This document shows positions 1 to 64,000 of a stretch of 64,000 nt of DNA, in pieces. The notes under the pieces are model-generated. The model saw only the letters and a program-made list of their open reading frames with translations, was not told where the DNA came from and made no database searches. Both the position numbers and the translations under genes were made by a program. Positions within the stretch are counted from its first letter, which is position 1. Every line of letters begins with the position of its first letter. Origin of the DNA: Amyelois transitella (taxonomy: Eukaryota > Arthropoda > Insecta > Lepidoptera > Pyralidae); the NCBI RefSeq assembly GCF_032362555.1, contig NC_083531.1, positions 2,046,001 to 2,110,000 of the forward strand, written 5' to 3'.

Positions 1-18
1 CTAAGTAAAATAATAATG

Positions 19-285
19 CAGTGTGGTTCCCGGCACCAGTACAAAAAAGAATAGGACAACTCCATCTCTTTCCCATGGATGTCGTAAAAGGCGAGTAAGG
101 GATAGGCTTAGAAACTTGGGATTCTTTTTTTAGGCGATGAGCTGACGACCTGTCACTATTTGAACCTCAATTCTATCATTAAGCCAAATAGCTGAACGTG
201 GCCTATCTGTCTTTTCACGACTGTTGGCTCTGTCTACCCCACAAGGGATATAGACGTGACTATATGTATGTATGTATGTGAATAA
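19..285 (+). mobile_element. SINE-A, near full length
   Basis: Reference copy of the family. Head GTGTGGTTCCCGGCACC, then 'catggatgtcgtaaaaggcg', 'cctgtcactatttgaa', 'ggctctgtctacccc' and a (TATG)n tail. Confidence 0.9.
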
Positions 286-580
286 TAATGAGTTAATTTA
301 CACGAAACAACATAACAAACATATAGTTTAAAGATTATTTAATCTGTGATAGCTATTATCTTCATTATCTGTGCACACGATGACATAACCTATGCAAACA
401 GTTGACATTTAACATTTAGCCTTAAAATTTCCCAGTTTAAGTCTTCTTAATTACGTATCATTATATTGTTTGTATAATGTTATTGTCATATTCTTATTAC
501 ACAAGATTTGTACAAATAAAAATATCTTTACATAAATAATATCTACAGCCTATCTTATATTAAAAATGTGAAAGTTTATT

Positions 581-765
581 TATGCCGTGTGGTTCCCGGC
601 ACCAATAAAAAAAAGAATACAATCACTCCATTCCGTTCCCATGGATGTCGTAAAAGGCGACTAAGGGATAGGCTTATAAACTTGGGATTCATCTTTCAGA
701 CCGCTGGCTCTGTCTACCCCGCAAGGGATTTTGATTGTGATTATATGTATGTAATGTATGTAAGT
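581..765 (+). mobile_element. SINE-A, internal deletion
   Basis: Head and tail present; the cactatttgaa to agccaaatagc block is missing. Confidence 0.85.
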
Positions 766-1257
766 TTGCTGGAGCAATACATACGGTACCTTTCATGCCG
801 GTAAATACCATAGTTCCCATGGGATTTGCGAAAAACCCGTATTCTTCTATAGGTGGCGCTAAATTCGCGCGAACGGACCCTTATTCCTTTGCAGGTGGCG
901 TTAAAATCGCGCGACACACGTTATTTTGTTCTTGACAGCATGAAAAAAAAATTTTGTTTCGAACAAATAAAAGAAAAAATATGAATTCTTTTAATATTAT
1001 TATGATTCAAATCTCACATGTATGTAAAACAGATGAATTTGTGATTTTATCATTGCTTTATCAGTAAAATTGCAATTTATCTTATCAAAACGATTTTACT
1101 ATACGTAATAAGCAAGGTTAAACCAAACTTCCTTGACTAAGGATGTTGTTAAAGCCAAATTATTAAAGTATTATATCCACTCTGCAACCGTTCGCCCGCG
1201 ACTCCGCCCGCGTGTATCGTTCCGGGGGCAAATTTTGTGAAAATCCTCTTTTATTGC

Positions 1258-1390
1258 ACCGCTTGACCATACAATACAAATTATCTTTATTGTCCATAAA
1301 AAAAAATACATATGTAGTAGAAACATACATACATTATGAATACGTTGAGCAAAGGCGGACTTATCGCTAAGCAATCTATTCCAGCCAACC
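1258..1390 (+). mobile_element. Non-LTR retrotransposon 3' fragment
   Basis: Shares 'aaggcggacttatcgctaag' and 'caatct...ccagcca' with blocks at 32345-32490, 54640-54800 and 57245-57345. It behaves as an old LINE 3' end; clade not identified. Confidence 0.5.
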
Positions 1391-1681
1391 TTTGCGTAGT
1401 GAAAAGTAAAACCGGTTTGCGATTTTGACGGTGTACAATTTTGACGGTATACAATTTTGCCGGCAAATTTATTAAAACAAAATATTTTAAAAATTTAATC
1501 CTTACATGTTGAACACTAACTATGATCCGATAAAATTATGAAATCACATCTGTTTATGGTCGTATCTAGATTGTAACAGCGTGCGTGGGAACCAACCTTG
1601 TAAAAATCTAGGTTAGATTTACTATATGGCCTCAGGTCATTATAGCCAATAAATATTACATAAGTAGGTATGTCACAATTT

Positions 1682-1917
1682 TGTGTGGTAGGTACCCGGC
1701 ACCAATATAAAAAAGAATATGGATGGATGTCGAAAAAGGCGACTAAAGGGTAGGCTTATAAACTTGGGATTCTTCTTTTAGGCGATGGGCTAGCAACCTG
1801 TCACTATTTGAATCTCAATTCTATCTAAAAGCCAAATAGCTGATCGTGGCCTATCAGTCTTTTCAAGACTATTGGCTCTGTCTACCCCGCAAGGGATATA
1901 GACGTGATTATATGTAT
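1682..1917 (+). mobile_element. SINE-A
   Basis: Head slightly changed (gtgtggtaggtacccggcac). Its tail runs straight into SINE-B. Confidence 0.85.
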
Positions 1918-1944
1918 TTCACAGTTTTTCTCATACCAAACGCG

Positions 1945-2275
1945 TGATGCGCAGAAAGCCACAGGTTCAAATCCCACTTCGGCCATGAACGAATGACAAT
2001 GTTCAAAGTTATGTTAATAGGTTGAATACTCTCAGATTCTGTTACGGTGAGGGAAAACATCGTGAGGAAACCTGCACATTCAGGCAATTGTAACCATGGC
2101 TCCAATATGGGTTAGGTATACCTGCAATGGTTGCGGAGGTCAGATGGGAGTCGCTTCGTGTAAAAACCTGACTCGCCCAATCCAGGATCCACGGTCAAAG
2201 GCATACCCCGGGCTCCTCTCCAGAGTGGTGAGGATGCAACCGGGGCTTAAGCCAGGAGGAAGAAGAATGTAATAC
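1945..2275 (+). mobile_element. SINE-B, tRNA-like
   Basis: B-box-like ggttcaaatccc, then 'aaaacatcgtgaggaaacct', 'aatccaggatccacggtc' and the end 'ggatgcaaccggg'. Confidence 0.75.
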
Positions 2276-2558
2276 ATAGAGAACTGGACACATTATTAAA
2301 ACCAAGCAAATATAAAACATATATTTAGCAAACAACCCGACTTTGACCCCTTTCCCTTGCTTTTTTTTATTAATTTGTAAATTTGAGGATTTAATATACC
2401 ATACTATATAGTTTTCACTATATTCATAAAAATGTATAATCCTATAGGAAAATGCAACAGGAAAAATAAATAACAATATTTTTTGTTTCCTATATATATT
2501 AATATATTTTAATTTTTCCTGACTGCGCGTACAAACATAAAATACTAATACAATAACG

Positions 2559-2822
2559 TGCCGTGTGGTTCCCGGCACCAATAAAAAAGAAGAATAGGAC
2601 CACTCCTTCTCTTTCCCATGGATATCGTAAAAGGTGATTAAGCTATAGGCTTATAAACTTGGGGTTCTTCTTTTAGGCGATGGGTTAGCAACCTGTCACT
2701 ATTTGAATCACACACATTCTATCGTCAAGCTGAATGTGGCCATTCAGTCTTTTCGAGACTGTTGGCTCTGTCTACCCCGCAAGGGATAAAGACGTGACTA
2801 TACCTATGTATGTATGTATACT
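2559..2822 (+). mobile_element. SINE-A, near full length
   Basis: Clean head and (TATG)n tail. Confidence 0.9.
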
Positions 2823-2879
2823 AGACTAATAAAAACGTGGTCATGACCTCCAGAGTCCACAAACACACAAGGTCAGCTG

Positions 2880-3860
2880 ACCGCCTGTTTGTTTCCACGG
2901 GCGCACTATAAGCCGCATTCGCACTTTGTAACTAAATATTTATGAACGCAATTGGTGTACTGGCCATAGATTAAAAACCATATGTAGATACGCAAAATGA
3001 ATTAAGTTAATATTTCATTGTGTAGCGGCCGCCGTTCAGCCTACATGGACAAACAGACTTGACATTTTAGACGACCGAAACTGACTGACAGACTGATACA
3101 ACAAAACAATACAATAAGATGACGCCTTGAACAGCCAAAATTCTGTTTTATTCAGACACGACCTATCATACCCTCGGCCAGTTCACATTGTCTTTTAGTG
3201 AGTAATTTTACGTCACACAAAATCCGAATGTCAAGCTGAATGATGGTGTGGTGACATCATTAACATCATACACCATCTCTCAATCACAGCAAAGAACGCG
3301 ACGCGCTCAGCCAATAGCAGCAAGAGTCTAAATCGCGCAAGCAACCTCCGACACAACATCGTCGGAGTCGCGGTTCCCCAGGATCACACCTTGCCTGGCG
3401 AAAGATCTTCCCCTTGTGGCGGTCAAGCCTGAACTGTCGCTCCCGCTACAATGGCATTGCGACACAGATATGACTAAATTATGAAATTGAGACTCACACA
3501 GTGACATATTGCGAGCCCATCGCCGTAAATAAGAATCTACAAAGCATATACATGAGTAAGTTATTTAAAAATTACCATTAAGATATGTACATTCAAAATT
3601 CTCGGCACCACATCTAGTACATAGTCTGGCATTGTTTTTGTAATTGCTTGTAATTAACTGTATTGTATGTCTTTTTAATTTTATCGCTTTATTATTGTAA
3701 ATACTTGCTCATAACAAGTTTTATATTAGATAATAAGCTTAAGCAACTGCGCATGCACGTTTAGGATGCTAAGTTGGAACAATTTTAGTTATTAAGAAAC
3801 CTTGTATCTTATTACTGAGTATCTGTTGTGTTGCCTTATAATAAAATAAATAAATAAAAA
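2880..3860. other. Gene-free stretch, possible old LTR
   Basis: A GC-richer block (3170-3480) with no open frame, then an AT-rich part ending in repeated aataaa. This could be a solo LTR, but no TG...CA ends or target duplication could be fixed. Confidence 0.2.
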
Positions 3861-4566
3861 ATGTACTAAGTACAAACAAAAAACATAGTAACAATGGGAA
3901 GCCTTATCGCTAAAAGCGATTTCTTTAAGACAACCATTGAATCATGAAACAAGGATCTAAATGATTTGTCATAAATAAATAAACATATTTGATAAAATAC
4001 CATTGGCTATCTATTTAATTTTATATCAATGACACATACAAACGCGAAGATAGGACATGTAACGAACTCAATTATCATGAGATTGTTGATTATAGTGTTT
4101 ATCAACCAAAGAATTGATAAGAGCACTAAAGTACCGAACATGAGGTAAAACATACACACAGAAATTACATCTGTATCCATAACGGGATAGACAGAGCATA
4201 AATACAGTCTGGACAAGACTTTCTTCAAGAAAAACCACAGATCAGACGGCTTAATAATGGAATTGAGATTCAAAGATCGTGACGGGATTCTAGCACATTG
4301 TAGTGTAAGAGAATAAACTTCAACTTTGATACTTTTTTTTGATACGTTTTATATTTGCAATGTACTCCTTTAGTGAACAACAAAGCATTTACTTACTAAC
4401 TTACTTACTCAAGAATCATTTCGAATGATTGACTTATACCTACAATTTGCGCGAGAAAGAAGCAGCTGATATTAATGTACACACGTTTTAAAATAGTAAG
4501 GTCATGTGCACAATAAAGCATAAAACATTTTTAATCCATCTAGGCATTGGCTAGAAGCTTTTAAAA

Positions 4567-4827
4567 CATACATACATATAATATATCCCTATATCCCTTG
4601 CGGGGTAGACAGAGCCAACAGTCTTGAAGAGACTGATAGGCCACGTTCAGCTGTTTGGCTTAATGATATTTTACTTAATGATAAAATTGAGAAATTCAAA
4701 TAATGACAGGTCGCTAGCCCATCGCCTAAAGGAGGAATATCAAGTCTAAAAGGTAGTCACCTTTTATAACACCCATGGGAAGGAAATGGAGTGGTTCTAT
4801 TCTAAAGTGCCAAAAACCACACGGCAC
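4567..4827 (-). mobile_element. SINE-A, near full length
   Basis: Tail (CATA)n on the low side, head aaaccacacggcac at 4814-4827. Confidence 0.9.
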
Positions 4828-4924
4828 ATCCCTAAAATTTCAGACACGAGTAGGTCCGTTAACACTAATATTGCACAATGCTGAGTGTGCTTCATTTTTC
4901 TCGATTTGTGGTCATTTCAAAACG

Positions 4925-5170
4925 CTCTTACGCTGATGGAAAACATCGTGAGGAAACTGCCTGCACATTCAGGCAACTAGATGTGTAACCATAATCGATC
5001 CAATACGGGTTAGGTTCTCATGAAGTATACAAAGGTTGAGGAGTTCAGATGGGAATCGCTTCGTTTAAAATCTTGACTCATCCAATCCAGGATCCATGGT
5101 CAAAGGCATAGCCCGGGCTCCTGTCCAGAGTTGTGATGATGCATCCGGGACTAAAAGCCGGGAGGAAATG
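4925..5170 (+). mobile_element. SINE-B, 5' truncated
   Basis: Shares 'aaaacatcgtgaggaaactg' through 'gatgatgcatccgggact' with the copy at 1.9 kb. Confidence 0.7.
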
Positions 5171-5174
5171 GTCG

Positions 5175-6840
5175 TTTCAAAACTCACTATCACACAATTT
5201 TAACATACATATGTACATATTATGTATATAAAAATAAAACAAAAATTTCGAACATCAACGAAAATTCCGATTTTAAAAAGTCACTGTTATCGTATTTTTT
5301 TTTTTTTGTTTACAACACCCAGTATTTTTACCACAACTTATATCAAGTCGCAAGTCTATCGTTAAAACACGTAATAAGACACTCACATAAAAACATAACT
5401 AGCGATAACATACTGACAAAACATCCTAAAGTATACTATGTTATCATAAAATATTTTCAGTCAAAATTGAACTTACGATTTTAAACATTAAAGTCGATTT
5501 TAGAATAACTTTATAGATTTAATTGTATATGAAAAAATATTGCGAAGGAAATGCTTCCTTATTATGACGGCTTAGAAGTTATTTTTGTAGCAAATTACGC
5601 TTTTAAGGCATAGGTCAGGAATTGCTAATTATATTTTTTATATTGGAAAAACACTCTTTTTATTTGATTATATAAGTTTTTTTTTCATAATTCTTTCAAT
5701 AGTTGAATACACTGCCATCATTTATTAACATATTGTATTGTATACCTAATATTGTGTGTAAAAAATTTAATTTCTTTTTACTCTCTTCTTTTTTTTTAAA
5801 CCACGCACGCGTGTTGGGCGGGCTGTAATATTAAAGGAAGAGAGTTCTTTGAAAAACTGATCCCTAAAAATACAAACATATGATCACGTCTATATCCGTT
5901 GCGGGGTAGACAGAGCAAACAGTCTTGAAAAGACTGAAAGGTCAAGAAATTATGGGATTGACAATTATTTCTTGCGATTCCGATTTACGATCAAAACTTG
6001 CGCTAGCGCATCCATTTCATTAGGATATTGTATTGTGTTTTAAATGTTGTTGAATGTTTTCATTTTTACGGTGACGACAGAGACCTTAAAAGCCTTAGCT
6101 ACACAGGATAACAAAAAAAGCATTAAGCTACACATTTTAACGCACAATCGTAAATAATTAATAACATAGATGTCAGTTGCCTGAATGTGTCTTTATGTAT
6201 CAATGTATCCTTATCCTTAAATTATCTCACTAGCTCAGTAAACACAGCACAAAAGACTCTGTTTGCACAGCGATAGAGGTCGTATTGGCCCGCTCTTGAC
6301 ACATTAAGTTGTTTGCATAATGACTAAGAGGCGTTGCGTCCACTGACATAGATATAGCTAGACCGGGCGTGTGCATAAGTGTAATGTGCACTTAGTATGC
6401 CAAATCGCGTGGAAAAATCGTAATCAGAGGACGATCGTCTACTTATTCTAAATGGCATTATAACTGGAAATTATGCAATATTCAATGGAAATAATACTAT
6501 TGCTGTAGCTAATTAAATTTAAACAATTAACTTAACATACATACATACAACCCATACAAAAAGGTGCTGTGTTGAACTGTATTAATAAAATCAATCAAAA
6601 TAGATATTGGCAAAATGTAGACATGGGGAATCGATATACAGCTAAAGCGAAAATGTTTTTTTCATAATTTCGGTCAGGCTGTCTTTCCGTCTATATGTTT
6701 GCATTCGCAAAACGCGAAAACTAACGTTCTGATTAGAATGCTGTTTTTAAGATTTCCAACTAAGAAACTGGTATAAAAATATATCATTCCACCCATCTAT
6801 AAGGGCATTGGCAATACAGGGGAGCCAGCATTCACAGTGA
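5175..6840. other. No gene seen
   Basis: AT-rich, with one SINE-A tail fragment (5870-5945). Probably intron of the ORP gene. Confidence 0.5.
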
Positions 6841-6849
6841 ACTTTTACG

Positions 6850-7055
6850 TCGTATGGATGTCGTAAAAGGCGACTAGGGATAGGATTATAAACTTGAGAT
6901 TCAACTTTTAGGCGATGGGCTTGCAACTTATCAGTATTTAAATCACAATTCTGACACTTAGCCTATTAATTAGCTTAACGTGGCCTTTCAGTCCAAGACT
7001 GTTTGCTCTGTCTGCCCCGTAAGGGATTTAGACGTGATTATTTGTATGTACTCGG
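6850..7055 (+). mobile_element. SINE-A, 5' truncated
   Basis: Starts at atggatgtcgtaaaaggcga; tail degenerate. Confidence 0.8.
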
Positions 7056-7389
7056 AAAATTCTTGACATGTTCGGTTTTCGTTTATGTTGACAATATATG
7101 TGTGAAGCGGTATCTATCTAATTGTATGTCATTGTTTCTATGCATAGAAGCGTTGCGTTAATCCGTCCGTAACAATAATTGGTCCAGTTGTATTTCGTAC
7201 CAAATTAGTTACAAAATATAAAACTAGGTAAATAATGATTTGTTTTTAATAAGTTCTTAATGACATATGACATAGAAAACGTGCACTTCATTTTTTTACT
7301 ATTTTAATCCGTATTTAATAGGAAACATTTGTATTCGTATTTGTAACCAATAGACGAATTTATCACAGCGACAGACTAGTCATACTAAC

Positions 7390-7627
7390 ATACATATAAT
7401 CACATCTACATATATCCCTTGCGGGGTAGACAGAGCCAACAGTCTATAAAGGACGGATATGCCACGTTTAGCTCAGCTGATTGCCTTAATGATAGAATTG
7501 AGATTTAAATAGTGAAGCTCATCGCCTAAAAATTAATCCCAAGCCTATCCCTTAGTCGCCGTTTACGATATCAATGGAGATGGAGTGGTCCTATTCTTTT
7601 TTGTATTGGTGCCGGGAACCACACGGC
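7390..7627 (-). mobile_element. SINE-A
   Basis: Head accacacggca at the high side; diverged centre. Confidence 0.85.
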
Positions 7628-8074
7628 ATACAGCAAAAAATATATTTCTTTCAATTTTCAAGATTTTTGTATGTTCGTTCGCACGTAGGTACATCACGCG
7701 GATACTGCTTATTTACCTAATTATGTTTACACAGCTGCAATGGACTAACCCAAGAACTGGTGCTTGTTTATTATGAATATTTTTTTTTAAATTTTGTACT
7801 TAACATACTATACAATATAGCTAAATAAAGCGACACTCCGTGGCCAAAACATCTACGGTATTTTAATGAAAAAAAAACAACAAATATCTGTCACCCGAAA
7901 TACAACTTTAGCCGACTGACAATAAACCTAGTAAAAGCTAGTATGAACATAAACTGAAAATAAGTATAGCCATAATAGTTTTAATCTCAATATAGCTACA
8001 TTTAGCGCACGATTAAATAAACCTTTATTACTACAGCAACTAAAAACTAACACCCCCACCCTTTTTTTCTTTAC

Positions 8075-8158
8075 CATGACAAACAACATTTCCTGTATCT
8101 AGCTAGACTCTGTCAGCAAACACTTTCATCGCTTCGTTGCGACCTCAAAGCGTCAAAA
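8075..8158 (-). pseudogene. Decayed duplicate of the 8946-8864 exon
   Basis: Closely similar to the exon at 8946-8864 along its whole length, including the tag acceptor and the CATG|GTAA donor, but one base longer (84 against 83) and interrupted by stops. It lies about 0.8 kb downstream of the intact exon in the direction of transcription. Confidence 0.6.
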
Positions 8159-8411
8159 CTAACAGTATAGGAAGCCAAAGTATATTAATTTTGGACAACT
8201 GCTCGACACACGTAAATCTAATGTTACATGTAAACACCATACTCCTTTACTCATTGATAACATAACTAGGCATAGTTACTAGCATAATATGTATATTACA
8301 TACAACTAGTAAATGTTTACTAGTTTCTAGCATCAGAAGCGACTTACAGACCCCTCCCCTCTCCAATTAAAAACAAATGATTACCTACACTCCCCCCCTG
8401 TCAATAGAGCC

Positions 8412-8835
8412 ACATACATACATACATATCATCACGTCTATATCCCTTGCGGGGTAGACAGAGCCAACAGTCTTGAAAAGACTGATAGGCCACGTTCAGC
8501 TGTTTAGCCTAATGAAAGAAATGGTGACAGGACAGGACACATCTACCTATCCCTAAGTCACATTTTACGACATCCTTGGGAAAGTGATGGAGTGGTCCTA
8601 TTCTTTTTTCTATTGGTGCCGGGAACCACACGCCTAACAATTCTATACCATTATCTAAGGGATACAAACTTGAGATTCTTTTTAGGCGATGAGCTAGCAA
8701 CCTGTCACTATTTGAATCTCAATTCTATCATTAAGCCAAACAGCTGAACGTGGCCATCCAGTCTTTACAAGACTGTTGGCTCTGTCCACCCCGCAAGGGA
8801 TATACACATGACCATATGTATGTATGTAATATATA
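8412..8835. mobile_element. Two SINE-A copies, opposite orientations
   Basis: A reversed copy (8412-8633) meets a forward 5'-truncated copy (about 8645-8835). The second ends about 30 bases from the donor of ORP exon 8946-8864. Confidence 0.85.
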
Positions 8836-8863
8836 CCGTATAACCCACATCTCCCCCCCTTAC

Positions 8864-11800
8864 CATCGCAAACGACCCTCCCTGTAACATAGACCCTCTC
8901 GGCGTAAACTCTGTCGTCGCGTCGTTGAGACATCAAAGCGTCAAGACTAGCAGACGGCAGGTGATCATAATTTATCAGAGAGAACTTCTCAGGAGTGTGC
9001 GATTTGGTCACGGAACGATATTTATCTCTAAAATACGTTAGAAATTATTTTTATAATATGTATATGTATTTTTATAATATATGCCGTGTGGTTCCCGGCA
9101 CCAATACAAAAAAGAATAGGACCACTCCATGTCTTTCCCATGGATGTCGTAAAAGGCGACTAAGGGATAGGCTTACCAACTTGGGATTATTTTTTTAGGC
9201 GATGGGCTAGCAACCTGTCACTACTTGAATCTCAATTCTATCATTTAGCCAAATAGCTGAACGTGGCCATTCAGTCTTTGCAAGACTGTTGGCTCTGTCT
9301 ACCCCGCAAGGGATATAGACGTGACCATATGTATGTATGTTATAATATGTTTGTTATTAGAGACTAGCTCTGCTCGCGACTTCGTCCGCGTGGAATAGTT
9401 ATTAGAGGCATCATTGAAGCCCTCAAGCATGAATAATTCACCCCGTTTTTTTTTCACATTTTCCATTATTTCTTCGCTCCTAATATAAGTTGCAGCGTGA
9501 TGATATATAACCTAAAGCCTTCCTCGATAAATGATCTATTCGACGCAGAAAGAATTTTTCAATTCGTACCAGTAGTTTCTGAGATAAGCGCGTTCAAACA
9601 AACAAACTCTTCAGCTATGATTGACAGTGGGTGTATGACATTAGTGATTTCGCCAAAACTTATTCATCTAAGTTTTGATATTAAGTCATTCAACCACGAG
9701 GTATTTTTTAAATAGTTTTCTCTTCAAATGTGCGGTGTTTTTAAATTCTGTTATTGTAGAGAAAGGTATTTTGTCTTATAAGATTCTAACTTGGAGCCAA
9801 ATTAACAAGCTTCTAGTGTAGAAATAAAAACTTACCTTAAAAACTCCTTACTCTCCGTATCACATACATCGTCAGTGGATGACGAGCTATATTTCCTAAA
9901 CCTCTCACTAGATGGCGCTGTTTTTGTTATCAAAATATTGTCAGGCGTTTCGCACAAAACTTCTGAACTACCTTAAAAAAATATTTCTAATATTGTAGTG
10001 AAAAAAAGTTGATTGTCGATCTAAAATCTTTAGGTTTTACGTATGTAAAATAACAATAAATAAAATAAAAAATAGGATTTAAAAAATATTTAGAAATCAT
10101 CCTATAGTTTTCGAGAAATATTAAATTATTTTAGTAGTAGTAGTTTAAGAGTTAAGAATGATAATGAAGTTAGGTTTAAGTCTTTCAACGTCTTAACCTT
10201 ATCAGTAAGTATAATTTCTCTTAGTTTCTCACACTTATTTCTCTTAATTTCTCACTTTTGTCCAGAAATGTGGCGTTAAAAGCGAGAAATAGTTACCTTT
10301 AAATACCTTCCTCCTTTTAGGCAACTCTTTAAAACACTCATCATTTTCAGAGTCTGTCTTTACACCAGACTCTCTCAGCTCACTTATCCTTTTTTGAGTC
10401 AAACTAGGCTTCAACGTTCCAGGTGTAGAGCTCCTTCTTTTTGGAAATGTAGACATGAACCTTACGAAATTCTCTTCTATCATATTGGGCGATCTATCTT
10501 TATCGTTCTTTTTGTCGAACGAGATCGGCAGTTTCGGCAGCTCGAAACATTTCAATATAACATTTCTCTTCTGTAATTTCATAGGACTCGATGCTAATGA
10601 TTTCGAAGGTCTTTTAATGACAGTCGGTTGTCGAGTTATTCTGAAGGAGGAGGTGCTCGGCGCATTCCTCTGTATTGCCATCTCTTTCCTACGCAGAAAG
10701 TCTAAGAATCCTCCGTCCCGTTCTGGCGTAGTATCTGTCGAATCGTGTCCTTTTGGTATTGTTTCTATAGATTCGACGAATTGCGCCCACTTTGACACTT
10801 TTTTTGGTTTACCTTTTTTCGTTAAATACGTAGGACTATTTCTTTTTGGAGAATAATCAGAGACAGACATGAGTGGAGTAGGCGATCTATAGGATGTTGT
10901 TTCAGATAATTTCAACACTGCTAGCGATAAAAGGTTTTAATCATAGCGAGAAAACACGAGAAACAGCGAAAATTGTAGCGTACAGTGCAAAAGGATGAAG
11001 GAAAAAAATCGTAAAGAGAAAATTAAAAATTACCTTTAAAGTATTTCAATTAAACACAATAAAAATTAAATTATTAATAAGTACATATGACACAGATTCG
11101 TAATAAACGTACAAAATGAAGATACATGACGTACAAAATTAAGATACATTTATGATATTAAATAATTACTTTTTCAGACCAGTATTTCGGGCAGATATTT
11201 TTACACCCACGTAGAATCAATTGAAAACATATAGCATATACCCTTAACATTTAGTAGTCCTAGTAGTCCTCAATTATTAAATAATAAGTAGTATTCAATT
11301 ATTATTAGGATTACGGATTTTGTTCCTGTTTGAAATATTGGAAAGAGGGTTTTCTTATCCCATGGGTGGGAGATGTACCATAATAAGGAATTGAAAAATT
11401 TGAATTTGAATTTGCACATAAAATTATAATAACCTTAACATATGCTAATGTAAGGTACAAAAGGCGGCCTTATCTCATTATGCAATCTCTTCCAGGCCAT
11501 CACAAGATCAAAAAATATTAAGATTTCCTCTCAATGTTTTCCCTCACCTCAAAGTCAAGAGTCGACCTACAGCTTGAAAAGAAATTCTAAAGCCGTAAGT
11601 CTCAAAAAAAGATTTTCACTGGGCAGATGCTGTAAAGAAAATTAAAAAAAAAAAGACTCACCGTGTTCATTGAAGTGTTTTTCGAGCTCCTCGTGCGAAA
11701 TATTTGTTTGCGACTGCGGCGTCTCCTGCGCAGGGTGCTCCGCCCGCGCTCTCGAACACCTAGATAGATACGATTCATTCATATAATCACGTCTGTATCC

Positions 11801-14800
11801 CTTGCGGGGTAGACAAAGGCAGCAGTCTTGAAAGATGATATTTGTGGTATAAGGATAGAGAACTTTCACAAGGGACATAGTTTATAACAAAAGTAGTACA
11901 TGAGGCTTCCAAGGAAGGCAAGTGTGTGTTGGACGATGGTAGGCTAGCATATTGAAGTTTTAGGTGAACGATGGGCAGTGGTGGGCGATGGTGGGCGAGA
12001 GTGGGCGATGGTGAATTAGCAAATTGAAGCTACAAGTGGGCGGCGGGCAGTGGTGGGCTAGCGTTCTGCAGCTTCAGATAGGCGGTGGGCAGTGGTGGGC
12101 GAAGGTGGGCGAGGGTGAGCGAAGGGTGAGCGAAGGGTGAGCGAAGGGTGGGCTAGCATACTGAAGGTTCAGATGGCGGTGGGCAGTGATGGGCGAAGGT
12201 GGGCGAGGGTGAGCGAAGGGTGAGCGAAGGGTGAGCGAAGGGTGGGCTAGCATACTGAAGGTTCAGATGGCGGTGGGCAGTGATGGGCGAAGGTGGGCGA
12301 GGGTGAGCGAAGGGTGGCGAGGGTGGGCTAGCATACTGAAGGTTCAGATAGGCGGTGGGCAGTGGTGGGCGAAGGTGGGCGAGGGTGAGCGAAGGGTGGC
12401 GAGGGTGGGCTAGCATACTGAACCTACAGATAGGCGGTGGGCAGTGGTGGGCGAAGGTGGGCGAGGGTGAGCGAAGGGTGAGCGAAGGGTGGGCTAGCAT
12501 ACTGAAGCTTCAGATAGGCGGTGGGCAGTGGTGGGCGAAGGTGGGCATACCTGAGCATGGCGTTGCTGCATCGCAAGGCTAGCTCGAGCCCGTCCAGCCA
12601 GCAGTGGCCGGCCGCTTGCGACGGCGCTCTGAAGATCAGGTGGGCGGTGGGCAACGGCTGGACTACAGCTCCTGTCGACATAACAATTGCATAGCATTTC
12701 ATCATAGTAATGTTTAGACCAACTCTCAACATTGCGAGTGATATGTTTCTTTTATAACTATGTAACTACTATTTTCTTGTTACTGTGCAAATTTCTATGC
12801 AACAAAGATGTTACAAACAAACAAACAATCCATCAATCATTCATTCAAACAAACAAACAACCAAACAAACAATCTATCAATCAATCAATCAATCAATCAA
12901 CCAAACAAACAAACAATCAAACAATCAAACAACCAAACAACCAACCAACCAAACAACCAAACAATCAATCAACCAACCAAACAACTAAACAATCAACCAA
13001 ACAAACAAACAAACTCTCACCAATGGCCTCGTTGTGCGGCCCCCTGGGCGCCCAGATGCTCTGCTCCAGCGGGTGGTACAGCTTGAAGCAGAAGCCGTCC
13101 TTCTTGCTGGGCCGCTCGATCACCTGGCACGAGGTCAGCAGCACCGTGCCCACCCAGTGGCTGCTCTGTTAGTCAAGGCGGAAAAAAATAATTAATTATA
13201 TCCTACTACTTCCTACTATACTATTATAAAGGCGAAAGTTTGTATGGATGTTTGTTACTCTTTCACGCAAAAACTACTGAACCGATTACCATGAAATTTG
13301 GTATGTAGGTAGCTGAAGACCCAGAATAACACATAGGCTACTTTTTATCCCAGAGTTCCCGCGGGATTGATAGGGTTTCCATGCGGACGAAGTCGCGGGC
13401 GGCCTCTAGTATATAAAAAAAGTAGCAAGTGGAAAGATTTATCTAAATAAAAAAAAAACCATCTGTTAAAACAAATAAAATAGTTGTCCCTGCAGCCGTG
13501 TGTTTCCCGGCACTAATAGAAAAAAAAAAGGATAAGACCACTCCATATCTTTCCCATGGATGTCGTGTAAAGCGACTAAGGGAGAAAGGAATGTAACTTG
13601 GGATTCTTCTTGTGGATGACGGGCTAGCAACTTGTCACTTTGTGAATCTAAATAACATCATTAAGCCATACATCTGAATGTGGCCTTTCAGTATTTTCAA
13701 TACTGTCGGCTCTGTCTACCTCACAAGGGATAGTGACTCGTATGTAAATTGTACAGACTTACTTGTTTAAAATAAATATAACATTACTAGCTTTTATTCG
13801 CAGCTTCGTCCGCGGAATTTAGCGCCATGTACAAAAAGCGACGAATTCAGCGCCAACTTTAAGAGCATACAGGTTTTTCGCAAATCCCACGTTAACTATA
13901 GTTTTGCATTGTATTGTAATGTATTGCATTGTACCTTAGCTTTAGGGCTCTTATACAGCAGTAAAAGTCCCGGCTTCAGAACGCACCAGAGTTTCGTCCA
14001 TGACTTGAGTGAGCCGCGAACCTGGAAAAAAACATATTTTTTACAATCAGTTGAGCCAAAACTATTAGACAGAAGAAGCTTAAATATATTATTAACAGAT
14101 TTAGATTTGCCTGCTAATTCGTCCGCCTGAAACCTCTTAAAAATTTTAAGTTATTATCTTCTCCATCCTGGCTTTTAGTCCCGGTTGCATCCTCACCACT
14201 CTGGAGAGGCGCCCGGGGTATGCCTTTGACCTTGGATCCTGGATTAGGCGAGTCAAGTTTTTACACGAAGCGACTCCCGTCTGACCTCCGCAACCTTTGC
14301 AGATAAATCTAACCCGTATTGGATCGATCATGGTTACAAATCCAGTTTCCTGAACGTGCAGGTTTCCTTACAATGTTTTCCCAGCATCGGTTAGTATTCA
14401 AACTAATGTACATGACTTTCGAAAATAGTCATTACAACATGGCCGAGGTGGGATTCCAACCTGTGCCCGCCCAACCCACTCTCGCGCAAATAAACAAGGA
14501 GAACCGATCCCACGTAAATGGGACAAGGGAAGGGGGGAGGAAGATAACCTTCAGCCAATCAGCGAGCACCACAACAGAAGGATCCTCGATAGAATGCAGT
14601 AAAGCAGACGCGGCCCACTTTTTCTCTCACCTGTAGTGCTGCCTCTGCGCATTGTTACTCTCTCTCTTTCACTCATCATGGCATGTTCCCAGTTGCACCC
14701 TCTGCCTTTAAGCTTCGGGGCCTAGAGTTCGCTTTCCTACTTCTCTTTTTCCACTTCTTCCGATCTACTGCGTTTTAAGTTCTAAAACCCTTGGCACGCA

Positions 14801-17800
14801 TATCATCTTTCCCAAAGTCAGGAATTTCGTCAGACCTAGTAACTCTCTCTCCACTTGCAGAGACATGTGCTATGTATGAAAATGTATATTAACTATCCTT
14901 ATTACCTTCAGCCAATCAGAGAGAACCACAACAGAAGGATCCTCTATAGAATGCAGTAAAGCAGACGCGGCCCTCTTCTTCTCCCTCCTATAGTGCTGCG
15001 TCTGCGCATTGTTACTCTCTCTCTCTCTCTCTCTCATCATGGCATGTTGCCAGTTGCACCCTCTGCCTTTAATCTTCGGGGCCTAGAGTTCGCTTTCCTA
15101 CTTCTCTTTTTCCACTTCTTCCGAACTACTGCGTAACTCACTCTCCACTTGCAGAGCCCTGTGCTATGTATATTAACTAGACATAGTTATTACCTTCAGC
15201 CAATCAGAGAGAACCACAACAGAAGGGTCCTCTATGGAGTGCAATAGAGCAGAAGCGGCCCTCTTCTTCTCCCTCCTATAGTGCTGCGTCTGCGCATTGT
15301 TACTCTCTCTCTCTCTCTCTCTCATCATGGCATGTTGCCAGTTGCACCCTCTGCCTTTAATCTTCGGGGCCTAGAGTTCGCTTTCCTACTTCTCTTTTTC
15401 CACTTCTTCCGAACTACTGCGTAACTCACTCTCCACTTGCAGAGCCCTGTGCTATGTATATTAACTAGACATAGTTATTACCTTCAGCCAATCAGAGAGA
15501 ACCACAACAGAAGGGTCCTCTATGGAGTGCAATAGAGCAGAAGCGGCCCTCTTCTTCTCCCTCCTATAGTGCTGCGTCTGCGCATTGTTACTCTCTCTCT
15601 CTCTCTCTCATCATGGCATGTTCCCAGTTGCACCCTCTGCTATTAAGCTTCGGGGCCTGGGATCAGCTTTCCTACTTCTATTTCCACTTCTTCCGATCTA
15701 CCGCGTCTTTATTCCTTAGACCCTTGGGACTAATATCATCTTTCGCGACGTCAAGTCAGGGTTTTCGTCAGACTAAGTCACTCCTTCTCTACTTGCAGAC
15801 CTGTGTTATGTATCAAAACTAGCGACACGCCCCGGCTTCGCACGGGTGCAAAATTATAAATGTTATTATACATAACAACCTTCCTCTTGAATCACTCTAC
15901 CTGTTACAAAAAACCGCATCAAAATCCGTTGCGTAATTTGAAAGATAATTGCATACAGACAAATAGACTAAAATTGCGACTTTGTTTTATACTATGTAAT
16001 GATGTATATAAACTATCGTAATTACCTTCAGCCAATCAGAGAGAACCACAACAGAAGGATCCTCTATAGAATGCAGTAAAGCAGAAGCGGCCCTCTTCTT
16101 CTCCCTCCTATAGTGCTGCCTCTGCGCCTTGTAACTCTCTTTTCTGGAGAGAGCTGTGCTCGGCGTTCGCGAAATACCGCCAACCGCTGTTTCGGAAGAC
16201 TGGAAACACGATCCATACATACATACATACACACATATCAATTCTATCATTAAGCCAAATAGCTGAGCGTGGCCCTGTCAGTCTTTTCAAGACTGTTGGC
16301 TCTGTCTTCCCCACAAGGGATATAGACGTGACCATATGTATGTATGTATACATATAATCACGTTCATATCCCCTAAGGGGTACACAGAGCCAACAGTCTT
16401 GAAAAGACTGATAAGCCACGTTCAGCTATTTGGATTAAATTGAGAAATTCAAATAGTGACAGGTTGCTAGCCTATCGCCTTAACAAAAAATTATCCCAAG
16501 TTCATAAGCCTATCCCTTAGTCGCCTTTTACGACATCCATGGGATTGAGATGGAGTTGAAAGAAAGAAAAATCGTTTATTTGGTACATTAACAAAATATA
16601 AATTGGAATTAGTGAATTTTAAATTACATGCATGCATGCACCAAAAACGGCCCATGAAATGAGTTGTACTATTCTTCTTCTTTTTTTATGGGTGCCGGGA
16701 ACCACACGGCTACAGGGACACTTTTTTTTTTAATTGTTCTATTCTTTTCTTAACGTTATTCTTTTTTGTCGCATTTTTGAACTTTTCCAGCATTCCACGG
16801 GGAACAACTCACCTTGTCCGAGGAAGTGCCGTCCGGCGGATGGTCGCGGCCGTCGCCGGAGGCCGGAGTCACCACCGCACCCGGGGAGCGGGGGGGCGGC
16901 GTGAGGGTCGGCTCGCCTGGATAACATTGCACACTTTTTCTTTTTCCTCAGAAAACAAATGGCGCTTTTTTTGCGAGGCTAACTCAATCTGTTTAATTTG
17001 TCCCGTGTATAATGTTGTTAATGTTAATGGTTTTTTCCTCAGAAAACAAATGGCGCTTTTTTTCGAGGCTAACTCAATCTGTATAATATGTCCCGTGTAT
17101 AATGTTGTTAATGGTAATGTTTTTTTCCTCAGAAAACAAATGGCGCTTTTTTTGCGAGGCTAACTCAATCTGTGTAATTTGTCCCGTGTATAATGTTGTT
17201 AATGTTAATGATGTTTTTTTCCTCAGAAAACAAATGGCGCGGAATGATTCGTCATCACTTGACATACATATATATGATCACGTCTATATCCCTTGCGGGG
17301 TAGACAGAGCTTGAAAAGACTGATAGGCCACGTTCAGCTATTTATCTCTTAATACATACATACATATAATCATGTCTATATCCCTTGCGGGGTAGACCTC
17401 TGTCGGCCTATCAGTCTTTACAAGACTGTTGGCTCTCCAACAGTGTTGTAAAGACTGATAGGCCACGTTCAGCTATTTGGCTTTAAGATAGAATTGAGAT
17501 TCAAATGGTGACAGGTTGCTAGTCCATCGCCTGAAAAAATAATCCCAAGTTTGTAAGCCTATCCCTTAGTCGCCTTATACGACATCCATGGGAAAGAGAT
17601 GGAGTGGTCCTATTCTATTTTGTACTGGTGCCGGGAACCACATTATAAATGCGAAAGTTAGTGAGTATGTCAGGATGTCAGTACAGTATGGATGTTTGTT
17701 AAAGAGTAACAACACAACCACAGTCACGCAAAAACTACTGAACCGATAACGATGAAATTTGATATGTGGGTAGCTGAAGAGCACATAGGCTACTTTTTAT

Positions 17801-20800
17801 CCCATAGTTCCCGCGGGATTGATAGGGTTTCCATGCGGACGAAGACGCGAGCGGCCTCTATTAATAAATATTTCTTCTAAGTATTTTTAGTACCTTATGT
17901 ACTCCGGTGGGGATATAAACTGTTACATACATACATAGTCACGTCTATATCCCTTGCGGGGTAGACAGAGCCAACAGTCTTGCAAAGACTGAATGGCCAC
18001 GTTCAACTATTTGTGTAAATGATAGAATTGAGATTCAAGTACTGACAGGTTGCTAGTCCATCGCCTAAAAAAAGAATCCCAAGTTTGTAAGCCTATCCCA
18101 TAGTCACCTTTTACGACATCCACGGGAAAGAGATGGAGTGGTCCTATTCTTTCTGTACTGGTGCCGGGAACCACACGGCACATATAAACTGTTATTCTAA
18201 GTATTTTAGTGCCTTAACTGTGGTGAGTATAAACTTAAGTGATGAGTTAACTTAACCCACTTACCGTAAGCGGTGGTACTGGGCGGTGTGGCCGGCGCCG
18301 TCGAAGGAAGGCTGACGTTCAGGGGCGGATTGTGCTTCTGTAAATGTCAAAAAATATCTGATATAAAAAAAAAAATCTAGATGACAGCTCTATACAATAG
18401 CAACTCTATGAACGAACACAATACGGGGTACCTACGCTATTTGGAAATAAATTTATAAGTATGTAAACATATAACCGTTTGAAGCTACTTTCACGCGAAT
18501 ATTTTATTTTTAGCCTCGGGTCTTAAAATATCTCCATATATAAAATAAATTAAAAATAAATTGTGACGTGTGGTTCCCGGCACCGATAGAAAAAAGAATA
18601 GGACGACTCCATCTCTTAAATGGTTGCCAGCCGATCGCCTTAAAGAAAAATCCCAAGTTAAAATCTCTTAGTCGCCTTTTACGACATCCATGGGAAAGAG
18701 ATGGAGTGGTCCTATTCTTTTTTTGATATTCGTGCCGAATACTACACGGCCTCAACATTGGTTCATATATACGTACTTAATATTAAAATCTTTAATTTTA
18801 TACTAAACTAGTACTAAATAAATACACTGACCTTTCCAATATAATTCGGCGTGGAAGTATGGAACTGCACGGCGTCCGCCCTCAGCGCAGGCGACGACGG
18901 GGTAGTGGAGGGGGAGGAGGGCTCGACTACTGGGGAAGAACTCATACTGTCAGTACATTTCGCTACCCCCTTATAGGGCACTACTACTACATTAGACGAC
19001 GAACTGTGCCTGTGGTGGCGTTTTGACACTGGCGACTTTGCCACATTCGATGACGACAAACTGATTTCTTTTTTCAGAGACGACGTTCTATATTTGAAAA
19101 ATTCGTGTTTTGGCGGCGAAACGCGGACAGGGGAAGGGTTGGACAAAGGGGAAAGGGAGACTGGCGAGTTTGGAGTATCAATTTTGATGTTCTAAAAATT
19201 AAATTTTGTAAATGGAATGATTATAACATTTTTTGTTTGTTTGGAAGGTTGTGGAATGTTCTAGATATATTAGGAAGGAAAGGTTAGTAATCGCTTCTCC
19301 TGTAACAGAAAATGGAAACATTTCTATAACATCACTCATGAAAATATAATATAATTAAAAAATAAAATTCTATATGTAATATTCGTCTTTTGTCTTATAC
19401 TATTAAATCATGTCCTTATCTAAAAATGAATTTTATTAATTTTATTTAACATTATTATAATACTTAGGAAATGTATATATAATGAACAAGTTCGCAAATG
19501 TCCAAATTTAGTGTACACAGCCCAATCATGTACAATGAGTCATTAACATAAATTTACCTTTATTTCACACCCTATTTACACACCTTTACTCGCCCCCAAT
19601 TTCTACCCTTTAATTTTTTTAACAGTTTCTTTGTTGAAACATAAAATCGACTAAAATCCTTTGACTGACACACGTCAAACTTTAACAACCACCTTTTAAC
19701 TTGTTGGTTAAACATGGAGAAACCTGATATGTAAACATGATTACTATTATGATAAAAAGTAACAATTTTATCATCCGTGTGAGTCATGTTTATATCAATG
19801 ATATAACTTTATATTATCACACGTTCAAATACTCATATTAAACGTGACTAATGCATTGGGAATTTTCACCATCACCCCAAAAAAGTTCAGTTAAATGTAC
19901 ATATCTATGTATGAAGGAACAAGGGTGAAAATTAAAATTTGGACATCAGCTTTAGGTATGTATGTAACCATTATATATATAAAGATGTCCAAATTTCAAC
20001 TTTGTAGGTTTAGGCTGGGCGTTGATGAATAGTCATCCTTGTTCTTTTATTGTAAGACTAGCTGTGCCCGCGACTTCGTCCGCGTGGAATAGTTATTTTG
20101 GCCATCATTGAAGCCCTCAAGGATGAATAATTTTCCTCGTTTTTTTTTTCACATATTCTATTATTCCTTTACTCCTTATAGTTGCAGCGTGATGTTATTT
20201 AGCCTAAAGCCTTCCTCGATAAATGGTCTATTTAACGCAAAAAGAATTTCTCAATTCGAACCAGTAGTTCTTGAGATTAGCGCGTTCAAACAAACAAACT
20301 CTTCAGTTTTATAATATTAGTATAGATAGTCCCTCAAGATTCGAAAAGTGACAGTTTGCTAGCAAATTGCCTAAAAGAAGAATCCCAAGTTTATAAGCTT
20401 TGATGCGATAAAATTTCGTTATTGTTAACACAAAAACAATATTTACAAATATTTTCAGAATTTAAACAAATCCAAAACAATTTTATCAAAGAGATTGTTA
20501 ATTTATGATATCATACAACACACCCTTGGCATGTTTCCAACGTACCTACGTAAACTATTATTTTGTTTTGCAGGTGTCTAAATATTTGTAAATGTACATA
20601 ATATATATATGCTTCACTTAGTAGAAATTCTAGCTTTATCTAAAGTTTTTGTAAACTACAATGAACTTGGTTTAAAATTTTTGAAACGAATTCTTAGACT
20701 ATGCTCAAAAATATATGCAAACTAATCCACCTGTGTAAACCGCGTTCAAATCCGTCTAGTAGTTTCGAAGTTATAACGTACCAGACAAACAGACAAAAAT

Positions 20801-22403
20801 TGCAAAAATTGTTTTCTTTTTGTTACTGTTACTCTTCCATAATCGCCCCCTATCCATTTTTTTTAATATTTAATGTACAGACACTCCATTTGTACGGTCT
20901 CCTTATACGTTTGGCAGTTGATATGTTGAGCAGGCCTGATAAGTATTATCAGTGCACAGCGTCCCAATCAATCTTAGCGGGATTTCTTATCTGTCATCAT
21001 TGAGGGTAGCTTATCTATTACAAGCATATTTTAGTACTATTGCTGTAGAGACAGATTTAACATCTAAAGAATGAAACATCTAAAAAATGGACTAAGATTT
21101 TAAACTCTTTGTAAACTTGGGATTCTTCTTTTAGCTAATGGGCAACCTGTCATTATTTTAATTTCAATTCTCTCTTCAACACGGCAGCTGTCCCCTAAAG
21201 GAAAAAAATATTCAAAAGAAAATTTTGGAAGTAAATATATATTTTACTTTAACCCTCAGGGACCTGACGCTGCACATATAATAATAGAATGACTCAAAAA
21301 CTTTATATTAGTACCTACTTTACAACTTTTGTATACAGGAAAAGATAAAACAGATATATTGCACAGCATATAGTATCAGTATGAACTCAGCCTTACAAAC
21401 ATTTTAAAATTAATGTGTGACACATTAAATTCTTTCTCCAACTCAATCTGTCTCTGTGGTGCAATGGTAATGTGTGTGCTTTAACTCACAAGGTCGTGAA
21501 TACAATGACCAGGTCATAAGAAAAATTATAATTTTTAACTACAACTTCTTATAGGCGGTGGGCTAGAAGGTATCAATATTTAAATCTCCAGTTTAATTTT
21601 TAATCACAATTCCATCATTAAGCCATACAGCTGAATGTGGCTTTTCAGTTTTTTTGAGGACTGTTGGCTCAGTCTACCTCAAGGGATATAGACGTGTTTA
21701 ATGTATGCCTATTACCGTGTGGGCCTTGTTTAATTGCTATGATACACCAATAAAAAATCTTGCCCTTATTAAGACACTTATCACATTCTAGTCTAGCTGT
21801 ATGCATGCATAATTGCGTGACCCACAATTTGGGTGCTAATCATGCCTAATTTTTATGTTGCCTATTCTTCATTGCAAACAACCAATCGAAAAATTGCTGT
21901 TGGTAATTTCTGCCTTTGAAAGAATACAAATTTCAAACATTTTTTTACCATTTTATTTTATATAAACTTACCACCCTGGCTTACTGTGGGAATTTTACCC
22001 CAATTTACCCTCCTGAAGGTCTATTCCCTGCCAAATTTGGACAAAATCAAGTCTGTTTTTGAGTTAATTCATTACAATCAAAAATACACATTACATCTGA
22101 ATATTTCTTATCAAGAACTATGAATGAAACTGAAAAACTGATGCAATTATTCTATTTACATTCTAAGTGTAAAAATATTCACAAAAATATGAAATGCAAC
22201 TCATACCCTGAAAACAGTAGGTGTATATCCAATTAGTTTCTGTTTAGTATCTATATTGAGTAAGTGTTGACCCATTAAACAAACACTGTAATTCAATTAA
22301 AGAAAAACACCTACAGAGCAAGAGTTATATAGTTTCAAGCAGTAAATATGGAGCAAAATTTGTACGTACATTCAACTGTAGATGCTCCTGAAGAATCGCT
22401 CAT
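8864..22403 (-). CDS. ORP5/ORP8-type oxysterol-binding-protein-related protein, 5' part (13 exons)
   Basis: Exons in transcription order: 22403-22366, 22285-22207, 19191-18832, 18337-18265, 16916-16813, 16199-16026, 14021-13935, 13165-13021, 12671-12551, 11759-11662, 10917-10297, 9971-9836, 8946-8864. All have GT/AG borders and every join is phase-compatible, giving about 706 residues with no stop. The start is MSDSSGAS at 22403. A Ser/Pro-rich N-terminus leads to a basic helix (REKKRAA) and SDWLK, then a full PH domain over four exons: VRGSLKSWTKLWCVLKPG, VGTVLLTSCQVIERPSKKDG, FCFKLYHPLEQSIW, and CWLDGLELALRC at the C-terminal helix. This order and wording match the PH domain of vertebrate ORP5/ORP8, which tether ER to plasma membrane and exchange phosphatidylserine for PI4P. 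After the PH domain come a Ser/Lys-rich disordered stretch and (tentatively) the 8946 exon. The sterol/PS-transfer domain (EQVSHHPP motif) and the C-terminal membrane anchor are not in the window. The first two exons and the last are the least certain; exon 1 uses the second of two overlapping donors (GTACGTAC). Confidence 0.85.
9080..9345 (+). mobile_element. SINE-A, near full length
   Basis: One of the best-preserved copies, tail ggaccatatgtatgtatg-like. Confidence 0.9.
9364..9622 (-). mobile_element. Helitron-like element, one end lost
   Basis: Starts ctagctctgctcgcgacttc; the TC end is missing after aacaaactcttcagct. Confidence 0.75.
11985..12550. repeat. GC-rich minisatellite derived from the adjacent PH exon
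   Basis: Imperfect units of about 70-95 bp built on 'aggcggtgggcagtggtggg' and 'gctagcatactgaag'. The array abuts the donor of exon 12671-12551. Its core resembles bases of that exon (ctgaagatcaggtgggcggt at 12628-12647). Read on the minus strand, the units repeat LPTAYLKLQ or LPTAYLNLQ next to the exon's own LPTAHLIFR. Confidence 0.85.
12814..13014. repeat. (CAAA/CAAT)n tetranucleotide run
   Basis: About 200 bases of mixed CAAA, CAAT and CCAA units in the ORP intron, ending only about 6 bases from the donor of exon 13165-13021. Confidence 0.95.
13215..13410 (+). mobile_element. Helitron-like element, second family
   Basis: actattataaaggcgaaagt to gcggacgaagtcgcgggcgg-cctctag. A sister copy at 17644-17862 is truncated where SINE-A abuts it. 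Confidence 0.7.
13496..13745 (+). mobile_element. SINE-A, diverged
   Basis: Head ccgtgtgtttcccggcac with many scattered differences; an older copy. Confidence 0.8.
14152..14475 (-). mobile_element. SINE-B in the ORP intron
   Basis: Reverse copy from 'cccggttgcatcctcaccac' to 'gtgggattccaacctgtgcc'. It abuts the duplicated exon array. Confidence 0.75.
14549..14659 (-). pseudogene. Broken copy of the ORP PH-entry exon
   Basis: The most diverged copy of the array. An in-frame TGA replaces the second Arg codon of HYRREKK, and the donor is weakened to GTTATC. This copy cannot encode a functional exon. Confidence 0.8.
14549..15607 (-). repeat. Tandem array of four partial copies of the ORP PH-entry exon
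   Basis: The 3' 111 bases of exon 16199-16026, plus its donor and intron start, recur at 15592-15482, 15304-15194, 15016-14906 and 14659-14549. Copies at 15.5, 15.2 and 14.9 kb keep an open frame ending in SDWLK|GTAAT. Spacing is 288 bp for the two closest pairs and 357 bp for the oldest. The duplicated unit starts inside the exon, so the real acceptor was not copied. Each copy is preceded by a (GA)n run and, where traced, an in-frame TGA, and no pyrimidine tract is visible. They may be unused exon relics, decoy donor sites, or alternative exons using an AG in the GA run. Confidence 0.8.
15819..15985 (-). mobile_element. Helitron-like fragment within the exon array
   Basis: ctagcgacacgccccggctt; it splits the array between the parent exon and its first copy. 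Confidence 0.6.
16204..16555. mobile_element. SINE-A pair next to ORP exon 16199-16026
   Basis: A forward 3' fragment (to 16348) and a reversed copy (16349-16555). The (CATA)n at 16206 touches the exon acceptor. Confidence 0.8.
16937..17245 (+). repeat. Minisatellite, about 98-bp unit, three copies plus a part
   Basis: Each unit has tttcctcagaaaacaaatgg, then 'gaggctaactcaatctg...tttgtcccgtgtat', which is the tail of SINE-C. The array lies in the ORP intron just upstream of exon 16916-16813. Confidence 0.9.
17262..17645 (-). mobile_element. SINE-A fragment plus rearranged copy
   Basis: A tail fragment (17262-17340), then a reversed copy in which a short inverted piece (cctatcagtctttacaagac) is inserted near 17410. 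Confidence 0.8.
17922..18185 (-). mobile_element. SINE-A, near full length
   Basis: Clean reversed copy about 80 bases beyond ORP exon 18337-18265. Confidence 0.9.
18563..18752. mobile_element. SINE-A head-to-head inverted remnants
   Basis: A forward head (18563-18615) is joined to a reversed 5' half (18616-18752), a fold-back arrangement. Confidence 0.75.
20058..20326 (-). mobile_element. Helitron-like element
   Basis: Reverse copy from ctagctgtgcccgcgacttc to attagtataga. Confidence 0.8.
21446..21515 (+). mobile_element. tRNA-like SINE head fragment
   Basis: Contains 'ctgtctctgtggtgcaatgg', related to the SINE-C head but diverged. Confidence 0.4.
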
Positions 22404-23221
22404 GAAAACGCCTTTCCTTCACGAAATGTCGATCATAATATGCCGACCGGCGAACAACATTACTAAAGCTATTGAGAAATAAGGTCACAGATATAAAACG
22501 CTACACGAATTTAATGTCTATCAAATAGCCGCTCGCAGAAATCTAGGAAGACGTCGTATCCAAATAAAAGTCATTGGATAAATGATACCTTATCAATCAA
22601 AGCCAAAACACACCGATTTTACACAGTTAAAGATACACAAATTTAAGTTCGGTTGAATTTTATTCGCAAAATAAACACTCCGTCGTATGATTTCAAACGT
22701 TCGTTAGTTCGGGATTGTGTCGTAATTGTGGTTTATTGGAAAATAAGCTTTGATTGAAGATTGAATAGAAAATATCCCTTCAATTTTCTGACAGACGACA
22801 TGACAGTTCGTATCGTAGGTAACGTACCTACTTTTCTTTAACGAATAGTGTTGCTCTTCAACAGTCCATTAACAACAGTCTATCGATAACAGTTGTATCA
22901 ATACTATAGGCTATTTGACTGTATTAAAAATATACATTTCTTTTATGTCATCAGTCTTAATATTATTTTTTTGGAGCGATTTGTAATAACGCGAGATAAA
23001 AATATTGCATTATTTAAACAAAATCCGTCTCAGAAAATTAGGTTTTTATATGCAGCTGTCACGTGACTAAAAACGAACGTGATTGGCTATTTCTATTATG
23101 ACGTCAATTATCCATAAACAGACTGTCGATCGTACCGTTCCTTAGTGTTCGCTATTATTTTTCAAAATTTTTATAAGTGTTTGATCGCTCAGGATTACTC
23201 AGATAACATGGATATTTAATA
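22404..23221. promoter_or_regulatory. Divergent promoter region between the ORP and ZAD zinc-finger genes
   Basis: About 0.8 kb separates the two start codons, which point away from each other. It holds a DRE-like TATCGATA at 22881-22888, a palindromic GTCACGTGAC (E-box, CLEAR-like) at 23058-23067, and a perfect CRE palindrome TGACGTCA at 23099-23106. These are sequence matches only; transcription starts are unknown. Confidence 0.5.
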
Positions 23222-26200
23222 ATGGAAACCAATTCCGCGAAAGCTGACAGTCGAAACCTACCAAAAGTGGACGCAATAATGGTTGAAGGAAGAAATCTGG
23301 ATTGTCTTCTTCAAAGACAATCCAGATTTCTATGCTGCCGAACTGAGGAATGTGAAAACATCAATGTAAGTATATCTTGGTATGGTAACCACTGATCTTA
23401 GATCATGATCTGAAACCACTTCTTGCGAATATTCAAATCCATCGGCATAGAAAAAACAGTTTCGTAGGAGATTTTATTGTTGTATTAGTGCATTGAGGCA
23501 CTGCACAACATTTATAGGAACTCACTTTAATAATTTTCACACATATGACGTGGCACAAGTTAAATAAAACAAGAGAAAATCAAAACTTTTCGAAACACCA
23601 ACAAGCTTTGTATGATATTTACACGAAATTTACGTCACTGCATGCCATGGCCGCCATATTGCTTAAAGTCGCGTTTTGGCGGCATATTTGAATATTTCAT
23701 TTTCTTTTTCGATTTTTTAATAAAATAGCTATAATAAAGGCAGAAAAGTATTTTTGTAGGGCCCCTTATAAACAAATAAATACCCTAAGATAGTTTTTAG
23801 AACTTTGTCAAATAGCCTATTGATATTATTACTGCTGTCTATTTCAACGAACATTCAATACTATCGATAGTAGCAATACAATTTACGCTCTATGTATACA
23901 TAGTATCAATAGGACTTGCGATATCGTTAGTGGCAATACTATCGATAATATCAATAGTTTTGCAGAAAAAAACATTACATGTTTTACAGTTAAATGTTTA
24001 TATGTCTAAATGTAAACCATGTGAAGCGGGTTGCTAGTTGTACCACTATAACAAACTGTGAAGAGACAAACCTCTTTTGAGGTTTTTATTACTATTGTGA
24101 TATTTCATCTCAAATTTATTAAACGACGTTAATGACATTCATATATGTCCGTCCCTACCTCTCATTTTAGCTCACACATAAACCGGTATTGTGTTTATAA
24201 CTTGTCCTTTACCAAGTATGTACTTATTTATTTTATTTTATTTTATTTTATTAAAGAAACCAACAGCGTATACATTAAATATTAATACAGTATTAATCTT
24301 ATGCTATTATAAGGCCAATGACAGGTTTCTCTTACTATTACTGTAATAAAGTCAATAGTTACTGATGAATAAAGTACTTATCGCTTAATCAAAACGCAAG
24401 TATGTTTTAAGTCTCTAATTTTAGGTGTGAATAAAAAAGTTAAATTTAACCGAATTAGAATGGCAATCTGTGGAATGAGTGGTTGGAAGTGCTTAGATTA
24501 ACAAATACTCATAAAAATTTAATGGAGTGGAATCGAGTAAATAATCTAGTACTCCGTAGTTAATTCTTGATCTTAATTTTGTAATTTGAATGGTCATTTA
24601 ACAATTAATGTAGACTAATTGTGAATGTTTATCATATTATGTTTTAATTTACAAACTAATTAATTGATTATCATTTATCGCATAAACGTTATTTTAACTA
24701 GTTTAATTTTAAAGCACCCTTAGCACATTAAAACCAATTTTTTTTTGTTTAGTTGGTACTAAGATGCAGAGCAGAGCAGTTTGACATTGACGTTTACTTA
24801 ACGTCAGTTGGTTGGACTTATTTACATTTAAAAGACTTTCAGATTCATATGAATTTTTTCACCTTCATTCGTTTACAAATTGCATTTAATGTAATAATAA
24901 ATAATAATGTCATGGCTTTGTTTTATATGTCATAGCGTCGTCAATTCGGATACAAGCGATGAGTTCCGCGACAAATACAGAGAACTGATAGGAATGAATG
25001 TAAGTTTGTTTTGTAAGATTTTATTATTTCCAAGAAATTAATTTAATAAAATTTGCCGCAAAGATACTAACCCTATAGGCATATTGTAAGCGAGCTTTAC
25101 TTTCTGAAAATATTATAAAAAAACCTCTAGGTATAAACTTGAATATTAAAAAAATATATTTCTGAATTTCTCTTACAGCTTTGCCTGGATTCCTACCTGT
25201 GCGTTATATGCTGCCATATGCTGGATAAATTCTGGTATTTCAAGTCAATATGTCTGAAACGGAGCCTTGAGTATCCTGTACTATTCAGGTATGCATTAAT
25301 GGGTAAATATTATCCCAACCGAAATTATAAATGGAAATTAAGTTTATTTGTTTGTTGTTTTCTTAACATCTGATCTACTGTAAGAAGTTTTTGAAATTTT
25401 CACTATATGTAACATGAGAAGGACATTATACTTTTCAAGGGTACTTTTCATGCCTAAAAACATACTTCATTAAACTATAGTTGCAGTAAAATTTGCGAAA
25501 AACCTGTATTAATTTGTAGGTGGAGTAAAATTCGTGTGTATAGGTTGCTCAAAATTTGCGCGGGTAAAATCTAGTATTTTTTACAAACACTGCTCACCAA
25601 AATTTTGTTTCGATATCAATCTTATTTTCCCACCAAAACTTAACTTAGAAATTATTTTAATTAAAATTCCCTTTATTGTTCTTTGTTTTTCCAAAATCTC
25701 AAACAGAAACAAAATCTGTTCACAACTTTGCAAAATAATGCATATATACAGAGAGAGCACATAGCTGGACTTTACATTATGAAGTGATCCACAACTGTTC
25801 ACCCCGTAAGGGATATAGACGTGATTACGTATGTTTTAAGAGTTTATGGCTATAGATACAGACACAAGATCCAAAAAATTGCCACCAGAGGATAACAAGC
25901 TACTCGGTGAGCGCTGTAGTAGTCCAAAGGTGAGGAAATAGGGCGCACGCGTGCACTTTTAAAGGGCTCCCGGGCTGTCAAGTGGGGAGATCGAAGCGGC
26001 ATAACATCACAAAGTCAAATACAGAAGTTATCAAATTTGCCTTTATTTTTGCAGGGAAAGAGGAACAGTAAATCTTCAAACACAAAATGTTGAAATAACA
26101 AACATATGTATTGAGGAAATATGCAATGAACTTAACAATAATAATAAATCCATACATTATTTAGACAAAAATAATCATTCTGATCATAACAATGACATTT

Positions 26201-29200
26201 TTGACTATAATCTACAGTTACCTGAAGAGAATAATGATTTTGTTTATGATAAAGAAATTGTGAAGGAAGTTGTTAAAGAAATTGATGAATTTAATGCAAC
26301 AGAAAATGAATTGCAAAGTGTTGAAACTTTGGAATTTAAAGAGGACAATATTGCCAATAATGATGATGATTATAATTCGAATGATGAAGTAAATGAGAAA
26401 AAGGCTCATGACGTTAATACTGAGGCACTAGATTCAAAAAATTACGCAATTAGTGATCAGAATGGTGACAAGATAAAACCTAAAAGTAAATCAAAAATAA
26501 AGCGAGAGTTTGACAAAGTAATTCTGAGTTTAGAACAACAAAAAGCGAATTTGGAAAGGAATAGAAAAGAGAAGAAGTATATAGAAGCGGAATTTAAGTG
26601 TTATAACTGTGCATTGGGATTTCTTTTTAAAGATACGTACCAGGCTCATATGATGCGGCATGAAGAGGTATATTATTTTTTCAATTCGAACAAAAAATGA
26701 CGAAGTTCCATACAAACTTGCACCCCATATTTCATCCCCTTGGGATAGAATTTCAGGATAAAAAGTAGCCTATATTCTAATCCAGGATACTAACTATATC
26801 TGTACCGAATTTCGTTCAGATCCGTTCGGTAGATATGGATGTCGTAAAAGGCGACTAAGGAATAGGCTTACAAACTTGGGATACTTAGTTAGGCGATGGG
26901 CTAGCAACCTGTCACTATTTGAATCTCAATTCCATCATTAAGCCAAATAGCTGAACGTGGCCATTCAGTCTTTTCAAGCCTGTTGGCTCTGTCTACCCCG
27001 CAAGGGATATAGACGTGAGTGACCATATTTATGTATGTTCTCTTTCAGTCAAACGGTGAGTATCGTTGCGAAGTCTGCACGCTAAGGTTCGCATCTCAGG
27101 CGGTGCTCCGTTCCCACACGGCGCTGCACGCGGAGCGCCACGTGTGCCGCCGCTGCGGCGGGGCGCTCCGCCCCCGCGCCAGGGCTCCGCACGCGGCGCT
27201 GTGTTACGGCAGAAGCGGGGATGTCGCCGCTTGCGACAAATGTCCCAGGTTATTTAAGTAAGTGACCATCTTTTTCCTTTCCCGTGGGATTTGCGAAAGA
27301 CCTGTAATCTTTTGTCGGTGGCGCTAAATTCATTCGCTTTTTGAAGGTGGCGGTTAACTGATAATTTTAGCAGGTGGAGCTAATTTCGTCGCTTTTTTTG
27401 TAGATGGCGTTAAATTCGTCGCTTTTTGTAGATAGCACTAAATTCACGCGAGCGAAGCTGCTGGTAAAAGCTAGCGCCACATACCTAAAGATAAGATCTT
27501 TATTCAGGTTGACTAAGCAGATATACCTACATGGAGAGTGTGGAGGGAAAGGTCGGAGTGGGAAGACCTAGACGAACATATCTTTATCAAATTAAGGACG
27601 TCCTGGTAAAGGGTCAGGTCAAAAGTACCCGAAACCGCCGAGCTTGCATGAAGAGAGTTATGAATGTGGATGAAGCGAAGGAAGTATGCAGAGATCGTGG
27701 CAAGTGGAAAGAGGTAGTCTCTGCCTACCCCTCCGGGAAAGAGGCGTGATTTTATGTGTATGTATGTATGTAAGATCTTTATGCCCCCTACTTCCAGAGA
27801 CCCAAGCGGCCTTCAGCAGCATTTGAAGCGGTTCCACCAGACCAAGGTCAGCACGAGGACTTATCCTTGCAGCGTCTGTGGAAAAAACTACTCCAACCAG
27901 GCGGCTGTCAGAACTCATATGATGTAAGACATAATATATACACACAATGTACGATCGCGTTCATATCTGCAGTCATAGTTTTAAAATTCTTACGGGTTAA
28001 AATAGCGTGCACTGTGGTTCCACTAGATACACACACACATGCATATTTTAAAAGAATAAATATTCCTTCAAATGAATACGGTCTTTAATACCAATGATTA
28101 CTAAGTAAAACAGTTTATTATTCTATGACATATAACATAACAAAACAGAAAGAGAGGGTAATCAACGATGTCCGAACTGGGCCCGATAATTGTCGATCGA
28201 GATATCGTCGTCTCTCATTATTTGCATAAGATTTGCCTATAGAGGGAAGCCTGCGACTGCCAGACTTATGTCATTTCAATAAAGTTGAAAGTTTGTCTGC
28301 ACACGACCCTAACATAGGTAGTGGTTCCTTTGAAAGTTATTGGGTAGCAATTTTATTACTTCGTTTGTGCAAGTGAGATCTAAGATATATTAGATAATCT
28401 CGCTTGCTCACACTCGCTTGTTCTAGTTACTAGCGGATTCCGAAGTTATTCAAGGAATTTCTGTCTATTAAAAAAAAATATATTGTTACTGACAATTTTT
28501 AATGTTTCAAGGTGCCATTTGAACTAAGTAACTGACTGACTAACTAATTAACTGATATCTAAGAATTACGATACCCGTGTCTTCAAACACGGAAATCAGC
28601 AAGAAATATTAATCAAGAGGGAGCAAAATAAAACACTCAATAATTAAAATTAGGAAATTTTATTGAAACAGTTTACCTATAGTTTTGTTTACATATTGAT
28701 GATTATAATATAAAGGTATACATACAGCATATTACACTAATTTACCTATCTCCTGTTATTAAGGTTACAGCTTAATTATTCGTTTTCATAAAGAAAAGAT
28801 ATTGAAGCTGTCCTTAAAATACTATCTAAGTAGTAGTTTTAATATAAACTGGCAGAACCTTTCACGCACTATATGGACTCGATACACAGGGTAGTTGTCT
28901 TGCACAAATGATATTGCATATAATCAATCGGATAAATACACCGCACAGTTGGTAACATGGTTTCTTCCAGCACTTGCACATAATGAGCAGCTGTAGCGCG
29001 TCCTGCTATCCACATCTGTTCTCCAGGTCCAGCAGCACTCATCCAGCCCCACATATTTACAGATATGCGTGCAGACTCCATATTTGGCACAATATTTTTT
29101 TCTTCATACCGAGTTGCATTTCTTCGCCATAAATGAAGCCTACCGTGTTGCGATGACGTAAACGAACTTTTTGTCCGTAAATATCGCCGTGTTCCAGTCA

Positions 29201-31879
29201 AAATCCAAATACTGCCGAGCAAATTCTAAATGTTTTTGCTTATTTATTTCGGATAAATACGGCTTTCTTGCTGGCTGTCTGTGGAATACTCCCTCACGGT
29301 GCAAACTCGACGAACAGTAACCACTGATGTGTCGAACTGTTCCGCAAATGTTCTGGTCGGTATGAAGCCATTATTTTCGTACTGTTCCACCATGGATCTC
29401 CGCTGTGTGGCGTGTCGCTGTGTTGATTAGCGGACGACGGTCGCTGAGCGGTCGACTTTTTACACTACCCTCTTCTTGATGGCGCGTTACCCAACGCTTA
29501 ACCGCTTGTTGTTTATTGTGTTACTTGTGTGAATGTGTGAGTGACAGCGGTGACTGCAAGCTAAAAAGTTTTGCGAACTATGACTGCAATTATGAACGCG
29601 ACCGTACATATAATCACGTCAATCCCAATTCTATCTTAAAGTCAAACAGATGAACGTGGTCTATCAGTATTTTCAAGACTGTTGGCTCTGTCTACCCCGC
29701 AAGGGATATAGACGTGATTATATGTATGTATGTAATCAAGTATCGAACTTACTTCGAGGCTAACTCAATATGTTTAATTTGTCCCGTATATATTTATTTA
29801 TTTATCGTCTTAAAGAAGAATTCTTAGCCTTTACCTTTTTTAAACTCTGCACGGTGTTTTCTTCGCTAACAAGTCAGCACTCAGCTAGGGATAGGCTTAT
29901 AAACATAGGATTCTTCTTTTTGGCAATGGGCTAGCAACCTGTCACTATTTGAATCTCAATTCTATCTTAAAGCCAAATATCAGTCTTTAGAAAACTGTTG
30001 GCTCTGTCTACCCCGAATGGGATATAGAGGTGATTATATGTACCTATGTATGTATGTTATTATTCTCTTGGTCGACTTTTGTGCCATCCATGGGGATCCA
30101 CACGGCACACCGCGTAGAGATGCTGAGATGGTCGTCACACAAGCTTAAATTTTGCCAATTAGGTACTCTTGACCTGACTTAAGATATGAAGACTTAAGAT
30201 ATCAACTATTTGTTAGTTTGTTTGTAATATCTTTATTGCATAGAAATTAACAAAGTAACAAGTAAATAAAAAGTACATAGTTATAAAAGAAATGTGCCGT
30301 GTGGTTTCCGGCACCAATACAAAAAAGAATAGGACCACTCCATCTCTTTCCCATGGATGTCGTAAAAGCCGACAAAGGGGTAGGCTTATAAACTTGGGAT
30401 TCTTCTTTTAGGCGATGGTCTAGCAACCTGTCAATATTTGAATCTCAATCCTATCTTAAAGCCAAATAGCTGAACGTGGCCTATCAGTCTTTACAAGGCT
30501 GTAGGCTCTGTCTACCCCGTAAGGGATAAAGACGTGATCATATGTATGTATGTATGTTAATAAATAAATAATTGGCGAAGACAAGTCCCAAATTATCAAT
30601 ACAATTTTTAGCAAACACATCCGCCGGAAGTTCCCGTGCCCGCTGTGCCCCTCCACGTTCAGCTCCCCCTACACGCTGACGCAGCACAAGCGGAAACACA
30701 CAGCGCCATCTGCCGAGATCGAGGCGCATTGTTATTGTGCGCCGTGCGGCAAGAGTTTTGTTAATAGAAAGAGTCTTTTGGCCCATAGGAGGAATGCGAA
30801 ACAACATCAGGAAGAACAGTGAGTGATTTACATACCTACATACATACATATAATCACGTCTATATCCCTTGCGGGGTAGACAGAGCCAATAGTCTTGAAA
30901 ATACCGATAGGCCACGTTCAGCTGTTTGGCTTAATGATGGAATTGAGATTCAAATAGTGACAGGTTGCTAGCCCATCGCCGAAAAGAAGAATCCCAAGTG
31001 TATTAGCCTATCCCTTAGTCGCCTTTTACAACATCCACGGGAAAGCGATGGAATGGTCCTATTCTTTTTAATATTGGTGCCGGGAACTACACGGTATATA
31101 TGTATAAATATACAATATTATAAAGAAAAATTGTTAAATACATTACAAAGTAAGGTGAACATATCATTGGTTAGTCAAAAAAAAACGTCACAAGACTGTT
31201 GGCTCTGTCTACCCCACAAGGGATATAGATGTGACCATATGTATGTATATATTTCCTAGGTTCGACTGCCCGATATGCGCGCGCTCGTGCGCAAACCAGC
31301 GCTCCCTCAATCATCACATCGAAGCCGTACACTCCACTTCTAAAAACTACGCTTGCAGCCGCTGTAGCGCTCGATACGCCACGAATAAAGCGCTGAATAG
31401 GCATTTAAGGGGGCATGATGTAAAGAGTGAGGTCAAGTTGGCTGTGTGCCACCTTTGTGGGAGGAGTTTTAAGGTAAATATTCTGTTGCTATATATATAA
31501 TATATATCACTACATATTATAAAACAAAGCTCGTCTGTCGGTCTGTTCGCGATAAACTCGAACTCGATCTGTGCATATTTCCTTCGCTTCCTCCACATTC
31601 ATAACTCTCTTCATGCAAGCTCGGCGGTTTCGGGTACTCTTGACCTGACCTTTTGCCAGGACGTCCTTAATTTGATCAAGATACGTTCGTCCAGGTCTTC
31701 CCACTCCGACCTTTCCCGCCACACTCTCCTTGTATATCTGCTTAGTCAACTTTAGTTACTAAATGTACTTTAACCGTTTTCAGGGAAACAACAAATTGAA
31801 CAGACATTTGAGAGAAGTGTGCGAGAAGGAGAGACTAGAAGAGGAGCTGTCTTCGTATTACGCACAAGATGGCGTCTGA
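23222..31879 (+). CDS. ZAD-domain C2H2 zinc-finger protein, complete (9 exons)
   Basis: Exons 23222-23365 (or to 23379), 24936-24999, 25179-25288, 26055-26667, 27049-27257, 27798-27923, 30612-30818, 31260-31473, 31784-31879 (TGA). From exon 2 on, every junction is GT/AG and in phase. Exon 1 joins exon 2 in frame only with the weaker donor at 23380 (GTATGG), giving about 598 residues; the consensus GTAAGT at 23366 would break the frame or need a missed exon. The N-terminus is a ZAD-like dimerisation module (FLCCRTEEC, then LCVICCHMLDKFWYFKSICL). An acidic Asn/Asp/Glu-rich linker follows, then about ten C2H2 fingers, for example CSVCGKNYSNQAAVRTHM and CPLCPSTFSSPYTLTQHKRKH. The CRRCGGAL finger is degenerate, and the last one (CHLCGRSFKG...) ends HLREVC, Cys replacing the final His. 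ZAD fingers are insect nuclear DNA-binding regulators; the target is unknown. An AATAAA lies about 220 bases past the stop. Confidence 0.88.
23291..23331. repeat. Perfect 18-bp hairpin inside a coding exon
   Basis: Arm agaaatctggattgtctt (23291-23308) and its exact reverse complement (23314-23331) flank a 5-base loop within exon 1 of the zinc-finger gene. Confidence 0.95.
26835..27036 (+). mobile_element. SINE-A, 5' truncated, beside zinc-finger exon 5
   Basis: Tail tttatgtatg ends about a dozen bases before the exon at 27049. Confidence 0.85.
27517..27775 (+). mobile_element. 3' end of an RTE-like non-LTR retrotransposon
   Basis: Codes for VGRPRRTYLYQIKDVLVKGQ and MNVDEAKEVCRDRGKWKEVV up to a stop, then a GTATGTATG tail. 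This looks like the C-terminus of a reverse-transcriptase ORF. It lies in a zinc-finger gene intron. Confidence 0.7.
28869..29530 (-). mobile_element. Tc1/mariner transposase remnant
   Basis: Minus-strand reading gives VNMWGWMSAAGPGEQMWI and VLEETMLPTV, which fit the central catalytic part of Tc1-like transposases. Upstream, pieces such as KQKHLEFARQYLDFDW are in another frame with stops between. Dead copy in an intron of the zinc-finger gene; terminal repeats not located. Confidence 0.75.
29612..30055 (+). mobile_element. Two SINE-A pieces in tandem
   Basis: 3' halves at 29612-29735 and 29885-30055, separated by a SINE-C tail. Confidence 0.75.
29745..29805 (+). mobile_element. SINE-C tail fragment
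   Basis: Matches only the 3' body 'cttcgaggctaactcaat' and the ATTT-rich tail. Confidence 0.65.
30295..30556 (+). mobile_element. SINE-A, near full length
   Basis: In the intron just before zinc-finger exon 7. Confidence 0.9.
30830..31095 (-). mobile_element. SINE-A, near full length, beside exon 7 donor
   Basis: The (CATA)n tail starts about a dozen bases after the donor at 30819. Confidence 0.9.
31188..31250 (+). mobile_element. SINE-A tail fragment at exon 8 acceptor
   Basis: Its TATG-rich end is about 10 bases from exon 31260. Confidence 0.75.
31562..31746 (-). mobile_element. RTE-like retrotransposon 3' fragment
   Basis: Same C-terminal peptide as at 27.5 kb (GRPGRTYLDQIKDVL, RRACMKRVMNVEEAKE), broken after that. 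Confidence 0.7.
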
Positions 31880-32636
31880 TAATAACCAATGTGCGTTAGT
31901 TGGCGCGTAAATTGACCTATGATCGATGGCGGGAAAATATGAACGAACTGTCACCTTTATTTAGAGAACCTATTATTGAGTGTAGGAAGTATAGTTATTA
32001 TGTTATTTATTCCTACAGAAGATAGAAGGAGAAAAGAGGAGAAAATAATGAGTTTAAAATGTCTATATTGTTCAATGTAAAAATTTAGAATATCTAACAA
32101 TAAAAATTATTATTGACATCTCTCTAAAAACAAAATCATGGCAACCGTTGCTATGGCGTATATCAAGAAGGTTGCTAACATTGAGATAACGGGAGTGATT
32201 GTATTTATGCTCCAATCCGTGAAAACTTTGCTTACGCGATTTAGACTCTGTAATTGGTTGATGGCTTGTGACGTTTGAGATGTGACCACAACCCTGATGT
32301 ACTTCACCATATTAATAAAACGATTCTGGTCCATTTTGTTTGTTTGTTTTTTTTATCTTTATTGCATAGAAATTTACACAGTAACAAGAAAATAGTACAT
32401 AATTATAAAAGAAACAAATCACTTGCAATGGCGGACTTATCCCATTAAGGGATCTCTTCCAGTCAACCGGCAAACAATAAAGGAACTAGATAATAATAAT
32501 TGTTTTAATATTTTCAGTTCCTACGTAAAGTCATTTACTGTCTCGCTCTAGCTTGAATCAAGTATGTATGTTAGAGAAGGCGATCAAAGTCGCAGGCAAC
32601 GGCTAATATGAAATAAATGTATCTTTGTTCTAACTA

Positions 32637-32905
32637 TCTATACTAATATTATAAAGCTGAAGAGTTTGTTTGTTTGAACGCGCTAATCTCAGGAACTACT
32701 GATTCGAATTTAAAAATTCTTGTTGTGTTGAATAGACCATTTATCGAGGAAGGCTTTAGGCTATATAACATCACGCTGCAACTATAAGGAGCGAAGAAAT
32801 AATGGAAAATGTGAAAAAAAAAACGGAGTAAATTATTCATCCTTGAGGGCTTCAATAATGCCCAAAATAACTATTCCACGCGGACGAAGTCGCGGGCACA
32901 GCTAG
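32637..32905 (+). mobile_element. Helitron-like element, complete ends
   Basis: TC at the 5' end (tctatactaatattataaag), and 'gcggacgaagtcgcgggc' before a CTAG 3' end followed by T. Confidence 0.8.
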
Positions 32906-33254
32906 TAATCGCATAAAGTCAAAACGAGATAAATTTAGAAATCTCTGGTCTTATCTTGTTTAATGACTGATGATCTAATTATTCAATAAAACAAATTTAC
33001 ATACATATAAATACACAAGCATTTTTATTTATAAGGATAACAACACATATTACTAACATTGAAATGATTACATAACAGATTTAATTTTAAATAAGATTGA
33101 TTCATACAAATCACTTGTTTTCAATGTCAATATCAATTAAATATTTACAAGCAAAAATTTATGTTTAAAAATAATAATTGGCTACGTTAACTTTTTTTTT
33201 ATAAGGGTCACTTAATAAAATACGTTGTTCTGCTAAAAATAACCACTGAACCAC

Positions 33255-33465
33255 AAACCACCCCACGGACGTCGTAAAAGGCGAGTAACGGATAGGCTTA
33301 TAAACTTGGGATGCTTCTTTTAGGCGATGTGCTAGCAACGTGTCACTATTTGAATCTCAATTCTATCATCAAGCCAAAAAACGGATCATGACCCATCAGT
33401 CCTTCCAACTGTTGGCTCTGTCTACCCCGCAAGGGATATAGACGTGACTATATGTATGTAAGAAT
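33255..33465 (+). mobile_element. SINE-A, 5' truncated
   Basis: Begins at cccacggacgtcgtaaaagg; tail gtatgtaag. Confidence 0.8.
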
Positions 33466-33702
33466 AACCACTGAAAAGCGTTTCGATCGTTCATAAAAAG
33501 GATAGCGTATTTTTTTTAAACGATTTCTTTTTAGTGAATAAATAACAAAACTATCATCAAAACGTACCTATAGTAACAGAGGGCCACGCAAAAACAGAAA
33601 TAAATATAAATAAAAATTTGTTTATTTTCTCTCCACATAGGTGAATATAGGTAAGTACAGATTTATGTTAGAAAGAGGTTAGCAAAAAGTTAACTTAGCC
33701 AT

Positions 33703-36700
33703 TCAAGACTGTAACAGATTGAAACATTGTAATGCTCCGAATGCAACCAAGCTATACCCATCCATGCATCCGACAATAATTTTATTCAAAACCTCATTGC
33801 ATTCCTTCAAAACGCATTTTTTTTCATAACTACCCTCGTTTTTACAATCCTCTTTATAATTGGGATTCCATTTTTTCCGCCAAATATCCGATATTGTGCT
33901 GCGTTTTTGACTTATCACTGTATCTTGCGATTGAGTTTGACTGTCTACAATTTTTTTACATTTCAAATATTTTCTCAAAATGACTTCCAGTATGTGAAAT
34001 ATGTATGATGAGTTAGCCAATTCGTTTATGTTTGTCAGTTCGTACGACTCCTCAGTTTGAGTTAAATGTGTGTAAATCTGTTCCAATGTATATGTTATTT
34101 TTTCTATACTATGTTTTTGTATGTGTATCGATATGTTGAGTAGAAAGAGACGTTGTATCTTCTCTTCTTTGTCTAAGACCTGAAAAAATTTGTTTTTACT
34201 AAATATTCTATACAGGTTGCTAGCTCGTCGCCTGAAAGATGAATACATACATACATAACATCACGCCTCTTTCCCGGAGGGGTAGGCAGAGACTACCTCT
34301 TTCCACTTGCCACGATCTCTGCATACTTCCTTCGCTTCATCCACATTCATAACTCTCTTCATGCAAGCTCGGCGGTTTCGGGTACTTTTGACCTGACCCT
34401 TTACCAAGATGATCAATGAAAGATGAATCACAACACTTATTAGCCTCTCCCTTAGTCTCCTTTAACGACATCCACAGGGAGGATATGGAGCGGTCCGTTT
34501 CTTAAGTGCTACAAACCACAAGGCACAAAAGTTTTATTAAATATAACAAATACTTTAACATACATACACATTAATAATCACGTTTATATCTCTTCCGGGG
34601 TGGACAGAACCAACAGTTTTAAAAAGACTGATAAGCCACGTTCAGCTTTTTGACTTAATGATAGAATTGAGATTCAAATAGTGACAGGTTGCTAGCCCAT
34701 CGCCTTTTACGACATCTATGGGAAATAGATGGAGTTGTCCTATTCTTTTTTCTAATGGTGCCGGGAACCACACGACACATACGGTGACGGCCTCTGTGGT
34801 GCAGCGGTAGTACGCTTGTCTGTGACACCGGAGGTCCCGGGTTCGAATCCCGGCCAGGGCATGATGAGAAAAGAACTTTATCTGATTGGCCTGGGTCTTG
34901 GATGTTTATCTTTATATAAGTATTTATTATAAAATACAGTATCGTTGAGTTAGTATCTCGTAACACAAGTCTCTAACTTACTTCGAGGCTAACTCAATCT
35001 GTGTAATTTGTCCCGTATATATTTATTTATATACGTTAAATACAAACCATTTCATCATCAGAGAGTACACCTTGGATGAGAGCGTCCACTTGATCCAGAA
35101 GTTCTTCTAAAAACGCAGGGTAAAACTCCTCCTCGTGAAGTTTGTCTATTAATTGACCTAAAACCTGGGAAATTTTACTAACATTACCTACATACATACA
35201 TATAGTCACGTCTATATCCGTTACGGGATAGGCAGAGCCAACAGTTTTGAAAAGACTGATAGGCCACGTTCAGCTGTACTGCTTAATGATGGAATTGAAA
35301 TCCAAACAGTGACAGGTTGCTAGCCCATCGCCTATCAAAGGAATCCTAAGATTATAAGCCCATCCCTTAGTCGCTGTTTCCAACACCAATATAAAAAATA
35401 GGACCTCTCCATCTCTTTCCCATGAACGTCGTGAACGTGGCCTTTCATTCCTTTCGAGATTGATGGCTCTGTCTACCCCGCAAGGGATATAGACGTGACT
35501 TTATATATGTATGTAAAGTAACAAAAAGTATTTTAGATTTCCGATATTAACAACATATTTAAACATTAAACTCACCTCAGATATTTCTCCAACGATTTCT
35601 TCCGTGGTGGCGACTAAGGGACAACGAATCAGATGCTCGTAAAGGCAGTGCCCGGATTGTCCTACCCAGTTACCAGAAAGCTGGAACCCTGGTTGATAAA
35701 ATGTAAATACATGATAATCACTTTCGTTGGCTCTGTCTACCCCGCAAGGGATATAGACGTGACCATATGTATGTACTCGTATGTATGTATGTATATCACT
35801 TTCGTAGTAGACAGAGCCAATGTCTCCAACGCAAAATGTCGCGTAATGTTTAATGTATCTTTAATTTACTAAAATTAAAGAACATCATTCTTATTATCTT
35901 ATTCTTCTTCCTTCTAGTTGCATCATCACCACTCTGGAGAGGAGCCCGGGGTATGCCTTTGACCATGGACCCTGGATTGGGTGTGACCCCCATCTGATCT
36001 CCGCAACCTTTAGGTAAATGAGATGGAGTGGTTCTCTTCTTTTTTATATATTAGTGCCGGGAACCACACGGCACTTCCTAATATTCTTAAATATCGGACA
36101 GAATTTTATACTTATTAATTTTATAGTGCCGTGTGGTTCCCGGCACCAGTACAAAAAAAGAATAGGACCACTCCATCTCTTTCCCATGGATGTTGTAAAA
36201 GGCGACTAAGGGATAGGCTTACAAACTTGGGATTCTTTTTTAGGCGATGGGCTAGCAACCTGTCACTATATGAATCTCAATTCTGTCACTAAGCCAAATA
36301 GCTGAACGTGGCCGTTCAGTCTTTTCAAGACTGTTGGCTCTGTCTACCCCGCAAGGGATATAGACGTGACCATATGTATGTATTTTATACTTACCACTTC
36401 TACCTTGAGAACTCCGTCCCTGAGAATCACTTCTGTATCCCGAATCGAGTGAAGAATCATAACTCATTCTCCTTTCGAGATTCCTGTTCAAATATAGTTT
36501 TATCCTATTCAATTCTTCCATAACTTTGAAAGGAATCAATTCGATTTGTGACCCATCGCCATCAGAGTCAAAATCGTCATCTGCATTTATATTTTCGTCT
36601 ACATTTTGAGAATTATTTTTATGTACCTCCATTGTCACATTGTCCGTATTAGTTGCCGATGTTTTATCAATTTTAGTAGTTATTTCATTGGTATTGTCGA

Positions 36701-38949
36701 AATTATTTGAACCCTGAGCGTTTTCAATATTGAATTCTTGTGAAAAATCTTGTATGTTGTAAGATTCTTTACAAATATGAGTTTTCTGTGAATAATGATC
36801 ACGCGTGTCATCTTGATGAATTGTTTGCATTACTATATTGTCTTTTGCTAAATTGTTACTGATTTTCTGTACTAAATTAGCGTCTTTGAAGTATGGTAAC
36901 GTATCAGAATCATATTTTTTGGACACATCAAGAAATTCTGTTTGTTGAAATTGGCCACCATTACTATTGTCAAAATTATCATTATTCTGTGGACTTTCAA
37001 CACAACTGTACATTTCTGCTTGCATATCTTTTTCTTTATCTAAGTTTATATCTTTTTCTTTATCCAAATTTTCAATAATCTTATTAACAAATTCAACATC
37101 TTTAACTTGACAATTAAAATCTGTGTTGTCGTTCAGCAAATCATTTGTGAATTCGTTTGCGCTTTGATTTCCAATGCTTTTAGTTACACCTTTAATATAT
37201 TTATTTGATACATCAACATTGAGATTTTGACTTTGACTTAAATGAGTAAAAATTTGTGTATCATTATTTAAGGTATATAATTCTGTCGCCTGTGAGTCAA
37301 AAGCCGTTTCAAGCTCTAAAATGCCATGTATGTTATCTCCTGACTTACTTAAATCTGCCTGCTTTATACTATTTTCATTTGCATTAGTCCTAATATTGTA
37401 GTCTATTTTCTTATTAATTTGATTAACATTTTCATTCATAGTTCTATCAATTGTGATTTGAGTATCGTTGATTCTGGCTATGCTGACGCAAGTCTTATCA
37501 ATATCCATTATGTTTTCTTCATGTATACGTGCTATACTATTGCAGAAAGTTTTATCAGTATCGGTCAAGCTTTCTATTGCTATGTAAGGTTGGGTTTCAC
37601 AAAATGTAGATTGGGTATCAATGGGGTAGTTATTCGCCTGAAATAAATAAGCAAAACTTAACGTTATGATTAAGGTGAAAGAGTTTTGATTCCATTTAAA
37701 GTCAAAGGTCCGACAAAGAGTACCCATGCAAGAATCATTAATAAATGGAAAGATGGAATCTCTGCCCTCCAGAAAAAAGGAGCGAATATGTACTAAGTTT
37801 AATCAACAATAATAAAGTTTAATCAAAAAGAAAATCACTCACCTGATCTTGGCGTTCTTCGTAAACATTTTGTGCTAAGCTTACATCAAAATTATCTACC
37901 CTCTCATTCCTCATTTGTAAACAACCTACTTCAACATTATATTCTTTCAATACTGTTTCACTGGTATTAAGATCGTCAACTATAACATCTTGAAAGTCAT
38001 TTTCATTGATATTTTCAAAATCATCACTGCAAATCATTTCATCATCATCATCGTCCTTATTATCATTGTCGTATTTGTTTCTCAAATCGACGATGTGTCT
38101 GTCCAATGATTTCGTTTCTGGTTTAGTGTGTATGACTGCTACTGCTACGGCTAATCTGTATTTTTGGACTAAATGACGAACTGAAATTGATGAAATGACA
38201 TCATACGTTAAATCCGAGCTTGGTAGTGTAATTTTTTTTGTATTGGTGCCGAGAACCACTCGGCACCAATATAAAAAATAATAAGATCACTCCCATCTCT
38301 TTCCCATGGATGTCGCAAAAGGTGACTAAGGGATAGGCTTATAAACTTGGGATTTTTCCTTAAGGCAATGGGCTAGCAACTAAGTACTTATTAGGTATTT
38401 GGATCTCAAAGCTATCATTAATCCAACAACTAAACTTAGCCTTTCATCATGTACCTACGTCTTTTAAGACTGCTGGCTCTGTCTACCCCACAAGGGAAAT
38501 AGGTAGTAGAAAAAATATTGATATAATATTTCGGTAGGTGGAAGCGTAAACGATTTCTCAAGTTCCCGTCCTAACAAATCAATAAAATTTTGATTCGGGG
38601 ACCACGGGTAAACGACCGATGTGAACTTGAACGAAATATGGTTTTGTTTACGCTTATCTACTTAACTGTTTTTATTATTGAGCTCGAGGCGTCCAAAATG
38701 ACGGAATAAAAATATTCCAAAGAAATTTAATATTTTAGCATTTTTTAAAAAACTCCATGTCGAAATTTGTTTGAAAATATGGACTGAATAACGTCTTCCC
38801 GCGGCCTCGTTTAATTTATTTATGCTTTAACTCCATCTAATCCAATAAAACATTATATCTGAACAAGATCCTAAGAATAGTAAACATATATTTCTATGGC
38901 TCATTCAAAAGGTAATTGATAATTACATACCGTAGTTGTCAGAACTCAT
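33703..38949 (-). CDS. MEI4-like protein, complete (6 exons)
   Basis: Exons 38949-38931, 38180-37843, 37637-36395, 35688-35576, 35164-35048, 34179-33703 (TGA). Phases match at each junction and the sum is 2307 bases, 768 residues. The donor at 35048 (GTTTGT) is the weakest. The start MSSDNYVRHLVQKYRLAVAV continues with AVIHTKPETKSLDRHI. This helix resembles the conserved N-terminus of MEI4 (KLALALAIIRSKP-type), which works with REC114 and IHO1/Mer2 to allow meiotic double-strand breaks. The large third exon is Asn/Asp/Gln-rich and looks disordered, with a repeated LDKEKDI pair. The last three exons (GQSGHCLYEHLIRCPLV, EEEFYPAFLEELLDQVDAL) look helical, as in the MEI4 C-terminus. The gene model is well supported; the MEI4 name rests on remembered family features and needs a profile search. 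Confidence 0.72.
34249..34415 (-). mobile_element. RTE-like retrotransposon 3' fragment
   Basis: Reversed 'gaggggtaggcagagactac' and 'catgcaagctcggcggtttc'. A smaller remnant lies at 61148-61265. Confidence 0.65.
34556..34782 (-). mobile_element. SINE-A
   Basis: Reversed copy directly next to the SINE-C head at 34790. Confidence 0.85.
34790..35036 (+). mobile_element. SINE-C, tRNA-derived, near full length
   Basis: The tRNA-like head has an A-box (tggtgcagcggtag) and a B-box (ggttcgaatcc). The body has aactcaatctgtgtaatttg and the tail is (ATTT)n. This is not a functional tRNA, because a shared non-tRNA body follows. Confidence 0.85.
35188..35520. mobile_element. SINE-A inverted pair
   Basis: Reversed copy (35188-35380) joined to a forward, internally deleted one (to 35520). 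A tail fragment recurs at 35725-35800 near exon C of the MEI4-like gene. Confidence 0.75.
35911..36015 (-). mobile_element. SINE-B fragment
   Basis: 3' part only (catcatcaccactctggaga through ctgatctccgcaacc). Confidence 0.65.
36125..36386 (+). mobile_element. SINE-A, full length, beside MEI4-like exon 3 donor
   Basis: Tail ends about 10 bases from the exon end at 36395. If the intron were retained, the frame would run into the SINE and end in a SINE-coded tail. Confidence 0.9.
38245..38515 (+). mobile_element. SINE-A, diverged
   Basis: In the first intron of the MEI4-like gene; no TATG tail left. Confidence 0.8.
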
Positions 38950-39406
38950 TTTTAAATCTGTTTCTATTCATAAAAAGTAACAACATAATGTAGAGAATTT
39001 TTTTTTATTATTTTTTAAATAAAAGTTTACAAACTGTAGAATCTGCACAAACTTCGCGCCATGATATTCATAATTCATATTCTTTTGAAATTATTAAAAA
39101 AAAATATGGCTGACACAGGAATGTATCATCATAGAGCCTTATTTTTTTTTAGAAGGCGGTTTAATATCTTTTTTTTTTGTTTTATCCTAAAATTCGATTT
39201 ATTTTTAATTTTCACCACTTAAATTTGCGGCTAACGGAATCCTTGAATGCACTGTGCGTCAAGTGAGATTTTCTTATTATTTTTATTTTCCAAAAAATAA
39301 AGTGACTCAGTCATTATTATCAGTGGGTTGTCAGAGTACTGCAACATAACAAAAATTTTAATTAAAATCAAGATGTTGGATATCAAACAATCTGCTTTCG
39401 ATATAA

Positions 39407-40530
39407 ATGGCTCTATACACGATATTATTTTGTCTAAGCATATTTATGATAGCGTTAGTTATAGCAGTTATAAAAAAAATGTTTTTTCGTTGGAAGGAAG
39501 AGCATAAGATTGAAAGAATGGTGATGACTTATGTGGATAGACCGGGTGTGTATTTTTCTTTATAAATTTAGTATTAGGTCAATCGACACTGCACACCCTT
39601 GCGTAAAGCGACTAACGCAGTGCGGCATCGTGGCATGCCACAAGACGTGCGTAGTATGACGAACATTGAAGCAAAGATCGAAAAAGGCAAAGTTAAGAAA
39701 TAAATTTATTACCTACATACATAATAATTATGTACGCGAGATACATACCAACTTATAATTAATCAGAAAAGTACTAATAATAAATATACCTAATTAAATA
39801 ATTTAAACTAATATTAATTATTTTATAATAATAAAAAAAATAGTAGATAAGCTTTTTGGTAGCAAATTAACAATTGCATAACACATTGTTTTTAACCAAG
39901 CTTAAGCGTGCTTGTTTATGAACATCATTGTCAGTACTGTTATGTTCTTTGGTCAGTACTTACCTTAAATCGTACGGTCCCTGCATTGTAAGTTTTGTAA
40001 AGCGTTGCTTCAACCTGCGAGTGTCAGAAGGATTGCCATAGGTACATATTGTGCGTTAATTCATTCATTCATATAGTCACGTCTATATCCCTTGCGGGGT
40101 AGAGAGAGCCAAAAGTCTTGAAGAGATGGTATGTATACTGTATGGTAATCTCTGAGCTAATTGAACTTATTGGTTGAATACATACATTCTTTAACACTTG
40201 TAACTTATTTTCACGAGGCAGTATTTGTCCAAGGTATGTCTGTTGTGTCAAAATATAGAACCAAGAAAGAGTTGTTCAAAATTAATAGTGTCTAAATTCA
40301 GAATTTAAGGCGATAAATCTATTTATAAGAAAAAGCGAGTCCAATCCGAAGAAAAAATGTTACCTATTATTGTTCCAGCTGTTAGCGTTATAATAAACAC
40401 AGACAAGACGATATTTCGACGGCGTGTGTACGCAGGCAATAATGATATTTACGACATTATCACTAAGAGCGATATTAGTCTAACGAAGGACCACGAATTG
40501 CAATCCAGTACGCACAATATTACGGAATAG
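39407..40530 (+). CDS. Possible two-exon small membrane protein (96 aa)
   Basis: Exon 39407-39545 starts MALYTILFCLSIFMIALVIA, one strong transmembrane segment followed by basic residues (KKMFFRWK), and ends CCGG|GTGTGT. Exon 40379-40530 follows 'ttattgttccag' and is phase-compatible, ending HNITE-stop. No family recognised. The start lies 457 bases from the divergent MEI4-like gene. The first exon could instead be the anchor exon of a larger membrane protein, such as a P450, with later exons missed. Confidence 0.35.
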
Positions 40531-40620
40531 GTTTGTTTTTATTAAAATTAATATTCTTATTTTCGCATGTTTGTTTTCTTTGCCGTAAACCCTTAAGATC
40601 AAGTCAAATAATGTTTTATG

Positions 40621-40852
40621 GAGGTAAGTTAACTTATTTAATGAACGAATTAGATCTATTTGGTCTGACTACTCTGTCTGAAACTAGTGTGCCAATCCGA
40701 TATTCTTATTTAAACTCATAATTACACTACTCGATATTCAAACTCGTCGACAGACTCGCCAAGTCTTGCTGTCGGAATTCGGAGTCGTAACTCAGTCAAA
40801 AATATTTTTCATAGAGGTAAGTTAACTTATTTAATGAACGAATTAGATCTAT
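40621..40852. repeat. Short direct repeat, 39 bp twice
   Basis: Identical 39-base blocks (gaggtaagttaacttattta...) at 40621-40659 and 40814-40852, 193 bases apart, with looser similarity after each (actactctgt). Confidence 0.85.
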
Positions 40853-40859
40853 GTATTTG

Positions 40860-42720
40860 CCTTGACTACTCTGTACGATTTTGACTAAAACTGTCTGAAT
40901 ATCAAATGGTCTAATAGGCCCTTTAGTGCTTGCAAACTTAACCTAGATAAATGAAACAACGAATAAGAAATAAACCTTTATTTGAATTCCAAAAAAAAAA
41001 ATATTATTAACATCTCATCATGTCGTCATTTCCAATATAATTTCTGAATTATCCAATAATAATAAGAATATATAAAGTCAAAATATATTTCAAAATTGTA
41101 TCCTTAATATCATATTTTCTTTATTTTCAATTGCAAAAAACATGTCATATACATATATAAAATAGGTGACAGATCATATTAGGTAGTTAGTGGACAGGCA
41201 TTGGGCGGGCAAGATGTCTTTTGTTTGATATTTTCGATGGATTGATTCAGAAATTTTTTTAAGAGCTATGGCAGATTTTTAGGTCAAGGTTTTAAAAGCG
41301 TCTATATATGTCGGCTATACCAAAAATCATAAAATATTTTTCAATAAATTATCAAAATATCAATACCATTTCACAACTAGCTAGATAAAAGAGTGATAAT
41401 TAAAAATAGCTATTATGATACCTATTTGATTTTCTATAGAACTCGCCATTTGTTGTTGTCACAGTGTTGACAGCCTTAAAAATGTTTTTTGTGTGTATTA
41501 CAATACATCAATATTATTTTTCTTGATTGAATGATTTAACAGATTTTCAATATAAACAAGTCTATTGTTTTTGCTTTTTATAAATTCATATTAGATAGCT
41601 TTGCAATGAAATGCAGCCATAATAAAGCCTCCTTGACCGTTGATGGACAGGAAGCTAGCTAAAAGCCTGCCAATCAGAGCTGTCAACAAAAAAAATGACA
41701 TTTCTTTTCATTCTTTCCGATTTGAGTTTTCATTTCACACATCTCACTCGCTTGCGCCCGCGTTTCGTTGTGTTCTGTGTATTTTCGTAGCTTTCCCCGT
41801 CTTCTGTTTTTTTTTGACCCGGACTGCCCAAGGACTCTGATTTTGCTTTTTTGAATACGACTTGGATTGTTATTTTGGACCTCAAACCAATTTTCTATAA
41901 TAAATACCTATATGGTAATCAAACATTTTACAAACTGTGGCATGCTAATATTATATACTTACCTAAATATCATTTGTAGTCACTGATACGAATGGTACCT
42001 AACCATAAGTGCTGTAGCTTAACATGCGTAATTGTGAATAATATGCCTTACTCAGTTTCCGTAGTAAAGTATTTGATACAACATAAACTAATATTAAGGT
42101 TGATGGTGACATAACCTACAAAACTTCAAAACAGTATATTTCAAAAACCTGAAGTCATACGGCTATATAGTTTTTTTCACCAAGATCCAGAAAATAAGCT
42201 CTATTAGGCAAGATATATTTCATTCGTAGACGCTAACTTTAGACATGACCTAAAATGATGTATGGGAAGCTGCCATAGCTCTTTGCAGTTAGAGTCTAAG
42301 TGGCGCCACATTTGTTAAAAATATTAAATATTTACTCTGTGTCATATTTTTTAATGTCAAATGTCTTGTTAATGTCAATGAAATGTCAAGAATTCTTAAA
42401 ACAATTCCGTTCTTTTTATCCTTTTTTATGTCGTTGTATTTATTATAGTAAATAAGTAGAAACATGAACAACGCCATCTATATGGTTTGCAATGAAATTG
42501 TTACAAGCATACTGTTCGGTGAAATATTTAGATTTTATTTTTAAATTTAGATGACGCTGCAGTCCAATGATCGATAAAGGCGAGAAAGTTTCAGCGATAT
42601 ACCCTCTTTTATCTCTCCATTTCTTACAAAGGCACTTGTTACTGATGTTTTTTACAAATAAAAAAGCGTAGTAAAAGTCGTTTAACAATTCAGACAAAGA
42701 AACCACCAACCAAGACCCCT
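40860..42720. other. No gene seen
   Basis: AT-rich intergenic DNA between the small membrane-protein candidate and the end of astacin A; no splice-bounded open frames recognised. Confidence 0.5.
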
Positions 42721-42724
42721 TTAA

Positions 42725-45700
42725 CTACTGTAACTTAACAGGGGCGAAAATTTGCTCGTGAACCCTAAATTTTGGCGGATTCAGAAAATAGTTAGGCCTT
42801 TTGCGAGGTTTTTCGTGTCTACGGTCGTCCTGATAGACGTGGTCCCATCTGTAATCTACTTCTTTTTCTGTATTCTTCTGCCTATACACAATTACATCGT
42901 CCGGTCGATCTTCCTCTCTGCCCTCGTCGCCTCCTCTCCTATCTTCTCCAATTTCCTCATCTTCTTGATCCCTTTCTTTAAACCTATTTCTATGTCTCTC
43001 TTCCCTACTTTCTTCATTACTCTCTTGCTGTCTACCCCGCACCTCGTCATTGTTGTGGTCACTCTCTGCATCGTTCTTATGTCTTTCTTCTCTTTCCAGT
43101 TCTTCTCGATGTTTCTGAACATGACTCTGCCTATCTTCATCCGATTCGCTTGGCCTTTTTCGTTTTCTATCCCTAGGTTTATTCTTTTCAGTTCTGTCTC
43201 TACTTGTTATTTTATCTCTTTCCCTCTCATGCCTGTAAGCATGTCTATCCCCATTCCCTTCATGTTCTTCTTTGTCCCTAGCGTCTGATTCATCCATTAT
43301 TGGCTCAATTTTATTCCGATGCCTATCTCTGTTTCTTTCGTGTTCCTCTATTTCACCATTTCTACCTTCCTGCTTCTTATTCTTCTGTCTTTCATTTCTA
43401 TGTGCTTCCTCGTCCTCAAAGTCTTCGTCTTCTGGTTCTCTGTCTTCTCTATCTCGTTCTAATCTATGTTTACTTCTCTCTTCATCTTCATCTTGATCAA
43501 TATCGTCATCGTTATCTGGCTCGGGATTTTTATTATTATATTTACTTTTCCCTCTTTCTTCTTCGTGAGGCGCTTCATCTTCATCGATTTCAGGTTTAGG
43601 TCTTTTATTATATTTATTACTTTGACCTCTTTCTTCGTGAGCACCAGCCTCATCATCATCATCATTTGGTTCAGGATGTTTATTATATTTACTTTTACCG
43701 CTATCATGTTCCTGTGGTGTATTATCACCTTCATTTTCTTCTCGAGCGGGTTTTTCGTCGTATTTATATTTACTCCCTTTTTCTTTTAAATGAGGACTAA
43801 TAACTACCTCATCGATAACCGGCTCGGGCTTTTTAGTAAAGCAGTTGACTCCGTAAACGCTGTTTATTTTGATTATGTCCATTTCCGATAGAAGTTGATC
43901 ATGCTGACCCAACGAACGCATTATGGAGCCGTCGGGATCCTGCGAAACAAGACGTTTAAGAATTACTCTTGAGTTAACCGGGGCAGTAAATTATTTTGAG
44001 CAGTTCCAAACAGTGTACATCCTTGCTGAGCAGAACAGAGCAATTGTATATCATCCTGTATTTTATATAAGGCGAATTGTGCGAGCTTATACATCAATCA
44101 GACTACTGCAAATCCTGATGGATTTATAAGATAATAAGTATTGAAGAAAGTAGCCTCCTCCCAAGCCCGATTTTCCTAAAAATTAGGCAAGTTCATTTTC
44201 CTTCCTTTTTAAAATGGAGGGTAAGCCAAAAACAGTAACAGTTACACACGTTCAATATACATGTATAATCCTTCTAACTCTTTCTATCTTACTAGTTAAC
44301 TTTAGAGTTAGAAAGAGAGGGCAGACAAAACGATGTGCCTTGTCAATGATCGTGAAAAACCTGCCAAATTTAAAAACGTACCTTCTCCTTATAAGTGGCG
44401 ACTGTCGATATGCCAGTTCTGCCGATCTTCCTCCAGAACTGCCATGCTGGGTGTGTGGCGCTGTCGTAATCGTACGGCAGGGGCAGAGTCGCGTCTGACC
44501 GGATCTTCTCGAAGTGATGGAGTTTATCTGGAAATTGCAAGACGATGAAGGTACGAGACAAACGGATAATGAATGTTAGTCTTTTCTTTTCTCATAGTAT
44601 AATCCCGTGTATTATAGTTTTTGATTTAAAATTCAGTCCACTTAAGGCGGCATGAATTAAGTGACGGTTTGTGCTCTCTACATACATACAAACATATAAT
44701 CACGTCAATATCCTTTGCAGGGCGACAGAACAGTCTTGAAAAGACTGACGGGTTCATTCTGGACTTAGTCATCATAATTCTGCGTCAGTCTTCATTGCAA
44801 ACCCCACCTCTAAGTGCACCGGCTATCAGTAAAATTTGCTGTAGCATTTAAAAACGCTGTAAAATGGCGCCAATCAAAAACTCACCAGCTCTAACATGTC
44901 TCAAGTGGACTCGGACATGCGCGTCCCTGTCGTGCCTCGCCAACTCGAAATAGAAGCCCAGCATTGCCATTACCATCATGGCGGCATGTTGTTTGTGCTG
45001 GCCGCCTTCGAACAACTCTAGGGCGCCAAAATGCTGAAAAATAAAACTACCGTCTTTAAAAATTGTTTATGTTGGACAAATGTTGTCGGGACGTGTCGAC
45101 CCCATCGCCTGTGGGTGGTAGAACATTTCTGTGGATATACCACCACCAACGCAGTCAGTCAACCCGCTAACACGCACTTAACTAGCGGTGGGACATGGCC
45201 TCTATGGGTACACAGCTCCCAAAAAGACCCCAAGTTCCAAGGTTCCAGATGTGGAACTGTCGTCGACGGGCGCTGTTCGAGCACTGGAGCCTGATCTGGT
45301 GAAGTCCGCGGGGAAACCTTGGATGCAGATCGCCTCCAGAGCCAGGTGGAAGTCATTGGGGATGCCTATGTTCAGCAGGGACGTCCTACGGCTGAAATGA
45401 TGGTGAGGAGACAACTGTCCTTAATTTGGTCCAACTTGTTGGAATTTTTTGTTCCGAATTCTATGTTAAAATGAGCTAGCAAGATCCAATGAGAACCGTA
45501 AAAATCTGAATATTAATTAACCATGTAATTTTAATGAATTTCAAAGAATTGCATAGAATTATTTTTTAAAAATGGAAAAATGGTAAATTTTTCTTTTTTA
45601 ATGAATATTTACTGATTGTTGACTGACAATTTGGTGGGGTCTCATACACGAAGTAGGATTTAACAAGAATACAAATTGAAAATGCGTTAAGGCAAGATGA

Positions 45701-48700
45701 TAATCACTTTTATTAATACCAATTTACATTATACACACAACAGCATATCCAACTATTCAGTCATAGTATTTAAGACGCGTGCTAAAAGGCCTTACTTATT
45801 GCTCAAATTTCAAAAGCATAATTTTCAGATCTGCTTTCGAAACGTGATAATTATTTCTATTATTTAGTATTAAATGATTTATCACATTTTTAAAATCTAA
45901 TATGGCACAAAAATCGCTCAGGTCATCTCAGGCTTTCTGAGCTTGAAGAACTATCAATTTACCAATATTTCTAGTTCTTTATACCAAAGAATCTAATAGA
46001 TTCTTTGGTATAAAGAACAAGACTATCTAGTACCTAGTCCTTTACATTTAAGCATAGGACAAAAACCTTCGAGCCCATGAAGAACAATTAGATATACTGT
46101 TGAGTTTGAATAAGCTTTTGATTATGAGGTAGTCTTAGAGGTAGTTACTTATAACAATTTAAACGAAACTTTCCGAGAAAACAAAAACGTTGTCCGCTAA
46201 ATCGTTGTCATCAAAGCGAACTCCCAAATGAGCAATTGATTACAAATCTCAGAGCATGCTCATAAAATTATCTACTAATATCACACCTAAGACTAAATAC
46301 GATTTTACGATTCAAATCATTAAAAACATAATATTCATTCTTATTGTCTAATACTTGAAAAGTAGCACAATTACCACTTGAAAAAGCAAAATCTCACAGA
46401 GAGAGGATATGCGCCGGACCGGGACTTTTACGTGTAAATTCTCTATACTAGCTTTTCGAAGATTCAGTTTAAATTTTGTTTATACAACAACACACTTTTC
46501 AGTAGAGTAGACGACTCGCCTCTAAATTCGTGTGTTCTTGTCTCGTACGCAAAAATACTTTGCAATTATTCCCACCTAGCGTTGCTCCTCAGTAGTGGAC
46601 TAACGTTAGTTAGGCAACTGAGGCACTTAATGTGGCCTTTTTGAATGTAAACTATCGATAGTTCGCCAACACTGCGTTATTTTCCTGCTACTACTTAATC
46701 CCGATCAGACTTCCTACTACAAAAATAATACTATAGACCTCAATACGATTGCAATAATTTTGATAACTAATAGTATCCGCGGAACAAAATGCCTTGTAGC
46801 AATTGTTAATTGAGTGAGTGGTATCAAAATCAGTGCAATGTATGAAATATCAGATGTTTCTAATAAAAGCGTTAAATATATACTGATTTATAACAAAGAT
46901 AATACATCAACAGTACATACATATGGTTAAAAAAATATATGAGATCTATATAACAACACAGCCAAACAAGAACTTACAGTACAAATGTTAAGCGGTCTAG
47001 GACTATGTAAGTTGAAACAGCTAGAAATATTTGCAATTAAGAGTTAGAATATGTCCCTGAGAAATAATGACTATTTGAAGCGTCGATAACACTTTACACT
47101 TATTTAAAAAATACATAATAATGAGATAAAATTTGTTAACAAACTACACAGTCAATTTCAAAAATTACCCGCTACTAACTACGTCGTCTAGATAACAAAA
47201 GCTAAATTTTAATTTAACGTGAGCATAGAAAGTGAATTAAATTTTATGTGATCCGCAAAATGCTTCGTTAAAATTTTCACTAATAAAATATCCACAATTT
47301 GCTTCGTCAAATTTGTCATAATCAACAAGCTACTGTCACAATTATCAAAATATAATTCTCAGAGACATATTTGGTTAGTCAAATGTTAAAATAACTTTAA
47401 TGGGTGGGATGAGTTATATATGTATATTGGAAGCTGTAAATAAGGCACATGAGAAGTATTCTTCCTGTCACTTCAGAATCGCTGTATTTGTGTAAATGTC
47501 CAAAGAAGGTATCTCGGCGCGATATGGCACGGGTTATTGCTTATTCACTCTTCTATAGCACCAATTTCTATATGTATTTATTGTCTTAGTGGTACGGTTT
47601 TCATTCGAGTATCACAGTTGAGGTCTCCATAAGTATTAATATTGTATGCACCACAATGCTGCAAGGTGGATATGTGGTTCTTGATAATCACAGCACCTAC
47701 AGTGTTACTGATGAATCACTGAATAAGAGTTGTTGCATAATGAAAAGCCAGATCAACAAACAACTTAAAACGAGGATATTAAAGGTCTTCGTCGTTTTTC
47801 TCGAACTGCTTCTCCAAAGTTGTGTTAGAGCTGTAGGCTGGACAGTAGAGAGATGAACTGATGAAAAACACAGACGCTTACACCACGGCTGAAGAATACC
47901 ACCTGATGAGGGTTTTCGAATTGTAAATTAAAAATTTTCTTACATTATCTGGTAGATCATCGGCGATATGAATTTCACAGGAAAACTACATACGGCGAAG
48001 TTAAAAAGTTGCTCTTCTATGAACTGTTTATAACTAAAACAGTTGGTGAAGTCACTGAATAATAAATATAAGTTTTTCCCGATAGCACGTGCTGTAAAAA
48101 CGGCTCACTTAGCGTCTTTAAAAATATGCGAGTAATGACAAATAAGCATTATAAAAAGTAAATTGGTTTAAAATTTATACAAACGAAATATTGTCCGCAT
48201 TATTAAAATCGATGTTATTTAATTAATAATTAACTGTCTAAAAAAACTTTTATATGTCTTGAATGTGAAATGGACAATCTAGTGAACCATTTCAAATAGT
48301 GCTGAAAAGAGAGAAATGTAATACGAAATATATATAATTATTCTTACCATTAATAATACGGACGTTCTGAAAGACACTGAAGAAAAATCATTTGTACATA
48401 TATTGCTCCATCAAATCTCCTGAAATGTCAATACATAAACTACTTAAAATTCCAAAAATAAAATGATGATTAAAAATGGGATAAATGATCAAAAATACTT
48501 ACTCATTATAACCACAGTCACTTTTGCAACCTTACCATACTTATTTGTGCAGTTCGTCTACTGAAGTCGATTCCTGGTCAAGTGTAGCTTGGTAGGTCTC
48601 GCTCCTCTGCCTCTTAGCTTTGTGTCTCAAAATATGACCATAGAACTGCTTCAAAATGTCCGACCACCTCTTCATCAACTCCGTCATCTTTCTCTCATAC

Positions 48701-51700
48701 TCCTCACGAAGACAATCAGTGTTTTTATCCAACCATTCCATAGCTTCTTCAATTTCAGTGTCCATCACAACTTTCTCTTCAACCGACATTTTGTCCCCTT
48801 TTTCAGCGATCGTGTTCTTAACTTGATAAACGTAGTTCTCCAGCTGATTCCTCGCTTCTAGACACATTCTTCGTTCTTTATCTTCTTCCTTGAAAAATTC
48901 AGCGTCTTCTAACATTTTCGCAATCTCATCCTTTGTAAGTCTGTGCTCATTTCTAATGATTATTTTCTCGCTGTTTCCCGTGCTACGATCTTTAGCCGAT
49001 ACAGTGAGAATACCGTTGACATCAATATCAAAAGTGACGTCAATTTTTGGTATACCTCTTGGTGCTGGTGGAATACCATTTAAGTCGAAAACCCCAAGTA
49101 GATTGTTGTCTTTGGTCAAAGATCTTTCACCCTCAAATACTTCAATAGTCATAGATACTTGGTTATCGTCCAAAGTTGTCAAATCTTTGGTCAGTCGGCA
49201 CGGTATGAGCGTGTTTCGGTCAACAACTTTGCACATTAGACCTCGAGCTGCTTCGACGCCCAAAGATAAAGGAACGACATCGAGAAGCAATATATCCTGG
49301 ATTTTCTCGTGAGTTTGTCCACTTAGTTTAGCTGCCTGTATCGCAGCTCCATAAGCCACAGCTTCATCAGGATTAATGGAGGCATTTAGCGGTTTGTTGA
49401 AAAATTCCTTTAACATGCTCCTAATCTTTGGTATTCTAGTACTTCCACCAACGAGAATGATTTCATTTATCTGATCTTTGGTCATTTTTGCGTCTTGCAA
49501 AGCCTGCTGTACTGGCACAAGCGTGTCTCTGAAGAGATCTGAACACAGCTCTTCGAATAAGGACCGAGATATTTTTCCATGGTAGTCAATGCCGTCGTAT
49601 AGAGATTCCACATCAACTGTCGCTTCCGTAGCTGAAGTTAGGAATTTTTTCGTTCTTTCCGATGCGGACTTCAATCTCCTCAATGGCCGTGGGTAACCTA
49701 TTATTTCGATATTGTATGTTTTCCGGAAATCTTCAGCGAAATACGCGACTAGTCTATTGTCAAAATCTTCTCCACCCAGTCGTGTATTTCCAGCAGTGGC
49801 TTTTACCTCAAAAACTGATCCTTCTGCGATGGTAAGTATTGAAACGTCCAAAGTACCGCCTCCTAAGTCAAAGATCAATACATTTTTCTCTCCTTTTAAG
49901 TTATTTTCTAAGCCATAAGCTAAAGCAGCCGCTGTAGGTTCGTTGATAATTCTCAATACTTTCAAACCTGCCAACGTTCCCGCTACTCTAGTAGACGAGC
50001 GCTGGGAATCATTGAAATACGCTGGAACAGTTATCACGGCACTGTCTACCTCACAACCTAGGTAAGCCTCAGCTGACTGCTTCATCTTCGAAAGAATCAT
50101 TCCACTTATTTCTTCTGGTGCAAACTTTTTCTTCTCATCCTTATACTCCACAGTTATAACAGGCTTACCGTTTTCGTTGGCCACTTTGTACGGCCAGTGT
50201 CGAAGATCCATTTGGACGCCTAAATCGTCGTATCTCCTTCCAATAAGTCTTTTCGCGCCAAACACTGTATTGCACGGGTTAAACGGAGCTTGGTATTTTG
50301 CCGGTTCACCGATTAAACGTTCTGACGATGTAAAAGCTACATACGAAGGTGTCGTCTTATTTCCTTGTTCGTTCACTATCACTTCTACATTTCCATGTCG
50401 CCACACGGCCGCGCAAGAAAACGTCGTGCCTAAATCTATTCCGATCGCCACCATTTTTCACAACTTAATTCTAAATCCCGCCACAACGATCCGTCACGTA
50501 TTGCCGGTGTAATGAAACTACCCTCGAACCTGATTCGACCGCAATATATACCCTCGGCCAATGACGACAAAGAAAATTCGAGAGCACCAAAATTCTCGAC
50601 CAATCGGAACGCGATATTTGTAGAAAGTACTAGAGTTGGGTTGCCAGTGTTATAAAAAAATTGTTACACATGTTTTTGCTAATGTTTGTGTAGCTTCTTC
50701 GCTTATTGCATTTTTTATTAACTATTTTTATTTTTATTTATCTCATATGGATTCATCAAAAATGATAACAATGGCAATAATATAATATTGTAATAAGTAA
50801 TCAACGCAATTATTTTCATATTTTTAATACGATAGTATTACATTTTTCTTATTTAAGCAACGATGATTAAGAAATTTTTTTAAATTATTTCTTCATGCCC
50901 ATTAATATAAATATTTTAAAATATATTCATTGAATAAAATCTGCTTGGTATATACCACTCAATACATTTTTATAAATTCCAACTTCGTTTATTAACACAG
51001 TAAAACAGGTGTGATATCTTTGTAATACAGTTAATATTTATCATTGAATCTATTTTCATAGTTGGTACATATTAAAATAAGTTACACAACGTATAAAAGT
51101 TACACCAAGTGTAGAAAATTTTCACACTGGCCACCCAGTTCATTGCTCCGTTCGCTGACGTCAAATAAGCACATGTACTATCTCTATTTCTTTCACGCGC
51201 GCAGTCTTTGTACCCTTTGTATTCGTTCTATCTCTTTCACTGCCGACTCTCACATTATTTATGCGTAGTGTTAGGGCTCATTCATATAAATGTTTTCATT
51301 AAAGTTTGTCATTCATAGGGGAAATTAAAATAATATTCGCACATTTAATCGATTCAAAGTAGTAATATAAAGTAGAAAATTTTACAAATTATACTTCAAA
51401 TTGTTCAAAGAGGCTGGTATACCCAAGAAGAACAAGAAATGTGCATAAATTAGTGTTAGATGTAATACTGTAAAGTAAAAGATTTAAAAATAATTGTTTA
51501 CTTTATGTGCAATGCATATCTATATTTAACAAAATAGGGGGATTCAAGGAAAAAAATGTTGAACATACTTTACACACATAAATACTTCAATTTTAGATAG
51601 TAATTTAATTTAATCAAATGTTGACATAACGGAATTAACATTTACAGTTAAATAGAAATAACAATATCATCAATTTATCCTTTATTTAACGGGTAATCAG

Positions 51701-54183
51701 ACGGAAATATGTTCTGTACCCCGTTGTAAAACCTTATAAAAAACAAATAAATGTTCTTTTCATTAGCCATTAATATTTAAGTATTTTTTTGTTTTTTCTT
51801 TTTAAACAAGCTATTCTTTAAAAAATATATGTTTATAATCCAATTCATATAGACGATAACATTGAAATAAAATAAAAATATAAATTTGACCACATATGTG
51901 ACTGCACCCTTACATTGTTTTTGATCCCAAACTCGTCACGCGCGCTCAAAATGAAAACAGTTTTTTTTTCTAATAGTATTTGTGATAAACAGGTACTTTT
52001 ATTAGCCTTCTATTGTATTATAACTATTATTATTTTATTTAACTTTTATGTAGGTACTTTCGAGATGATTTTACGAGAAATTTCCGAATCATTTTATCTC
52101 TGTCATTTTACCTGAACACTTAGTGAATTTTACATTTTTCTTGTGCAAAATGGTATTCCTATTTACATACATATTGTAAACGTTTCAAAGATTTCACTGA
52201 ATTACTAGGCCTACATACAATCCTCTTAATCAATTATTCAATGTCTCGTCATTTTCAACTACCTACATACCTGTAATTATCACATCTTTACAACTTTACG
52301 ACGCAGATGAATCCACAGTCACAAGACTCCGAGAACGCATTAAGATTTATGATAACGTTCTGGTGAAAAGTCAGTCAAATTTTAGACAAGCTTTCATGAA
52401 AAGAATGATACCTAAATGTGAATGAAGCAAGAGAAGAATGCAATGATACTGCGGAAAGAAAGTTTAGAAAAATGTGAATGAAATGCAAAAAACTAAACAG
52501 GGCCGCTGGCAAATGAAAAGGTATAAGCCCATCCCTCTGAAATACATACACCTGCCTGCCCCCAAATCTGCCACTAACATTGTCGGTAATTCAGTCCGGC
52601 ACCAGCGGGGTAGACAGAGCCAACAGTCTCTTAGACCCGAAAGCGACCTTCGTCTATATTAATGATGAAATTCAATGATATATATTTTTAAGACAAACCC
52701 ACCTGCTTGCCCCCAAATCTGCCAGTAACATAGTCGGTACTCCAGTCCGGCACCAGCGGGGTAGACAGAGCCAACAGACTCTAAGACTCGAAGGCGACAT
52801 TCGGCTATGTTAATGATGAAATTTTCTGGGATATGACATAAGTAAAGGCGACTAAAGGATAGGCTTACAAACTTGGGATTCTTTTTTAGGCGATGGGCTA
52901 TCAACCTGTCACTATTTTAATCTCAATTCTATCATTAAGCCAAATAGCTGAACGTGGCCATTCAGTCTTTTCTAGACTGTTGGCTCTGTCTTACCCGCAA
53001 GGGATATAGACGTGACCATATGTATGTATGTATTTTCAATCCAAACCCACCTGCCTCCCGCCGACCCTGCCAGTAATATAATCAGCGCTGCCATCCAGCA
53101 CCAGATAGTCCTCAAACCTCTCGGCGTCCTGCTCCGTGATCTCCTCCAGGGTCACACACGTGCGAGCCTTCAGGATGCCGTTGACGGCGTCCAAACGCCG
53201 TCTGAGGTCAGTCAGGTCATCTGTTTTTGCATTAAGAAGCATGGTAGATATGCAAAAAACATAGAGGATTCACATAAGAATGGTATTCAAAACAAAAGGA
53301 TTCACATCACTTGCCGTGTGGTTCCCGGCACTAATACAAAAAAAGAATAGGAGCACGCCATCTCTGAACCATGGATGTCGTAAAAGGCGACTAAGGGATA
53401 GGCTTACAAACTTGGGATTCTTCTTTAGGCGATGGGCTAGCAACCTGCCACTAATCGAATCTCAATTCTATCGTTAGGCCAAATAGCTGAACGTGGCCAT
53501 TCAGCCTTTTCAAGACTGTTGGCTCTGTCTATCCCGCAAGGGATATAGACGTGACCATATGTTTTTCCCGTTATAATAAACATTCATACCATATAATCAC
53601 GATTATTTTTCTTGCGGGGTAGACTGAGCCGACAGACTTCAAAAGACATAAATGCCACGTTCCGCTGTGTTTTTTTTCTCTCCGATATTAGCATGGAAGC
53701 TTGCACTACATGAATGTGCGCCTGATTCCTTAGTCACCTTTAACGACATCCATGGGATAAAATAATAAAATAGCCGTGTGGTTCCCGGCACCATTAGAAA
53801 AAAGAATAGGACCACTCCATCTATTTCCCACGGATGTCATAAAAGGCGACTAAGGAATAGCCTTATAAACTTGGGGTTATTCTTTTAGGCGATGGGCTAG
53901 CAACCTGTCACTATTCTAATCTTAATTCTATCACTAAGCCAAACAGCTGAGTGTCTACCCCGCTAGGGTATAAAGTTTGAGTGTTCCTATTCCAAACCGC
54001 ACGGCAGTACTTACATTTCTTATCATTAGTGATAATATATCTAACAACACCATCAGGCCACTTCCTTTCCCCATAAAACTCCTTGTTCTTCTTCGAAAGC
54101 TGCACCGTTATGGGCACAGCACGCTCCTTTTTATTCCTTTTTGCTTCTTTTCCATCGACCCTGTAATCATGTTCAGAGCAAAC
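42725..54183 (-). CDS. Astacin-family pseudopeptidase A with long charged tail (5 exons seen)
   Basis: Exons 54183-54015, 53220-53051, 45033-44886, 44527-44382, 43939-42725 (TAG); phases match throughout. Together they give one astacin domain of normal length (about 200 residues): [17 protein letters not shown] at its start, [44 protein letters not shown], and [18 protein letters not shown] at its end. Active astacins carry HExxHxxGFxHE and a SIMHY Met-turn. Here the first is [12 protein letters not shown] and the second SATHP, so all three zinc-binding His, the catalytic Glu and the Met-turn Met are gone. The fold should persist without protease activity. The last exon adds about 370 residues rich in Glu, Asp, Lys and Arg, opening with three repeats of a KYNK(x)PEP...DDDE...EERG unit. 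The propeptide exon starts VCSEHDYR; no signal peptide exon was found. The 8-kb second intron contains the HSP70 gene. Confidence 0.8.
45214..45391 (-). pseudogene. Stray degenerate astacin-like exon
   Basis: After a good acceptor (catcatttcag) the frame reads [19 protein letters not shown] then [13 protein letters not shown]. The spacing fits the astacin HExxHxxGF region, with only Glu, Gly, Phe and the downstream Arg kept. It starts in a phase that does not fit exon 53220-53051 and runs to a stop. It may be a relic of a third astacin or an alternative end for gene A. The boundary at 45214 is a guess. Confidence 0.35.
45400..48530. other. Astacin A intron and HSP70 3' flank
   Basis: No coding stretch found apart from the 45-bp palindrome described separately. 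It presumably includes the HSP70 3' UTR. Confidence 0.5.
45974..46018. repeat. Perfect 45-bp palindrome (22 + 1 + 22)
   Basis: gttctttataccaaagaatc... followed after a single central A by its exact reverse complement. It lies in an intron of astacin gene A, between its exons and HSP70. Confidence 0.95.
48541..50454 (-). CDS. Heat-shock protein HSP70, intronless, without EEVD end
   Basis: 637 residues in one exon. The ATPase domain has [10 protein letters not shown] (about residue 4), [36 protein letters not shown] and [12 protein letters not shown]. The linker reads [17 protein letters not shown], and the substrate-binding domain and a helical lid follow. It has no signal or transit peptide, so it should be a cytosolic or nuclear chaperone. 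The C-terminus is [10 protein letters not shown]: the EEVD tail that binds TPR co-chaperones such as HOP and CHIP in standard cytosolic HSP70, and the Gly-rich GGMP stretch, are absent. DELHK is not an ER-retrieval KDEL. The lack of introns fits fast stress expression, and heat-shock elements lie upstream. The gene sits inside an astacin A intron on the same strand. Confidence 0.95.
50541..50636 (-). promoter_or_regulatory. HSP70 promoter: TATA box, inverted CCAAT boxes, heat-shock elements
   Basis: On the minus strand TATATATT lies about 90 bases upstream of the ATG (about 50543-50550). CCAAT (plus strand) occurs at about 50558 and 50610. A heat-shock element of GAAaaTTC type is at 50572-50579, with an imperfect third unit (GAG at 50582-50584), and a weaker one (GAAagTACtaGAG) starts at 50623. 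Confidence 0.7.
50640..52540. other. Astacin A intron upstream of HSP70
   Basis: AT-rich, no exon recognised. A more mixed block at 51120-51270 is of unknown origin. Confidence 0.45.
52551..52756 (-). pseudogene. Two decayed copies of the astacin GGRQ exon
   Basis: 52756-52699 reads [24 protein letters not shown], close to [18 protein letters not shown] of exon 53220-53051. 52605-52551 is a second copy with an in-frame stop (LVPD-stop) and a GTGTAT donor. In both, the 5' half of the exon is replaced by a SINE-A piece joined at the same place. Confidence 0.75.
52840..53035 (+). mobile_element. SINE-A, 5' truncated, beside astacin exon
   Basis: TATG tail ends about 16 bases from the donor of exon 53220-53051. 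Confidence 0.85.
53312..53965. mobile_element. Cluster of three SINE-A copies
   Basis: Forward 53312-53570, reversed and decayed 53590-53757, forward and 3'-truncated 53773-53965, between two astacin A exons. Confidence 0.85.
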
Positions 54184-54193
54184 CTACCAGAGC

Positions 54194-54465
54194 CTTAAGC
54201 AGACAAAATTAAATAAATAAATAAATAAATATATACGGGACAAATTACACAGATTGAGTTAGCCTCGAAGTAAGTTTGAAACTTGTGTTACGAGATGCTA
54301 ACTCAACGATACTATATTTTGTAATAAATACTTGAATAGACAAACATCCAAGATCCAGACCAGTCGGAGAAAGTTCGTTTCTCATCATGCCCTGACCGGG
54401 ATTCGAACCCGAGATCTCCGTAGTCACAGACAAGCGTATTACCGCTGCGTCACAGAGGCCGTCAA
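54194..54465 (-). mobile_element. SINE-C, near full length
   Basis: Reverse-orientation copy with (AAAT)n at its low-coordinate end and the tRNA-like head at its high end; just upstream of the astacin A exon 54183. Confidence 0.85.
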
Positions 54466-54639
54466 AATACCTATCATTTTTTTTTATTTCTAGTTCTACC
54501 TACTTTTTACACTAAATTCTCAAAAAAAATACGTGATCTACTATAATGTACTGTACGGCTCGCCACGGCTACACACATAGCCTTGAACACCCGCAGACAA
54601 TGTTTGCATTTTCATGAAGAAGAAAGAAAGAAAAATATG

Positions 54640-54800
54640 TTTATTTTGTAACATAAAAACATAACAAGGACAATACAATACAAATTATCTTTATAGCTCA
54701 TAAAAAATACATATGGAGTAGAAACATACATTACGAATATGTTGAGCAAAGGCGGACTTATCGCTAAGCAATCTCTTCCAGCCAACATAACAAGGACCAT
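54640..54800 (+). mobile_element. Non-LTR retrotransposon 3' fragment
   Basis: Same block as at 1.26 kb, better preserved (ggcggacttatcgctaagca then tcttccagccaac). Confidence 0.55.
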
Positions 54801-54844
54801 AAAAGAATAAAAACAATTAACCTATAACAATTTTGTACCAAAAT

Positions 54845-55045
54845 TGCCTCTCAGCATTCAAATTATTATAGGATACTTCATATCGCTTAATAATTGTCAC
54901 ATCTTTTTGTTTCACAACATTGGTTGTCGTGAAATAAGTTACTTAAAACTAAGTTTACTGCCGCTTCCAAAGCGTCAGTGCAGAAGAAGCGGTAAAGAAC
55001 TGCACTGCAGCATTTTCTTCAACAAAGTCAACTTCACAACAATCC
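54845..55045. mobile_element. LINE-like 3' block, one of an inverted pair
   Basis: Contains 'gccgcttccaaagcgtcagt' and recurs reversed at 59085-59245 (actgacgccttggaagcggc). Confidence 0.55.
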
Positions 55046-55268
55046 AAACTTAGAATAGAAATGTGGACGAGAGAATACATTGTTCAGATTAATTTATTTA
55101 TATGAGATTTTGAAAATAAATAAATAAAAAATTGTCGTAGTATATAAGTAGGATATCAGAACGCTGGTCTTCCGCGGGGACCATGATAAAAAAAATAATA
55201 AATAGGTTTTTCTCAAGATTAGTCTAACAAACAAACTTATACAAGTATAAATGTAAAAGAGATCATAC

Positions 55269-55388
55269 CTTTTCCTGTTATCTTTACGTTTATTTCTATG
55301 CCCTTCTAGAACCTTCTTTTTAGGTCTCTCCGTCTTCTCCATGGTGATTACGGACTCGTCCCACTTCATTTCGGTTTCCTTCCGAACG
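55269..55388 (-). CDS. Orphan exon between the two astacin genes
   Basis: Acceptor cccttgtag and donor AAAAG|GTATGA bound an open, highly basic stretch (VRKETEMKWDESVITMEK, then RNKRKDNRKR). It would join in phase to an alternative donor (CGAAG|GTATAAGT, about 56258) near the end of astacin B, replacing its short terminus. It could also be a 5' exon of astacin A, though its end phase does not fit exon 54183 unless another donor is used. Confidence 0.4.
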
Positions 55389-55592
55389 CTACAAGGGTAA
55401 ACGGGCAGCTTCCAAAAAAATATCTGACTAAAATCTAACAGTGAGTTACGAAAGATTCCTATTGATATGTAGACGTAGGTATTAATTTTGAATTGTCATA
55501 GTTCAAATTAAATATCTCATTATCTTACCTACCGACTAAATTTAAGAAAACATAACCTAGTCCTTCGTTTTATTTTTTATTATAAAAATATT

Positions 55593-55835
55593 ACATACAT
55601 AATCACCAATCAAGTTTATATCCCTTGCGGGGTTAACAGGGCCAACAGTCTTGATAGACTGATAGGCCACGTTCAGCTGTTCTGCTTAATGATAGAATTG
55701 AGATTCAAATAAAGACATGTTGCTAGCCCATCGCATAAAAGACGAATTCTAAGTTTATAAGCATATCCCTTAGTCGCCTTTTACGACATCCATGAGGAAG
55801 ACTGGAGTGCTATCGGTGCCGGGAACCACACGGGT
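55593..55835 (-). mobile_element. SINE-A
   Basis: Reversed copy, head accacacggg at its high end. Confidence 0.85.
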
Positions 55836-56248
55836 ATTAGGACAATGATTACACTAATTGGGAATTTGAAAGAGTCCCTAATGTTCCTTTAGTAACTTGA
55901 TACTGAAATATACTGTATTATTTATGAAAATAAAAACAGGAAACAATTTCTCACATTTCAACACGACCTGACTGGGGATCGAATCTTTACTTTTAAATTC
56001 AAAAAGCAATAGCAACAACCACGCCTTATAGGTCAATTTAGCGACTTTGCTGACTCAAATTGTGTCACTTCTGTTAAACATATCATTGATCTGAATAATA
56101 TTAGTAATAAACCTATTAATAATTGTTTTATTCAGATTTGAAGCCCACAAGTAAGACTAGGAAAAAAATACAATTAAATAAAAAGCTCCTGCAATTTTAT
56201 TCTGTCAAACGTTATCGCCAATTATAATATATGATTCTTCACAAAAAC

Positions 56249-59200
56249 TTACTTATACCTTCGCCCGATAAACTCTTGCGCTTCTCTCTTCTTCCTCTCA
56301 CTCTCACCTCCCAATTCTTCTTTATTACCTACATCTCTTTTTTTTCTTTCACCATCGTCAGGATTTTCAGGAGTATCATCAGTTCTTCTACCTTGGTGAT
56401 ACAATATAGGTCTATGATAACTACCTGCGTGTTTGGTTGATTGTGGAATTATAGGTCTGTGTTTGGTAGAATGGAAAAGAGGTCCGGTTTTGGTTGATCT
56501 ATAGAAAACTGGACATCTATTAGCTCCACCACTGTAATAGCTGCATCTCTGTCTTTGATATGATTTAAAATCGTCCACCGCTTCGCAAAATGCTGTTATA
56601 TTACTCAGAGCATGATCGACCATATCTTTCACATACTCTGCGATGGTTTCAACAACGCCAAATATATCAGGCCTCCTTTCGGCAGAACGTCTAACAAGTT
56701 TTATTTCATCTTTAGTAACGTTAGTTACGTTACAATACTTGATTCTCGTTTTATTCAACGCTTGAGCACCTAACTTGTAAACGAAAGATGTTACTTCGTC
56801 AACGCCATCTTTAATACCCAAATCTTCTAATAATCTCATGAATTCCTCCTCTGCATCATTCGTACTATTATCTGCAAGTTCAGGTGGAGCTGTTATATCG
56901 GGATTAACTCTTAAACTCTTAACTTCAGTAGGTTTCACCTCTTCTTTCTGTGTGACTGGCTCGTCTACATTTCTTTTTTCTCTTACAAAATCTCCTACTT
57001 CTCTCTTCCTTCTAGCTACACCGGGGAAACCTTGACATAGATCGATCTTCTCTAGACGATCTCTTTTCCTGCACTCAGGGCCATAGACAATGTCTATTTT
57101 CCGCAAGTCTAGATCAGAGAGTCCCTCTCTTTTTTGTTGTACTTTGTGATCCTAAAATTTGTGTATAAATTAATTTGTACAAAAAAGTATTGTTCATTTA
57201 GTTTGATAGGAACATAAATCTATAGTTATTATGAGAATAATATTTATTTATTTATTTATTCTGTATTGTAACATTTACAATTTGTAAAGTACAATAGGCG
57301 GACTTAATGCTGATAGCATTATCTAACAGTCTACAATTGGGTTAAGCAGAGAATCTTTGTGTGGATGATAATAAATAATGTATAATTTATGTGCCGTGTG
57401 GTTCTCGGCACCAACACAAAAAAGAATTGGACCACTCCACTCCCATGGATGTCGTAAAAGGCGATAAAGGGATAGGCTTATAAATTTAAGATTCCTTTTG
57501 AAGGCGACGGGTTAGCAACAAGTCACTATCAATTAATAAGCCTATCCCTTAATCGCCTTTTACGACATCAATGGGAAAGATATGGCGTGGTTCTATTTCT
57601 AAACCCGTAAACCACACAGAAGCGTTAGTAACTAGACATAATTATACTTTTATTATCGTCATCAAGCTAAACCTATCTTAAAAATAAATAGTTTTAATAA
57701 ATACAAGTTTATACCAAAATAATGATAGTCCTGTGTCCATTCTTACTAAATTCTCTTTCACCGAAATGCATTACGCTGTTCAAATCATAAGGAAGCGCGC
57801 GCAACTCAAATGGTAGTTTGTCGTCCATTGAAAAAAGATCCATGGCGCCTGAAAATAAGGTTCAAGATAATCTATACTAATATTATAAAGCTGAAAAGTT
57901 TATTTGTTTGTTTGTGTGTATGAACACGCTAATCTCAGGAACAACTGGTTCAAATTGAAAAATTATTTTTGCATTGAATAGACCATTTATCGAGGAAGGC
58001 TTTATAATATCACGCTGCAACTATAAGGAACAAAGAAATAATGAGAAATGTGAAAAAACGGGGGAAATTATTCATCCTTGAGGGCTTCAATGATGCCCAA
58101 TACTATAACTATTCCACGCGGACGAAGTCGCGGGCACAGCTAGTGATATTATTATACATAAATATTTTGCTAATTCCATGAGAACTATATCGTGATGACA
58201 AGTATTTTAGGGGTCTTTTAAATAATAATCTGTTTAGTCTGTAATTTAGAATAGTTTTTTTTCCTTCAATAAATAATATTATTTTAGATTAAAAATATCT
58301 ATCATTTTCTTAGTTCACAATTCAGGAGATAACGCGTGAGAGACAAAAAACAAAATAAATATGGTTAAGCTTACTTTCGCATTTATGATATTAGTTGTTT
58401 ATTTCCAACTTATAAATGTGCGTCTGGGCGCAATTTTTAAAGACCTTTTGTGCCTCTCAAAGTTACTTTTGCCTATTCTTGTTTAGTCAACCAATGTTGT
58501 GAAACCAAAAGATATGACAATTACATACATACATACGGTCACGTCTACATCCTTTGTGGGGTAGACAGAGCCGATAGTCTTGACAAGACTGAATGGCCAC
58601 GTTCAGCTATTTGGCTTAATGATTGAATTGAGATTCATATAGTGACAGGTCGCTAACCCATCGCCTAAAAAAGAATCCCAAGTTTTTAAGCCTATCCCTT
58701 AGTCGACTTTTACGACATCCATGGGAAAGAGATGGAGTGGTCCTATTCTTTTTCGAGTGCTGACCATTGGTGGTGAAATGTCAGTTAAATGGATCAGAAT
58801 TACAATAAGAAGGATCCTGGGCGTGGATACAAAGTGAAAACTAGATAACGATAAAAAAAACATCATTATCTTATGAATTTATTTAATTAATTTAAAAACA
58901 AATTTTTATAAACAAAATATGTGATGCAATCTGAAAGATAACAGTAAGAATACATTTATATCTTATAGATAAATTAGATTGGACCGGTATGCGCAAATGA
59001 ATAAAAAAAATCGTCTGGTAAGTTATCATCTAGTAGGTACAATGATGTTGAAAAATATAATTAATCAAGAAAATACATTATTACCGCTTCTTCTGCACTG
59101 ACGCCTTGGAAGCGGCAGTAAACTTAGTTTTAAATACCTGATTTATTTGACGTCAACAACTGTTGTGAAACCAAAAGGTTTAACAATTATCAAGCGATAC

Positions 59201-62200
59201 GAAGTATCCTATAATAAGAATAAAAATTTTGAATTTGAACTTTGAATTGCAATTTATCATTAAAAATTACATGAAAACTTTATGCAAATGGCACAAAGAG
59301 ACCACTGGCACCGCGCTGGGCTCGTGGGGCGCCTCCCCAGCAGCGCCGGCTATATCCAAGTGCGTATACTTCAAATTCTTATCATCCAACCCCCCAATTT
59401 TAATCAAAAACCCAGCAGCGAGCTGATGATTCCTCGCTTTCGCATCAGTATCGTACTGCACCAAATCATCACCCTTACACTTTCCTACATTCACAGCTAA
59501 ATCTTCTTGGCGCACGATGGACACTTCTATACCTTCAGCAACTCTGGAGCCGCTAAATTGTAACTTGCCAGAATGATTTGTAGCTCTTGCACTGTGGTTG
59601 TCCATTGCAGCAACGTTATTTCCGTAACAGGCACGAGCGTGACCCGTCAACGTGGCGATCGTATAAATATGAGGATTGAGCTCCTTGCTAGCACTATCTG
59701 CCATTTTAAACAACGCATCTGCCATTGCCAGACGACCTTCAGCATCGGTGTTAGTTACTCTCACAGTTTTCCCACTCCTCGAAACCAATAATTCATCAGC
59801 AACGTAAGAATCAGACCCTACGGAGTTCCTGCAGAGGCATAAAACTCCAGTCACTTTCAAATGCGGCGGCTTTAAGATAGAACAAGCCTTCAGGAATCCT
59901 GCTACTACTGCCGCTCCACATTTGTCCCTTGCCATGCCAGCCATTCTGCCGGAAATCTTGATGTCAGCACCGCCTGTGTCATATGTCACACCTTTGCCGA
60001 CTAATATCAAAGTTTCAGTTACCCTAGAAAGATCAGACGGCTTATATTCGATTTCAACAACTCTCGCCTTGTGTCTGTCTACGCGACTGGCGGCTCTATT
60101 AACAGCAGCCAAAAGAGGGTATTCCTTTGCAATCAATTTTTCATCGTCAATAACATTAATTGTAATATTACTTTCACCAGCAAAAGAGTTCTTGATGTAC
60201 TCAACAATGTTAGCGGGAGCCATTCTTTCTGGATCAGAGCCACCGATGTCCCTAGCTATGATTCTAGCTCTTTCCATGGCTATAGCGTTCCTCACAATTC
60301 TCTCAAAACCTTCACTTAATTGTTCTTCGGCATGGAAACCAATTTTCGTGAAATTGTTCGGAGCAACTCTTTCTCTCATTTGCAACGGCGAGTACAGAGC
60401 TTCCAGCGCTCCCATTACACACACCAACTGTGCATCAGGAAAATGGACGACACTTTGAACTACAATCAAAGGACTTTTAGCTCCAGCATCGAGCGCCCTC
60501 ACCACTCCTTTCTGGGCGGCTTTTTTGACAACAGAAACATCGTGATAAGGAGTCACTTTACCAATCGGAGATATTATAAGCCTCCCTCCGGATACATAAT
60601 CGCAATTCCACACTGTCACACTATTATTAATATGTTTATCTATCTTCGCAGCTTTATCTACAAAACTTCCAATATGTCTCGGCAAATTAACACCTAACTC
60701 GTCCGGGTATAGAATGAACACTACAGCATCGTAATCGGTGTTTTGTAAATTTGTTTCTATGAATATATTATCGTACAATTTGTAAAACACCTCGTGAACA
60801 GACATGTTGCTCCCTTTTGATTTGAGTCCGCAATGAGCGCCGCCCGTTATCTTTCGTAAATGACAGATACGACGGGATTAATTAAGAGATATGGTTGTTT
60901 GCGCAATGCGCAACCAATAACAGTAGAACACTTTATCTTCCATTGTTCCGAAGTAATTGTAAATACGGTTTATTGTTTGTTTCTCATATTTAATGTCTGA
61001 CATAAATTAAGGTACGTTAATAACGTGCAACTTATAATTAAGTCTGTTAAGGATTCGCTTAAAAATCTGGAGGTACAAATCTCATGAAAAATACTTAATA
61101 CTTAGTTAAATTGTTTTAGAAAAAACTTGTGCTAAATACGTACATACAAACATATGATCACGCATCTTTCACGGCAGAGACTATTCTTTCCAAGATTTCC
61201 TCATACTTCTTTCGCTTCATCCACATTCATCATTCCCTTAGGGTATCTAATCCCCGATTTGATCAAGGTAATGAATTGATAAAAATGATAAGAAATTTAA
61301 ACTTTAATCTATAAATGGTTTTAGTAAATTCAACAGGAGTAAAATCCCAACTAGGTATTATAAATTTTTGTTTGTTTGTTTGTTGTCATTGCACGCGTTA
61401 CCTTAACTGAACCAATGTTCTTGAAATGGAGAAAGAATACTAATTTTAAAGTAAAAACTAAAATTCTCGCGGCATTTGCGTTAAACCTGTATTATTATGT
61501 AGATGGCGCTATATTCGCACGGGCGAAGCTGCGCATAAAAGCTAGTTTATAATAAACTAGCGGCCCGCCCCGGCTTCGCACGGGTGGACATATTTTTGTG
61601 TTTTATATTTTGAAATTAATTTATTTCAAAACAAATTTATGCCTATGTCACTTTTGAAGGTCTATTCTATATCTGTGCCAAATTTTATCAAAATCGGACC
61701 AGTAGCTTTTGAGTTTATTCCACACAAATATACAAAAATACAAATCTTTCCTCTTTATTATTAGTGTGGAAGTGTGGATGTGGATGAGACAAGTAGGAGA
61801 TGTTGTCTAGTTAAGCCAAGAGACGTGATACTAATGCGACGTATTAAGATAATGCCGAAATACGTAAAATGACGAGCTGTCAACTAAACCAAAATCTGGT
61901 ACAGGGCGCGAAGTAGGAACAGTAGCTCGTTCTTCAGGGTACCGCAATGTACCAGGGCGCTCCACGCCGACACTATAGGCCCTTAAGGCAAGGTTAGTCA
62001 AGATAAAACCCTTAAGGTTGAGCGTTGCATTGCTCGCATTGCTCAAAGGCAAAGTCCAAGGCCGAGGTTCGTCCCAACTGGAAGCCCCTTGCTTTTGCCG
62101 AAAAGGCTGTTGAAGGAACATCAGGCCCTCGCCTAAAACTGTCCCGCTGTAATAGTTAATGCCCCTCAGGCAAACTATGTTCTCATAGTCAAAAAAAACT

Positions 62201-62344
62201 CTTACTTGGATCAATATTCTCCTTCTGAACGCTGATATATAAGTTCCGTATGGCCCGGTTATGTTCAAACCCAAATCCTAAAGCCTTCATTATCAACATA
62301 TCTATTTGAGGGGACTGAAGACAGTCGTAGCCGAGAGTCAGGTA
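56249..62344 (-). CDS. Astacin-family pseudopeptidase B, 3' part (3 exons seen)
   Basis: Exons 62344-62206, 57848-57715 and 57151-56249 (stop), in the same phases as the homologous exons of astacin A. They read YLTLGYDCLQ, MLIMKALGFGFEHNR where active enzymes have HExxHxxGFxHE, ALPYDLNSVMHF (Met-turn Met kept, Tyr changed to Phe), FSKNGHRTI, and GLSDLDLRKIDIVYGPEC at the domain end. All three zinc His and the catalytic Glu are replaced, so the product should be inactive as a protease. A tail of about 270 residues follows, with RRKR and KKR sites open to furin-like cleavage, several N-glycosylation sequons (NST, NKT, NVT, NIT) and Cys residues, suggesting a secreted product. The 5' exons (signal peptide, propeptide, first third of the domain) lie beyond 62.35 kb and were not found. 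An intron holds the aminopeptidase gene. Confidence 0.75.
57389..57625. mobile_element. SINE-A inverted pair
   Basis: Forward 5' half to about 57530 facing a reversed 5' half to about 57625. Confidence 0.75.
57871..58143 (+). mobile_element. Helitron-like element, complete ends
   Basis: Same family and ends as 32.6 kb. It lies 23 bases from astacin B exon 57848-57715. Confidence 0.8.
58520..58755 (-). mobile_element. SINE-A, 5' end missing
   Basis: Reversed; the head is lost after cctattctttttcg. Confidence 0.85.
59085..59245. mobile_element. LINE-like 3' block, inverted partner
   Basis: Reverse-orientation partner of 54845-55045, sitting just past the stop codon of the aminopeptidase gene. 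Confidence 0.55.
59267..60805 (-). CDS. M17 leucyl aminopeptidase-like protein, intronless
   Basis: 512 residues. The C-terminal catalytic domain carries the M17 signature NTDAEGRL. The metal and catalytic residues are in place: Lys and Asp in GKGVTYDTGG, Lys in ADIKIS, Asp in MARDKCGAA, and Asp, Glu and Arg in the signature. M17 enzymes are hexameric two-metal exopeptidases, mostly cytosolic, that remove N-terminal residues. The N-terminal domain is longer and less typical than in bovine LAP and resembles the putative-aminopeptidase branch of the family. There is no signal peptide. The start MSVHEVFYKLYD is the first Met of the open frame. The whole gene is one exon inside an intron of astacin B, same strand, which could mean a retrocopy; no poly-A tract is visible after the stop. 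Confidence 0.93.
   Translation of the reverse strand: MSVHEVFYKLYDNIFIETNLQNTDYDAVVFILYPDELGVNLPRHIGSFVDKAAKIDKHINNSVTVWNCDYVSGGRLIISPIGKVTPYHDVSVVKKAAQKGVVRALDAGAKSPLIVVQSVVHFPDAQLVCVMGALEALYSPLQMRERVAPNNFTKIGFHAEEQLSEGFERIVRNAIAMERARIIARDIGGSDPERMAPANIVEYIKNSFAGESNITINVIDDEKLIAKEYPLLAAVNRAASRVDRHKARVVEIEYKPSDLSRVTETLILVGKGVTYDTGGADIKISGRMAGMARDKCGAAVVAGFLKACSILKPPHLKVTGVLCLCRNSVGSDSYVADELLVSRSGKTVRVTNTDAEGRLAMADALFKMADSASKELNPHIYTIATLTGHARACYGNNVAAMDNHSARATNHSGKLQFSGSRVAEGIEVSIVRQEDLAVNVGKCKGDDLVQYDTDAKARNHQLAAGFLIKIGGLDDKNLKYTHLDIAGAAGEAPHEPSAVPVVSLCHLHKVFM
61460..61765. mobile_element. Two Helitron-like fragments meeting at CTAG ends
   Basis: A forward 3' end (gcataaaagctag at 61545) faces a reversed one (ctagcggcccgccccggctt from 61557). 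Confidence 0.65.
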
Positions 62345-62380
62345 CTGGAAAATAGTATTTATTTAATCATACAGACCGAT

Positions 62381-62648
62381 GTGCCGTGTGGTTCCCGGCA
62401 CTAATAGAAAAACGAATAGGACCACTCCATCTCTCTCCCATGGATGTCGTAAAAGGCGACGAAGGGATAGGCTTATATACGTACTTTGGATTCTTTTTTT
62501 AGGCGATGGGCTAGCAACCTGTCACTATTTGAATCTCACTTCTATCATTAAGCCAAATAGCTGAGCGTGGCCTATCAGTCTTTTCAAGACTGTTGGCTCT
62601 GTCTACCCTGCAAGGGATATAGACGTGATTATATGTATGTATGTATAC
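62381..62648 (+). mobile_element. SINE-A, near full length
   Basis: About 35 bases upstream of astacin B exon 62344-62206. Confidence 0.9.
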
Positions 62649-62814
62649 AGACACGATTGACACGTGAGGAGCGTCGGTAGTTGAACTGAATCGATAAGGA
62701 TAAGGTACGGAGACACAGGTTCAAATCCCACTGACTTTCTTCCAATTAAAAGATGCAGGCAAACACTATGTATGTTTTTTGTTTGTTACTAGACCAGTAT
62801 GGATGGTTCACTTG

Positions 62815-63118
62815 CCTATAATCACGTCTTTACCCCTTACGGAGTAGTCAGAGCCAACAGTCTCGTCAAGACTGAAACGCCACTTTTACCTGTATAACTT
62901 AAAGATGGAATTGAGATTCAAATAGTGACAGATTGCTAGCCCATCGCATTGAAAAGTGATCTCAAGTTTATAAACCTATCCCTTAGTCGCCTTTGACGAC
63001 ATCCATGCGATAGATATGGAGTGCTTCTATTCTAAAGTCTTGTCTTGAAAGCTGTTAGGCTTAATGATAGAATTGAGATCTAAATAGTAACAGGTTGCTA
63101 ACCCATCGCCTAAAAGAA
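62815..63118 (-). mobile_element. SINE-A, diverged, plus second fragment
   Basis: Reversed copy to about 63030, then a repeat of its central block (aatgatagaattgagatcta). Confidence 0.75.
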
Positions 63119-63133
63119 GTTTTATCTTGTAAT

Positions 63134-63364
63134 ATCTTATATATAAAATTCTCGTGTCACAATGTTTATCTCCGTACTCCTCCGAAACGGCTTGACCGAT
63201 TCTCATGAAATTTTGTGGGCATATTGAGTAGGTCTGAGAATCGGTCAACATCTATTTTTCATAACCCTTAGTGATAAGGGTTGTCCACAATTAACATTTT
63301 TTTTAACTAGAAATTACTTCAAAATCATTTATATGGCAAAACAACGTTTGCCGGGACAGCTAGT
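63134..63364 (+). mobile_element. Helitron-like element, third family
   Basis: atataaaattctcgtgtcac to ccgggacagctag, with an internal inverted stretch (aacccttagtgataagggtt). Confidence 0.65.
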
Positions 63365-63397
63365 TTAATATATTTTTATTTGTATTTTATATTTTAG

Positions 63398-63518
63398 TGT
63401 TAACTTACATGAGGTTCCTCCCTCGCGTGACCCGTGGTACTTATAACGCATTGCCTGACCCCATCCGGGTTTTCTATGACCAGGACATGTTGGCTACCAG
63501 ATGGCGCCACAAGTGCAG
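63398..63518 (+). CDS. Candidate exon, strand uncertain
   Basis: On the plus strand atattttag and TGCAG|GTAAGA bound an open 121-base stretch (MRFLPRVTRGTYNALPDP). On the minus strand the same block is also open (VLVIENPDGVRQCVIS) with a tag acceptor and a CAT|GTAAGT donor, and resembles the [10 protein letters not shown] start of astacin domains, but its end phase differs from the homologous exon of astacin A. The block is GC-richer than its surroundings, so it is probably coding on one strand. Confidence 0.35.
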
Positions 63519-63634
63519 GTAAGAATTTCAGGCAAGTCTTGTACGCAAACATAGTCAATGCAGTCAAGATCACATTGGTTTGCTCGTGATCTGTTGAGGG
63601 TTAAGATTTTTAGTGAATGAATGCATACATACAT

Positions 63635-63897
63635 ACCTACATATGGTCACTTCTATATCACTTGCGGGATATAGAAGTAGATAGAGTCAACACTCTTGAA
63701 AAGACTGAATGGCCACGTTCAGCTATTTGGCTTAATAATAGAATTGAGATTCAAATAGTGACAGGTTGCTAATCCATCGCCTAAAAAAGAATTCCAAGTT
63801 TGTAAGCCTATCCCTTAGTCGCCTTTTTCGACATCCATGGGAAAGAGGTTGAGTGGTCCTATTCTTTTTTCTATTGGTGCCGGGAACCACACGGCAC
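63635..63897 (-). mobile_element. SINE-A, near full length
   Basis: Reversed, head accacacggcac at 63885-63897. Confidence 0.9.
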
Positions 63898-64000
63898 CTA
63901 AATTTAAATAAAAACAGAGTGAAATCTTCTAAGGAAATTTAGAAGAGTCCTCTTTTAAAATTTACGTGGGTAGAATTCAGTCCGAACTGCTGGGGTCGAG

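Follow-up and report, generated by a model that had tools for sequence, protein, structure and literature searches.

A window of 64,000 nucleotides from Amyelois transitella was analyzed, and a single gene encoding two astacin-like domains was assembled from twelve minus-strand exons (Table 1). The exons run from 65058 to 42725 and join, with matching phases at all junctions, into one frame of 1149 amino acids; coordinates follow the window numbering, so that the first two exons, B1 and B2, fall past the window end at base 64000. The protein begins with a signal peptide-like stretch and continues with a first astacin-like domain (pseudo-astacin 1, or domain 1), an orphan segment with four cysteines, a charged linker, a second astacin-like domain (pseudo-astacin 2, or domain 2) and a charged tail. 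The N-terminus (MWLYVICLVFIGTV) was judged hydrophobic by eye, a feature missing from several of the homologue models. The donor of exon B6 was picked to match the NCBI model P0045 (LOC132903547), which uses the same in-phase join to exon A1; an alternative donor six bases earlier gives 1147 amino acids. P0045 is identical to our model over 384 residues and diverges where it omits exon A2.

Table 1. Exons of the pseudo-astacin gene of Amyelois transitella and associated features (window numbering unless a locus or contig is named).
Feature	Position	Strand	Remarks
Mitochondrial ribosomal protein exon	L009:4099-4908	-	MRP-S28 family (PF10213, 40.3 bits); directly upstream of the pseudo-astacin gene
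Exon B1	65058-64980	-	Signal-peptide-like start; beyond the window
Exon B2	64542-64471	-	WPNGTVPFYI; beyond the window
Exon B3 (3rd of 12)	63409..63590	-	Pseudo-astacin domain 1 starts here (TCLKF...NPDGVRQC); acceptor CAG, donor GTAAGT; enters in phase 1, leaves in phase 0
Exon B4	62206..62344	-	Dead zinc helix of domain 1, MLIMKALGFGFE, at the HExxHxxGFxHE position
Leucine aminopeptidase gene	59267-60805	-	Intact, intronless (PF00883 M17, 211.5 bits); nested in the B4-B5 intron
Exon B5	57715..57848	-	PYDLNSVMHFGERE; Met-turn retained, zinc Tyr replaced by Phe
Exon B6	56253..57151	-	Final part of domain 1 (IVYGPEC), then RRKR as first convertase-like site, the orphan 4-Cys segment and RKKR as second site; donor GTAAGT
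Exon A1	55269..55388	-	Charged linker; phase 2 join to B6
Exon A2	54015..54160	-	Start of pseudo-astacin domain 2
Exon A3	53051..53220	-	RTCVTLEE...GRVGGRQ
Partial copy of exon A3	52679-52756		Diverged copy of exon end and donor region; 76% DNA identity
Partial copy of exon A3	52552-52605		Diverged copy of exon end and donor region; in-frame stop
HSP70 gene	48541-50454	-	Intact, intronless (PF00012, 762.9 bits); nested in the A3-A4 intron
Exon A4	44886..45033	-	Dead zinc helix of domain 2
Exon A5	44382..44527	-	Met-turn Met and zinc Tyr of domain 2 gone
Exon A6	42725..43939	-	Final part of domain 2 (INSVYGVNC), followed by the long charged tail and the stop codon
C-terminal tail	42725-43835	-	Within exon A6; low complexity
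Astacin-like cluster X, Y, Z (L015/L016)	C21, about 5,881,900-5,892,000		X has an intact HEVMHILGFSHE

The earlier note on this DNA had described a cluster of two neighbouring pseudopeptidase genes between 42725 and 62344. These limits prove too narrow, as exon B3 still lies in the window beyond them and two further 5' exons follow past base 64000, and the cluster is one gene with two pseudopeptidase domains. An arrangement of two adjacent genes, with one pseudo-astacin each, would suit the automated models elsewhere that carry one domain only (e.g., Scirpophaga and Dendrolimus) and the in-frame Met codons contained in exon A1. It conflicts with the in-phase junction between B6 and A1, with the NCBI model that spans this junction and with P0031, which resembles a spliced transcript from a related species. 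Both domains occur within one chain in many lepidopteran proteins, including most of the long homologues in the alignment. Furthermore, the open stretch before exon A1 contains neither an in-frame ATG nor an in-frame signal-peptide-like start, although a short exon farther away might have escaped notice. Within the Amyelois genome each domain recovers its own exons only, and no second locus was found at E ≤ 0.01. We reject two separate genes on account of the single in-phase frame of twelve exons, and give that arrangement next to no weight. Pseudo-astacin 1 and pseudo-astacin 2 are parts of a single gene, and this is as good as certain.

The HSP70 gene nested in the gene has counterparts in the gene models of Arctia and Iphiclides, in which HSP70 and astacin domains are joined, and its nesting therefore looks old. 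The models of Spodoptera, Chilo and Brenthis fuse the leucine aminopeptidase with pieces of the pseudo-astacin. Automated annotation thus breaks the gene: P0045, with 463 amino acids, is short of eight of the twelve exons, and the models of several species absorb one or the other nested gene.

The loss of the zinc site in both domains, as put forward in the earlier note, is borne out by the in-frame motifs of exons A4 and B4. The comparison with the astacin profile of Pfam (PF01400) that had been proposed there gave the joined halves scores of 100.1 and 62.5 bits, over a cut-off of 22.5, and the astacin domains are therefore not due to chance. Applied exon by exon to the whole genome, the same profile matched 17 times, on contigs C3, C8 and C21, and not once within the window; lone exons of such divergent domains presumably score too weakly on their own. 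The motif is visible in 31 rows (domain 1) and 32 rows (domain 2) of a 36-row family alignment, and HExxH occurs in none of them; the three zinc His and the catalytic Glu are absent throughout. The zinc sites of Plutella, which is not in the alignment, are dead as well. At domain 2 Met replaces the first zinc His in 31 of 32 rows and Phe the third in all 32, the three ligand positions now being Met, Ala and Phe. The third zinc His of domain 1 is Phe in 29 rows and Leu in the other two of 31. The zinc Tyr of the SxMHY turn is likewise replaced, by Phe in 30 of 31 rows of domain 1 (the exception, P0032, runs into the nested gene) and by Pro in 32 of 32 cells of domain 2, one of which (P0023, a truncated isoform) is not comparable. 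The family-specific Glu that follows the third His is kept among the rows selected by coverage (30/30 for domain 1 and 28/29 for domain 2, the sole row without it being the misaligned fused model P0032). Given these replacements, neither domain should be active as an astacin protease, a conclusion that we hold with very high confidence.

The two domains can be set against the astacins proper (MEROPS M12A, PF01400), a family that comprises astacin, the hatching enzymes, BMP1/tolloid and the meprins. They share with these enzymes the family score, the predicted fold, the Gly and final Glu of the motif and the His of the turn. The DRD motif or its equivalent, listed among the retained landmarks in the earlier note, is found in domain 2 as RHDRD, whereas domain 1 of Amyelois transitella reads NRAIRN. 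By alignment, Cys residues appear to occupy all four of the C42, C64, C84 and C198 places in domain 1, and only those of the outer pair, C42/C198, in domain 2, which thus differs from astacins in the missing C64/C84 pair. Unlike astacins, the pseudo-astacins have no zinc His, catalytic Glu or zinc Tyr and are paired in one chain. No FxGD aspartate-switch prosegment was found before domain 1 in 18 chosen models or in the 60 residues before domain 2 in 18 models, a search that a diverged prosegment would escape. Domain 2 was predicted to adopt the astacin fold, with moderate Foldseek TM-scores by query of 0.45-0.67 for the animal astacin rows; the alignment behind this good model included ordinary astacins, and the astacin fold was therefore favoured. 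The whole-chain model of P0004 was unusable (pLDDT 49.4), which left domain 1 without a good model.

A search with the joined protein retrieved 37 proteins, namely 35 family members (E < 1e-50) and two distant ordinary astacin proteins. All family members but one, P0031, carry lepidopteran names. A profile search, in which 7,993 candidates were scored, listed at least 43 proteins, 11 of them new, including Plutella; again all except P0031 are lepidopteran by name. Both searches together yield at least 46 family proteins, 45 of which are named as Lepidoptera, with several fragments among them. No two-domain relative from outside the Lepidoptera was present among the 35 family matches or the 43 profile matches listed. 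The mixed search with single domains gave 39 matches; six are ordinary astacins with an intact HExxH (from a beetle, a bug, two fish models, a frog and one further), and the rest, which were not individually checked, resemble pieces of the pseudo-astacin family.

Conservation within the family is unevenly distributed along the chain. Mean column identity over 16 homologues is 0.63 for domain 1, 0.71 for domain 2, 0.43 for the middle segment, 0.19 for the charged linker and 0.16 for the tail, and the low value of the linker makes it an internal control for drift. The dead site constitutes the most conserved 20-mer of domain 2, where only 5 of 193 twelve-residue windows, the motif included, equal or exceed the motif in conservation. 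The motif of domain 1 is moderately conserved, being matched by 39 of 184 such windows. Rows entered these counts according to coverage (30 of 36 for domain 1, 29 of 36 for domain 2), and the values of domain 2 are depressed by P0032, whose model includes the nested aminopeptidase and is misaligned in this set. A decaying gene or pseudogene relic would explain that every catalytic residue is gone and that diverged fragments of exon A3 lie close by, but its frame would hardly stay open across 12 exons, nor would domain 2 reach an identity of 0.71 versus 0.19 in the linker; the chance of a relic is negligible. Judged on protein conservation, the peptidase fold appears to have been retained by selection without its catalytic residues. 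The proposal of the earlier note that inactive proteins are under constraint thus holds for the catalytic residues examined, all of which are lost, and for protein-level conservation across Lepidoptera, and fails in assigning the domains to two genes.

Two proteins bear on expression. P0031 is an uninterrupted frame of 701 amino acids in a contig of 2,624 bases that begins late in domain 1 and spans domain 2, and P0049 is a frame of 237 amino acids in a contig of 792 bases. Both look like spliced transcripts and would indirectly support expression of the gene. P0077, whose source type is that of P0031, resembles read-through genomic DNA, and the transcript status of P0031 and P0049 therefore stays a matter of inference.

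Eight columns of domain 2 hold His in 30-32 of 31-32 rows. In five of these columns His is present in 11-12 of 12 domain 2 rows, against 0-1 of 11-12 ordinary astacins. They comprise a first HxxH pair immediately preceding the old helix, a second such pair on the strand that follows DRD, and the second His of KLHHF. Their near-constancy in domain 2 and near-absence from ordinary astacins would be expected if the domain, having lost its zinc site, had gained another metal site or chemistry. Such a site would need these side chains to meet. In Plutella one position of the first HxxH pair and that of RHDRD do not carry His, the remaining three of the eight columns hold His in ordinary astacins too, in some or all of them, and domain 1 has no such His cluster. 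We consider a gained metal site improbable. Similarly doubtful is a more radical version, in which domain 2 would have been rebuilt around a relocated metal-binding or pH-sensing His surface with a new activity, within a two-headed proprotein that releases three bioactive pieces. The five conserved His could instead form part of a contact surface, with a new metal site being the less likely outcome.

The domains are separated by candidate processing sites. An R-x-[KR]-R site follows domain 1 in 35 of 35 sequences and the 4-Cys segment in 29 of 29, out of 37 sequences examined, the others lacking an anchor. They are recognized by sequence pattern only, and K and R abound in the linker as well; cutting of the precursor by a furin-type convertase is nonetheless likely. 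Four Cys lie between the two sites in 15 of 16 sequences and three in the remaining one. The resemblance of this middle segment to Dickkopf reached 15.7 bits, below the cut-off of 27, and that identity was rejected. The tail of Amyelois transitella comprises 371 residues, 60% of them K/R/D/E/H; it measures 131 residues in Hyposmocoma and 2-35 in the other 22 of 24 models. Such a tail, together with the regular Cys count of the middle segment, might indicate a structural or matrix protein in which the astacin fold is merely a stable shell while the charged linker, the 4-Cys segment and the tails do the work. Against this stand the identities of linker (0.19) and tail (0.16), which make them the least conserved parts, and the shortness of the tail in nearly all models, so that a matrix role seems unlikely.

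The gene structure offers some indication of how the two domains arose. Intron phases 1,0,1,0 are found in the domain 1 exons B2-B6 and again in the domain 2 exons A2-A6, and gene X on contig C21 joins in frame with the same phases. X also has the Y-G-x-x-C end and an NPLGIRQC stretch, as in domain 1 (common pattern NPxG[IV]RxC). The phases common to both domains and X suggest an active X-like ancestor followed by internal duplication of a five-exon module. Four astacin loci (L001, L003, L004 and L007) have no intron at the second position, where the exon continues, and at a fifth (L006) the intron lies a few residues away; the intron phases are supportive of duplication, not unique to it. Six other Amyelois astacin loci, X included, retain HExxH. 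The neighbours of X are only partly assembled: Y lacks the catalytic Glu (HLFVHILGLDHQ) and Z lacks the Glu and the third His (HSLLHALGFKDE), which makes the loss of catalysis seem recurrent in this group. On shared against separate loss of catalysis, the alternatives raised in the earlier note, a tree without the full C21 cluster places domains 1 and 2 on one side of a branch with respect to 12 ordinary rows (97/89, unrooted). With the C21 cluster added, as short pieces joined by eye and with X missing a few residues at two exon starts, domain 1 groups weakly with the cluster (73/82), and the clade of domains 1 and 2 is neither supported nor rejected (p-AU 0.476).

Inactive metallopeptidases belong mostly to the M12 (ADAM) and M14 families, according to the available part of PMC11266112, and no astacin pseudopeptidase is named in that part. 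The pseudopeptidase ADAMs it covers (ADAM2, 7, 11, 22, 23 and unc-71) are metzincins with an extracellular fold and a replaced zinc motif, which its table gives as QSLAQNLGIQWE for ADAM23, and some serve in protein contacts. They belong to another peptidase family and have another domain plan, whereas the moth protein combines two dead domains with convertase-type sites. By analogy with the ADAMs described in this part of the review, it is these proteins that the pseudo-astacin protein may work most like. The accessible portion of an astacin survey (PMC9848320) states that matches were screened for an intact zinc motif, a check by which proteins like the two-domain pseudo-astacin would be filtered out. 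The portions seen of PMC11266112, PMC9848320 and PMC5553785 contain no description of a two-domain pseudo-astacin, nor was one found in the open-access literature, the scope of which leaves aside subscription papers. Gene numbers from Bombyx and six further species likewise led to no paper in the open-access literature.

Taken as a whole, the protein is probably a secreted two-domain proprotein with both astacin-fold domains dead, which would be cut by a convertase and act by binding. The precursor, encoded by a single lepidopteran gene, would be secreted, and a furin-type convertase would then cut the two conserved R-x-[KR]-R sites, releasing three pieces: pseudo-astacin 1, the 4-Cys middle, and pseudo-astacin 2 preceded by the charged linker. 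Neither pseudo-astacin domain would work as a catalyst; in domain 2 the old cleft, its zinc ligands replaced by Met, Ala and Phe, would provide a fixed binding surface together with the gained His. The putative partner would most likely be an extracellular protein, either a component of the matrix or one that active astacins cut or are regulated by. The conserved dead helix may represent the contact surface, or simple core packing where the zinc sat, and the only moderate conservation of the domain 1 motif counts against the reading as a binding site. On balance, the conservation pattern leads us to lean towards a binding or regulatory role for the pseudo-astacin domains. The silkworm and the pest moths that bear this gene are editable, and a two-domain pseudo-astacin that is widely conserved at a single locus provides a clean case for asking why a dead protease fold is kept.
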